This document shows, in pieces, positions 1-46,643 of a stretch of 46,643 nt of DNA (positions are counted from its first letter, which is position 1; every line of letters begins with the position of its first letter). This DNA comes from Clostridia bacterium (GTDB taxonomy: Bacteria; Bacillota; Clostridia; Oscillospirales; CAG-272). The position numbers and the translations under genes were made by a program. The notes below the pieces were generated by a model, which was not told the DNA's origin, searched no databases, and was given only the letters and a program-made list of their open reading frames with translations. The stretch lies in assembly GCA_028720145.1 (NCBI GenBank), contig JAQYLJ010000030.1, positions 1 through 46,643 of the forward strand. Direction: 5' to 3'.

Positions 1-113
1 GAGGACATGGTTCTGTGCGGTTCATCGGTCTGCAATTCAACTCCATTTGGTAGACTAAATTCCGTATTTTCGGCGGGAGCAAGCCCTCGCCCTACGATGA
101 GATACTGTCCCTT

Positions 114-309
114 GGCTCCCTCCGAGAGGGGGCTGCCGCGCAGGGGCGCGGCTGGGGGAGAGTGCGGTAGAAAAGAGGTACAAGGTCGTAACCCTCGCGA
201 GACACGGGCTCCTTCCGTCACGGCTCCGCCGTGCCACCTCCCTCCCGGATGGAGGCATGACCCTCTCCGTCACGCTCCGCGCGCCACCTCTCCCAAAGTG
301 AGAGGCATT
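114..309 (+). repeat. 196-bp composite intergenic repeat, copy A
   Basis: Near-identical to 1841-2038. It strings together several hairpin elements: a GAGAGGG-containing dyad, a block ending GCGGTAGAAAAGAGGTACA, a CCTTCCGTCACGGCTCCGCC element, and a CTCTCCGTCACGCTCCG element. The CCTTCCGTCACGG part also occurs inverted at about 2534-2585, so its components move or copy separately. Confidence 0.75.
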
Positions 310-340
310 TTACGGCGGGAGCAAGCCCCCGCCCTACGAG

Positions 341-541
341 GAGAAATCTTCTCACTTCGTCGCAAGACGAAACTTCACTTTGCGTCAGCAAAACGTCACT
401 TTCCGCAGAGCAGAAAACGTCACCTTACGGCGGAAGCAAGCCCCCGCCCTACGGGGAGAAATCTTCTCACTTCGTCACAAGACGAAACTTCACTTTGCGT
501 CGGCAAAACTTCACTTTCCGCAGAGCAGAAAACTTCACCTT
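341..541 (+). repeat. Hairpin array with constant ACTTCAC linker, cluster A
   Basis: Short palindromes with different stems (CTTCGTC/GACGAAG, TTTGC/GCAAA, and TTTCCGC with AGAGCAGAAA as an imperfect partner) alternate with the linker AACTTCAC or AACGTCAC. The same design returns at 2040-2480 and, inverted, at 25498-25640. Confidence 0.75.
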
Positions 542-599
542 ACGGCGGGAGCAAGCCCCCACTTGACAGGTCGCAAAAATGGCTCCGTTTTCGCGGGGG

Positions 600-627
600 T
601 TGATTTTTCCCGAATAAAGAGTATAAT
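600..627 (+). promoter_or_regulatory. Sigma-A-type promoter of the XRE gene
   Basis: TTGATT (600-605), a 16-bp spacer and a perfect TATAAT (622-627). Transcription would be expected to start near 634, only about 3 nt before the ATG at 637. Confidence 0.7.
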
Positions 628-636
628 AGAGTTGCT

Positions 637-1218
637 ATGGAACTTGAACAAATTGTTTCCACCAACTTGACAGCACTCAGAAAACAGCACGGTTGGACAC
701 AAGCGGAACTCGCGGAGAAAATACACTACTCCGATAAGTCCGTCTCCAAATGGGAGCGGGGAGAAGCACTTCCGGACTTAAAGGTTCTGAAAACCCTGGC
801 GGAACTCTATGGGGTCACCGTGGATTTCTTTCTGAATGAGAATGCTCTCGACGAGCCGAATGCCTATATCGCGACCGAGTCGAAACTGCGCTACCAGATT
901 TGGGTGACGCTCCTCGCGGTCTGTATCGTATGGCTGAGCGCGACCATCTTCTTTGTTTATCAGCTCATCAACAACAACACCTCGTTCTGGACGGCGTTCG
1001 TATGGGCGGTGCCCGGGACGGCATTCATTCTTCTCTATTTCGATTACCGTTTTTTCCACGGGAAATGCCGATTCTTCATCTGTTCGGTGTTCCTTTGGGG
1101 ACTCATCACCGCCGTCTTTTTGCAGTGGTTGGAGTACGGTCTGTGGGCGCTCTACTTCATCGGCGTGCCCGCACAGATTGCCCTTGTGCTCATGCATCAG
1201 ATTCGCCGCAGTCGGTAA
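637..1218 (+). CDS. XRE-family helix-turn-helix regulator with membrane domain
   Basis: Residues 6-61 form a Cro/C1-type helix-turn-helix (TQAELAEKIHYSDKSVSKWE with the usual WERG turn), a DNA-binding domain of the XRE family. Residues 87-187 hold about four hydrophobic segments, so the protein is probably a membrane-anchored transcription factor, a layout common in Firmicutes. The start at 637 fits the family N-terminus; no Shine-Dalgarno sequence is visible, and the promoter lies almost directly on the ATG. The gene stands alone between repeat-filled spacers and ends in a strong terminator. The signal it senses is unknown. Confidence 0.85.
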   Translation: MELEQIVSTNLTALRKQHGWTQAELAEKIHYSDKSVSKWERGEALPDLKVLKTLAELYGVTVDFFLNENALDEPNAYIATESKLRYQIWVTLLAVCIVWLSATIFFVYQLINNNTSFWTAFVWAVPGTAFILLYFDYRFFHGKCRFFICSVFLWGLITAVFLQWLEYGLWALYFIGVPAQIALVLMHQIRRSR

Positions 1219-1258
1219 TCCTCTGCCAAGACATGAGAATAAGACAAAAAGATATCAT

Positions 1259-1286
1259 TCAAAAACGCCCTTCGGGGCGTTTTTCT
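1259..1286 (+). terminator. Rho-independent terminator of the XRE gene
   Basis: Stem AAAACGCCC / GGGCGTTTT with a TTCG tetraloop, followed by a T-rich run. Confidence 0.9.
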
Positions 1287-1840
1287 TTGTTTTGAAGGGG
1301 AGTCTCTTTCGGGCGTGGCGGGCTTTTTTCTCTTTGTCAAGGAAAAACCCCCGTTTTTTCACGAATCGGACAACAGACCCGTGTAACGAACAGGAAAACA
1401 AAGAACGACAAAAAAACAGGGCAAAATAAAAATAGTTATTTACAAAAACGGCAAAAATCGCCCCGATTCTACGATTAGGAGAGCCAAATTCTACTCCTCC
1501 GCGGTGCCGCTCCCCTTTTTCGGGAGTCGACTCTCGAAGAATAGGTTGCCATTGTTTCGGTTTTTTCGTACACTAACCCCGGACAGAAAACGGGCGCGAC
1601 GCATGACGGCAATCGACGCGCGGACGAACACGCGCAAAATCGGCTCGCCCTTTGGGAGAGCTCCCGACGAAGTCGGGTGAGAGGGTGCAATACCCAAAGA
1701 CGCGCACCGATATGGATCTTTTTCTGCGTTCTATTCCCCTCTCCGTCACGCTTGCGCGCGCCACCTCTCCCGAGGTGAGAGTCAGTTTATCATCGCAACG
1801 CACTACACAACCATGCCCCAACAATAAGAGGTTCTTATTT

Positions 1841-2038
1841 GGCTCCCTCCGAGAGGGGGCTGCCGCGCAGGGGGCGCGGTTGGGGGAGATTGCGGTAGAA
1901 AAGAGGTACAAGGTCGTAACCCTCGCGAGACGCGGGCTCCTTCCGTCACGGCTCCGCCGTGCCACCTCCCTCCCGGAGGGAGGCATGACCCTCTCCGTCA
2001 CGCTCCGCCGTGCCACCTCTCCCTGAGTGAGAGGCATT
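1841..2038 (+). repeat. Composite intergenic repeat, copy B
   Basis: Second copy of the 114-309 element in the same orientation, with a few substitutions and one or two length differences. Its 3' end runs into an ACTTCAC-type hairpin array, as copy A does. Confidence 0.75.
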
Positions 2039-2039
2039 C

Positions 2040-2480
2040 TTCTCACATCATCAAAGACGAAACTTCGCGTTCCGCAAAGCGGAAAACGTCGCTGCGGCGC
2101 ACACGCACAGCTACCCTTTGCATCATACCGTAGGGCGGGGGCTTGCTCCCGCCGAACAAACGAAAAAATCCACCCCATTCGCAAGACTGAGGAATGATGG
2201 ATTCTATTTATCACCATTCACGCTGTACTCTGTTCTGCCGACAGGACGGCGGGAGCAAGCCCCCGCCCTACGAAGAGAAATCTTCTCACTTCGTCGCAAG
2301 ATGAAACTTCACTTTCCGCAAAGCGGAAAACTTCACCTTACGGCGGGAGCAAGCCCCGCCCTACGAGGAGAAATCTTCTCACTTCGGCGTGAGCCGAAAC
2401 TTCACTTTCCGCGGAGCGGAAAACTTCACTTTGCATCAGCAAAACTTCACTTTCCGCGAATCGGAAAACTTCACCTTTCG
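2040..2480 (+). repeat. Hairpin array with ACTTCAC linker, cluster B
   Basis: Same architecture as 341-541. Stems such as TTTCCGC/GCGGAAA, TTTGC/GCAAA and CTTCGTC/GACGAAG are joined by AACTTCAC linkers, with GGCGGGAGCAAGCC palindromes interspersed. The linkers are conserved while the stems change. Confidence 0.7.
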
Positions 2481-2670
2481 GTGGGAGCAAACCCCCACCC
2501 TACAATAAGGAAGTATCTCACCGCATCGCTCTCTGCCTCCCTTGTGCAAAGGGAGGTGGCACGGCGGAGCCGTGACGGAAGGATTGTGAGGTGCTCGCCT
2601 CATAATAGAATCAACGATAAGATATTCTGACAGATCATTCATTCACGAAACAGACGAAACAGATCATTTA

Positions 2671-2691
2671 TTTGATTTTTTGAAAATCAAA
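2671..2691. promoter_or_regulatory. AT-rich palindrome upstream of the glycolipid operon
   Basis: TTTGATTTT - TTG - AAAATCAAA is a perfect 9-bp inverted repeat 45 bp before the first operon gene. It could be an operator; I could not place a convincing promoter around it. Confidence 0.3.
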
Positions 2692-2735
2692 TTGCAAACC
2701 GAATTTTTAAGTATCGAACGAAAGGAGGAGACCGC

Positions 2736-3446
2736 ATGGAACATACGAAAATGCCCGCGAAGACGGGCGCGGCTTACACGAATGGCGCGCAGTCGGCGCA
2801 AAATGACGCGCGCGAGTACCGCAAGGTCGGCTTTTTCCGCCGTGTGTGCTCTTCCCTCGTCTATTACCTCTATTACCGACCGAAAGCGGCACTGATTTTG
2901 CATTTCCGTTATCGGTGGCACCTCGAGGGGAAACGCCTGCTGCGCGGGTTCCGCAAACGCGGGGTCTTCTTCTATGGGAACCTGACGGGGACATCCCTCG
3001 ACCTTTATCTCCCCGCGCGGCTCTCGCGCAAACCCGTCCTGCTTCCCGCCTCCCGACAGATGGTCGAGGATAGGGGCAGTCCCGTGCGGGCACTCTGCGG
3101 AATGCTCCGCACCCCCGAGACGCGCGCATCCTACCGCCCGTTCCTCGAACGGCTCGAAAAACATACGGTCAAGCGCGGCGCGGTGGTGGTCTATCCCTAC
3201 AAGCCGACCGACACGGCGGCGTTCCTCTATCCCGTGCGCTTTGACGAGGCGGCATTCCTCTTCGCCACCGTGGTGAAGACCGATGCGCGCGGACGCACGC
3301 GTGCCGTGACCTATCTCGATGGTCCGTTCTATGCGGACGACACGCTCCCCCGCCACGAGCGGGCGAAAGACCTCGCGTCTCGGCTCCGCCGTGCGGCGGA
3401 CAGTCGGCTTTCGGGCGAGGAAACTCCGCGAGGTGACGCACAATGA
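2736..3446 (+). CDS. PlsC-like acyltransferase paralogue lacking catalytic motifs
   Basis: This 236-residue protein is related to its downstream neighbour. Both end in a block reading VTYLDGPFY or VTYIDGPFY, and both carry an FFYGN/FLYGN block. Glycerolipid acyltransferases of the PlsC family use a His-Asp motif. Where the next gene has NHTQPIGD (His 91), this one reads NLTGTSLD (residues 82-89), so the His is a Leu while the Asp is kept. The second motif, YPEAH next door, is YPYKP here (153-157). A catalytically dead partner or divergent enzyme is the simplest reading. A strong AAAGGAGG site precedes the ATG, and the stop overlaps the next start (ATGA). Confidence 0.75.
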   Translation: MEHTKMPAKTGAAYTNGAQSAQNDAREYRKVGFFRRVCSSLVYYLYYRPKAALILHFRYRWHLEGKRLLRGFRKRGVFFYGNLTGTSLDLYLPARLSRKPVLLPASRQMVEDRGSPVRALCGMLRTPETRASYRPFLERLEKHTVKRGAVVVYPYKPTDTAAFLYPVRFDEAAFLFATVVKTDARGRTRAVTYLDGPFYADDTLPRHERAKDLASRLRRAADSRLSGEETPRGDAQ

Positions 3447-4231
3447 AAAAAGAAACAGAGCCGCGCGTCATCTATTTTACGGACGAACTCCACGAGGAAT
3501 TCTCCGAGGCGGTCATTCCGCCGAAACCCATCGACGAGAACTGGGTGTATGTACACACCTCTCCTTGGAAGAAGTTTACCCACTTCTTTTGGTACCGCAT
3601 GGTCGCGACCCCGATCGCGTTCTTCTATCTGAAATGTAAGTTTCATCACAAGATAGTCGGGCGGGAAAAACTCAAACACAAAAAGAACGAGGGATATTTC
3701 CTCTACGGCAATCATACCCAACCCATCGGGGACGCGCTCATCCCCACTTTCCTCTCCATGCCGAAACACGCCTATGTGGTGGTGAACCCGAGTAACCTGA
3801 ATGTCCCTGTCGTGGGACCCGTCACGCCCAGTCTCGGCGCACTCCCGCTCCCCGGCAACATGGCGGCGGCGAAAAACTTTGCCCGCGCCATTGAGACGCG
3901 GTACCGCGAGGGGCGCGCGGTGGTGATCTATCCCGAGGCGCATATTTGGCCGTATTATACCGGGATTCGCCCGTTCCCAGACGATTCGTTTTCCTATCCC
4001 ATTCGCCTGGGCGCGCCGGTCTATTGTTTCACCAATACCTATCAGAGACGAAAGCACGGAAAGAAACCGCGCATCGTCACCTATATTGACGGTCCGTTCT
4101 ACCCCGACGAGAATCTCACGGGCGCCGCGCGGCGGCGAGACCTCCGCGACCGCGTATACGCGCAGATGAAGACGCGGAGCGAAAACAGCACGGTGGAAGT
4201 CATCCGTTATGTACGAAAGGAGTCGCAATGA
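3443..4231 (+). CDS. PlsC-family (lysophospholipid-type) acyltransferase
   Basis: The 262-residue protein has the acyltransferase signature FLYGNHTQPIGD (His 91, Asp 97) and YPEAHIWPY (163-171), with a membrane-active hydrophobic stretch near 55-66. PlsC enzymes move an acyl group from acyl-ACP or acyl-CoA to a hydroxyl of a lysolipid at the cytoplasmic face of the membrane. The His-to-Asp spacing is one residue longer than the textbook HX4D, as in the upstream paralogue. It overlaps both neighbours by 4 bp, so the operon is translationally coupled. The acceptor is unknown; the glycosyltransferases downstream suggest a glycolipid. Confidence 0.85.
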   Translation: MKKETEPRVIYFTDELHEEFSEAVIPPKPIDENWVYVHTSPWKKFTHFFWYRMVATPIAFFYLKCKFHHKIVGREKLKHKKNEGYFLYGNHTQPIGDALIPTFLSMPKHAYVVVNPSNLNVPVVGPVTPSLGALPLPGNMAAAKNFARAIETRYREGRAVVIYPEAHIWPYYTGIRPFPDDSFSYPIRLGAPVYCFTNTYQRRKHGKKPRIVTYIDGPFYPDENLTGAARRRDLRDRVYAQMKTRSENSTVEVIRYVRKESQ

Positions 4232-5079
4232 CCAATTTACTCTTTGCCGGAAATGACAAGGTGTTCGACGGGATTCTGACCTGTCTTCTGTCCATCTTTC
4301 GGCGCAGTCGGGAGACCAACCATTATCGGGTCTACATTCTGACGATGGATGTCACCCGCATTCGCCCCGATTACATTCCGATTTCAAACGAAAAAATTGC
4401 GTTTCTCAACCGCGTGGCGGCGCAGTACGGGGACGATAACCTCGTCACCCGCATCGATGTGACCGATCTCTACGAAAAAGAACTCGCGGGCAGCCCGAAC
4501 GAGAGCGCCTACTGCTCCCCCTACACGCTGATTCGGCTCCTCGCCGACCTTATCCCCGAGCTGCCGGACGAGAAACTGCTCTACCTCGACGCGGACATTC
4601 TCTTCAACCGCGATATTTCGCTCCTCTACGACTACGATGTCACCGGGTACGAATACGCGGCGGCGAACGACCACTACGGGAAGTATCTCGTCAACCCCCG
4701 CTATATCAACGCGGGCGTGCTCCTCTTCAATATGCCGGAAGCCAAGCGCACGGGACTGTTCCGAAAAGCGCGGGCATGGCTGTGGAAGAAGAAACTCATG
4801 TTCAACGACCAGAGCGCGCTCATCCGTTCCACCACCCGCAAACGACTGCTCCCGCAGAAATGCAACGATCAGAAGTTTTTACACAAATCGACCATCGTGC
4901 GGCATTTTGCGAAGCGGCTCTTCTGGCTCCCCTACCCGCACACGGACAATATCAAACAATGGCATATCGAAAAAGTACACAAGGTATTCGGATATCATGT
5001 CTTCGACGACATTTTTGAGGAATATCTCGCGCTGAAAGACGCTTTTGAGAAAGAACAGGAGGTATCCTCTCATGAATGA
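4228..5079 (+). CDS. Glycosyltransferase family 8 protein
   Basis: A 283-residue GT8-type retaining glycosyltransferase. The N-terminus (NLLFAGNDKVFDGILTCLLS) starts the nucleotide-binding fold, and YLDADILF supplies the metal-binding D-x-D motif (Asp 121, Asp 123). INAGVLLFN near residue 160 and the NDQSAL block are usual for the family. It would transfer a sugar from a UDP-sugar in the cytoplasm. The start overlaps the previous stop, and the end overlaps the following gene by 8 bp. The donor and acceptor cannot be read from the sequence. Confidence 0.88.
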   Translation: MTNLLFAGNDKVFDGILTCLLSIFRRSRETNHYRVYILTMDVTRIRPDYIPISNEKIAFLNRVAAQYGDDNLVTRIDVTDLYEKELAGSPNESAYCSPYTLIRLLADLIPELPDEKLLYLDADILFNRDISLLYDYDVTGYEYAAANDHYGKYLVNPRYINAGVLLFNMPEAKRTGLFRKARAWLWKKKLMFNDQSALIRSTTRKRLLPQKCNDQKFLHKSTIVRHFAKRLFWLPYPHTDNIKQWHIEKVHKVFGYHVFDDIFEEYLALKDAFEKEQEVSSHE

Positions 5080-6850
5080 GACCATTTCGATTTTCTTTGC
5101 AGCCGATGACAACTTTGTCAAATATACCATGGTGGCGATCACCTCGCTGAAAGCGAACGCCAATCCCCGCCGCCGTTATCATATCCGTATTTTACAGACC
5201 CATGTCTCGGATATCTACCGCAACGCGTTCACGCACTTGCAGGACAAAAACTTCAAAATCGAGTTTGTGGATGTGACCGAATACATGGAGAAATACGGCT
5301 CCGCCATGCATGTCCGCGACTACTACACCAAGACGACCTATTTCCGCCTCTTCATCGCGCAAATGTTCCCGCACCTGAAAAAAGCCATCTATCTCGACAG
5401 CGATATGGTGGTTCTCGGCGATATCGCCGAACTCTACGATCAAGACCTCGGAGACAACTATGTCGCCGCCTGCCCCGAACAGGCGATGGCGCAGACCGAA
5501 GTCTACGGACACTATGTCGAGGCGGTCATGGGCATCGACCGCAACGAGTATTTCAACGCGGGGATGCTGGTCATCAACTGTGAACTGTTCCGTCGGGACA
5601 ATGTCCTCGGGAAATTCCTCGACCTGCTCGGGAAATACACCTTTGTCGTCACCCAGGACGAGGACTATCTGAATGTCATCTGCGAGGGGCGGGTCCTCTG
5701 GCTCTCGCCCGCGTGGAACACCGAGGTGTACGGGGAACTGCCCGTCGCGGAAGACGAGATGAAGATTATCCACTACATCATGGTGGCGAAACCTTGGCAT
5801 TTCCACGACTGTCGCCTGAAAGAATACTTCTGGAAGTACGCCGAACAGACCCCCATGGTCGACAAGATCCATGCGGAACTCGCCGCCTATACCGACCTCG
5901 AACGCGCACAGGACCTCGCGTCCTGCGACCGCCTCGCGGCGCTCGCCGAGAAAGAGGCGAAAAGAGAGGACAGTTACTTCCGCATCATGCACCCGGGTCT
6001 CGACCCCGAGCGCGTGAAAATCAAAAAAAAAATAGAGCGGTTTGAAAAGGAAGCGCGGTTCGACGAGGATGTCGAGGACGACCCGCCCACGCGCCAAATC
6101 AAACCGGGCGAGGTCGACTTCGAGAGAAAGACCCCTGCCGCCCGCCTCGGGGCGCGCATGGCGTTCGCCGCCGCACGCAAGTTCGTCGACCAACTGATAA
6201 AAGACGGGAAACTGCGGATCGCGGGCTACCCGGGCATCGAGCATTTCCAAAACCTGAAAAGCGGCGCGGTCGTGACCTGTAACCACTTCAACGCCTACGA
6301 CAGTTTCGCCATGCACCTCGCCTATGACGAGTCGAAGCAGAAGAAGAGACGCTTCTTCCGCGTGATTCGCGAGGGGAACTATACCAACTTCCCCGGGTTT
6401 TACGGGCTGCTCATGCGGAACTGCAACACCCTCCCGCTCTCGTCCAACCCCAAGGTCATGTCCGAGTTCGTCCATGCCACCTGCAATCTGCTGCGAGACG
6501 GGAACTTCGTACTCTTCTATCCCGAGCAGAGTATGTGGTGGAACTACCGCAAGCCGAAACCCCTGAAAAGCGGTGCGTTCCGTCTCGCGGCACGCAACCA
6601 TGTGCCGGTCCTGCCCTGCTTCATCACGATGGAGGACAGCGAGGATATCGGCGAGGACGGCTACCCCATTCAGATCTATACCGTCCATGTATCGGAGCCC
6701 ATCTATCCCGACCCGAATAAAACCATCACCGAAAACACCGAGATGATGATGAAAGAGAATTATCGGGTGTGGAAAGAAATCTACGAGAAGACCTACGGGG
6801 TACCGCTCACCTATACCTGCCCGAAAGAAAAACTCGAAGCACTCCTGTAA
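5072..6850 (+). CDS. GT8 glycosyltransferase - PlsC acyltransferase fusion
   Basis: A 592-residue two-domain protein. Residues 1 to about 270 are a GT8 domain (ISIFFAADDNFVKYTMVAI; D-x-D at Asp 109/Asp 111 in YLDSDMVVL; FNAGMLVIN). After a charged linker, residues about 370-592 form a PlsC acyltransferase with CNHFNAYD (His 405, Asp 410, canonical HX4D), FYPEQSMWW (Glu 485) and VPVLPCFI. It could glycosylate an acceptor and acylate the product, or join a larger complex with the three upstream gene products. The ATG at 5072 is chosen over a TTG at 5045 because AGGAGG sits 9 nt before it. A hairpin terminator follows. Confidence 0.88.
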   Translation: MNETISIFFAADDNFVKYTMVAITSLKANANPRRRYHIRILQTHVSDIYRNAFTHLQDKNFKIEFVDVTEYMEKYGSAMHVRDYYTKTTYFRLFIAQMFPHLKKAIYLDSDMVVLGDIAELYDQDLGDNYVAACPEQAMAQTEVYGHYVEAVMGIDRNEYFNAGMLVINCELFRRDNVLGKFLDLLGKYTFVVTQDEDYLNVICEGRVLWLSPAWNTEVYGELPVAEDEMKIIHYIMVAKPWHFHDCRLKEYFWKYAEQTPMVDKIHAELAAYTDLERAQDLASCDRLAALAEKEAKREDSYFRIMHPGLDPERVKIKKKIERFEKEARFDEDVEDDPPTRQIKPGEVDFERKTPAARLGARMAFAAARKFVDQLIKDGKLRIAGYPGIEHFQNLKSGAVVTCNHFNAYDSFAMHLAYDESKQKKRRFFRVIREGNYTNFPGFYGLLMRNCNTLPLSSNPKVMSEFVHATCNLLRDGNFVLFYPEQSMWWNYRKPKPLKSGAFRLAARNHVPVLPCFITMEDSEDIGEDGYPIQIYTVHVSEPIYPDPNKTITENTEMMMKENYRVWKEIYEKTYGVPLTYTCPKEKLEALL

Positions 6851-6856
6851 ATAACG

Positions 6857-6892
6857 AGGCGGAGCCGCAAGAATGCGGCTCCGCTTTGCCTT
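6857..6892 (+). terminator. Hairpin terminator of the glycolipid operon
   Basis: A perfect 10-bp stem, GCGGAGCCGC / GCGGCTCCGC, with an AAGAAT loop. The T-tract after it is short (TTTGCCTT), so efficiency may be moderate. Confidence 0.65.
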
Positions 6893-7020
6893 ATGGTGAA
6901 AGAACTATCATGCACAACACCTGAAATACTTATGTCGCAAACCTGCTATCATGCGGTTTTGACACAAAGGAAATTGCCAAGTGAAGAGTAAGTTTGACCA
7001 TGCGTCCCGTGATTTATTTG

Positions 7021-7281
7021 CCTTCTCCTGCGGGAGAAGGGGGACCGCGTGAGCGGTGGATGAGGAGTTAGTGAAGAAAACAATGCTTCGCGTCAAAAAT
7101 AAATCCACTGAAAACGCCTCATCCGTCAGCCGATGGCTGACACCTTCTCCCACGGGAGAAGGCATAGGCGAGCGGTGGATGAGGAGTTAGAAGAGAAAAC
7201 AATGCTTCGCGTCAAAAATAAATCCACTGAAAACGCCTCATCCGTCAGCCGTCGGCTGACACCTTCTCCCGCGGGAGAAGG
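7021..7281 (+). repeat. Tandem 119-bp repeat bounded by CCTTCTCC palindromes
   Basis: Palindromes of the type CCTTCTCCCGCGGGAGAAGG flank units containing GCGGTGGATGAGGAGTTAG, AACAATGCTTCGCGTCAAAA and CATCCGTCAGCC. Two units repeat in tandem with an offset of 119 bp. A single inverted copy lies at 40619-40760. No transposase is present, so this is a non-autonomous repeat of unknown mobility. The rest of 6893-7384 shows nothing else clear. Confidence 0.75.
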
Positions 7282-7384
7282 CACGATCAGGGGATCATTT
7301 GCGATTCAAGATGAGTGAGGACTTCACGGAAACTGACGCTATCAAGTGTTGCACTTCTTGTGACAACCCACGCTGATAATCCCG

Positions 7385-8500
7385 TTAGTTTTTGAAATAC
7401 TGATAGAGATAACACGGAATCATGCCGTTATAGAGCTTCCGCACCTTGTCCGCCCGTTTCCCGTACAGGCGCTCGAAGCCCTCGTGCGAGGTGATGAGAT
7501 AGACCTGCCACGGGGAGAGGGAGCGGAAGTGCACCCCGAGCTCCCGATAGAGCCGCTCGACCTCCTCCGGCGTGGAGAGCCGTTCTCCGTACGGCGGATT
7601 CGTGACGATGGTGCCGCGGCGGTCGGGGGCGGAAATCTCCCGTGCGTCCGCCCGAAAGGTGCGTACCCAGTCCCCCACCCCTGCGCGCGCGACATTCGCG
7701 CGGGTGAGTTCCACACAGGCAGGGTCTAGGTCGGACGCGTAAATCTCGATGGCGGTATGGAGACGGGTGTCCGCCGCTTCCTCCCGCGCGCTGTCCCAGA
7801 GTTTTTTCGGGAACGCGGGAAACGCTTCGGCGGCAAAGTGCCGCCCTGCCCCCGGGGCGATATGATTCGCCAGCATCGCGGCTTCAATGGCGATGGTGCC
7901 CGAGCCGCACATGGGGTCCCACAGCAGGACATTCTCCCGCGGGCGGCTGTATGCGGCGATCGCCGCGGCGAGGGTCTCCCGCAGGGGTGCGGCATTCGCT
8001 TCGGGGCGGTAGCCGCGTTTATGGAGCGGGACACCACTTGTGTCAATCATGAGCGCGACTTCGTCTTTGAATAGGAAAAATTCGATTTGGTATTTGACCC
8101 CCGTCTCTTCAAACCGGCGGATGCCGTAGACCTCGCCGAGCCGTGTGACCACGGCTTTCTTAATAATGCTCTGACAGGCGGGGAGAGAGGTCAGAGCCGA
8201 GCGGATGCTGTGCCCTTTGACGGGGAAAGCGTCCTGCCGCCCGATCCACGCCTCCCACGGGAGCGCGCGCGTCCCCTCAAAGAGCTCGTCAAAGGTCGCG
8301 GCGCGGAACTCGCCCAGGTTGATATAGACCCGCTCGGCATAGCGGAGAAAGATGTTCGCGAGCGGTGCGGTCTCCTCGTCGCCGAGAAAGGTGACACGCC
8401 CGTCGATGGTTTTCTCTCGGTCGTAGCCGAGGGCGTCGATTTCCTCCCCGAGCAGGTGTTCCAGCCCGAACAGGCAGGTCGCCGTATAGCGGATACGCAT
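7385..8500 (-). CDS. THUMP-domain class I SAM-dependent RNA methyltransferase (RlmL/YpsC family)
   Basis: A 371-residue protein. The N-terminal part is a THUMP-type RNA-binding region (ending near VKYQIEFFLFKDEVALMIDTS). It is followed by a methyltransferase domain with the SAM-binding block LLWDPMCGSGTIAIEAA and the N6/N2-amino catalytic motif TNPPYGER. This is the architecture of the short Firmicutes relatives of E. coli RlmL, which makes m2G in 23S rRNA; the exact target base is inferred. Its AGGGGG Shine-Dalgarno and a good minus-strand promoter (8533-8561) support the start. It is transcribed away from ribF. Confidence 0.88.
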   Translation of the reverse strand: MRIRYTATCLFGLEHLLGEEIDALGYDREKTIDGRVTFLGDEETAPLANIFLRYAERVYINLGEFRAATFDELFEGTRALPWEAWIGRQDAFPVKGHSIRSALTSLPACQSIIKKAVVTRLGEVYGIRRFEETGVKYQIEFFLFKDEVALMIDTSGVPLHKRGYRPEANAAPLRETLAAAIAAYSRPRENVLLWDPMCGSGTIAIEAAMLANHIAPGAGRHFAAEAFPAFPKKLWDSAREEAADTRLHTAIEIYASDLDPACVELTRANVARAGVGDWVRTFRADAREISAPDRRGTIVTNPPYGERLSTPEEVERLYRELGVHFRSLSPWQVYLITSHEGFERLYGKRADKVRKLYNGMIPCYLYQYFKN

Positions 8501-8532
8501 ATTGCGTCCCCCTTTTTTGTTTCGTGCCTACG

Positions 8533-8561
8533 ATTGTAGCAAAGAATGCCGTATCTGTCAA
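8533..8561 (-). promoter_or_regulatory. Promoter of the RlmL-family gene
   Basis: Read on the minus strand: TTGACA (8561-8556), a 17-bp spacer and TACAAT (8538-8533). Near-consensus sigma-A promoter. Confidence 0.85.
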
Positions 8562-8580
8562 TTCCCGTGCCGACTGCCGA

Positions 8581-8609
8581 TTGACATTTTCCCAAAACCC
8601 TCTTATAAT
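8581..8609 (+). promoter_or_regulatory. Consensus promoter of ribF-prmA-rsmE
   Basis: TTGACA, 17 bp, TATAAT: a perfect housekeeping promoter, back to back with the divergent one 20 bp away. The leader holds a small GC hairpin (TGCGC...GCGCA, about 8633-8648) and no recognisable FMN riboswitch. Confidence 0.9.
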
Positions 8610-8685
8610 AAAGAAACGATTTAGTGCGCGCGCGAGCGCATGAAACATAAAAACGGGAACCGAAAAACCGAAAGGAGAGACCGAA

Positions 8686-9609
8686 ATGCAGGTATATACG
8701 CTTGACGAAGCGCCGCACGACCTCGGCGCGACCTCGCTCGCCCTCGGGCTCTTCGACGGGGTGCACGCAGGGCATCTCGCGCTCCTCGCCCGCGTCCGCG
8801 AGGAGGCGGAAAAACGGGGCATCTCCCCGTCTGTCCTGACCTTCGACGACGACCCCGCGCTCAAAGCGGGCACCCCCCGTCTCACCACCCTCTCCGAGCG
8901 GTTGGACCTCTTTTCCCGCGCGGGGATGGAGACCTGTTTCGTCGCTTCATTCCCCACGGTGCGCGACCTCTCGCCCGAGGAGTTCGTCGGGGAGATCCTC
9001 TTCCGCCGCTTGCGGGCGGAGGTCGCTGTCGCGGGGTTCAATTTCCGATTCGGTCGCAACGCCGACGGAGATGCCGCGATGCTGGAAGAACTCTTTGCCC
9101 GCGCGGGGAAAACCGCGCGGATTCTCCCCCCTGCCCGCCTCTCTGACGGGACGGTCATCTCTTCGTCCGCCGTGCGTGACGCGCTCAAAAAAGGTGACCT
9201 CACGCGCGCGGAAGCGCTCCTCGGGCGACCCTATTCGCTCACCGCGCCCATCCTCACGGGCAAAGCCCTCGGGCGCAAAATCGGGTTCCCGACCGTGAAT
9301 CAGCTCTTCCCCGCGGGGAAACTCGTCCCCCGCTATGGGGTCTACGGCTCCGAGGTCGCGGTGGGCGACCGCCTGTATTCCGGGGTCACGAATATCGGGG
9401 TGCGCCCGACCGTCTCGGGCGAGGGGGTCACCTGCGAGACCTATCTCATCGGGTTTACGGGAGACCTGTACGGCGAGACCCTGACGGTTTCCCTCCGCGT
9501 TTTCTTGCGTCCGGAAGAGAAGTTCGACTCCCTCGGGGCGCTCACCGAACAAATCACAAAAGATAAGGAGCGGGTCGAAAAGTTATGGCAAGAGAATGGA
9601 CACGCCTGA
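8686..9609 (+). CDS. ribF: Bifunctional riboflavin kinase / FAD synthetase
   Basis: A 307-residue protein of normal RibF length. The N-terminal adenylyltransferase domain carries GLFDGVHAGH (21-30), the nucleotidyltransferase HxGH-type motif, and DGTVISSSAVRDALKKG. The C-terminal flavokinase domain starts near residue 182 with GKALGRKIGFPTVN and includes a GVTNIGVRPTV block. It converts riboflavin to FMN and FAD in the cytoplasm. AAAGGAGA precedes the ATG. The last 25 bp overlap prmA, so the two are cotranslated. Confidence 0.96.
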   Translation: MQVYTLDEAPHDLGATSLALGLFDGVHAGHLALLARVREEAEKRGISPSVLTFDDDPALKAGTPRLTTLSERLDLFSRAGMETCFVASFPTVRDLSPEEFVGEILFRRLRAEVAVAGFNFRFGRNADGDAAMLEELFARAGKTARILPPARLSDGTVISSSAVRDALKKGDLTRAEALLGRPYSLTAPILTGKALGRKIGFPTVNQLFPAGKLVPRYGVYGSEVAVGDRLYSGVTNIGVRPTVSGEGVTCETYLIGFTGDLYGETLTVSLRVFLRPEEKFDSLGALTEQITKDKERVEKLWQENGHA

Positions 9610-10505
9610 CCGCGCACGGTTTACAAAAAGACCTCGACCGCATCACCGCCGTGATGAGTATGCTCGATAACGGGCTGGAAATCGAGGATTACAGCGACCT
9701 CACGCTGAACGGGATGTATGGCGAGCTCATGGACGAGCGTCTGCTCCACGCCGACCGTACCAAGGTATCGGTCTCGCTCTATGTGCCGGAGGAGAAGAAC
9801 CCCGCCGACGCGCTCGCGTTTCTCCGCGACCGTTTCGCGTCGCTCGGGATTTCTGTGACGCTGGACGCTGAGGGGCTCGACGAAGAGGACTGGGCGGAGT
9901 CGTGGAAACAGTATTATCAGCCCATCAAACTCGGGCGGGTGACCATCGTCCCCGCATGGCAGTCCTATACCCCCGCCGCGGGAGAGGTGGTCGTGAAGAT
10001 GGACCCCGGGATGGCGTTCGGCACAGGGACGCACGAGACCACCCGCCTCGTGATCGCGCTGCTCGACGAGACACTGACCGCGGGGACGCGGGTGCTCGAC
10101 ATCGGCACCGGCTCGGGCATCCTCGCGATTTGCGCGAGAAAACTGGGCGCCGCCTCGGTCGCGGCTTATGACATCGACCCCGTGGCGGTCAAGGTCGCAC
10201 AGGACAATTTCCGCGAGAACGGCTGCCCCGAGATTACCGCCGGGGTGTCGGACTTACTGCACGGAGTCTCGACAGAGAACGGGCTCTTCGATCTCTGCGT
10301 CGCCAATATCGTCGCGGGGATTCTCACCCGCATGGCACCCGACCTCCCTGCGTATCTCACCCCGCATGGGCAGGTCATCTGCTCGGGCATTGTCGCGGGG
10401 CAGGAGACGGAGGTGGACGCGGCGATGACGCGTGCGGGCTTTACCCGCGAGAAATGCCTGACCGAGAACGACTGGATCGCCCTCCTCTACCGCAAAAACA
10501 CTTGA
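9585..10505 (+). CDS. prmA: Ribosomal protein L11 methyltransferase
   Basis: A 306-residue PrmA. DPGMAFGTGTHETT and the SAM site VLDIGTGSGILAI are hallmarks, and the NIVAGIL block is the NxxxxxL-type motif of L11 methyltransferases. It trimethylates ribosomal protein L11 using SAM. The start lies inside ribF, and rsmE follows after 15 bp. The prmA-rsmE pairing is common in Firmicutes. Confidence 0.96.
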   Translation: MAREWTRLTAHGLQKDLDRITAVMSMLDNGLEIEDYSDLTLNGMYGELMDERLLHADRTKVSVSLYVPEEKNPADALAFLRDRFASLGISVTLDAEGLDEEDWAESWKQYYQPIKLGRVTIVPAWQSYTPAAGEVVVKMDPGMAFGTGTHETTRLVIALLDETLTAGTRVLDIGTGSGILAICARKLGAASVAAYDIDPVAVKVAQDNFRENGCPEITAGVSDLLHGVSTENGLFDLCVANIVAGILTRMAPDLPAYLTPHGQVICSGIVAGQETEVDAAMTRAGFTREKCLTENDWIALLYRKNT

Positions 10506-10520
10506 TGAAAGGAACCCGCC

Positions 10521-11282
10521 ATGCCCCGTTTTTTTGTTTCCGATGAGCAGATTTCGGCAGACGGAAAGACCCTCTCTATTGTGGGGGACGACGCCTATCA
10601 TATCGCCCGTGCGCTCCGCGCGGCGGTGGGCGACCCCCTCACGGTCTGTGACACCAAAGGCACCGTCTACCGCTGTCGCCTGACCCGCATCCGCGACGAA
10701 CGGGCGGACGCGGAGATCCTCTCGACCGAACTTTCTGCCGCCGAGCCGGCGACCGAGATTCGTCTCTTTATGGCGTACCCCAAAGGGGATAAACTCGAAA
10801 CGGTGATTCAGAAGGCGGTCGAACTGGGAGCCGCGCGCATCACGCCGTTTTTGAGCGAATACTGCGTCAAACGCCCGCCCGAGGAAAAACAGGCGCGATT
10901 GCTCGAACGGCAGAGAAAGATAGCCGCCGAGGCGGCGAAACAGTGCGGACGCGCCCGCATCCCTGCGGTGGACGCCCCCCTCCCGTTTGAGGACGCCGTA
11001 TCACAGGGCGTGGGGACCGAACTGCCGCTCTTTTGCTACGAGGGTGCGGGGACAAAAAGTTTACGCGCCGTCCTCTCCTCTCACGTTTTGCCCGCGACCT
11101 GTGCCGTGATGGTCGGTGCGGAGGGGGGATTTTCGGAAAAAGAGGCGAAGATGCTCGCGGACGCGGGGTGGATCCCCGTCAATCTCGGTCCCCGCATCCT
11201 CCGCTGTGAGACCGCGCCTGCCTATGCGCTCTCCGCGCTTTCCTACGCCTATGAACTCTCCGATACGGCTCCGCTTTGTTGA
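10521..11282 (+). CDS. rsmE: 16S rRNA m3U1498 methyltransferase
   Basis: A 253-residue RsmE of the SPOUT class. The N-terminal PUA-like part reads MPRFFV...DDAYHIARALRAAVGD. The trefoil-knot part has KGDKLETVIQKAVELG, IAAEAAKQCGR and the SAM-binding loops VGAEGGFSEKE and LGPRILRCETAP. It methylates N3 of U1498 in 16S rRNA. AAAGGA lies upstream of the ATG, and it is the last gene of the ribF operon. Confidence 0.95.
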   Translation: MPRFFVSDEQISADGKTLSIVGDDAYHIARALRAAVGDPLTVCDTKGTVYRCRLTRIRDERADAEILSTELSAAEPATEIRLFMAYPKGDKLETVIQKAVELGAARITPFLSEYCVKRPPEEKQARLLERQRKIAAEAAKQCGRARIPAVDAPLPFEDAVSQGVGTELPLFCYEGAGTKSLRAVLSSHVLPATCAVMVGAEGGFSEKEAKMLADAGWIPVNLGPRILRCETAPAYALSALSYAYELSDTAPLC

Positions 11283-11340
11283 AAATTGACAATTCTGTCA
11301 AAAAAAAATACGAATTTCAATAAATATTTCAAATTGACTA

Positions 11341-11369
11341 TTGAAAAACGACAAAAAAACCGTTAAAAT
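11341..11369 (+). promoter_or_regulatory. Promoter of the PucR-type regulator
   Basis: TTGAAA, 17 bp, TAAAAT. The 60 bp upstream are very AT-rich, with repeated TTCAA/TTGAA words and the dyad TTGACA-ATTC-TGTCAA at about 11286-11301, which may serve as regulatory sites. Confidence 0.65.
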
Positions 11370-11413
11370 ATAGTTCGATATGAACAAAACAGACGGAGAG
11401 AGGAGATCACCCC

Positions 11414-12499
11414 GTGTTCAATAGGATGTTCCAAAGCATGATTCATCAGATGAAAGACGCGATCGGACGCGTCATCGGCATCGTGGATGAAAATGATATT
11501 GTGGTGGCTTGCAGCGATCTGCAACATATCGGCGAGGTGCGTCAGGGGATCCGCGAGGATCTGACCTTCCGCCCCGAGGGGGTCACCACGGGAGGCGTTA
11601 CATACCGCGCGCTCGTCATGGCGGGGAAACCCGATCTCATCGTCTTCGTCGAGGGGACGGATAAGACCGCGGAGCAGTCTGCCGCGCTCCTTGCCATCGC
11701 GCTCGGAAACATGAAGAGCCTCTACGACCAGAAGTACGACAAGGCATCCTTTATTAAGAATGTCATGCTCGATAACATTCTGCCGAGCGACATTTACGCC
11801 AAGTCGAAGGAACTCCGTTTCTCGACCGAGGAGCGCCGCGTGGTCTATGTCATCAAATACCAGGGGTCGTCCGAGCAGTTCCCCGTGGAGATTCTCTCCG
11901 GGATGTTCCCCGACCGCGCCCGCGACTATGTCATCAATATCGGGGAGCAGGATGTGGTGCTCGTCAAGGAACTGAACGACGCGACCACCCCCGAGAAGAT
12001 TCAGGAGATCGCCGAGAGCATCATTCGGACGCTGAACGCCGAATCTCTTGTGAATGTGACGGTCGGTATTTCCTCGGTCGTCAATAATATCAAGGACCTC
12101 GCCCGCGCCTACAAGGAAGCGCGCATCGCGCTCGAAGTCGGCAAGGTGTTCGACACGGCGAAGAACCCGATCTCTTATGAAAACCTCGGCATCGGGCGGC
12201 TCATCTATCAGTTGCCGACCACGCTCTGCGAGGCGTTTTTGCAGGAGGTGTTCCGCCGCGGGTCGCTCGACTCGCTCGACGAGGAGACGCTCGAAACCGT
12301 CCGCGCCTTCTTTGAATACAACCTCAATGTCTCCGAGACCTCGCGCAAACTCTTCGTCCATCGGAACACGCTGGTCTATCGCCTCGAAAAGATTCGGAAG
12401 ATCACGGGGCTCGATCTCCGCGAGTTTGACCACGCCGTGACCTTCAAGGTCGCTCTGATGGTGAAAAAGTACCTCACGAGCAAACCCACCAAGTTCTGA
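11414..12499 (+). CDS. PucR/CdaR-type transcriptional regulator
   Basis: A 361-residue protein. Its C-terminus (about 295-345) is the PucR-type helix-turn-helix, with FFEYNLNVSETSRKLFVHRN followed by TLVYRLEKIRKITG, which matches the NxxxTAxxLxxHRNTLxYRLxKI pattern. The middle part (about 120-260) looks like the GGDEF-like domain of CdaR proteins (VNVTVGISSVVNNIKDLARAY). The N-terminus (DAIGRVIGIVDENDIVVACS) resembles a sensory domain. GTG at 11414 is chosen because AGGAG lies 8 nt before it. Family members respond to diacids or purine metabolites; the ligand here is unknown. It is transcribed alone. Confidence 0.85.
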   Translation: MFNRMFQSMIHQMKDAIGRVIGIVDENDIVVACSDLQHIGEVRQGIREDLTFRPEGVTTGGVTYRALVMAGKPDLIVFVEGTDKTAEQSAALLAIALGNMKSLYDQKYDKASFIKNVMLDNILPSDIYAKSKELRFSTEERRVVYVIKYQGSSEQFPVEILSGMFPDRARDYVINIGEQDVVLVKELNDATTPEKIQEIAESIIRTLNAESLVNVTVGISSVVNNIKDLARAYKEARIALEVGKVFDTAKNPISYENLGIGRLIYQLPTTLCEAFLQEVFRRGSLDSLDEETLETVRAFFEYNLNVSETSRKLFVHRNTLVYRLEKIRKITGLDLREFDHAVTFKVALMVKKYLTSKPTKF

Positions 12500-12553
12500 G
12501 TTCGACAAATTGTGCGCACCCCGCGTGATAGGATAGACGGTGTGCGTTCTTCT

Positions 12554-12583
12554 CCCCGACCGTGACGGAGGTCACGGTCGGGG
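12554..12583 (+). terminator. Strong 13-bp hairpin without T-tract
   Basis: CCCCGACCGTGAC - GGAG - GTCACGGTCGGGG is a perfect stem between the regulator and the protease gene. There is no poly-T after it, so it may be a weak terminator, an mRNA stabiliser, or a regulatory hairpin in the protease leader. Confidence 0.5.
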
Positions 12584-12628
12584 TCTCATGTATCAACCGT
12601 AACGATGACCCCCTCGACGGAGGTTTTT

Positions 12629-13975
12629 ATGAAAGAGAAATCCAAACGACTGATCCCGATCATCGCCTGCGTGGTGACGATTTGTGTTCTGACTTGTCTG
12701 TTCCCGTTTCTGTTCTCCGCGAACACGGCGACGCCCGACCCTTCCGCGCCCGCGGACGGGGGCACGACGAACGGGGGTTCTGCCGCGCTCGACGATCGGT
12801 TCCGGGAACTGCTGGAAGCCATCAATCGGTATTCCTATTATCCGAACATTGAATATTCGCCCGAACTCGCCGCCGCTCTGCTCGCATCGACGGGGGACCC
12901 CTACTGTCAGTATTTCACCAAAGAACAGCTGGACGACTACACCACCGATCTCAGCGGTAATTTCGTCGGCATCGGCGTGCTGATCGAAAGCACGAAGACC
13001 GACGGCGGGGAGCCGGCTCTGCGGCTCCTCTCTGTGTTCACCGACTCTCCCGCGCAAGCGTCGGGGCTCCTCCCCGGCGACCTCATCGTCGCGGTGGACG
13101 GGAAGGCGTCCTCCGAATTTGAGAGTCTCAGCGACATGACCGCCGCCGTGCGCGGCGAGGCGGGGACAGAGGTGGTTCTCACCGTCGAGCGCAAGGGGGT
13201 CGATGACCCCATGACCGTCACGGTCACGCGCGGCGCGTGCGTCAAAGATACGGTCTATTCCGAACGGCTCCTATGCGGAGAGACGGCACTCGGCTATGTG
13301 CGGGTGACCGACTTCGACGAGATTACGACCGAACAGTTCGTCCGCGCGGTCTCCGCTCTGGAACAGGAGGGGGTCTCGGCATTCATCTTCGACCTGCGGT
13401 ATAACGGCGGCGGCTATCTCGATACCGTCAACGAAATGCTCGCCTACCTTCTCCCCGACGGGAACCTCTGCTCGGTCGACCACGCGTCCTCCCTGCTCAC
13501 CGACTATACCCTGTATGCCGAGGGAGACACCATCTATCAGACGGGCAGAGACGGCTATTACCGCAAGAGCGAAGCCTTCACCCATCAGATTTCGGTCCCG
13601 TCCGCCGTGCTTGTCAACGGGGCGACCGCCTCGGCTGCCGAGCTCTTTACGGCGGGGCTGCGCGACTACGCTGCCGAGGGGAAAATCCCGCCCGTCACCA
13701 TTGTCGGGGAGAACACCTACGGGAAAGGGTGTATGCAGAGTGTATTTCCCCTCCCGAACGGGGACTATATCAAGGTCACCATCGCGCTCTATACCCCGCC
13801 CTGCGGCGTGAACTATCACGAGGTCGGCGTTGCCCCGACCGTCCCCGTCACGGCGAACGATAAGACGAGCGCCGACCTGTATCTCAAAGAGACCCCGGGC
13901 TCGTCCACCCTGCCCGACGGCGCGACCGATACGGTGCTCGCCGAAGCCATCGCGCGCCTGACGGCGAGCGAATGA
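12629..13975 (+). CDS. S41-family C-terminal processing peptidase (CtpA-like)
   Basis: The 448-residue product starts with a basic end and a hydrophobic segment (about 7-27), so it is membrane-anchored or exported. A PDZ domain follows (LLSVFTDSPAQASGLLPGDL). The S41 core has FIFDLRYNGGGYLD, the nucleophile region VNGATASAAEL (Ser) and the Lys/Gln block YGKGCMQ, so the Ser-Lys catalytic set is intact. Family members trim proteins in the envelope; CtpB does so in spore signalling. ATG 12629 is preferred over 12605 because GGAGG lies 5 nt upstream. Confidence 0.9.
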   Translation: MKEKSKRLIPIIACVVTICVLTCLFPFLFSANTATPDPSAPADGGTTNGGSAALDDRFRELLEAINRYSYYPNIEYSPELAAALLASTGDPYCQYFTKEQLDDYTTDLSGNFVGIGVLIESTKTDGGEPALRLLSVFTDSPAQASGLLPGDLIVAVDGKASSEFESLSDMTAAVRGEAGTEVVLTVERKGVDDPMTVTVTRGACVKDTVYSERLLCGETALGYVRVTDFDEITTEQFVRAVSALEQEGVSAFIFDLRYNGGGYLDTVNEMLAYLLPDGNLCSVDHASSLLTDYTLYAEGDTIYQTGRDGYYRKSEAFTHQISVPSAVLVNGATASAAELFTAGLRDYAAEGKIPPVTIVGENTYGKGCMQSVFPLPNGDYIKVTIALYTPPCGVNYHEVGVAPTVPVTANDKTSADLYLKETPGSSTLPDGATDTVLAEAIARLTASE

Positions 13976-14023
13976 CCGTCTCGGTTCCCCCATATGCGTT
14001 TCCCTTGCATTCCATTATTTCAT

Positions 14024-14051
14024 TTGATCATCCTAATGATTTGAATAGATA
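14024..14051 (+). promoter_or_regulatory. Possible promoter of greA-lysS
   Basis: TTGATC, 16 bp, TAGATA in an AT-rich 95-bp gap. It is an imperfect match. Confidence 0.4.
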
Positions 14052-14070
14052 AACGAGGAGAGTATCTACC

Positions 14071-14832
14071 ATGGCAGAAACCAAATTCTATTCCCAGGGC
14101 GAGTACAAGAAGTTCATGGAGGACAAAGCGTACTGGGAGGTACAGCTCGCGGAGAGAAACCGCGTGTACCAAGCGCTGATTGCGTCTTCCGACACGCTCG
14201 AGACCGAAAAAGAGACGGCGGTCGCCACCCATGCCGAAGAGGTGAAGAAGATTCAGGAGAAGCTCGACCACCTCGCGAAGGTGATGAAGAAGCATCCGGT
14301 GGAACCCTATCAGGGACCCGAAGGGGCGGATGTCAAGATGGTGTCCGAGCCGCAGCTTCTCAACAAAATGAAAGAACTCGCACAGAAGAAACTCGACCTC
14401 GAAAAGAATAAAGAGGATATTTCCTCCGCGCGTGCCTACGGAGACCTCTCCGAGAACAGCGAGTACACCGAGGCGAAGGACGAGCAGACCAAACTGAACA
14501 GCCAGATTTCCGCGCTCGTCGCCGAGATCACCCACGCCGCCCTGATTGTCGGGGAGACCGTGGACTATTCCAAGGTCAGCATCGGCGCGTATGTGACCGG
14601 GGTCAATCTGACGAAGAACAAGCCCTTCCGGTATCATATCGTCGGCTCCTATGAGACCAACCCCCTCTCGGGCGAGACCTACCGCCCCATCTCGGATGAG
14701 TCCCCCATCGGCTCCGCCATCATCGGACACGGCGCGGGCGAGACCGTGACCGCGGTCATGGCAGACGGACAGACCAAGATGGAGATCAAAATCGAGTCCG
14801 TCGCGCATCAGACCCCCGCGGACGCACAGTAA
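14071..14832 (+). CDS. greA: GreA-type transcript cleavage factor with N-terminal extension
   Basis: At 253 residues this is about 95 longer than a typical GreA. The GreA part begins near residue 90. It contains the coiled coil with the acidic tip ARAYGDLSENSEY (Asp 125, Glu 128), which reaches into the RNA polymerase channel to rescue stalled complexes, then the FKBP-like C-terminal domain (SDESPIGSAIIGHGAGETV). Residues 1-75 are predicted helical, with a helix, an acidic turn (SSDTLETEKE, 39-48) and a second helix, possibly a second coiled-coil hairpin. AGGAG precedes the ATG, and lysS follows after 9 bp, a pairing seen in many Firmicutes. Confidence 0.88.
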   Translation: MAETKFYSQGEYKKFMEDKAYWEVQLAERNRVYQALIASSDTLETEKETAVATHAEEVKKIQEKLDHLAKVMKKHPVEPYQGPEGADVKMVSEPQLLNKMKELAQKKLDLEKNKEDISSARAYGDLSENSEYTEAKDEQTKLNSQISALVAEITHAALIVGETVDYSKVSIGAYVTGVNLTKNKPFRYHIVGSYETNPLSGETYRPISDESPIGSAIIGHGAGETVTAVMADGQTKMEIKIESVAHQTPADAQ

Positions 14833-14841
14833 AGGAACACT

Positions 14842-16341
14842 ATGGAACAGAATCAGAATCAAAGTACGAATGAACTCGAAGTCAGACGGGAGAAACTCGC
14901 CGCCCTGAAAGCGGCGGGAGAAGACCCGTTTGAAAAGACAAAGTACCCGGTGACCGACACCGCCGCCGAGATTGTCGCCCACTTCGAGGAAATCAAGAGC
15001 GACCCCGAGACGGGTCTTGTCGGTAAGACCGTCCGCATCGCGGGGCGCATGATGAGCCGCCGCGTCATGGGTAAGGCGTCGTTTCTGCACCTCATGGACG
15101 GGAGCGGACAGATTCAGCTGTATGTCCGCCGCGACGATGTCGGAGACGAGGCGTACGCCGCGTTCAAGAAGTGGGATATCGGCGATATCTTCGGCGCGGA
15201 GGGGTTTGTCTTCCGCACCAAGACGGGCGAGGTGTCGGTACACGCGACCTCGATTACCCTGCTCGCCAAGTCCCTGCTCCCTCTCCCCGAGAAATACCAC
15301 GGACTCACCAATACCGATATGCGGTATCGGGAGAGATATGTCGACCTGATTGTCAACCCCGAAGTCAAGGACACTTTTGTCAAGCGATCGCAGATTCTCC
15401 GTGAACTGCGCGCGTACCTCGACGAGCACGGATTCTTGGAGGTCGATACCCCGATTCTCACCCCGTTTGAGATCGGCGCGAGCGCCCGTCCGTTCAAGAC
15501 CCATCACAACACCCTCGATATGGATATGTTCCTGCGCATCGAGACCGAACTCTATCTGAAACGACTGATCGTCGGGGGGTTCGACCGTGTGTACGAAGTG
15601 GGACGCATCTTCCGCAACGAGGGCATGGACACCTCGCATAACCCCGAGTTCACCTCGATCGAACTCTATCAGGCATATACCGACTATCACGGCATGATGG
15701 ATTTGGTGATGGACCTCTATACCCGTCTCGCCGAGCGGGTCTGCGGGTCGACCAAAATCACCTATCAGGGCACCGAAATCGACATGGGACATTGGGAGAA
15801 GCTCACCATGGTCGAGGCGGTGAAGAAGTATGCCGAGGTCGACTACTACGCATGGCAGACCGATGAGGATGCCCGCGCCGCCGCGAAAGCGCATCATTTG
15901 GAGATTCCCTCCGACGCGACCAAGGGCACCTGCCTCATCGCCTTCTTCGAGGCGTATGTCGAGGACAAACTGGTACAGCCGACCATCATCTACGACTACC
16001 CCGTGGAGAACAGCCCGCTCGCGAAGCGTAAGCCGTCCGAGCCCGCCTTCACCGAGCGGTTCGAGTATTTCATCTACTGCCGCGAGATGGGGAACGCCTT
16101 CTCGGAACTGAACGACCCCATCGACCAGAAAGAGCGCTTCGAGCGTCAGGTCGCCGCCAAGCGCGCGGAGGACCCGACCACGACGGCGCGGGTGGACGAC
16201 GACTATGTCCACGCGCTCGAATACGGACTTCCCCCCACGGGCGGTCTCGGCTTCGGGGTCGACCGTCTCGTCATGCTTCTGACCGACAGTCCCTCCATCC
16301 GCGATGTGCTCCTCTTCCCGACGATGAAACCCATCGACTGA
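14842..16341 (+). CDS. lysS: Lysyl-tRNA synthetase, class II
   Basis: A 499-residue LysRS. The N-terminal OB-fold anticodon-binding domain includes VRIAGRMMSRRVMGKASFLH. The catalytic core has motif 2 (GRIFRNEGMDTSHNPEFTS) and motif 3 (GLGFGVDRLVML). It charges tRNA-Lys. AAAGGA lies before the ATG. The length and motifs are normal, with no sign of truncation. Confidence 0.97.
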   Translation: MEQNQNQSTNELEVRREKLAALKAAGEDPFEKTKYPVTDTAAEIVAHFEEIKSDPETGLVGKTVRIAGRMMSRRVMGKASFLHLMDGSGQIQLYVRRDDVGDEAYAAFKKWDIGDIFGAEGFVFRTKTGEVSVHATSITLLAKSLLPLPEKYHGLTNTDMRYRERYVDLIVNPEVKDTFVKRSQILRELRAYLDEHGFLEVDTPILTPFEIGASARPFKTHHNTLDMDMFLRIETELYLKRLIVGGFDRVYEVGRIFRNEGMDTSHNPEFTSIELYQAYTDYHGMMDLVMDLYTRLAERVCGSTKITYQGTEIDMGHWEKLTMVEAVKKYAEVDYYAWQTDEDARAAAKAHHLEIPSDATKGTCLIAFFEAYVEDKLVQPTIIYDYPVENSPLAKRKPSEPAFTERFEYFIYCREMGNAFSELNDPIDQKERFERQVAAKRAEDPTTTARVDDDYVHALEYGLPPTGGLGFGVDRLVMLLTDSPSIRDVLLFPTMKPID

Positions 16342-16415
16342 ACCGACGGGCGCACGCCGCACCCGATTCTATCCCTGCCGCTTCCTAAGACGGCGGCACA
16401 ACCAACGCATATTTG

Positions 16416-16450
16416 ACCGGGCAGTCTCACGGGATTGCCCGGTTTCAATT
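16416..16450 (+). terminator. Terminator after lysS
   Basis: ACCGGGCA / TGCCCGGT stem with a 12-nt loop, followed by TTCAATT. The T-tract is modest. Confidence 0.65.
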
Positions 16451-16471
16451 AAAAGACGAAAAGAGAATGTC

Positions 16472-17068
16472 ATGAAAAAAGTGTTGTATATCCACGGGAA
16501 AGGCGGGAGTGCCGCCGAGGCGGAGCACTATCGACCGCTGTTCGCGGGGCGTGAGGTCGTCGGGGTCGATTACCGCGCGCAAACGCCGTGGGAGGCGAAA
16601 GAGGAGTTCCCGCGCCTGTTCGATTCGGTCGCGGGGCAGGGAGATTCGGTTCTTGTGGTGGCGAACAGCATCGGGGCGTATTTCACCATGTGTGCGCTCG
16701 CGGAGAAACCCATCGAGCGGGCGCTCTTTATCTCCCCCATTGTCGATATGGAACAGCTCATCTCGGACATGATGCGGTGGGCGAATGTCACCGAGGAGAC
16801 CCTCCGAGACCGAAAAGAAATCCCGACCGCCTTCGGGGAGACCCTGTCTTGGGACTATCTCTCATATGTTAGGGCGCACCCGCTCGCGTGGAAAACGCCG
16901 ACCCATATCCTGTACGGGGCAAACGATACCATGACTGCGCGCGGCACGGTCACCGCGTTCGCCGAAAAGATAGGCGCACCCCTCACCGTCATGGAAAACG
17001 GTGAGCATTGGTTCCACACGGAGGAGCAGATGCGCTTCCTCGACGCATGGGTGCAAAAGTCGGTTTGA
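16472..17068 (+). CDS. Small alpha/beta hydrolase (RBBP9/YdeN-like)
   Basis: A 198-residue single-domain alpha/beta hydrolase. The oxyanion region is YIHGKGGS. The nucleophile elbow is VVANSIGAY (Ser 66), with Asn-Ser-Ile-Gly in place of the usual Gly-x-Ser-x-Gly. Asp 152 in GANDTM and a His in GEHWFH (179-182) complete a plausible triad. The substrate is unknown. The Shine-Dalgarno is weak (AAGAGA). It stands between two terminators and is probably monocistronic. Confidence 0.8.
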   Translation: MKKVLYIHGKGGSAAEAEHYRPLFAGREVVGVDYRAQTPWEAKEEFPRLFDSVAGQGDSVLVVANSIGAYFTMCALAEKPIERALFISPIVDMEQLISDMMRWANVTEETLRDRKEIPTAFGETLSWDYLSYVRAHPLAWKTPTHILYGANDTMTARGTVTAFAEKIGAPLTVMENGEHWFHTEEQMRFLDAWVQKSV

Positions 17069-17148
17069 CTTGCCCTGCTCTCTTCCCTTTTCACTCTTCA
17101 CTCGTCACTCTTCACTCTTCACTTTAATCCTTTATTATCAACATCTTC

Positions 17149-17174
17149 CCCCGGGTCTGACGCCGGGGCTTTTC
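17149..17174 (+). terminator. Terminator after the hydrolase gene
   Basis: CCCCGG / CCGGGG stem with an 8-nt loop, then CTTTTCTTT. Confidence 0.65.
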
Positions 17175-17187
17175 TTTCCGTTTTCCG

Positions 17188-17229
17188 TTTTTCATTTTTC
17201 ATTTTTCATTTTTCATTTTTCATTTTTCA
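17188..17229 (+). repeat. Six tandem TTTTTCA heptamers
   Basis: Six perfect 7-bp units plus a partial one, 25 bp before the promoter of the WYL operon. A related CTCTTCA heptamer series lies at 17094-17124 and in short form at 22721-22739. Copy number may vary by slippage. Confidence 0.85.
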
Positions 17230-17253
17230 TTTTCCCCCTCCTCCCTCCCGCGG

Positions 17254-17282
17254 TTGCAAATAAAAAACGAGTATGTTACAAT
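17254..17282 (+). promoter_or_regulatory. Promoter of the WYL operon
   Basis: TTGCAA, 17 bp, TACAAT. The leader to the ATG at 17437 is about 148 nt. Confidence 0.75.
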
Positions 17283-17436
17283 GATGGCATACCGCCCCCA
17301 CCGCGCACGACGGGGGCTAGAGGGAGAAAAGAACAGGCGGAAATCCGAAAACCCCCGCAAAAGACCCCCTCGCGCGAGCGGAAACCTGCGGAGCGGGACG
17401 GCGGGAGGGACAAAACCAAACGAAAGGAGCCGAGCG

Positions 17437-18672
17437 ATGGCGTATAACGAACTCATCAAAAATTTCGAAAAAGTCAGAGCGTATATGCGCGAGTTCTATG
17501 TCTACGGATTCAAGAGCCGTAGCGAGTACGATGCCAAAAGCGCGCGCTCCTATGACGACGAGCGCCGTCGGCTCGAAAGCTGGCTGGGCGACTATATGCG
17601 GTTTACGCAGACGGCGGAGGGGAAGAATGTCTTTCTGTCGGTCGACAGCCGTGTCACGCACAAGAACCCTTTCTACAAGGCGTGGAAAGCAAAGAGTTTC
17701 ACCGACGGGGATATCACCCTGCACTTCGTGCTGTTCGATATTCTGAACACCCCCGAAGTCAAGAAGACTCTCGCGGAGCTCATCGAGGAGATTGACGAGC
17801 GACTTCTCGCCCGCATGACCTTTGACGAGTCCACCGTCCGCAAGAAACTGAAAGAATATACCGAAGAGGGGATTATCCAAACCGAAAAGGTCGGGCGCAA
17901 GGTCTATTACAGCCGTACCGCCGACACCGACCTCTCCGCCCTCGACGATGTGATCGACTTTTTCAGCGAGGTCGCCCCTTGCGGCGTGGTCGGGTCGTAT
18001 TTACAGGATAAGCAACCCGCACACAAAGACCTCTTCTCGTTCAAGCACCACTACATGACGCAGGCGATGGACAGCGAAGTGACGGCGACCCTCTTCGACG
18101 CCATGCGGGCAAAATCACATATCACGGCGGACAATTTCAACAGAAACGCTCGCCCCGCGTCCAATCCCGTCTGCATCGTCCCGCTGAAAATCTATATCAG
18201 CGCGCAAAACGGACGGCAGAATCTCATCGCCTACCACGAGCGGGCAAACGGGTTCGTGACCTATCGGTTAGACTATCTCTCGAATGTCCGCATCGGGGAG
18301 CCCTGTGAAGCATACGACGCGCTGCGCGAGCAGCTCAAACGGGCGGAGGCGCATATTTGGGGCGTGAACTGCAAGCGGAATACCAAGCGGACCGAGCATG
18401 TGGAATTTGTCCTCAAAATCGAGGACGGCGAGCAGTATATCGTCCGCCGCATGGAACGCGAGAAACGGTGCGGCGAGGTCGAGAAAATCGACGAGCACCA
18501 CTACCGCTTTTCGGCGGATGTCTATGACACGACCGAGATGCTGCCGTGGATCCGTACCTTCATCTCCCGCATCACGCAGATGAACTTCTCCGACCGCACC
18601 GCCGAGAACAAGTTCAAGGCGGACATCCGGGAAATGTATCGTATGTACGGCATCGACGGAGGGGACGCATGA
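17437..18672 (+). CDS. WYL-domain transcriptional regulator (first of pair)
   Basis: A 411-residue protein. Residues near 125-160 form a winged helix (STVRKKLKEYTEEGIIQTEK followed by VGRKVYYSR). A WYL ligand-binding domain follows (PLKIYISAQNGRQNLIAYHE, then NGFVTYRLDYLSNVRIGEP). WYL domains sense ligands such as nucleic acids or nucleotides in DNA-damage (PafBC) and phage-defence regulators. The ATG at 17437 is chosen because AAAGGAG precedes it by 7 nt; the upstream in-frame extension crosses the promoter. It overlaps the next gene by 4 bp. The two may act as a PafBC-like heterodimer. Confidence 0.85.
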   Translation: MAYNELIKNFEKVRAYMREFYVYGFKSRSEYDAKSARSYDDERRRLESWLGDYMRFTQTAEGKNVFLSVDSRVTHKNPFYKAWKAKSFTDGDITLHFVLFDILNTPEVKKTLAELIEEIDERLLARMTFDESTVRKKLKEYTEEGIIQTEKVGRKVYYSRTADTDLSALDDVIDFFSEVAPCGVVGSYLQDKQPAHKDLFSFKHHYMTQAMDSEVTATLFDAMRAKSHITADNFNRNARPASNPVCIVPLKIYISAQNGRQNLIAYHERANGFVTYRLDYLSNVRIGEPCEAYDALREQLKRAEAHIWGVNCKRNTKRTEHVEFVLKIEDGEQYIVRRMEREKRCGEVEKIDEHHYRFSADVYDTTEMLPWIRTFISRITQMNFSDRTAENKFKADIREMYRMYGIDGGDA

Positions 18673-19577
18673 TATTCAGTGAATTGTATTCGGTCTATTA
18701 CAATACGGTCGCCAAGATTATGGAGACGGCGCTGCGCCCGGGCGCGACCGAGCGGGACTTACAAAAATGCGTCACGGAACAGGCGTTCTCCGAGAGCGTT
18801 CTGACCATTCTGCCCGCGCTGAAAACCGGGAGATGGCCGCTCCTCTCGGAAGACCTCACTCCCGTGCTGCATCACCCGCCCACCATGCCGCTCACCACGC
18901 TCGAAAAGCGCTGGCTGAAAGCCATCTCCCAAGACCCGCGCGTGCGTCTGTTCGGCGTCGAGTTCCCCGACCTCTCGGATGTGGAACCCCTCTTTTGCGA
19001 AGAGGATTACCGCGTCTACGACCGCTATGCGGACGGGGACCCCTTCGAGGACGAGACCTATATCAAACATTTCCGTTTGCTGCGCGATGCGATCGGGAGC
19101 GGTCGCCCCGTCAAGATTACCATGACCGATAGGCGGGAGAGGGAGCTGTGGGTGCGGTTCTTCCCGCGGGGGTTCGAATACTCCGCCAAGGACGATAAGA
19201 TTCGCGTGATTGCCGAGGGAAGCAAATTTAAGCGCTTCAACCTCGCCAAAATCGAGAGCTGCGTCTACTACAACGGGCAGGGATCGTGGAAAATGAAACC
19301 GCCCGTCGAACGGCGAAAAGACCTCACGCTGCTGATTACCAATCAGCGCAACACCCTCGAGCGGGCCATGCTCCACTTCGCGCACTTCGAGAAGCAGGCG
19401 GAGCGGCTGTCGGACGGCAGATACCTCTTGCGGCTAAAGTATTACGAGAACGACGAGACAGAACTCGTGATTCGCGTGCTCTCGTTCGGTCCCTACATAC
19501 GGGTGACCGCGCCCGAGGACTTCGTCAACCTCATCAAAAACCGATTAAAATCTCAAAAAGACTGTGGACTCAAATGA
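18669..19577 (+). CDS. WYL-domain protein (second of pair)
   Basis: The 302-residue product begins MIFSELYSVYYNTVAKIM at an ATG that overlaps the previous stop. The central part (RDAIGSGRPVKITMTDRRE, then FKRFNLAKIESCVYYN) is a WYL-like domain. The C-terminal part (RYLLRLKYYENDETELVIRV, then GPYIRVTAP) is the WYL C-terminal extension. The N-terminal part is helical, and its DNA-binding motif is less obvious than in the first gene. The stop codon lies inside the terminator hairpin. Its position next to an RNA-repair operon suggests, but does not prove, that the pair regulates it. Confidence 0.8.
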   Translation: MIFSELYSVYYNTVAKIMETALRPGATERDLQKCVTEQAFSESVLTILPALKTGRWPLLSEDLTPVLHHPPTMPLTTLEKRWLKAISQDPRVRLFGVEFPDLSDVEPLFCEEDYRVYDRYADGDPFEDETYIKHFRLLRDAIGSGRPVKITMTDRRERELWVRFFPRGFEYSAKDDKIRVIAEGSKFKRFNLAKIESCVYYNGQGSWKMKPPVERRKDLTLLITNQRNTLERAMLHFAHFEKQAERLSDGRYLLRLKYYENDETELVIRVLSFGPYIRVTAPEDFVNLIKNRLKSQKDCGLK

Positions 19578-19593
19578 GTTCGCAGTTTTTTTT
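19561..19593 (+). terminator. Terminator overlapping the WYL operon stop codon
   Basis: ACTGTGGACTC - AAAT - GAGTTCGCAGT (11 bp, two G-U pairs) followed by eight T. The TGA stop (19575-19577) spans the loop and the 3' arm, so terminating ribosomes may affect folding. Confidence 0.9.
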
Positions 19594-19595
19594 CC

Positions 19596-19624
19596 GTGAA
19601 AAACACAGAATCCATGCGTATAAT
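19596..19624 (+). promoter_or_regulatory. Promoter of the non-coding RNA / rtcB leader
   Basis: GTGAAA, 17 bp, perfect TATAAT, directly after the WYL terminator. Expected start near 19631. Confidence 0.65.
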
Positions 19625-19630
19625 GAGCAT

Positions 19631-19903
19631 GTCAACGGAAAACGGAAGACATTTCCAAAGCCCGAAAGGCACGAACAGCAAACGATTGGATCTATAAATA
19701 ATAGCTTTGCGGGTTGATTCCCGCCCCTATGTGCCTTGTTCCCAAAGACGCGTACAGCAAATATGCGAGACTTTTATTACGCCCCGAGTCGATTTCGTCT
19801 CCCATCTGTGCGGACAGAGAGACGGGCTCACCGGTTAAGGCGTCTTGTTTTCGAGAAATTGGGAAGTTCCGTTTTCCGTTCGGTGTCGAGAGACACCGTT
19901 TTT
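19631..19903 (+). ncRNA. Candidate tRNA-like / Y-RNA-like RNA with two tandem domains
   Basis: There is no reading frame of note between this promoter and rtcB. Domain A (19666-19737, 72 nt) is closed by AAGGCAC / GTGCCTT and contains GCGGG-TTGATT-CCCGC, which resembles a tRNA T-arm. Domain B (19745-19846) is closed by AAGACGC / GCGTCTT and contains GAGTCGATTTC and a long CGTCTC...GAGACG hairpin. Both read ACAGCAAA two bases after the 5' arm and GTT after the 3' arm. The closing helices differ at two positions with both partners changed, which supports RNA structure. An intrinsic terminator at 19881-19903 would end the RNA. Bacterial Y RNAs (YrlA) are tRNA mimics encoded near Ro60 genes, and an rtcB plus Ro60-like gene follows here. 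A structured rtcB leader is the alternative. Confidence 0.6.
19881..19903 (+). terminator. Intrinsic terminator upstream of rtcB
   Basis: CGGTGTC - GAGA - GACACCG followed by TTTTT. It would end the small RNA, or attenuate transcription into rtcB, which starts 70 bp later. Confidence 0.85.
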
Positions 19904-19909
19904 CGATAG

Positions 19910-19929
19910 GGTCTCCCCTGCGGGAGACC
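19910..19929 (+). promoter_or_regulatory. Second hairpin in the rtcB leader
   Basis: GGTCTCCC - CTGC - GGGAGACC, a perfect 8-bp stem without a T-tract, 6 bp after the terminator. No separate rtcB promoter was found between it and the gene. Confidence 0.5.
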
Positions 19930-19972
19930 ACTGAATGCAAAACACAAAAAAGCCGACGAAAGGAGAACAACC

Positions 19973-21181
19973 GTGTTTGAGATTATCGGAAAGATGAACA
20001 CCGCTCTTTGCTATGCGACCGTGGTCGAGGATGAAGCAATCGAGCAAATCAAGAGGATGTGCGACTACGAATTTACGCAGGGCGCGAAAATCAGAATCAT
20101 GCCGGATGTTCACGCCGGCACGGGGTGCACCATCGGTACGACCATGACCATCGTCGATAAGGTGGTGCCCAATGTGGTAGGGGTGGATATCGGATGCGGC
20201 ATGTATACCGTGGAACTCGGACGGGTGGATATCGACTTCGAGCGCGTCGACGAAGCGGCGCACTACATACCGAGCGGCAAAAACACCTGGGAGGGCAGAA
20301 CCGAGCGTTTTGACCTGACCGTCCTCCGCTGTTATCGCTATTTGAAGAACGCCGCGCGCATGGAGAGAAGTCTCGGCACTCTCGGTGGCGGCAACCACTT
20401 CATCGAGGTGGATGAGGCGAGCGACGGCACCAAGTATCTGGTGATCCATTCGGGGAGCCGCAACCTCGGCAAGCAGGTCGCAGAATACTATCAGCATTTG
20501 GCGATCGACTTAAACGCCGGCAAGGCGGACCTCTTCGAGAGAAGAGATGAGCTGATTCGCACCTACAAGGAGCAGGGGCGCCGCAAGGAGATTCAGGCGG
20601 CACTCAAAGCGCTCGAAAAGGAATGGACGGCGAAGGAGCCGACCCTGCCCCCCGACCTCTGCTATCTCGAGGGGAGCTATCTCGATGACTACCTGCACGA
20701 TGTGGAGATCTGTCAGCAGTTCGCCCGCCGCAGCCGCGAGAGAATGGCGGAGATCATTCTCGCACGCACCGGCATGACTGCGGTCTCGGCGTTCCACACC
20801 ATTCACAACTATATCAATGTCGAAGAGCGCATCCTCCGCAAGGGTGCCATCGCCGCGCATGAGGGCGAGCTCGTCCTAATTCCCATCAATATGCGGGACG
20901 GCAGCGTCCTCGCGAGAGGGAAAGGAAACCCCGACTGGAACTATTCCGCTCCCCACGGCGCGGGTAGACTGATGTCGCGCACCAAAGCCCGCGAGACCCT
21001 CGACATAGAGGAATACAAGCAGATGATGGAGGGGATTTATTCCACCTCGGTCTGCGAGGAGACCATCGATGAAGCGCCCATGGCGTATAAGTCGCTCTCC
21101 GACATTATCGATGTCATCGGCGAGACCGTCGAGGTCCTCGAAGTCCTGAAACCCATCTTTAATTTCAAGGCGTCGAACTGA
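19973..21181 (+). CDS. rtcB: RtcB-family RNA-splicing ligase
   Basis: A 402-residue RtcB. It joins RNA ends carrying 2',3'-cyclic phosphate or 3'-phosphate to 5'-OH ends, using GTP and Mn2+. Conserved elements are all present: DVHAG (45-49), GVDIGCGM (Cys 75), GGGNHFIE (His 142), IHSGSRN (His 159), HNYINVEE (His 278) and the guanylylated-His block APHGAGR (His 328). The GTG start at 19973 follows AAAGGAG. It is the first protein gene after the structured RNA and is followed by a Ro60-like gene, so RNA repair is the likely role. An archease gene is not visible nearby. Confidence 0.93.
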   Translation: MFEIIGKMNTALCYATVVEDEAIEQIKRMCDYEFTQGAKIRIMPDVHAGTGCTIGTTMTIVDKVVPNVVGVDIGCGMYTVELGRVDIDFERVDEAAHYIPSGKNTWEGRTERFDLTVLRCYRYLKNAARMERSLGTLGGGNHFIEVDEASDGTKYLVIHSGSRNLGKQVAEYYQHLAIDLNAGKADLFERRDELIRTYKEQGRRKEIQAALKALEKEWTAKEPTLPPDLCYLEGSYLDDYLHDVEICQQFARRSRERMAEIILARTGMTAVSAFHTIHNYINVEERILRKGAIAAHEGELVLIPINMRDGSVLARGKGNPDWNYSAPHGAGRLMSRTKARETLDIEEYKQMMEGIYSTSVCEETIDEAPMAYKSLSDIIDVIGETVEVLEVLKPIFNFKASN

Positions 21182-21218
21182 AAGGTGACCGCGCCGTAAA
21201 CGAAAGGAGAAACCTATT

Positions 21219-22691
21219 ATGCTGCAAGCACTCAAAGAAGAGTCGAACACGGCTCTGACCGAAAACGGCGCGGTCACCTACGCGAGTACCCTGTCCGACT
21301 GTCTCGACCTGTTCGCTGTCATCGGCGCGCTCCGCGATGCGTCCGACGACGATATTTGCGTCCGCTTCCTCGATGCGTACCGAGAGGACCCCGACCTCGC
21401 GATGAAGATTCTGTTCTTCGCGCGTGATGTTCGCGGGGGTCTCGGCGAGCGCCGCGTGTTCCGCGTCCTCTGCCGCCGTCTGGCGGACTATGCGCCCGAC
21501 TCGATGCGGAAAAACATCACTCGGATTCCCGCATACGGGCGGTACGACGATCTGCTCGCACTTTTGGGCACCCCCTGTGAAGAGGACGCCCTGCGGCTCA
21601 TTAAGGAGCAGTGGGAGGAGGATATGTCGTCGGACGCGTCGGACGGCGCGGTCTCCCTGCTCGCCAAATGGCTCCCCTCGGTGAACGCCTCGAACGAAAA
21701 AACCGTGCGGATGGGAAAGCGGGTTGCCCGCGCGCTCGGCATGACCGACGCGCAGTACCGCAAGGCACTCGCCCGCCTGCGTCGGAAAATCCAAATCATC
21801 GAGAACCATCTCCGCGAAAAGGACTACACCTTCGACTACGAAAAGCAGCCCTCGCGGGCGATGTTCAAGTACCGCCAGGCGTTCTGCCGCAACGATGCGG
21901 CACGGTATGAAGCGTACCTCGACAGCGTGCAAAAGGGCACCGCCACCATGCACACTGACGCCCTGATGCCCTACGATATCATCACGCCCTGCTTTGATGA
22001 TTGGATGGGAACCCGCAAACTGTCCGCCTCCGCGCGCAAGGCGATGGATGTGACATGGGCTTCCCTCCCCGACTTTGCCGGCGATGAGAACGCGCTTGTG
22101 GTCGTGGACGGCTCCGGCTCCATGTATACGGATTGCCGTCCCCTGCCCATCACGGTCGCACTGTCTCTCGGCATCTATTTTGCCGAGCGGAACACCGGCG
22201 CGTTCCGCGGACACTTCATCACCTTCTCCGAGACCCCCCGCCTCGTCGAAATCAAAGGCAAGAATATCGCGGATAAGGTATGCTATTGCGCCCGTTTCAG
22301 CGAGGTGGCGAATACCGACCTCACGGCGGTCTTTCGCCTGATTCTGGACGCGGCGGTGAGACACGCTGTGCCGCAGGATGAGATGCCGAAACGGCTTTAT
22401 ATCGTTTCGGATATGGAGTTCGACGGTTGCGCCGAACACGCGGACGAAACCAACTTCGCATACGCGAAAAAACTCTTCGAGGACAGCGGCTATCATCTGC
22501 CCGAGGTGGTGTTCTGGAATGTATGCTCCCGTCATCGGCAGCAGCCCGTCACCCGAAACGAGGCGGGCGTCGCGCTGGTCTCGGGCTGTACCCCGCGGCT
22601 CTTCTCGTCTGTCGCGGGCGGCACAGTCTCGCCCTACGCCGCGATGATGGAGATTCTGTCGGACGAACGCTATGCGGACATTTCCGCCTGA
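21219..22691 (+). CDS. DUF2828 / TROVE-like protein with von Willebrand A domain
   Basis: A 490-residue protein that starts with the LTENGAVTYASTLSDCLDLF block I associate with DUF2828. A helical-repeat region follows (ILFFARDVRGGLGERRVFRV; IPAYGRYDDLLALLG). The C-terminal half is a vWA domain with an intact MIDAS, DGSGS (Asp 297, Ser 299, Ser 301). This is the domain order of Ro60, the ring-shaped protein that binds misfolded RNA and Y RNA. The gene lies 37 bp after rtcB with its own AAAGGAG, so the two are one operon. Binding to the upstream RNA is inference. Confidence 0.85.
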   Translation: MLQALKEESNTALTENGAVTYASTLSDCLDLFAVIGALRDASDDDICVRFLDAYREDPDLAMKILFFARDVRGGLGERRVFRVLCRRLADYAPDSMRKNITRIPAYGRYDDLLALLGTPCEEDALRLIKEQWEEDMSSDASDGAVSLLAKWLPSVNASNEKTVRMGKRVARALGMTDAQYRKALARLRRKIQIIENHLREKDYTFDYEKQPSRAMFKYRQAFCRNDAARYEAYLDSVQKGTATMHTDALMPYDIITPCFDDWMGTRKLSASARKAMDVTWASLPDFAGDENALVVVDGSGSMYTDCRPLPITVALSLGIYFAERNTGAFRGHFITFSETPRLVEIKGKNIADKVCYCARFSEVANTDLTAVFRLILDAAVRHAVPQDEMPKRLYIVSDMEFDGCAEHADETNFAYAKKLFEDSGYHLPEVVFWNVCSRHRQQPVTRNEAGVALVSGCTPRLFSSVAGGTVSPYAAMMEILSDERYADISA

Positions 22692-22756
22692 CCTCCGGCG
22701 GCGGTTCCCTCTTCCCTCTTCACTTTTCACTCTTCACTCAATAATCGGGAGACGAC

Positions 22757-22999
22757 ATGTTGATTCAAAAATTCTTCAAAAACATAAGGAAATGGGTCAT
22801 GAGAAAGAGGGACGATTTCCCCGGCTCCATACTCCCGACAGATGACGAAAAACCGAACCGCGCATCTTCCTATGATACGGAATGCTTTTGGGAGGACGCG
22901 GTGATGCAGACCGAGCCCCCGGTGTACATGCGCCGCACCAATCGCCCCGCGTACATTCCGGAGGACCGGAACTTTTCGGAATACGACATATACAGTTGA
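22757..22999 (+). CDS. Small hypothetical protein at the end of the RNA-repair operon
   Basis: An 80-residue product with a basic N-terminus (KFFKNIRKWVMRKR) and an acidic, tyrosine-rich C-terminus. I do not recognise a family. A GGGAG site precedes the ATG, and a strong terminator follows directly. The 65-bp gap after the vWA gene holds a TTCACTCTTCACT repeat and no clear promoter, so it is probably cotranscribed with rtcB. Confidence 0.6.
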   Translation: MLIQKFFKNIRKWVMRKRDDFPGSILPTDDEKPNRASSYDTECFWEDAVMQTEPPVYMRRTNRPAYIPEDRNFSEYDIYS

Positions 23000-23018
23000 C
23001 CGCCGTTGGGGCAAGACT

Positions 23019-23049
23019 CCGCAGAGAGAAGTGCCTCTCTGCGGTTTTT
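23019..23049 (+). terminator. Terminator of the rtcB operon
   Basis: CCGCAGAGAG / CTCTCTGCGG, a perfect 10-bp stem with a 6-nt loop and then TTTTTC. Confidence 0.92.
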
Positions 23050-23156
23050 CTGTTCCCGCGCCCCGCGTTCCCCCCGCCCCTAACTATTCGCGATTCGTTC
23101 TTCATGATTCACGATTCATCCGTTTCTTTTCTTCCGCGGGAGTTTACACTTCACGG

Positions 23157-23185
23157 TTGAAAATGCGGGGGGAGTGTGTTACAAT
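23157..23185 (+). promoter_or_regulatory. Promoter of the MATE gene
   Basis: TTGAAA, 17 bp, TACAAT. The 110 bp upstream carry degenerate ATTCACGATTC-like repeats and no gene. Confidence 0.7.
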
Positions 23186-23247
23186 GGAAACCACGGCGGC
23201 GGGGCGACCCGCCGTCGCCGAGAACAGTCACCAAATGAGAGGAACGC

Positions 23248-24663
23248 ATGAACAGCGGGGCAATAGGCGCGCATAAGCGCGGCGGCGTAGACATGACCGA
23301 GGGCAGTATCTTTCGACACCTGCTCCGTTTTGCATTTCCGCTCCTTGTCGGAAATGTGTTCCAGCAGCTCTATAACACGGTCGACACTTGGGTGGTCGGC
23401 AACTATGTGGGGGACAACGCATTCTCGGCGGTCGGGACGGTCGGTCCCATCATCAATATGCTCATCGGGTTCTTCCTCGGGCTGTCGAGCGGTGCCGGTG
23501 TGGTCATCTCGCAGTATTACGGCGCGAAGCAGGAGAAAAAGGTCGAGGAGACCGTCCATACCGCGCTCGTTCTGACTTTCCTCTTCTCGGTGCTCTTTAC
23601 GGTCATCGGGATCGCGATGACCCCGCTCGCCCTGCGACTCATGAAGATGCCCGCAGAGGTCATGCCCGAGGCGAAGACCTATCTCACCATCTACTTTGCG
23701 GGCATCGCGGGACTGCTCTTTTACAACATGGGCGCGGGGATTCTCCGCGCGGTCGGCGATTCGATAAGACCTTTTATCTTTCTCTTGGTCTCCGCGCTCA
23801 CCAACACGGGGCTGGACCTGCTGTTTGTCCTGCGCTTTCATATGGGGGTCGAGGGGGTCGCGTACGCGACTGTCATTTCCCAAGCGTTCTCGGCGGTGCT
23901 GGTGCTCCTGATTCTCGTCTGCTCCCGCACCTGTGTCAGGGTCTCGTTCCACAAACTCCGTCTCCATGCGGACCTCTGTCGGAAAATCCTGTTCGTCGGA
24001 CTGCCTGCGGCGTTGCAGGCGGCACTCACCTCGTTCTCCAACATTTTCGTACAGTCGTATATCAACTATTTCGGTCCCGATTGCATGGGCGGGTGGACAG
24101 CGTACGCCAAGATCGACCAGTTCATTTTGCTCCCGATGCAGGCGGTCGCGCTCGCGTCCACCACCTTTGTCGGGCAGAACCTCGGGCACGGCGATACCGC
24201 ACGCGCAAAGCGCGGGGTGAGTATTTCGCTTTGGATGGCGCTCATTTCGACCCTGCTCCTCATGCTTCCCATCGTGGTGTTCGCGCCGCCCATCGTCTCG
24301 TTCTTTAACGACAAGCCCGAGATCGTGGTCTTCGGCACACAGTTCTTGCGTACCATCTCCCCGTTCTATCTGCTTTGCACCATCAATCAGATCTATGCAG
24401 GTGCGCTCCGCGGAGCAGGTAACAGCCGCGCCGCTATGCTGATTATGCTCTTCTCCTTCGTCCTCTTCCGACAGGGGTATCTCTTCATCGTCTCGCGCTT
24501 TATCTCCAATACCGTTTTCCCCATCTCCATGAGTTACCCCGCGGGGTGGGGGGTATGCAGTCTCTTAACTCTGATATATTATAAGAAGTTCAATTTCGGA
24601 GGGAAATCTCTGCTCGGCACCCCGCCCGCGGACGCGGCGGACACCCCCGCGGAACAGCGGTAA
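23248..24663 (+). CDS. MATE-family efflux transporter
   Basis: A 471-residue, roughly 12-helix MATE protein. The N-terminal region FAFPLLVGNVFQQLYNTVD and the AVGTVGPIINMLIGFFLGLS stretch are typical of this subfamily of Na+- or H+-coupled exporters. The second half repeats the topology (GLPAALQAALTSFSNIFVQS). AGAGG lies upstream of the ATG; the internal Met at residue 16 (MTEGSIFRHLL) is a possible alternative start. The substrate cannot be predicted. Confidence 0.92.
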   Translation: MNSGAIGAHKRGGVDMTEGSIFRHLLRFAFPLLVGNVFQQLYNTVDTWVVGNYVGDNAFSAVGTVGPIINMLIGFFLGLSSGAGVVISQYYGAKQEKKVEETVHTALVLTFLFSVLFTVIGIAMTPLALRLMKMPAEVMPEAKTYLTIYFAGIAGLLFYNMGAGILRAVGDSIRPFIFLLVSALTNTGLDLLFVLRFHMGVEGVAYATVISQAFSAVLVLLILVCSRTCVRVSFHKLRLHADLCRKILFVGLPAALQAALTSFSNIFVQSYINYFGPDCMGGWTAYAKIDQFILLPMQAVALASTTFVGQNLGHGDTARAKRGVSISLWMALISTLLLMLPIVVFAPPIVSFFNDKPEIVVFGTQFLRTISPFYLLCTINQIYAGALRGAGNSRAAMLIMLFSFVLFRQGYLFIVSRFISNTVFPISMSYPAGWGVCSLLTLIYYKKFNFGGKSLLGTPPADAADTPAEQR

Positions 24664-24715
24664 CGGTTTCCTCTCTCGGGTTTCATCCCACCCTCACGAC
24701 AAGAAAGGAGTTCCC

Positions 24716-25465
24716 ATGGCTGACGAAAAAGACCCGCGGTTCCAAAAGAGTGATGACGGTGCGGAGCCGGATTATCGGGCAAAAGAGGTCACCATTGCCC
24801 CGCGCGGCAAGTTCGGGCGGGCCCTCGAGAACCTGTGGTACCACTACAAGTTTCAGATAGTCGCCGGTGTGGTGCTTCTGACGGTGCTCATCGTCTGTCT
24901 CGTGCAGTGTATCGGTCGCGGAGCGACCCCCGACTATATCCTCTGCTACGCGGGGCGAAAAGACCTGCGCCCGACGACGAGCAACACCGCACAGGCGGAT
25001 ATGGCGTCCTCGCTCACGGGATTCCTCACCGAGCAGTCGCTCACGGGCGAGGGAGTGGAGATTTACCCCTACCTCATCACCGACGGCTCGACCGACACGG
25101 CGGTGCAGCCCTACAACAAGACCAATCTCGAAAATCTTCGGAACGAACTCGCGCTTGCGAATACCTACCTGTTTCTTTTGGACGAGTCTCTGTTTCTCAC
25201 CCAGACCAAGACGGGAGATGAACGGTACCTTGTGCCGGTGGACGCCTATCTCACCGAGGGGAAAACCCCCGAGGTCACGCCCGACGGGTACGGGGTCTAT
25301 CTGCGCTCCCTTTCCCTCTCGACCCTCCCCGGGTTCTGTGACCTGCCCGACGATACGGTGGTCTGCCTGCGCGTGGGCTACACCCTCAGCGGCGGTAAGT
25401 CGGCGGAACGGAAATTTGAGCGCTATGAGGCGCTCTTCCGCGCCCTGCTCGCAAATCCGCTGTAA
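24716..25465 (+). CDS. Single-pass membrane protein of unknown function
   Basis: A 249-residue protein with a charged cytoplasmic N-terminus (about 45 residues), one transmembrane helix (IVAGVVLLTVLIVCLVQCI, about 48-66) and an extracytoplasmic domain with alternating beta and helical stretches. No family motif is recognised. AAAGGAG precedes the ATG by 7 nt. It follows the MATE gene by 52 bp without an intervening terminator, so cotranscription is likely. Confidence 0.75.
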   Translation: MADEKDPRFQKSDDGAEPDYRAKEVTIAPRGKFGRALENLWYHYKFQIVAGVVLLTVLIVCLVQCIGRGATPDYILCYAGRKDLRPTTSNTAQADMASSLTGFLTEQSLTGEGVEIYPYLITDGSTDTAVQPYNKTNLENLRNELALANTYLFLLDESLFLTQTKTGDERYLVPVDAYLTEGKTPEVTPDGYGVYLRSLSLSTLPGFCDLPDDTVVCLRVGYTLSGGKSAERKFERYEALFRALLANPL

Positions 25466-25497
25466 CCGCGTAAAGCGGCGCAACACAGCGCGCCGCG

Positions 25498-25640
25498 GTG
25501 AAGTTTCGTCTTATGACGAAGTGAAGTTTTGCTGACGCAAAGTGAAGTTTTGTCTACGACAAAGTGAAGTTTTGCTGATGCAAATGTGACGCTGCGGCGC
25601 GGTGCGCCGCGGGAAGTTTCGTCTTGCGACGAAGTGAGAT
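25498..25640 (-). repeat. Hairpin array with GTGAAGTTT linker, cluster C
   Basis: GTGAAGTTT starts at 25498, 25521, 25542 and 25564, and a variant at 25611. The spacers are different small palindromes (CGTC/GACG, TGC/GCA, TGTC/GACA). The linker is the reverse complement of that in clusters A and B. Spacing is 21-23 bp. Confidence 0.8.
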
Positions 25641-25650
25641 TATTCTTGAT

Positions 25651-25800
25651 TGTAGGGCGGGGCTTGCTCCCGCCGCTTTTTCGTTGGAAAACAAAAAACA
25701 AGGGTATGGTCGGGAACGATTCATCGTTTGACAATCTTTCCGAATTTGGTAGACTTGATTTCGTTTTTTCGGAGGGCGCAAGCCCCTGCCCTACGGCAGA
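25651..25800. repeat. Two GGCGGGAGCAAGCC palindromes and flanks
   Basis: An inverted copy at 25651-25675 and a diverged direct copy at 25769-25796. Bases 25745-25796 match the start of the window (48-96), showing a longer shared unit. Confidence 0.65.
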
Positions 25801-25851
25801 AGCAATACGGGGCAACCGTCGCCTTCCGGTCTGCGTGCCGTTCGACTAAAC

Positions 25852-25890
25852 ACAAAAGAAAAAAACGGGGGAGCCGATTTGGCTCCCCCG
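25852..25890 (-). terminator. Terminator of the BspA-type gene
   Basis: On the minus strand, CGGGGGAGCC / GGCTCCCCCG with a 5-nt loop, followed by a seven-T run. Confidence 0.93.
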
Positions 25891-25914
25891 AAAGTGTCGG
25901 GTGCGGGATAGGGG

Positions 25915-28900
25915 TTAGGCTTCTGCGACGAGGGCGAGGAAGTCCGCGTAGGAAATCCCGTAGTTGACGGCGTAGGTCGCGTTGACATACACCTGACCGG
26001 CATTCGCGTCCGCCCACTTGCTGTCGGTGATGCGGAACTCGTGTCCGGGATTGACACCGATGACATTCCAGTCCGCGCTCCAGGTCGACGGCAGGGCATC
26101 TGCCGAGGCGAGATCGGTGCCGATCGCGAGGGTGTCGGAGCAACCGCTGAACAGACACCGTCCGACACCGTCCTGCCCAATCAGGGTGCTCGACGAGAGA
26201 TAGACGGCTTTCAGCGAGGTGCAACCCGCGAAGGCGTAGTCGCCGATGGAAGTGATGGACGAATTGATGACGATCGTCTCAATGTCGGTTCTGCCGTAGA
26301 ACGCATACGCCGAGATGGAACCGCCGCCCGGGATGGTCGGGAGCACCACATTCTTCTCTGTGCCGCGGTAACCGACGATGACCTTCTTGTTGTAGATGAG
26401 GAAGCCGTTTTCATCCTCTTTGATGAGGGAGTTCTTCATGCTGTTCTGTTTGCTCGTGACATGCGAGTTTTTGTCGGTCAGGTTACCGATATTCGCACTC
26501 CCGAGATTCACGACCTCGGTGAGGTGCGGGCAGTCCGCGTACCAGTAGTTCCCGAACGAGGTGACCGATGCCGGGAATACGCATTGAACGAGCGAGGTGC
26601 AACGGTTAAAGCAGAACGCACCGATGGACGCGAGCGTGTCGGGGAACGAAATCTCGGAGAGGGCGGAGCAACCGGCAAAGCAGTTCATGCCCAGCGCGAG
26701 GTTCGCACCTGCCGAGATGGTGACGACGCGCAGATTCTTACATTCCGAGAAAGCGCCGTCTCCGACGGTCGAGAGGACCGTGCTGTTCAGGGTAATCTCG
26801 GTGAGAGGCGTATTCGAGAATGCGTGCCCGTCAATGGCTTGCAAGTTGGTCGAGAGGGTCGCAGATTCGAGCGCGGAAGAATCGAAGGCGTGTGCTCCGA
26901 TCCGAAGGATTCTGTTGCTGAAAGTGACTTTCGTGACCGCGGAGTACGCAAATGCGTAGGGGGCGACGGAGTATCCGCTCCCGTTGTAGTTCGCGGGGAG
27001 GGTGATCTCGGTTGCGTCTCCGGTGTAACCGAGCAGGTAGTACATGGTTCTGGTGCCGGCTCCGCTCTCGACTTCCATCGCATAGAAGAGATAGTCATTG
27101 GTCGCGAGGATGCCCGAGACGGTCGTAACGGAAACCGCGTTACGGGTAAGTCCGCCGTTGGTGTAGGCACCCGCCGTCAGGGTGAGCGCGGTGTTGTTAT
27201 GGTTGACGACCTCCCAGAGGTAATGGCAACCGTTGAACGCGGAGGTGCCGATATCGGTAAGACCCGCACCGACCGTCACGCTCATCAGGCGGGAGCAGTT
27301 TTCAAACGCGTGCGCGCCGACCGTCTCTACACTGTCGGGCAGGACGAGTTGCAGGAGCCGCGCGTTCTCGTAGAACGCGTATTCTCCGATGGTGGTGAGA
27401 GTGGTCGGGAGTGCAAAGTTTTCAAGACGGGAGCAACCCGTAAACGCATAGGGAGCGATCGCGGTGACCGCGCCGTTCGCATTGACGGTTTTGAGGTTCT
27501 CGCAACCCGAGCAGAGCAGTTCGGGGATGGAGGTGACACCCGTGCCGAGCGTCAGGGTGACAAGACCGCTCTCTTGGAACGCGGATACCCCAAGGGTGGT
27601 GACGGCGTTCGGGACGGTGACACGCGTGAGTGCGGAGCAGCCATAGAACGCCGAGTCCCCGATGGTGGTGAAGCCGCTCGAGGTCGGCAGGGCGATCGAG
27701 GTCAGCGCCGTGCAGCAGGCGAATGCTTCTTTCCCGATGGCAGTCGGTTTGGCATTGGTAGCGTCAACCGTTTCGAGAGAGAGACAGTCGGCGAATGCGC
27801 GGTTGCCGATCTCGATGACTCCCGCGGGGATGGTGACGGATTGCAGACCGACACAGCCGCGGAACGCATTTTCGGAGATGCGATAGGATTTCCCGTTATA
27901 ATCGGCGGGGAGGGTCAGGTCGGTGTCCGTGCCGGTGTAGCCGATGAGATAGACATTCGAGGCGTTCGAGGGGTCTGCCATGAATACGAATCCGTCCACT
28001 TCGTCGAGTCGGAATTCATCCAGCGAGCGACCGATGGTGAAGGGCGTGTAACGCGCGACATTCCCGCAACTCGATGTGCCTTTGTTGACGCGCAGGGTAC
28101 CGTTGTTGATGACATCCGCCAAGCGGTAGCAACCGAGGAATGCCGCAGAGTCACTGCTGATGAACGTCTCCTCTCCGATGATGACCCCGAAGAGCGAGGT
28201 GCAGTCGCGGAACGCGCCTTCCCCGATATCATCGACCGAGGAGAGGTCGACCGTATGGATTGCGGTATTCCGGAACGCATTCCGACCGATTGCCGTGAGG
28301 GAGGCGGGGAAAGTGACATTCGAGAGCGCCGTGCAGCCGCGGAACGCATCTTCTTTCACTTCGGTGAGCGACGAAGACAGGGTGACCGACGAAGGCAGGG
28401 TGACCGAGACGAGTGAAGTGCACCCGCTGAACAGTCTCTCGGGAATCACTTTCAGCGTGTTCGGGAGGACGACCGAGGTCAGCGCCGTGCAGTTCGCGAA
28501 AGTGGCGGCGGGGATGGTCGAGACCGACTTCCCGATTGTAAGAGAAGTCAGCTTCTGCGCCCCTTCAAAGATGCCGCTCGCGGAGGCGGAGGCGGTTGAT
28601 TTCTTTGCGTTCCAGGTCAGCGTTTCGAGTGACCGACAGTTCGCGAACGCGTCGGCTTTGACCACCATCACGCCTTCGCCGACCGAGAGGGTCTTCATCT
28701 CGGAGCAGTTCGCAAAGGCGGAAACGCCGATGGTCTTCACGCTGTTCGGGATGGTGACCGAGGTCAGCTGGGTATTTGCGTAGAATGCGTAATCGCCGAC
28801 AGCCGTCGCGGTCTCGGGGAGGGTCACTTCGGTGGCTCTTCCGTCGTAGCCGACCACGATGGTCTCTTCAAACAGCAGAAAGCCGTTCGCATCCGTCTTG

Positions 28901-29550
28901 ATGGCGGAAGCCCCGGGCGCGACGATCTCCTGAATCTGATCGCAGCCGGAGAATGCGGCGGTCGCGCTGCTCTTGATGGCGTCGGGAATCTGTACCGAGA
29001 CGAGGGACAGGCAGTTCTCGAACGCCTTCGATTCCAAATTGGTCACACCGTCGAGATTGACCTCCCGCACACGGTAGCAGTTGCGGAACGCGCCGGTCAT
29101 GATCGACTTGACGCCCCCCGCGGTGATGACGCGGCGGAGGTTCGAGCAATTCTCAAACGCCCCTCTGCCGATTGCCTGAACGCCGCCGAAGTCAATCCAG
29201 ACGATGGCGTCCATATCGGAGAACGCGTAGGCGGCGATGTCCTTAACATCCCTCCCGAAAGTCAGAGAGGTGACCTCGGACGCATATTGCTTCCACGCCG
29301 GGGTCTCGCCGTTCAGGTCGTAATTGTACATGGTGTCGACCATGCCGTCCACCACCATGGAGCCGTCTGCGTAGATCTTCCATGTCGCGCCGTCGGACGA
29401 GGTCCCCTCATGCACCACGGCACCCGACGCGGTGAGCGAGAGGGTCGACCCGTCTCCGTCTCCCGGAATCGCGGCAACGCAGGAAAAGAGACAGAAGACC
29501 GAGAGGGTCAGCACGAGCGCCAATCCAAACAGTGTTACGAGTTTCTTCAT
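25915..29550 (-). CDS. BspA-type leucine-rich-repeat surface lipoprotein
   Basis: A 1211-residue protein. Residues 1-24 are a signal peptide ending in LFSC, a plausible lipobox with Cys 24. Nearly all the rest is LRR_5 repeats of about 23 residues (for example VTIPNSVKTIGVSAFANCSE). Four short blocks of the form GY(T)G...LP occur near residues 230, 530, 835 and 1050 and divide the array into modules. Such proteins are exported and often bind host or matrix proteins. ATG 29550 is chosen because GGAGG lies 8 nt upstream; an in-frame TTG at 29565 overlaps that site. No sortase motif is seen, which fits a lipid anchor. Confidence 0.88.
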   Translation of the reverse strand: MKKLVTLFGLALVLTLSVFCLFSCVAAIPGDGDGSTLSLTASGAVVHEGTSSDGATWKIYADGSMVVDGMVDTMYNYDLNGETPAWKQYASEVTSLTFGRDVKDIAAYAFSDMDAIVWIDFGGVQAIGRGAFENCSNLRRVITAGGVKSIMTGAFRNCYRVREVNLDGVTNLESKAFENCLSLVSVQIPDAIKSSATAAFSGCDQIQEIVAPGASAIKTDANGFLLFEETIVVGYDGRATEVTLPETATAVGDYAFYANTQLTSVTIPNSVKTIGVSAFANCSEMKTLSVGEGVMVVKADAFANCRSLETLTWNAKKSTASASASGIFEGAQKLTSLTIGKSVSTIPAATFANCTALTSVVLPNTLKVIPERLFSGCTSLVSVTLPSSVTLSSSLTEVKEDAFRGCTALSNVTFPASLTAIGRNAFRNTAIHTVDLSSVDDIGEGAFRDCTSLFGVIIGEETFISSDSAAFLGCYRLADVINNGTLRVNKGTSSCGNVARYTPFTIGRSLDEFRLDEVDGFVFMADPSNASNVYLIGYTGTDTDLTLPADYNGKSYRISENAFRGCVGLQSVTIPAGVIEIGNRAFADCLSLETVDATNAKPTAIGKEAFACCTALTSIALPTSSGFTTIGDSAFYGCSALTRVTVPNAVTTLGVSAFQESGLVTLTLGTGVTSIPELLCSGCENLKTVNANGAVTAIAPYAFTGCSRLENFALPTTLTTIGEYAFYENARLLQLVLPDSVETVGAHAFENCSRLMSVTVGAGLTDIGTSAFNGCHYLWEVVNHNNTALTLTAGAYTNGGLTRNAVSVTTVSGILATNDYLFYAMEVESGAGTRTMYYLLGYTGDATEITLPANYNGSGYSVAPYAFAYSAVTKVTFSNRILRIGAHAFDSSALESATLSTNLQAIDGHAFSNTPLTEITLNSTVLSTVGDGAFSECKNLRVVTISAGANLALGMNCFAGCSALSEISFPDTLASIGAFCFNRCTSLVQCVFPASVTSFGNYWYADCPHLTEVVNLGSANIGNLTDKNSHVTSKQNSMKNSLIKEDENGFLIYNKKVIVGYRGTEKNVVLPTIPGGGSISAYAFYGRTDIETIVINSSITSIGDYAFAGCTSLKAVYLSSSTLIGQDGVGRCLFSGCSDTLAIGTDLASADALPSTWSADWNVIGVNPGHEFRITDSKWADANAGQVYVNATYAVNYGISYADFLALVAEA

Positions 29551-29626
29551 AGGTTGCGCCTCCAAAAAAGTACTGTCTTGCCCGCCGCGCGATGCGCGCG
29601 CGGACAGAGCAATTTTAAGTGAATAG

Positions 29627-29656
29627 ATTATACATCATCTATCTTTCCCCTTGCAA
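29627..29656 (-). promoter_or_regulatory. Promoter of the BspA-type gene
   Basis: On the minus strand, TTGCAA (29656-29651), 18 bp, TATAAT (29632-29627). Confidence 0.65.
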
Positions 29657-29794
29657 GAGCGAACGGGCATTTTCTAAAAAGCTGACAAAAACAAATTTTC
29701 TTTTTGTGCGAATTGCTGTTTCACGGGCGGGGGCATGGGCGCATAAGATGCTATCGGGGGTTCTCCCGCCAATCTGAATAAAGGGGCGACCGCA

Positions 29795-29872
29795 ATGAAA
29801 ATCGTCGTGGTACATTCTCCGCGGATTCTTCGACCGCTGCTCCGCCGTCTGTTCGGGATCAAAAAGGTCTAG
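29795..29872 (+). CDS. spoVM: SpoVM-like spore-coat anchoring peptide
   Basis: A 25-residue frame, MKIVVVHSPRILRPLLRRLF then GIKKV. SpoVM is a 26-residue amphipathic helix that binds the positively curved forespore membrane and recruits SpoIVA. The match to B. subtilis SpoVM keeps Pro 9, Leu 12, Arg 17 and Gly 21 in register, and the basic amphipathic pattern is maintained. AAAGGGG lies 7-14 nt upstream. It is shorter than most gene callers report. I saw no clear sigma-E promoter, and no other gene fits 29660-30000. Confidence 0.75.
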   Translation: MKIVVVHSPRILRPLLRRLFGIKKV

Positions 29873-30008
29873 CCCGACAACGGCAGGGTTTTGGGGTGCC
29901 CGTCTCGGCAGGGTCTCCGGGGTCTCTCGGGGGCGGAGTCGGGCGGACGCCCCTGATTTGGTCTTCGCGGTGCGGCTGTGAGCATCTCTCCCTCAGCACC
30001 CGTCTGCG

Positions 30009-30056
30009 CAAAACGAAAACACGAAGAGTTGCCGTATTTTCGGCTCCTCTCCGTGT
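30009..30056 (-). terminator. Terminator after mnmG
   Basis: On the minus strand, ACACGGAGAG / CTCTTCGTGT (one G-U pair) encloses a smaller GCCG...CGGC hairpin, followed by TTTTCGTTTT. Confidence 0.8.
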
Positions 30057-30096
30057 ATTTTTGTTCTCTCGCGACTCGTGCGGGTATGGGGCAATA

Positions 30097-31992
30097 TCAG
30101 GATTCGTTTCGCCCGAGATAGACGAGTAGCACACCGATATCTGCCGGGTTTACCCCGCTGATTCGCCCTGCCTGCCCGATGCTGAGCGGGCGCATGGCGG
30201 CGAGCTTCTGCGCCGCCTCGATACGGAGCCCCTTGATGGACAGGTAGTCGAGGTCGGGGGGGAGAACACGGCGTTCGAGTTTCTCCTGCCGCTCGACCTC
30301 CGCGAGTTCGCGCTTGATATAACCCTCGAACTTGACCTGCGTCTCGACCGTGGTAATCACCGCGCGCGGGAGTGCGGGGCGGCTCGGGTCGAGGGGCGCG
30401 AGGTTCTCATAGCTTACCTCGGGGCGTTTGAGAAGTTCCGCCAGTTTGATGCCGGTTTTGATGGGCGCGGTCCCGAGGGACGCGAGATAGGCGTTGTGCT
30501 CTTCGGTGGGGGTGACAACGGTGGACTCGAGCCGTTTGGTCTCGCACGCGATTGCCGTGCGTTTTTGCTCGAACGCCGCGTAGCGCTCGTCTCCAATGAG
30601 CCCCACCCGTCGACCGAGGTCGGTCAGGCGCAAGTCGGCGTTATCCTGTCTGAGAATCAGGCGGTACTCCGAGCGCGAGGTCATCATGCGATAGGGTTCG
30701 TTCGTCCCTTTGGTGACGAGGTCGTCAATGAGGGTCCCGATATAGGAAGAGGAACGGGTGAGCACGAGGGGCTCTTCCCCTTTGACGGCGAGGGCGGCAT
30801 TGATACCTGCGACAAGTCCCTGTGCCGCGGCTTCCTCATACCCCGAGGTGCCGTTGAACTGTCCCGCGCCGTACAGCCCGGGGTAATCCTTGAATTCCAG
30901 CGTGGGGAGCAGCTGCGTGGGGTCGATGCAGTCGTATTCGATGGCGTAGGCGTAACGCATGATCTCGGCGTTCTCGAACCCGGGGAGGGTCTTAATCATC
31001 TCTTCCTGTACCGAGACGGGGAGCGAGGTCGAGAATCCTTGCAGATACATTTCCTCGGTATCGCGCCCGCAGGGTTCGACGAAGAGCTGATGCCTGTCCT
31101 TATCCGAGAAGCGGACGAGTTTGTCCTCGATGGAGGGGCAGTAGCGCGGACCCGTGCCGTGGATCTTCCCCGAGTACATGGCGCTCTCACCGATATGCTC
31201 TCGGATGACGCGGTGGGTCTCGGCGTTGGTGTAGACGATATGACAGGGCATTTGCGGAATATGTGCAAATTCTTCGGGGTTCGTATCCGCGGAGAACGGG
31301 AGCGCGGGGACATCTCCTCTCTGTTCTTCCAGCGCGTCAAAGCGGATGGAGCGGCGATGCACCCGCGCGGGGGTTCCCGTCTTGAACCTGCGGAGGGAGA
31401 TGCCCGCGGCGCGGAGCGAGTCCGAAAGCCCCTCGGCGGGCATCATACCGTCGGGACCGCCCGGATAGGAGACCGCGCCGACAAAGATGGCGGAAGAGGC
31501 GTATGTGCCGGTCGCCAGAACGATCGCATCCGCCTCCCAGATGTCTCCGAGCTGCGTCTTGACGCCGACGGCGCGCCGCCGTCCGTCCGGCTCCTCCTTG
31601 AAGAGAATCTCGGTCACCATCGCCTGTACGAGCCGCAGATGCGGGGTTTTCTCGACGGTGTGCTTCATACGGATGCGGTACGCCATACGGTCCGCCTGTA
31701 TTCTGCGGGAATGTACGGCTCCGCCCCGTCCCGCGTTCAGGGTACGGGACTGCAAAGTGACGGCATCCGCCGCCCGCCCCATCTCGCCCCCGAGGGCATC
31801 GATCTCATAGACGAGGTGGCCTTTCCCCGTCCCGCCGATCGACGGGTTACAGGGCATATTTCCCACGGCGTCCAACTGAATCGTGAAGAGGACGGTGTCG
31901 AGGGAGAGCCGTGCGGCGGCGAGCGCCGCTTCAATGCCCGCGTGCCCCGCGCCGACGACAATGACGCGGGTGTGTTTTATTTGGTCTGCCAT
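30097..31992 (-). CDS. mnmG: tRNA uridine-5-carboxymethylaminomethyl enzyme MnmG (GidA)
   Basis: A 631-residue FAD protein of normal length. The dinucleotide-binding motif [14 protein letters not shown] is at the N-terminus, followed by [15 protein letters not shown] and [14 protein letters not shown]. With MnmE it modifies U34 of several tRNAs. ATG 31992 with GGAG upstream is preferred to a TTG at 32010. In Firmicutes mnmG lies near oriC, next to rsmG, noc and soj-spo0J. Here rsmG and mnmE are not visible, but parB-parA lie 2.2 kb upstream. Confidence 0.97.
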
Positions 31993-32025
31993 AGCGTTTT
32001 GCTCCGACAAATGGTTTTACGGGAG

Positions 32026-32049
32026 AAAAGTGCCGTCGCCGGCACTTTT
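32026..32049 (-). terminator. Terminator between the helical-protein gene and mnmG
   Basis: AAAAGTGCCG - 4-nt loop - CGGCACTTTT, symmetrical. It lies in the 82-bp gap, so mnmG may need its own promoter. Confidence 0.85.
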
Positions 32050-32074
32050 CCAAATGAAGTTTTCGGGGGTGGGG

Positions 32075-32626
32075 TTATGCCTCGACCTTTTTGGAGGACT
32101 TTTTCCGTGCGGGTTTCTTCTGCGCGGAGACATCCTCGGGGACGGGCTCTTCGGTCGGAATGACCGTGATGTCCTCGACCGGGACTTCCTCGGAGGTCTT
32201 CGCCGCGCGTTTCGCCTTGGCCTCTTCGACTTTGGCTTTGATTTCATCCGCGACCTCGGTGACCTTCTCCTTGACGGCGGTCACGCCCTCGGTGACCTTC
32301 TCTTTGATTTCGACCGCCTTGTCCTTCGCGGCTTCTCCACAGGTGCACGCCTTCTCTTTGGCTTCCGCGCACTTCTCTTTGGCGTGAGAGAAGGCACCTT
32401 TGATTTTCGCCACCGTCTTTTGGCAGACCTCGGAGGGGATAATCACACGGCACGAGCCATGCTCTTCTCCCTCGGCTGCTTTCGTGGCTTCTACGCGCCA
32501 GAGGAACGCGTCGACCGATACTTTCTTCGGCGCGTTTTCTTCTTCGCTCGCGGGCGTGACCGCAATGCGATAGGGGATGACAGCGGCGACCGCCGCGATT
32601 TTCAGAAGAGTTTTCAGTTTACACAT
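32075..32626 (-). CDS. Lys/Glu/Ala-rich helical protein with N-terminal hydrophobic segment
   Basis: A 183-residue protein of unknown function. Residues 1-25 (MCKLKTLLKIAAVAAVIPYR) may be a signal anchor. Residues about 75-145 are an 11-residue-like amphipathic pattern (AKDKAVEIKEKVTEGVTAVK), similar in composition to LEA or apolipoprotein-type helices. The C-terminus is acidic, then ends in a basic KKPARKKSSKK tail. AAGGAG precedes the ATG. A short Cys pair (CTCGEA) sits before the repeats. Terminators on both sides suggest its own transcript. Confidence 0.65.
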   Translation of the reverse strand: MCKLKTLLKIAAVAAVIPYRIAVTPASEEENAPKKVSVDAFLWRVEATKAAEGEEHGSCRVIIPSEVCQKTVAKIKGAFSHAKEKCAEAKEKACTCGEAAKDKAVEIKEKVTEGVTAVKEKVTEVADEIKAKVEEAKAKRAAKTSEEVPVEDITVIPTEEPVPEDVSAQKKPARKKSSKKVEA

Positions 32627-32687
32627 AGGAATGCTCCTTTCAAGTTCGGTACGGTATTCTTTACTTTGATAGTAACACAGGATAAGG

Positions 32688-32728
32688 AAAAATGCAAGTG
32701 CCGCACGGGAAAAAGGAAACCCGCGGCA
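32688..32728 (-). terminator. Probable terminator after the phosphopantetheinyl transferase gene
   Basis: On the minus strand, TGCCG-CGGG / CCCG-(TG)-CGGCA with a 2-nt bulge, then CTTGCATTTTT. The T-run is a few bases removed from the stem. Confidence 0.5.
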
Positions 32729-32765
32729 TTTTCTTCCGCTCGGCTCTCGGATAGCCGGCGAACCG

Positions 32766-33425
32766 TCAGACGGGGGAATCTTCGGACGGCGGGAGCAGAA
32801 CGGTTGCGGAGGCGTAGCGGATGCCGTGCGAGTCGAGGGGGTAGCTCACCTCGCGGGATTCGCCCAAGGCGATGAGACGATCTGCCTCCCGAAAGTCTGA
32901 CGAGCCCTCCCCCGTTGCTTTCCCTGCCGCTTCGGTCAGGCACCAAAGGCGGGTAAAGACCCGGGGTTTCTCGGATTCCGCCGTGCGTGCGAGCTCTTCC
33001 ATGAACGACGGGGAGAAGAAACGGTCTGCCGCACGGCATCTGCGGGCAAAGGCATCCCCCGACACAATCTCTTCAATATCCGTCCCGACCCGCGGGGCGA
33101 CCCCCGCCGCGCGCACGAGCGCGACACACGCCATACCTGCGGCGTGGGAGAGGGAGAACGAGAGGTCGGGTCGCGCCCGAAAATAGGGTTTCCCCGTGGG
33201 GGTATAGGCAATTTCGAGATGCGCATAGGATTCTCCCGCTTCCCGTAACACACGGCGCAGGGCGACCTCCGCCGCGAGACGGCGGGCTCGATCCTCGACC
33301 TTCCTCGGACTGCGGATGCGGGCGGCGCGCGAAAGCGGTAAGAGGGAGAGGAGCCCGTCCCGCTTCGCGTCGTCGAGATACGGATACATCTCTTCGGTCG
33401 TAAAGAAAAATTCAAACGGACTCAT
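32766..33425 (-). CDS. Sfp-type 4'-phosphopantetheinyl transferase
   Basis: A 219-residue protein with family elements in order: FSLSHA (90-95), VGTDIEEI (113-120; Asp 116 and Glu 118 bind Mg2+), and WCLTEAAGK (161-169). In the last motif the usual WxxKExxxK has Thr at the first Lys, while Glu 165 and Lys 169 remain. These enzymes load CoA's phosphopantetheine onto acyl or peptidyl carrier proteins. No polyketide or peptide synthetase is in the window, so the target may be fatty-acid ACP. The ATG overlaps the upstream stop (ATGA). Confidence 0.85.
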   Translation of the reverse strand: MSPFEFFFTTEEMYPYLDDAKRDGLLSLLPLSRAARIRSPRKVEDRARRLAAEVALRRVLREAGESYAHLEIAYTPTGKPYFRARPDLSFSLSHAAGMACVALVRAAGVAPRVGTDIEEIVSGDAFARRCRAADRFFSPSFMEELARTAESEKPRVFTRLWCLTEAAGKATGEGSSDFREADRLIALGESREVSYPLDSHGIRYASATVLLPPSEDSPV

Positions 33426-34150
33426 TTGACAAACAGCCCGACTATGTTGTCGAGGAAATTCATGACGATGAACCACAAAACCACCGTGATGACCGTGGTG
33501 TACAAAAGCCCCATGTAATCGTCGAGCGAGAACTTGGCGGCTTGTTCCTTTACATAATCGAGGCGATCTTCGCGGATATAGAAACGGGTGTCCTCACGGA
33601 CGGAGAGCACGAGACCCCGGCGGCGCAGCTCGCGCGCGTGTTCCCGCGTCTCTTTTTGCGCGGACTTATTGTTTGCGGATTCGGGGGCGGGAGAACCGTC
33701 CGACGCCGTAATTTTCGGCTCCGCGCCGTCTTGTACGGCGGGAGATGCGTCGGCTGCGGGTTCGGCTTCGGGTTCGGTTTCGCTCTGCGGCTCCTCCTCG
33801 CCGAATGCGTGTATCAAGGCGTCGATTTCTTCGGTCGACAGATTGCGGTAGAGCATACAGGCGGGGGAGCGCATGAGACGCATGAGGAGACGCGTGCGGA
33901 GTTTTTTCGGCGGGTAGCCGACCTCCTCGAGCGTCTTCCCCGCTTCCCGCCCGACGGCATCCGCGTCGCAGAGACGCGAGAGAAGTCGCGATTCCTGCGC
34001 GCGCCAAAAGGTGAAATAGGCGGCGGCGAAGAGGATGGCGACAGCGGCGGCGGTCACCAAATACGGGAGAAACGCGTATGCCCCGTTCCCCGCTTCCACG
34101 GTAAAGAGGTCGGCAAAGTAAGACCCTGCCGCAAGACAAAAGGCATGCAT
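33422..34150 (-). CDS. Membrane protein of unknown function between parB and the PPTase gene
   Basis: A 242-residue protein with a hydrophobic segment near 25-47 (LPYLVTAAAVAILFAAAYF), a Glu/Pro/Ala-rich acidic linker in the middle, and a C-terminal hydrophobic segment (YTTVITVVLWFIVMNFLDNI). No family is recognised. The ATG at 34150 is used; a TTG at 34159 overlapping the parB stop is an equally possible start, and no strong Shine-Dalgarno settles it. It is coupled to the PPTase gene. Confidence 0.65.
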   Translation of the reverse strand: MHAFCLAAGSYFADLFTVEAGNGAYAFLPYLVTAAAVAILFAAAYFTFWRAQESRLLSRLCDADAVGREAGKTLEEVGYPPKKLRTRLLMRLMRSPACMLYRNLSTEEIDALIHAFGEEEPQSETEPEAEPAADASPAVQDGAEPKITASDGSPAPESANNKSAQKETREHARELRRRGLVLSVREDTRFYIREDRLDYVKEQAAKFSLDDYMGLLYTTVITVVLWFIVMNFLDNIVGLFVK

Positions 34151-34155
34151 GAAAG

Positions 34156-35031
34156 TCAAATCTCGTCGAGGAATTCCGCGCCGCAGATTTGGGTCAGGAG
34201 CACCTCGAGGTCTTCGTTGTCGTCGTAGAACAGGGTCACGGATTTCTGTACGCCGCGGTCGGAAATCGAGACCTTGCGTCCGAGACGGGTCATCATGCGT
34301 TTCGCGAGGTCGGCGGCATAGTCCACCCGATAGGGTTTCTCTTTTTCGGGTTTCTCGGGGCGGTTCGCCCGCTTGACCGCTTTTTCGAGGTCACGCACCG
34401 AGAGACCTCCGCCCGCGACCTGCCGCGCGAGCAGAATCTGCGCTTCGGGGTTTTTACAGCCCGCCAAAGTGCGCGCGTGTCCCGCGGTGATGGAGCCGTT
34501 TTTCAAAAGCATGAGCACCTCTTCGGGCAGGTCGAGCAGGCGCAAGGCGTTCGCGATGGCGGGACGGCTCTTCCCGACCCGTTCCGCGAGCTTTTCCTGC
34601 GTGAGGTCAAAGTTGTCCATCAGCGCGCGGTAAGCCATCGCCTCTTCGAGCGGATTGAGATCCTGTCTCTGAATATTCTCGATGAGAGAGATTTCCGCTG
34701 CTTCCGCCTCGTCTTCATCGACGATAAGGGCGGGAATCTCATCCAGACCCGCCATCTTGCAGGCGCGCCAGCGGCGCTCCCCTGCGACGATCTGATAGCG
34801 GTCGTTCGGGAGGGGTCTGACCAAGATCGGCTGTAACAAACCGTGCACCGAAATGGATGAAGCGAGCCCGGCGAGCGCGTCTTCATCAAAATCTTTGCGG
34901 GGCTGGTCGCTCTTCGGCTCAATCATGGGGATGCGGAGGGTGCGGAGGCGGCTCTGCTTCTCCTCGTCTCCGCTGTTATCTGTGAAGAGGGCGTCGAGAC
35001 CGCGCCCGAGACCTGTCAGTTTGCTACTCAT
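34156..35031 (-). CDS. parB: Chromosome-partition protein ParB (Spo0J)
   Basis: A 291-residue ParB. The N-terminal LGRGLDALF peptide is the ParA-stimulating end. The CTP-binding domain has GERRWRA (84-90) and ENIQRQDLNPLEEA (118-131). The DNA-binding domain contains the helix-turn-helix LTQEKLAERVGKSRPAIANA. It loads at parS as a CTP-dependent sliding clamp to segregate origins; three parS sites lie at 36345-37445. AGGAG precedes the ATG. The gene is separated from parA by 348 bp, unlike the usual overlap. Confidence 0.96.
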   Translation of the reverse strand: MSSKLTGLGRGLDALFTDNSGDEEKQSRLRTLRIPMIEPKSDQPRKDFDEDALAGLASSISVHGLLQPILVRPLPNDRYQIVAGERRWRACKMAGLDEIPALIVDEDEAEAAEISLIENIQRQDLNPLEEAMAYRALMDNFDLTQEKLAERVGKSRPAIANALRLLDLPEEVLMLLKNGSITAGHARTLAGCKNPEAQILLARQVAGGGLSVRDLEKAVKRANRPEKPEKEKPYRVDYAADLAKRMMTRLGRKVSISDRGVQKSVTLFYDDNEDLEVLLTQICGAEFLDEI

Positions 35032-35379
35032 GACGATTCTCCTTTATTTTGAACGAGTTTTTCTTTTGATGGATGGGAAACGCCGCGACGCGAGTCGTCG
35101 GCTCACGGGTAAAGAGGATTTTCAGAATGCGATTGTCGGAGTGTCAACTGCGGGATTTTCCGATTTTCCGCTCACTTATCGCGAATTACAAGCTAAAAAG
35201 CGCAGTTTACGGACAAAAATGTGCGTTTAACAGATGTTTTTTGCAAAATCGCAAGCACTTTATTATGGTAAAGCATTTGCCGGATTCCAACATGTGCATG
35301 GTGCCCCGAATGATACTCAAAACGGTGCGTTCCGTAATGGAAGGCTCCAAAACGAACCGTTCTGCTCACGAAAACCCCG
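35032..35379. other. Gap between parA and parB
   Basis: No gene seen. On the minus strand a hairpin (35319-35361: AACGGT-CGTT arms and a TTTT run) may end the parA transcript. TTGACA on the minus strand (35147-35142) could be the -35 of a parB promoter, but its -10 is poor. Confidence 0.45.
35319..35361 (-). terminator. Possible parA terminator
   Basis: AACGGT-x-CGTT paired with AACG-x-ACCGTT around a 19-nt loop, then four T on the minus strand. Weak. Confidence 0.4.
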
Positions 35380-36141
35380 TCAGATCCGCTCGATGAGCTC
35401 CACTGCGGCGGCAGTATATTCCTCGGCGCTGCGGCTCTTCGGGTCGAGATAATGAATGGGTTTCCCGAATCCGGGCGCCTCGGACAATCGCACACTGCGG
35501 GAGATGGGCGTACGGAACAGCTTGTTCGGATAATACTTCTTGATTTCCGCGATCACCTGACGGGTGAGCGTCAGGCGACCGTTGTACATGGTGGGCAGAA
35601 TCCCGACGAGCTGCAGGGAGGGGTTGAAGTTCTTTCTGACCCGCGCGATATTCGGAATGAGCTGAGAAAGCCCTTCGAGCGCATAAAATTCGCATTGCAT
35701 AGGTACCAGTACCCCGTCGGAAATCGCGAGGGATGACAGGGTCAGAAACCCAAGCGACGGCGGGCAGTCCACCAAAATATAATCATAGTCATATTTGACT
35801 TGTTTCAGCAGGGACAACGGGTTGTTATCCTTGGAAAAGCTCCCTGCGAACTCCATTTCCGCGCCCGCGAGGTCCATGGTGGTCGGCAGAATGTCGACTC
35901 CCCGATAGACGGTGGATCGAATTGCATCTTTTAGGGACATACCGCCGGTGATGACACGATAGACCGTGCCTTCCAGCCCCCGCTTATCGACCCCGACACC
36001 GCTGGTGGTATTTCCCTGCGGGTCGTAGTCCACGAGTAGGACTTTTTTATCGAGAAGTCCCAATGCTGAGGCAATATTGATACAGGTGGTCGTTTTGCCG
36101 ACCCCGCCTTTTTGGTTAGAAAACGAGATTATTTTCCCCAT
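35380..36141 (-). CDS. parA: Chromosome-partition ATPase ParA (Soj)
   Basis: A 253-residue ParA/MinD-type ATPase. The deviant Walker A reads QKGGVGKTTT, Walker A' is LLVDYDPQGN, and Walker B is YILVDCPPSLG. It binds DNA non-specifically as an ATP dimer; in spore formers Soj also controls DnaA. The N-terminus is the standard MGKIISFSNQKGG, but no clear Shine-Dalgarno precedes the ATG. The long leader (36142-36340) holds three hairpins and then a parS site. Confidence 0.96.
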   Translation of the reverse strand: MGKIISFSNQKGGVGKTTTCINIASALGLLDKKVLLVDYDPQGNTTSGVGVDKRGLEGTVYRVITGGMSLKDAIRSTVYRGVDILPTTMDLAGAEMEFAGSFSKDNNPLSLLKQVKYDYDYILVDCPPSLGFLTLSSLAISDGVLVPMQCEFYALEGLSQLIPNIARVRKNFNPSLQLVGILPTMYNGRLTLTRQVIAEIKKYYPNKLFRTPISRSVRLSEAPGFGKPIHYLDPKSRSAEEYTAAAVELIERI

Positions 36142-36185
36142 AGTATGTATATCAATGATGATTCTTTCAGAAATGAGATGGGATT

Positions 36186-36257
36186 CCCCACAACAGTAAC
36201 AAGGCGCTGCTGTGGGACGATTTTGTGTGCGAACGCACGATTTTGCGCTGTAAGCGC
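36186..36257 (-). repeat. Three consecutive hairpins with CGATTTTG linkers
   Basis: CCCACA...TGTGGG, GTGCG-AA-CGCAC and GCGCT-GTA-AGCGC are separated by CGATTTTG, in the leader of parA. The design (constant linker, variable stem, about 20 bp apart) resembles the other hairpin arrays. Confidence 0.55.
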
Positions 36258-36344
36258 GGTTCTATAAGGAAATCCGCACGCAGAACAGAATCTACAGAGC
36301 GGAGTTTCCCAATAAGATATACGGTTCAATCCGTGACTCAATAA

Positions 36345-36360
36345 TGTTTCACATGAAACA
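36345..36360 (-). promoter_or_regulatory. parS site 1
   Basis: TGTTTCACATGAAACA, one base from the consensus TGTTTCACGTGAAACA and the exact reverse complement of sites 2 and 3. It lies 204 bp upstream of parA. Confidence 0.9.
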
Positions 36361-37177
36361 ATGGGTCCAAGAAACACCACAATCGATAAATATATATCGA
36401 ATATATCGATATCTGTCTATTATTATTATAAAGGAAGCAAAACAAAAAGTCAACGAGCCGGGGATACCAATCGCAAGAAAATTTAGGCATAATTCTACAA
36501 AAATCGTGCAGATTCGGACAGACGAGAACGAAAATACAAGGAAAAACAACAAGGGAGCCACGTGAAAGCGGCAGGACGGCTATAAAAAGCGTTCGGGCGG
36601 AAAATTGCGCTGATAACAAGTGCGGCCGCTTATGAAACGCAGCCGCGCGAGTGCCTCCACGGATAATCTATTGTCGGAATGCTTCATAAGCTGCGCTGCA
36701 GGAATCGGTAAACACGTGGCATATGTCATGTGAATAACGAGGCGGCGGACCAAATTCGATGGTACAGCGCGCATCGTGCCATTTGTCGACGTTTGTCCGC
36801 CCTTCGCTTTTTGGTGTATAGCACCGCGCTGTGTGTCAAGATGCGCTCGGAGGTTTTGCGTGCGATGAACACTGCTTGATTCAGGGTTTTACAACGGGGC
36901 TTTTAATGGGGGTTCTATACGCCAGATGATAGTTTGTCCGCGCCGGAGTTACCAAAAGTCCCAAACGCTCTATTCCGGTTATGCTAGGCCGTTGCCGGAT
37001 TTTCACTTCCCCGCTCTGAAATACTTCCCTTATACCGACATCCGACGGGCGCACTGTCAATAGGGCTTATCTCGACAGGAAGAAAAGAAATCAGCCTTGG
37101 ATTGCGGTATGTGTGGAAACAGGAAGTGATTTGCCTCTCGACGATAGAGGCTGTGTACTTTTTTCGCGAAACAACAA

Positions 37178-37193
37178 TGTTTCATGTGAAACA
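37178..37193 (+). promoter_or_regulatory. parS site 2
   Basis: TGTTTCATGTGAAACA. The flank AACAATGGG is shared with the 3' flank of site 1. Confidence 0.9.
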
Positions 37194-37429
37194 ATGGGAA
37201 AAAGACATAGTTCTTCGCGGCGAGGGATGTTTTACATCTCCTGCTAAAACGGGCGTACAATGATGTCAAACGATTGGAAAACGCAGTCTTTGCGTGACAA
37301 TGGAGCGGACAGAACATCATGAGGGGAAAAACGGAAAGAAGGCGCGAATTTTCGCGGTGCGACCTATCAAAATGCGATTTATACGAGTTGTTTCACAGAA
37401 TAAATGGACAAATGCTGTCATAAAGAAAA

Positions 37430-37445
37430 TGTTTCATGTGAAACA
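37430..37445 (+). promoter_or_regulatory. parS site 3
   Basis: TGTTTCATGTGAAACA, identical to site 2 and 252 bp from it. A half-site (TTGTTTCACAG) lies at about 37388 and GTGAAACAATG at about 37658. Confidence 0.9.
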
Positions 37446-37580
37446 TTCTGATGACGAGCCGATCGGTGCGGAGAAAATAGCCTAGACAATTGTATACGCG
37501 GGGAGCGGGATAATCTTTGCTTAAACGGATTGAAAAGCGCTTTTGAAATACAAAAACATGGGATATATATGCTGTCAGCT

Positions 37581-37655
37581 ATGTCGTCTGCCATGATGTC
37601 GTCTGCCATGATATCGTCTGCCATGATGTCGTCTGCCATGATGCTGTCTGGTTGC
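37581..37655. repeat. 15-bp tandem repeat (iteron-like)
   Basis: ATGTCGTCTGCCATG occurs four times in a row (third copy ATATCG...) with a decayed fifth. It sits 135 bp from parS site 3 and could bind a protein. On the minus strand it would read (MADDI)n, but no gene is credible. Confidence 0.85.
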
Positions 37656-37754
37656 GGGTGAAACAATGAGTGTATTTGTTTTGTTTGGTGCTCTGAAAAA
37701 CTCGGGAAAATGGGAGACGGACGCCTCTCGGGTGAAATTGGTCGAGTTTTTCTA

Positions 37755-37805
37755 GGGGTTTGCGGGTTTTTCGGGTTTTACGCCGCGTTTTTGGCGGGTT
37801 TCGGG
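37755..37805 (+). other. G-rich tract with quadruplex potential
   Basis: Five runs of three or four G are separated by T-rich stretches (for example GGGGTTTGCGGGTTTTTCGG), strongly strand-biased, within the partition region. Confidence 0.4.
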
Positions 37806-38505
37806 TCTTTTTCGCGGGTTCTATCGTCTTTTTGCTTTTGCAGACGGTATTTTGCTAAAGCATTCTATGCGTTGAGATGCGTTTTGGTATGCACTTGGGA
37901 TTTATAGCACATAGATTGATTGCTGTTTTGCAGAAAATCGCCACAAAACAGTTTTTTCGACCGAAAACGCCAGAATATGACCGATTTACCGCACAACGGG
38001 CGAGTAATACGAACCTGTGGCGAGATACGCCGTTTCCCTATTTTCTTCTATCCGCCTCTTCGCTTCTTTCGGCGGGGACGCCGAGTTACTGACAAACTGA
38101 CAAATCGAATTGTCAACGGGTCGACATTTTGCGTCGTTTTTCGCCGTTTCATTTTGCGTTCTCTCTGCGTGGTAACGGTGCGCTATTTTGTCTGTAAGGC
38201 AATAAATGCAATCTATATATGAGAGTTTATGCCTCACTGAAAAAGCTTGGAAAACACGGGAATCCTATGCGTTTTCGGTTGCTTTTTTGATAGTTCTGTG
38301 CTAAAATAAATTCAAATATGTCGCGGCGGGCAATGTCGTGCATAAGAATGGATTGCAACACCGCTGAAAGACGTAGAAATTCGTCTGTTTTTGCATACCC
38401 GGCGGAGAAGCTGCCGTGCCCGAGAATGCGCTTTGTCGTCGAGAGAAACATGACGAAAACACTGCGCGCGACTGTTTCTCAAGAAAGATTGTAAAAATTG
38501 CTACC

Positions 38506-39159
38506 ATGATACACGTTTTCTTTTTGCGACACGGGCAGAGCTTGGGGAACCTGGAACGCAGGTTCCTCGGGCACACCGACCTGCCGCTCTCCGACCTCGG
38601 ACGGCAGCAGGCAGACCGCGCGGCTTCCTATCTCGCGGAGCAGGGAATCACCTCTGTTTATTCTTCGGACTTGCTTCGAGCGCGCGAGACCGCCGCGCCC
38701 ATTGCGGAAAAACTCGGCTTAACGGTGAAGGCGTGCAAGGGTCTCCGCGAGATTTTTGCGGGCAAATGGGAGGGGCTTCCCTTTACCGTTCTCGCCGCCG
38801 AATACGCCGACTCTTACCACACTTTCCGCCGTGACCTCGGACTCGCTTGCCCCGACGGAGGGGAATCGACCCAAGAGGTCGGGGACCGCGTCTATCGGAC
38901 GGTTCTCGAGATTTGCCGCAAGCATGATGCGGCGGGAGACACCGACGCGACCCTGCTCCTCTCTTCCCACGCGACCGCTATCTGTATGTTCGCCTGCCGC
39001 GTCCTCGGATTGGCTCCCGCTGATTGTAAGCGGCTCTATCTGCCGGCGAATGCGTCGGTCAGTCTGTTCGACTATGAAGACGGCAGGTTCTACCTTAGGC
39101 AATATGCGAATGACGGCTATTTGGGGGAACTCCGTTTCCTGCCCCCGCCGCTCGCGTAA
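38506..39159 (+). CDS. Histidine phosphatase family protein
   Basis: A 217-residue protein of the phosphoglycerate-mutase-like branch. The N-terminal motif FFLRHGQS supplies the phosphorylated His 9. Glu in GLREIFAGKWEG and His in LLSSHATAI complete the active site. Many family members are phosphatases of small metabolites such as alpha-ribazole phosphate or phosphosugars; the substrate here is unknown. The start at 38506 is set by the conserved N-terminus, and the Shine-Dalgarno is weak. Confidence 0.85.
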   Translation: MIHVFFLRHGQSLGNLERRFLGHTDLPLSDLGRQQADRAASYLAEQGITSVYSSDLLRARETAAPIAEKLGLTVKACKGLREIFAGKWEGLPFTVLAAEYADSYHTFRRDLGLACPDGGESTQEVGDRVYRTVLEICRKHDAAGDTDATLLLSSHATAICMFACRVLGLAPADCKRLYLPANASVSLFDYEDGRFYLRQYANDGYLGELRFLPPPLA

Positions 39160-39399
39160 GACCCGCCCGAAGCGCCGTTTGCAAGTCCTTTGAGCAGCGC
39201 AAGCGTAGCGTGGGGCAAGCGCGCGGGTCTTGCGGGTGTGTCAGGTTTTTTGATAGATGCGGATTTGCCCGTCCGATTCGGTCGCGCACGGACGCATTTG
39301 TGTTTTGAATCGTATGATAACGATATCCGTTTATATAGCGAGACGGCGAATGCCGAAGCACCGCTCGCTTGGAATCCGATTCGGCGAAAAGGAGATAAA

Positions 39400-40281
39400 A
39401 TGAGTAAGTCGCTTTGGACGAAAATCAAGGATTTCAAATGGGGGTATCTGCTGTTCGCCATCCTCTTCGCGGGGGCGGGCATCTGTTTCCTCTCGTTCGG
39501 TGAGAATGCCATCAAAGGGGTGAAGATCGGGATCGGCGCGACCGCAGTCGTGTTCTCGGGCATCTACATCGCCCTGACGCTCGCAAATAAAGAGCGGGGC
39601 TTCCGATTCTGGGCGCGCATGGTCATGGCAGGGACCGCCGTCGCCGCGGGCATCTTCTTCATGATTCCGATTAACGGCGCGTATGCGTATATCGTCATGC
39701 TTGCGGGGCTGTATCTCATCATCGACGGCTCTTTCAAATTGCAGACCGCGGCGCTCTCGAAACGCTATCGCTCGGCGTTCTGGTGGATCATGTTGGCGCT
39801 CGCCGCCGCGACCATTACGCTGGGTGCCGTTATGCTGCGCCGTCAGTTCGACTTCGAGACCGAACTGCTCGCCGCTTCGCGTCTGCTCGGGGTCGGTCTG
39901 CTCATCGACGGGGTACAAAATCTGCTCTCCATCGGGTATCTCACCTACATTGAACGCAAGACGCGGCAAGAGGTCATCGATGACCTCCGCACCGAGGGTA
40001 TGATTGCCACGGTGCTCGACGGCGACACCGCGCTCTCCAAGAAAGAGGAGCGCGCCCGCAAGAAAGCCGAAAAGAAAGCGGCGCGTCTCGCCAAGGGACA
40101 CGCGGGAGCGATTGATACCACGGCACCCGTCGAGGTCGCTGTGAAATGCGAGGAGGAGCCGCAAACGGCAGAAGCGCCGTCCGCGTCAGACGCGCCGGAA
40201 ACGGCTGTCGCGGAACCTGTTGATATCAGCGCGGAGCCGGAAAAATCGGCGGCACGCGGTGAAACGGATGCACGAGAGTAA
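39400..40281 (+). CDS. DUF308/HdeD-like membrane protein with charged tail
   Basis: A 293-residue protein. Residues about 10-185 hold paired hydrophobic helices (GYLLFAILFAGAGICFLSFG, IVMLAGLYLIIDGSFKLQ), with the G-x-Y-L-I-x-G-x-x-x-L pattern of HdeD/DUF308 proteins. A Lys/Ala-rich segment (SKKEERARKKAEKKAARLAK) follows, then a long acidic, alanine-rich tail. The ATG at 39400 has AAAAGGAG just upstream; the longer frame from 39190 has no such site. The role of this family is poorly known (acid resistance in E. coli HdeD). Confidence 0.75.
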   Translation: MSKSLWTKIKDFKWGYLLFAILFAGAGICFLSFGENAIKGVKIGIGATAVVFSGIYIALTLANKERGFRFWARMVMAGTAVAAGIFFMIPINGAYAYIVMLAGLYLIIDGSFKLQTAALSKRYRSAFWWIMLALAAATITLGAVMLRRQFDFETELLAASRLLGVGLLIDGVQNLLSIGYLTYIERKTRQEVIDDLRTEGMIATVLDGDTALSKKEERARKKAEKKAARLAKGHAGAIDTTAPVEVAVKCEEEPQTAEAPSASDAPETAVAEPVDISAEPEKSAARGETDARE

Positions 40282-40300
40282 CCCGAGTGTACCATCACGC

Positions 40301-40450
40301 CATGAATTGCAACCTCACGGTTGCATGAATTGAAAGCCGAGCTTTCATGAATTGCGTGCGGCATGAATTGTGCCTGCGGCACATTGGTTGCAATTCATGG
40401 AGGAGGCGGCGTGCCGACGAGAAATCATGGCGAACGCCAATTCATGATGC
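40301..40450 (+). repeat. Hairpin array with CATGAATT linker
   Basis: CATGAATT begins at 40301, 40324, 40346 and 40362. Spacers are small palindromes (GCAACC/GGTTGC, GAAAGC/GCTTTC, GTGCC/GGCAC). The array is closed by inverted AATTCATG copies at 40391-40399 and near 40439. Related pieces lie at 40795-40835. Confidence 0.75.
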
Positions 40451-40514
40451 GCTAGCATCAAATCATTCTGCTTATCCTGCGAGATGTGTTAAGTTGAGAA
40501 ATCTCCCTACAATC

Positions 40515-40553
40515 AAAAATCCCACAGACCTATCAAACGGTTTGTGGGATTTT
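40515..40553 (+). terminator. Bidirectional-looking terminator
   Basis: ATCCCACAGACC / GGTTTGTGGGAT, a 12-bp stem with one G-U pair, TTTTAT on one side and AAAA on the other. It could end the DUF308 transcript, and addA from the other side. Confidence 0.8.
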
Positions 40554-40618
40554 ATGTTTGCGGGAACTCTGTATTTGTTGGATTCTGTGTTATCGGTTAC
40601 AGCAACGGCAATACCACG

Positions 40619-40760
40619 CCTTCTCCCGCGGGAGAAGGTGGCAGCCATCGTCTGACGGATGAGGCGTTTTTCTTAGATTCATCTTTGACGCGAAGTATTG
40701 TTTTCTTCACTAACTCCTCATCCACCGCTGACGCGGTCCCCCTTCTCCCGCAGGAGAAGG
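40619..40760 (-). repeat. Inverted copy of the 7021-7281 repeat unit
   Basis: Bounded by CCTTCTCCCGCGGGAGAAGG and CCTTCTCCCGCAGGAGAAGG. It contains TGACGGATGAGGCG, TTGACGCGAAG and CTCCTCATCCACCGC, complementary to the unit at 7 kb. Confidence 0.8.
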
Positions 40761-40871
40761 CAGGAAAAAACTCGAAAGTTCCGCTTACAATTTATGCAAC
40801 TTATGCAACCGCAGGTTGCAATTCATGGCGGGATTGTCCGCTTGGGACATCAGGCATATCGCGTGTCGCGC

Positions 40872-43800
40872 TTACGACAGCGGGACAGGGTATGCCGTGC
40901 CGGTGTGCAACGCGTAGAGCAGGATTTGGTCGGGGGCGCGACCGAAGATGCGTTCGACCGCCGCCGCGTAATAGTGCATCTGCTCGCCGTGGCGGGAGAT
41001 GAGTTTTTTCGCCGCGAGGGCGGGGTTCCGCCGTTCCTCTCGGGTCAGACGGTCGGTCTTATAGTCGATGAGAACCAAGGTGCCGTCGGCGCGCTCGATG
41101 AGCGCGTCAATCACCCCTTGAATAAAGAGAGACTGTCCTTTTACGGTCTCGCGGAGCGCGGGACTTGCGGTGAAGTCCTCGGCGGGGAGGAACATATGGA
41201 ATCGAAATTCCCGTCTCACGCGGGTCGCCGAGAGTAGGTCGTCGAGCAGGGCGGAATTACGGAAAGTTTCGAGCTCCTCGGGGCGGGTGAGCGCAGCGGT
41301 CTCGGGCGAGAGGAATTGCTCCTCCGTCAGTCGGGTCATCTCGGCGTCTACCCCTAAATCTCTCAGGCGTCGGAAATCACAGAACTGCATAAAGAGGTGG
41401 GTGGCGATCCCGCGCTCGGTCGGGTCGGGCGGACGGGTACCCGCGTAGGCGGCGGGCATCCGATAGTATTTCTCGTGCGGGTCGTTCTCCCCCTCGTCGG
41501 GGGTGTCGGGTGAGACGGTGGGGGTAAGATCGGTCTCCTCGTCCTCGCTCCCGTCGAGCAGGCGGGGATAGAGCTTCGAGACCGCGAGTTTCTTCGGGAG
41601 CCGAACACCGCCGACTGCCGCGCGCGATGCGTCAAATGTTCGCGTCAGTTTATCTTCCAATGCGGCGACCTCATGCTCGTCTCCGACCGTCTCGGCGACT
41701 TCTTCGGTATAATCGGGGACAGGGACCGCCTCACTGATCAGACGGAAATCAATGGGGTCTTTCCCCTCGGTCATGGAGACGGCGGTCATCCATTCGAGAT
41801 ACGAGGTGCAATCCAAAACCGCGTGGCGGGTCTTTTGCTCCGCGGCGGCACCGGCGCGCTCGGAGATAACCTTTCCGAATTGAGACCGCCCGGGCACCGT
41901 ACCCGTGACATACAGGCGTTCACGCGCACGGGTGAGGGCGACATAGAGGAGACGCATTTCCTCTTCATGCCCTTTTTCGCGGAGCGCGTAGGCGAGCAGT
42001 TTCCGTATCGGGTTCTCGACCGAGACCTGTCCCGAGAGGACACGGAGGGGGAGCGCGGCGCCGAGACGGCTGTCAATGAGAATGCTCTCCTTCTCATCTT
42101 TGTGTGAGAAAGTCGCCCCGCAGTTGATGACAAAGACGACCGGAAATTCGAGCCCTTTGGAGCCGTGGATGGTCATGATGCGTACCGCGTCTGACGCCTC
42201 GTTTTGCGCGGGAGTCTTGAATGAACTGCCGCTCTTCGATTGACGGGTGATGTATTTGAGGAATCCGTAGAGTCCGGGATAGTCCGAGCCTTCAAACGCA
42301 CAGGCGTAATGATAGAGAAGTTTGAGGTTCTTTTCCCCCGGGCGACCGTCCGTGCCCGCAATGCTGAGGAGCGGGGTCTCGGCGAAGATGCGGCGGATGA
42401 GCATAGAGACGGGAGAATCTTCCGCCGTCTCTCGGAGCGACGCGAGCTGGGAGAGAAAGTGTGCCCCCGCGGTAAAGTCGGGATGGAGCGTACAATAGGT
42501 GCGGAGTGCGTCATAGAGGGGAATCCCGCCCGTGGTCTCCCGCCGTATCGCCGCCAAATGGTCGGGGGTGAAACGGTAGAGCGGGGAGCAGAGCACCCCG
42601 GCGAGGGGGACATCCCGCAGGGGGTTGTCGATGACCTCCAACAAACTGACCGCGAGAAGTACCTCGGGGTTCAAAAAGAAATTCTTTTCCTCGGGCAGGG
42701 CGACCGGAATGCCGTATCGCGCGAGCGCTCGGACAAACGGGAGGGTCTTTGCTTCTCCCGAAACCGAGCGGGAGAGCAGGACGATATCGGAGGGTCTCAA
42801 CGGGGTGGTGCCGTTGTTATGGCTCCCCTCGGTCAAAAGGCGGTGAATCTCCGCGGCGACCCACGCCGCTTCGTCGGTGATCCCCGTCGGGGAGGTCTCG
42901 TCGTCGTCTTGTGTGGCTTTCTCAGCTTCCTGCGCAAGGTCTTTCGCCGTCGGAAGCCCGTCTTTTTCGGCGGTTTCTTTCTCCGCCGCCTGCCGCGCCG
43001 CGAGTGAATCGAAAATCACGACCTCGGGGCGGGGGAACAGCGTCACGCCTTCGTCCGACTTCGCATGGCGGAGACAGTCGTATTCGTCACGGTACCCGAT
43101 GCTCTCGCCCGCGGCACCGAACAGGGTGGAGAAAACACGGTTGACAAACCGCACGATTTCGCGGTCGCACCGAAAGTTCTCGCTCATGAAGTGCGACACC
43201 ATCGGCTCGTCCTCCGCACCCGCGGGGACCTCGCCCGTATTTTCGTCATAGGCAAGGCGGGGATAGTTGTTTCGGAGCGCGGCGAAAATCTCCGGCTCCG
43301 CGTGGCGGAACCGATAAATCGACTGCTTGATGTCCCCGACGAAAAATCGGTTGCGCTCGTCGGAGATGGCTTCAAAAATCGCGTGTTGCAGCGGGCTGAC
43401 ATCCTGATATTCGTCGACGCAAATCATGTCGTAGCAGGCGGCGACCGACTTCGCTGTCTCGGTGCGCTCGCCGTTCTCAATCAGCAGGTCATAGGTCGCA
43501 CGCTCCAATTGGTTGAAGTCGAACGCGCGGCGGCGGAGACTCTCGGCAAAATAGCGGCGGTCAAATTCGGAAAGAACCGCGGAAAGCGCATGAAGAACCT
43601 CCGCGAGGTCGCGGTACAAAAGATGCCATTCTTCTTCGGTATAGGTGAACAACACCTGATCTTTTTCTTTCCCGAGCAGCGCGGTGCGCGCCGCTTTATA
43701 CGCCTTGCGGCGTTCGTTTAGCTCGTCGATCAGGGGTTTCCATTTTGCGTTGTGTCGGTTTTTATAAAAAGTGGGAACGGGAAAGAGGACTGCCTCCCGA

Positions 43801-44630
43801 CAGGCGGTATAGGTGGTGGGGGAGGCGAGTTCTTTCAGGGAGGGGAGCCAACTCCGACACAAATCGGGAACGGTGGAATCGACGAAGGATTCCATCGGGA
43901 AAACTTCGGTTTCAAAATATTCGATTAAGTCTTCCGCCGCGCGGTGCATACGCGCTTGCGTGAGGTCTTTCAGCATCTTGCCCCAAGTGGTCTCGAATAC
44001 GGGCAAAGTCGCGTCGGTCGTGTAGCGGTCGGCGAAGTCGTCGAGGGTGGCGACCCCGCGCTCATAGGTCGACAGTTTCCGATAGAGGTTCAGAAACGTC
44101 TCGGCGAGGTTCTTTTCATCCGAGACCCCGACCAAGCGGTCGGTCAGGCGTGAGAAGTCCTCTCCCGAGAGCGAGGGAATCTTCCCTGCGTATCCGGCGG
44201 CGATGGTATCTTCCATCTGCTCTGCACAGTAGTTATCCGCCTCCGCGGCATCGGTCACGCGGAATCCCTCGGGGATGTGTTCGCCCCCGTAACGGCGGAG
44301 AATCTTATGACAGAAGGCGTCGATGGTGGAGATGTCTGCGGCAGGGAGGAGCCGTAATTCCCGCGCCGCCGCGTCGCTGTCTCCGCTCTCCTGCACGGCT
44401 TTCGCCAAGGCGGAGCCGATGCGCGAACGCATCTCGGATGCCGCCGATTCGGTAAAGGTCGCAGCGAGCAGACGGGAGATGGAGAGGGGGGAGACCGGGT
44501 CGGTCAGGGCGGCAATCACGCGCTGCGTCAGCACCGCCGTCTTTCCGGACCCTGCCGCCGCGGACAGAATCAGAGAGCGGTCGCGGGTGTCGATCGCCGC
44601 TTTTTGTGCGGGGGTGGGTGCAAATGCCAT
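40872..44630 (-). CDS. addA: ATP-dependent helicase/nuclease subunit AddA
   Basis: The 1252-residue size is normal for AddA. Superfamily 1 helicase motifs appear in order: LILSAAAGSGKTAVLTQRV (Walker A, Lys 30), AATFTESAASEMRSRI, MICVDEYQDVSPLQ (Walker B), RFFVGDIKQSIYRFR, RIMTIHGSKGLEFP and LLYVALTRARERLY. The C-terminus has the RecB-type nuclease motif VLIDYKTDRL. AddAB resects double-strand breaks to start recombination. AAAGGAG precedes the ATG at 44630. AddB is usually the preceding gene, but here truB precedes it and no addB is in the window. Confidence 0.93.
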   Translation of the reverse strand: MAFAPTPAQKAAIDTRDRSLILSAAAGSGKTAVLTQRVIAALTDPVSPLSISRLLAATFTESAASEMRSRIGSALAKAVQESGDSDAAARELRLLPAADISTIDAFCHKILRRYGGEHIPEGFRVTDAAEADNYCAEQMEDTIAAGYAGKIPSLSGEDFSRLTDRLVGVSDEKNLAETFLNLYRKLSTYERGVATLDDFADRYTTDATLPVFETTWGKMLKDLTQARMHRAAEDLIEYFETEVFPMESFVDSTVPDLCRSWLPSLKELASPTTYTACREAVLFPVPTFYKNRHNAKWKPLIDELNERRKAYKAARTALLGKEKDQVLFTYTEEEWHLLYRDLAEVLHALSAVLSEFDRRYFAESLRRRAFDFNQLERATYDLLIENGERTETAKSVAACYDMICVDEYQDVSPLQHAIFEAISDERNRFFVGDIKQSIYRFRHAEPEIFAALRNNYPRLAYDENTGEVPAGAEDEPMVSHFMSENFRCDREIVRFVNRVFSTLFGAAGESIGYRDEYDCLRHAKSDEGVTLFPRPEVVIFDSLAARQAAEKETAEKDGLPTAKDLAQEAEKATQDDDETSPTGITDEAAWVAAEIHRLLTEGSHNNGTTPLRPSDIVLLSRSVSGEAKTLPFVRALARYGIPVALPEEKNFFLNPEVLLAVSLLEVIDNPLRDVPLAGVLCSPLYRFTPDHLAAIRRETTGGIPLYDALRTYCTLHPDFTAGAHFLSQLASLRETAEDSPVSMLIRRIFAETPLLSIAGTDGRPGEKNLKLLYHYACAFEGSDYPGLYGFLKYITRQSKSGSSFKTPAQNEASDAVRIMTIHGSKGLEFPVVFVINCGATFSHKDEKESILIDSRLGAALPLRVLSGQVSVENPIRKLLAYALREKGHEEEMRLLYVALTRARERLYVTGTVPGRSQFGKVISERAGAAAEQKTRHAVLDCTSYLEWMTAVSMTEGKDPIDFRLISEAVPVPDYTEEVAETVGDEHEVAALEDKLTRTFDASRAAVGGVRLPKKLAVSKLYPRLLDGSEDEETDLTPTVSPDTPDEGENDPHEKYYRMPAAYAGTRPPDPTERGIATHLFMQFCDFRRLRDLGVDAEMTRLTEEQFLSPETAALTRPEELETFRNSALLDDLLSATRVRREFRFHMFLPAEDFTASPALRETVKGQSLFIQGVIDALIERADGTLVLIDYKTDRLTREERRNPALAAKKLISRHGEQMHYYAAAVERIFGRAPDQILLYALHTGTAYPVPLS

Positions 44631-44711
44631 AGGACTCCTTTCTCGGCGGGAGAAACCCGTCGCATACAATCAAAAGTTTACATAGGTCAGAGGGATGGGT
44701 CAGTACACGGC

Positions 44712-45602
44712 TTAGAGCGCAAAGAGCTTGACTGTTTTCACGCGCTCGCCGTCCTCCGAGATTTCACCTAGGGCGAAGAATCCGCTCTCGTCCGCAAGAC
44801 GCACGCGGGTACCCGCGGGATACGCGCATCCGAGTTTCTTCTGCAAGACGGCCTGTCCCGCACGGAGAAGACGCGAGAAGAATGCGCCGACGACCAACTC
44901 CCGGTAGGACGAGAACAGGGTCTCGACCGGAATCACGCGGCGTTCGCGTTCCTCCTGCGACATGGCGGCGTATTCGTCGAGGGTCGCGGCGCCCGCGAGC
45001 GGGAACCCCGCCGCTTCGAGACGCGCGAGCGATGCCATCACGCCGCCGCAACCGAGTTTTTTCCCGATATCGGCGCAGAGGGTGCGGATATAGGTGCCTT
45101 TGGTGCAGACGACATCGAGCGCGTAGTCCCGCGCATTCCGTTTCTCGGCGGAGAGGGAAAAAATCTCAATCGGGCGGGGGGTGCGCTCGACCGTCACCCC
45201 GCGGCGCGCGAGGTCGACCAGTTTTTGTCCCCCGACTTTGAGCGCAGAATACATGGGCGGGATTTGGGTCCCCGCGCCCACAAATGAGGCGATGGCGGTC
45301 TGGACGGCAGGCTCGTCCGGCAGTTCGTCGGTCTCGGTGAGAATGGTTCCCGTGGTGTCCTCGGTATCGGTCGTCAGTCCGAGACGGAGGGTCGCGAGAT
45401 AGTGCTTATTCCCCTCGGTGAGGTATTCGCTCGCCTTGACCGCCCGCCCGATGAGCACGGGGAGCACCCCGGTCGCCATGGGGTCGAGGGTGCCGGTATG
45501 CCCGGCTTTCTCCACGCCGAAAATCCGCGCGAGCCGCCGTACCGCGGTCTGCGAGGTCATGCCTTCCTGTTTGTTGAGAATCACTACGCCGGAGAGCGCC
45601 AT
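44712..45602 (-). CDS. truB: tRNA pseudouridine-55 synthase
   Basis: A 296-residue TruB. The catalytic block is KAGHTGTLDPMATGVL (Asp 40), with GNKHYLATLRLGLTTDTEDT and CTKGTYIRTLCADIG as further signatures, and a C-terminal PUA-like part. It converts U55 of tRNAs. The ATG at 45602 with GAGG upstream is preferred to a longer frame. It lies 28 bp after the lipoprotein gene and 81 bp before addA. The usual partners rbfA and ribF are not adjacent. Confidence 0.96.
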   Translation of the reverse strand: MALSGVVILNKQEGMTSQTAVRRLARIFGVEKAGHTGTLDPMATGVLPVLIGRAVKASEYLTEGNKHYLATLRLGLTTDTEDTTGTILTETDELPDEPAVQTAIASFVGAGTQIPPMYSALKVGGQKLVDLARRGVTVERTPRPIEIFSLSAEKRNARDYALDVVCTKGTYIRTLCADIGKKLGCGGVMASLARLEAAGFPLAGAATLDEYAAMSQEERERRVIPVETLFSSYRELVVGAFFSRLLRAGQAVLQKKLGCAYPAGTRVRLADESGFFALGEISEDGERVKTVKLFAL

Positions 45603-45630
45603 GGAATACCTCTTTTCCTGTCTCGCGATC

Positions 45631-46167
45631 TTATTCCGCAGACCCGAGAGCACTCGATAAATCTTTTTCGACCGTCAGCGCGAGATATGCGCCTCCGCTC
45701 TCACAAGAGAGAAAATAAGGGATTTCCCCGTCCCCGCGGAAACGCAGGGTGTAGACCGTTTCGCCTTTGGCAAGAACGGCGGTGCGCCCCTCTTCGGTCT
45801 TGTCGATCGACATGACCTTCGCGTCCCGCGGAATGGAGAAGAGCGAGAGGGGGAGCAGTGTATCTTCGTCCGCCGCGACGGTATGCGCGCCGTAGGACGC
45901 GGAGACGGTCCCATTCGTGCGCCCATAGCAGACACCCCGCACGGTCTCGGGAGAAGTATAGGTCACGGTGAGATCCCGTCCCTCGCCGCCCGCGGCGAGC
46001 CAGACCTCGCCCGCGTAAGTAACGCCGCCGCGCTCATACGAGACCGCGAGGCGCATCTCGCGCGCCTGATAGGCGAGCAGGTCGGTTGCGTCCCCGCCGC
46101 AACCCGTGATAGTGAAACAAAGGGACAAGAGTAAAAGGAGCGGGAACCGTCTGAATATCCGTTTCAT
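45631..46167 (-). CDS. Small lipoprotein of unknown function
   Basis: A 178-residue protein with a classic lipoprotein signal (RRFPLLLLLSLCFTITGC, Cys 23). The mature part is beta-rich (LAVSYERGGVTYAGEVWLAA) and ends without a membrane segment. I recognise no family. GGAGGGTG lies upstream of the ATG. It is the first gene of the unit with truB. Confidence 0.75.
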   Translation of the reverse strand: MKRIFRRFPLLLLLSLCFTITGCGGDATDLLAYQAREMRLAVSYERGGVTYAGEVWLAAGGEGRDLTVTYTSPETVRGVCYGRTNGTVSASYGAHTVAADEDTLLPLSLFSIPRDAKVMSIDKTEEGRTAVLAKGETVYTLRFRGDGEIPYFLSCESGGAYLALTVEKDLSSALGSAE

Positions 46168-46274
46168 AAGACACCCTCCGTTTTTAGTATTCTATTGCCG
46201 GAGGGACTTGTTTAGACCCCGCGCGGGGGGGGCGCCGCGCTACGCGCGGAGTAAAACGAGAAAAGACTGTGTAC

Positions 46275-46303
46275 ATTTTATCACACGTGCAAGAGCTTTG
46301 CAA
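46275..46303 (-). promoter_or_regulatory. Promoter of the lipoprotein-truB unit
   Basis: On the minus strand, TTGCAA (46303-46298), 17 bp, TAAAAT (46280-46275). The leader is about 100 nt. Confidence 0.7.
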
Positions 46304-46643
46304 GAGACGGCAAGCGAGCTGTGGGGGAATGCCGCCATTCCGTCCTCGCGCGTGACGGGTGGGAGAGGCAACGTCAAAGAGCCACGCACCGATACGCCAC
46401 CGCGACCGCACGGAGACGGTCGCACCGAGAGGGAGCGGTCACATACCGTGCCGCCAACCGAAATCCTATGTCGGTGCCCGACATGAGATGAAAAAAATTC
46501 ATCGCAAAGACCGGGCGGAACCGACAAATACGGCGCCGCTTTGACATGGCACGAGGAAAGCGCGGGGGAGTGCGGACGGATTCTGTCGGAAAGAAGAAAT
46601 CGTCCTTGTCGCCTCTTCGACAGGATATGCGCGCCCCGTCGGG
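46304..46643. other. Gene-free end of the window
   Basis: No gene supported. Two hairpins are visible: GCGACCG...CGGTCGC near 46400-46421 and ATGTCGG-TGC-CCGACAT at 46468-46484. Neither has a T-tract. Confidence 0.5.

Follow-up and report, generated by a model that had tools for sequence, protein, structure and literature searches.

The window analysed here, a stretch of 46,643 nucleotides taken as a whole, raises the question of what is encoded in the gap between a pair of genes for WYL-type regulators and the genes for the RNA ligase RtcB and a DUF2828 protein. The YrlA Y RNAs are tRNA mimics encoded together with Ro60 (rsr), and RtcB genes are often their neighbours. A preliminary description of the window had placed two tandem tRNA-like RNA domains in this gap and read them as a duplicated Y-RNA-like RNA that either partners the DUF2828 protein or is a substrate of RtcB. 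The analysis indicated that both domains belong to a large class of short RNAs that seems not to have been described before. These RNAs imitate pieces of tRNA; in gut bacteria they stand in arrays next to a Ro60-like gene and genes for RNA repair, and they are also found in some phages.

The features of the region at positions 19,596-19,903 and of the genes flanking it are listed in Table 1. The promoter, the two domains (here called modules) and the terminator described earlier were all present. The two closing stems differed, as had been noted, at two base pairs, each changed on both sides, and both modules carried the shared ACAGCAAA inside the 5' arm and GTT after the 3' arm. The T-loop-like motif assigned to both domains was found in both as a sequence (GGTTGATT and AGTCGATT), but a clean T-arm-like hairpin was formed only around GGTTGATT (GCGGG-TTGATT-CCCGC in module 1, 19709-19724), its loop being one base shorter than TTCGATT.

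Table 1. Features of the gap and of its flanking genes in the window.
Feature	Position	Strand	Remarks
wyl1, WYL-type regulator, first of a conserved pair	17254..18672	+	start taken as the start codon of the longest ORF
wyl2, WYL/WCX-type regulator	18669..19577	+	
Conserved element GAGTTCGCAG + T8CCGTGA, upstream of the -10 box	19576..19599	+	probable promoter/operator
-10 box TATAAT	19619..19624	+	similar hexamers at similar spacing in many relatives (by eye)
Outer helix, 5' strand AACGGAAAACGGAA	19634..19647	+	
RNA module 1	19666..19737	+	stem AAGGCAC (19666-19672)/GTGCCTT (19731-19737), then GA, ACAGCAAA (19675-19682), T-arm-like hairpin, tail GTT
RNA module 2	19745..19846	+	stem AAGACGC (19745-19751)/GCGTCTT (19840-19846), then GT, ACAGCAAA (19754-19761), long hairpin payload, tail GTT
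Outer helix, 3' strand TTCCGTTTTCCGTT	19867..19880	+	
Intrinsic terminator CGGTGTC-GAGA-GACACCG + T5	19881..19903	+	hairpin itself 19881-19898
rtcB, RNA ligase	19973..21181	+	Pfam RtcB PF01139, E 3e-56
DUF2828 + DUF7788 protein, Ro60-like	21219..22691	+	Pfam; phrog_850; hhalign; putative ring plus vWA architecture

A perfect outer helix of 14 bp encloses both modules. The 274-nt region folded better than its shuffled versions (z -3.83, 0/200), and the values for the single modules were z -1.46 for module 1 (13/200 shuffles) and z -2.09 for module 2 (1/200 shuffles). As the minimum-energy fold of module 2 alone lacks the closing stem, this stem rests on covariation and not on energy. The earlier statement that the region holds no reading frame was too strong, since two mechanical ORFs run across it, one of 88 aa (+, 19714-19980) and one of 92 aa (-, 19692-19970); nothing in the analysis backs either of them as a gene. 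The preliminary description had also proposed comparisons with the YrlA family model and with tRNAs, and the region matched neither: no tRNA was found in the window by ARAGORN or with RF00005, no Rfam family reached its gathering threshold, and the region gave no match to YrlA (RF02553) even at E 10, the other Rfam matches being weak and far below gathering. Elsewhere in the window, the minus strand carries a repetitive, leucine-rich ORF of 1216 aa (25915-29565), which gives the impression of a cell-surface protein.

For the comparison with relatives, 93 loci were assembled: 80 bacterial loci (the best 80 of 136 relatives of the DUF2828 protein from a scan of genome contigs), 8 loci from viral contigs, 4 from further genomes and the window, with L001 and L002, the window's own, excluded. 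Cultured Butyrivibrio and Anaerotignum strains are among the carriers that the contig scan listed. The gene order wyl1-wyl2-gap-DUF2828/rtcB recurs, and the gap measures from 164 to 3546 nt where wyl2 is co-directional. The modules share one design, in which a 5' arm, mostly AARRYRC, is followed by 0-2 nt, ACAGCAA, a payload, the 3' arm GYRYYTT and then G (commonly GT). A constant frame is formed by the stem of 7-9 bp together with ACAGCAA, which hardly varies and sits next to the 5' arm, on the 5' strand of an inner loop whose 3' strand is often A-rich; the payload varies.

A search for 7-bp stems beside ACAGC[AG] found 295 modules upstream in 85 of the 93 loci, compared with 11.2±2.6 in 20 dinucleotide shuffles, and the positive loci had 1-9 modules each. 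About 11 of the 295 are thus expected by chance; one counted for L033 looks like a chance match, and the real module of that locus lies at 5709. The loci without a module by this finder were L021 (132 nt upstream in the data), L044, L052, L058, L071, L079, L091 and L094. In L044, L052 and L058, the modules lie before DUF2828 and not before the rtcB gene that comes first. In these three loci (Mogibacterium and Clostridiales MAGs), they stand directly before DUF2828 and beside tRNA genes, and ARAGORN found 27 (L052) and 26 (L058) tRNA genes in the upstream stretch.

A stricter finder, which requires G after the full stem, gave 281 forward-strand modules versus 5 on the reverse strand when whole loci (1.07 Mb) were searched. 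Most of the 281 (256) were situated upstream of the first gene at a distance of at most 1500 nt; another 11 were upstream at a greater distance, and 14 lay on its downstream side. In 84 of the 93 loci there was a module within 2600 nt upstream. The 7-bp finder had G as the next base in 86 of its 295 modules, a figure that is too low, since in stems of more than 7 bp the base after the seventh pair still belongs to the stem.

The same was seen in an even sample of the class, which comprised 391 genomes. Of these, 18 had a DUF2828 protein, and 16 loci were taken, the window's own genome and one fragment being excluded. Fourteen of the 16 showed 1-5 modules (35 upstream, none downstream, 3 on the reverse strand), three of the 14 repeating earlier contigs (L027, L054, L070). 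The misses were L148, with a homologue of 27% identity, and L149, with a gene fragment at a contig end. The bare 16-base pattern AAAGRYRCNACAGCAA was matched 35 times over the 391 genomes and its reversed control 37 times; it missed the window itself owing to linker length and tests nothing. In the intergenic region of L009 (5076-6000), a block of three modules is followed at once by a second one whose arms and payload lengths are similar, which suggests that the arrays grow by block duplication.

The pair counts of both finders are no evidence of covariation, because these finders demand pairing. For the covariation test, sites were therefore picked by their 5' side alone, with the pattern AARRYRC, which admits transitions only, and the reverse complement of each arm followed by G was sought about 20-220 nt downstream. 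In the main set, 246 of 258 sites had their own arm, as against 52±5.7 (maximum 70) in 1000 random deals, a null that ignores relatedness; there were no such sites on the reverse strand, and a non-own arm was found in 7.4%. In an independent set, made up of the 11 even-sample loci left after removal of the two misses and the three repeated contigs, the own arm was present at 25 of 27 sites against 5.3±1.9 expected under a null that likewise ignores relatedness, with none on the other strand. The covariation of the module stem is decisive, and the conservation and covariation in relatives with the same operon, on which the preliminary description had made its reading depend, were confirmed.

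The stem variation, tallied from modules whose finder demands pairing and AA/TT ends, consists almost entirely of compensated transitions, G-C to A-U at arm positions 3, 4 and 6 and C-G to U-A at position 5; a small number of transversions occurs at positions 6 and 7. Neighbouring modules had the same arm in 11 of 175 cases (loci L003-L094 and the window), that is, more rarely than the 24.7 expected. This avoidance of identical neighbouring stems perhaps prevents mispairing between modules.

The payloads were examined in 257 unique modules, of which 219 have ACAGCAA; counted from ACAGC, the payloads measure 28-162 nt, with a median of 68. Hairpins with a 5-bp stem and a 7-nt loop numbered 156, compared with 47±7 in 30 shuffles. 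Anticodon-like loops (YUNNNRN, a pattern that T-loops also fit) were seen in 86 of the 257 modules versus 3.0±1.8 in shuffles, and T-loops numbered 47 versus 0.4. With the T-loops removed, 70 modules retained anticodon-like hairpins with 30 different anticodons, a count made without a shuffle control. The commonest anticodon-like loops include CUUUUAA, CUGAAAA, CUUCUAA, CUCAUAA and CUUGAAA, which are loops known from real tRNAs, and the modules of one locus differ in payload. A script, likewise run without a shuffle control, classified 53 of the 257 payloads as having an anticodon-like hairpin only, 29 as having a T-arm only, 15 both, 7 as tRNA-like with an acceptor, 1 as permuted and 152 as having neither hairpin nor T-arm. 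Five module payloads passed the tRNA model RF00005, namely two in L008 and one each in L013, L016 and L038; one of the two in L008 has ACAGCC instead (by eye). A further RF00005 match, L013 5376-5447, was rejected as a sixth module payload, as it lies between modules without ACAGC and the frame; it is a tRNA-like element with a long acceptor stem. The tRNA likeness claimed earlier thus belongs to the variable payloads and is seen in many modules of the class; in the two payloads of the window itself it is weak, with no ARAGORN, tRNA or YrlA match.

Permuted modules with D, T and acceptor arms were present in L036 and in the phage loci L096, L097 and L101. Their order is anticodon arm, T-arm, closed acceptor and D-arm, and the same order was seen by eye in the Y RNAs beside TROVE genes. 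The possibility that the anticodon loop of a permuted tRNA is split by the closing stem was given up after folding: in L101, the anticodon arm forms an unbroken hairpin, next to which the chain opens. Against the YrlA model (gathering threshold 69 bits), the permuted modules scored 45.2 and 34.3 bits in L101, 41.6 bits in L036 and 21.7 bits (E 4.8) in L096; that of L097 gave no match at E 5. The Y RNAs beside TROVE genes scored 39.9, 39.8 and 27.9 bits in three of four loci, all below gathering. The best permuted modules therefore reach scores like those of the Y RNAs that accompany true TROVE genes, and this likeness to the model supports a Y-RNA-like reading. The earlier notion of a duplicated Y-RNA-like RNA keeps its second half through these relatives (45, 42 and 34 bits); the window's domains, however, are two members of a modular array class and not one duplicated Y RNA. 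Another weak YrlA match (28.4 bits), at L101 4202-4302, falls within the tRNA region of this Enterococcus phage, close to a pseudo-tRNA in the annotation.

The four TROVE loci (L151-L154) have Y RNAs with a CGAGGCG...CCTCG frame instead, and the YrlA model recognises those of three. Each of these loci gave one ACAGCAA candidate, and all four were rejected, three lying in likely coding sequence and one in a repeat. Beside the TROVE gene of L151, which has Y RNAs, a repeat of CRISPR-like type was observed at 815-845 (+); it matched RF01315 with 30.9 bits, below gathering.

The window's DUF2828 protein matched phrog_850, 'RNA-binding protein', over its length at E 1.8e-129. An alignment of the DUF2828 family compared by hhalign with four TROVE proteins, which themselves match Ro60 structures at 2e-32, gave E 1.6e-4 and a probability of 51% over 154 columns covering the linker and vWA. 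Pfam found DUF2828 and DUF7788 only in the protein, with no TROVE (PF05731) at E up to 0.001, and a search of the PDB with the DUF2828 alignment profile (hmmsearch) retrieved neither Ro60 nor a relative. In the available text of a study of Listeria phages, an HHpred match to Rsr is given for a phage protein (PMC12282133), which, judged by its position, is taken to be a DUF2828 homologue. The relation between DUF2828 and TROVE suggested by these comparisons is moderate, and so is the support for the Ro60-like protein of the preliminary description.

Neighbouring genes were counted in the 50 bacterial loci of at least 12 kb. By tblastn, rtcB was found in 37, wyl1 in 36 and wyl2 in 36; ORF clusters, which undercount, gave RlaP in 9, an ADP-ribosylglycohydrolase in 4 and a kinase-like protein in 1. 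Ten of the 50 had neither rtcB nor RlaP in the flank. RlaP, an RNA-repair nucleotidyltransferase, is predicted, in the part of the source available, to put back the bases that are lost when anticodons are cut (PMC7824862); it is also found beside the TROVE gene at L152, with 49% identity. The DUF2828 gene itself is scattered: within the genus, 3 of 36 genomes have it, and overall 5 of 59 do, own genome included in both counts.

The wyl1 protein matched Pfam WYL at E 2.8e-4 and PaaX at E 9.4e-5, and the wyl2 protein matched Pfam WCX at E 9.9e-5, all just under the cut-off; with the PADLOC WYL profile, the values were 1.6e-9 and 3.3e-8, respectively. A single-sequence phmmer search of the PDB, a weak test, gave nothing below E 0.3 for either protein, and no match was named as a WYL protein; a likeness to the solved structures of WYL pairs, as in regulators of the PafBC type, was thus not seen by this search. 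T4-9CCGTGA was present in 35 of the 53 loci with a co-directional wyl2, mostly at most a few tens of nt past the wyl2 stop codon. Inspection of the other 18 by eye revealed a T7CC variant in 13 (CCAAGA, CCATGA, CCACGA, CCAGGA or CCGTGC) and none in the 90 nt inspected in 5. In the window's own genome, T7CCGTGA occurs once, as does its reversed control. We infer that the WYL pair binds the T7CCGTGA promoter element.

Among 50,697 phage records, 673 had a relative of DUF2828; most of the features listed there carry the label hypothetical or RNA-binding protein. Several of the relatives adjoin a tRNA cluster, which in L097 was recognised with Rfam. Modules were accepted by eye in 9 of 15 phage-collection loci (L095, L096, L097, L099, L100, L101, L102, L156 and L162), and 6 had no convincing module (L098, L157, L158, L159, L160 and L161), KVP40, beside a tRNA cluster, being among the latter. 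In L096, phage CELFI of Mycobacterium smegmatis mc2 155, three modules lie downstream of the Ro-like gene 53, at about 7460-7710. In phage modules, the stem sequence is free and ACAGCAA is kept. A relaxed finder gave 32 forward and 4 reverse places in phages; since it also gives reverse-strand places, some of the forward ones in phage coding sequence are chance. Within the short flanks searched, rtcB was present in 2 of 23 phage and viral loci. One of them, L102 (MT837221.1), is an unverified metagenomic clone filed as a bacteriophage, in which a 78%-identical rtcB precedes DUF2828 and the upstream modules are as in bacteria; the record may be a bacterial contig. The other is phage A511 (L095), with three modules directly upstream of the DUF2828 gene, in a stretch common to 54 Listeria phage records, and an rtcB of 45% identity 1.3 kb downstream of it (L095 8842-10047).

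In the Listeria phage CKA15, three highly transcribed unannotated regions are reported at most 2 kb upstream of an Rsr-like gene, near tRNA genes; the Rsr-like protein was detected in purified particles, and the authors suggested Y RNAs (PMC12282133). These putative Y RNAs resemble the modules in their place upstream of an Rsr-like gene, and they may correspond to the three modules directly upstream of the gene in the related A511. They differ in that the available text of that study names no motif, module or array. A Vibrio jumbo phage with a Ro60-related protein (PMC7765460) and some jumbo phages with a ROT/TROVE protein (PMC7824862) are also mentioned in the accessible parts of the respective sources.

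The loci probably represent a separate, second Ro60/Y-RNA-like system, in which modular tRNA-mimic arrays are part of a WYL-linked RNA-repair operon. In the mechanism that we propose from the sequence comparisons, DUF2828 would bind the frame (helix and ACAGCAA) and present the payload. Payloads imitating anticodon arms and tRNA bodies of many specificities would act as decoy or bait for tRNA-cleaving nucleases in infection or RNA damage, RtcB (and in some loci RlaP too) would mend the cut tRNAs, and the WYL pair would switch the operon on via the conserved T7CCGTGA promoter element. The role of the payloads as decoy or bait is put forward tentatively. It is favoured over decay-enzyme tethering and over RtcB substrates because it agrees with the range of anticodons, with the neighbouring genes for RNA repair and with the position next to tRNA clusters in phages. 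Against the reading as a whole stand the 152 of 257 payloads with neither a clean anticodon-like hairpin nor a T-arm, the weak tRNA mimicry of the window's modules, the moderate relation between DUF2828 and TROVE, the six phage-collection loci with no convincing module, and the low or missing YrlA scores of L096, L097 and the window. A competitive-inhibitor role similar to the decoy idea is suggested for YrlA in the available text of one study (PMC7790460). It is also conceivable, with more doubt attached, that bacteria and phages share anticodon decoys, a variable repertoire of short RNAs, each displaying an anticodon arm or tRNA body of one specificity, on a common Ro60-like carrier; the repertoire would soak up or sense tRNA-cleaving nucleases in phage-host conflict and would be renewed by gain, loss and duplication of modules.

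A possible alternative, ranked below the decoy, is a tether as in RYPER, in which the frame would bind the DUF2828 ring and the tRNA-like payload would recruit a PNPase-type enzyme for RNA decay or quality control, with no decoy role. This mode is known for Rsr-YrlA-PNPase from the available part of PMC8394870, some permuted modules have a YrlA-like core, and the RlaP neighbour is shared with the TROVE locus L152. However, YrlA mimics the D, T and acceptor arms according to the same source, whereas many modules here have only anticodon-like hairpins, and many anticodon specificities, with payloads differing within a locus, are more than one tether would need.

The modules are unlikely to be RtcB substrates. 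In that case they would be tRNAs in permuted or interrupted form, opened at the inner loop and then rejoined by RtcB to give mature tRNAs or circular RNAs. The frequency of rtcB in the larger bacterial loci, its presence near DUF2828 in phage A511 and the existence of permuted tRNA payloads would fit such a role. From 196 genomes, 41 of which had a match, 30 rtcB loci were retrieved. None of the 25 without DUF2828 had modules in flanks of about 1.5 kb, while 2 of the 5 with DUF2828 showed them, the window being one of the two. In L165, L167 and L169, the stretch stops short of the upstream side of DUF2828, and the same genomes show modules in the even sample. Conversely, 13 of the 50 larger bacterial loci have no rtcB in the flank, and modules were found in 13 of these 13 by the 7-bp finder and in 12 by the stricter one. 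The modules follow DUF2828 and not RtcB, which lowers the substrate reading offered earlier and upholds the tie between structured tRNA-like RNAs and the DUF2828 gene. Moreover, rtcB is rare in the short phage and viral flanks, the folded permuted modules open between the D-arm and the anticodon arm and not within the anticodon loop, and only one main-set module was called permuted by the script.

It is very improbable that the region is a cis-acting leader, T-box-like or an attenuator, which senses tRNA and controls the downstream repair genes. Its place between promoter and coding genes, with the window's set ending in a terminator directly before rtcB, would suit a leader, but arrays of 1-9 modules with differing payloads, the modules downstream of the gene in phage loci L096, L097 and L099, and the weak Rfam matches of the window, none at gathering, would not. 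Decayed tRNA genes or functionless repeats, to which the often imperfect tRNA payloads and the possible block duplication in L009 might point, can practically be dismissed, since a constant frame with compensatory stem changes and an ACAGCAA kept even in phages would not survive decay.

Compared with known systems, the modules and YrlA (RF02553) with Rsr/Ro60 have in common a basal stem pairing the ends, a tRNA-like domain (permuted in some modules), and a location next to the gene of a Ro-like vWA protein, frequently within an operon for RNA repair. In contrast to YrlA, the frame here is AARRYRC-N0-2-ACAGCAA...GYRYYTTG in place of that of the Y RNAs at L151-L154, the modules form tandem arrays with many payload types, the partner is DUF2828 and not TROVE, and the window's modules lack a match to RF02553. 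The permuted tRNA genes of algae and archaea are similar in that the 3' part of the tRNA precedes the 5' part, as in some modules; the modules differ from them by opening beside the anticodon arm and not in its loop. A survey by Chen (2014) is reportedly the main one of bacterial Y RNAs, phages included. The Salmonella rsr-yrlBA-rtcBA operon, as far as the available text describes it, likewise joins a Ro-like gene, tRNA-like RNA and rtcB with an inducible regulator (PMC7790460). Here, a WYL pair takes the place of RtcR and DUF2828 that of Rsr, and the RNAs form arrays; the Salmonella operon has rtcBA, whereas RtcA did not come to notice in the 28 gene clusters that recur most often here, the smaller part of which could be named. 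The papers found to name DUF2828 were, from their available text, plant studies, and none was found that joins it with RtcB. A Ro-like protein with a tRNA-mimic RNA is thus known in kind; the partner, the frame and the array form are new as far as the literature searched and Rfam 15 show, and an overlap with earlier surveys of bacterial Y RNAs is possible.

The modules represent a candidate RNA partner for the DUF2828 proteins, with a recognition motif that can be tested, and would carry the Ro60/Y RNA principle over to a second clade of proteins. Because their payloads point to named tRNA anticodons, they would offer a direct way to ask what purpose bacterial Y RNAs serve.
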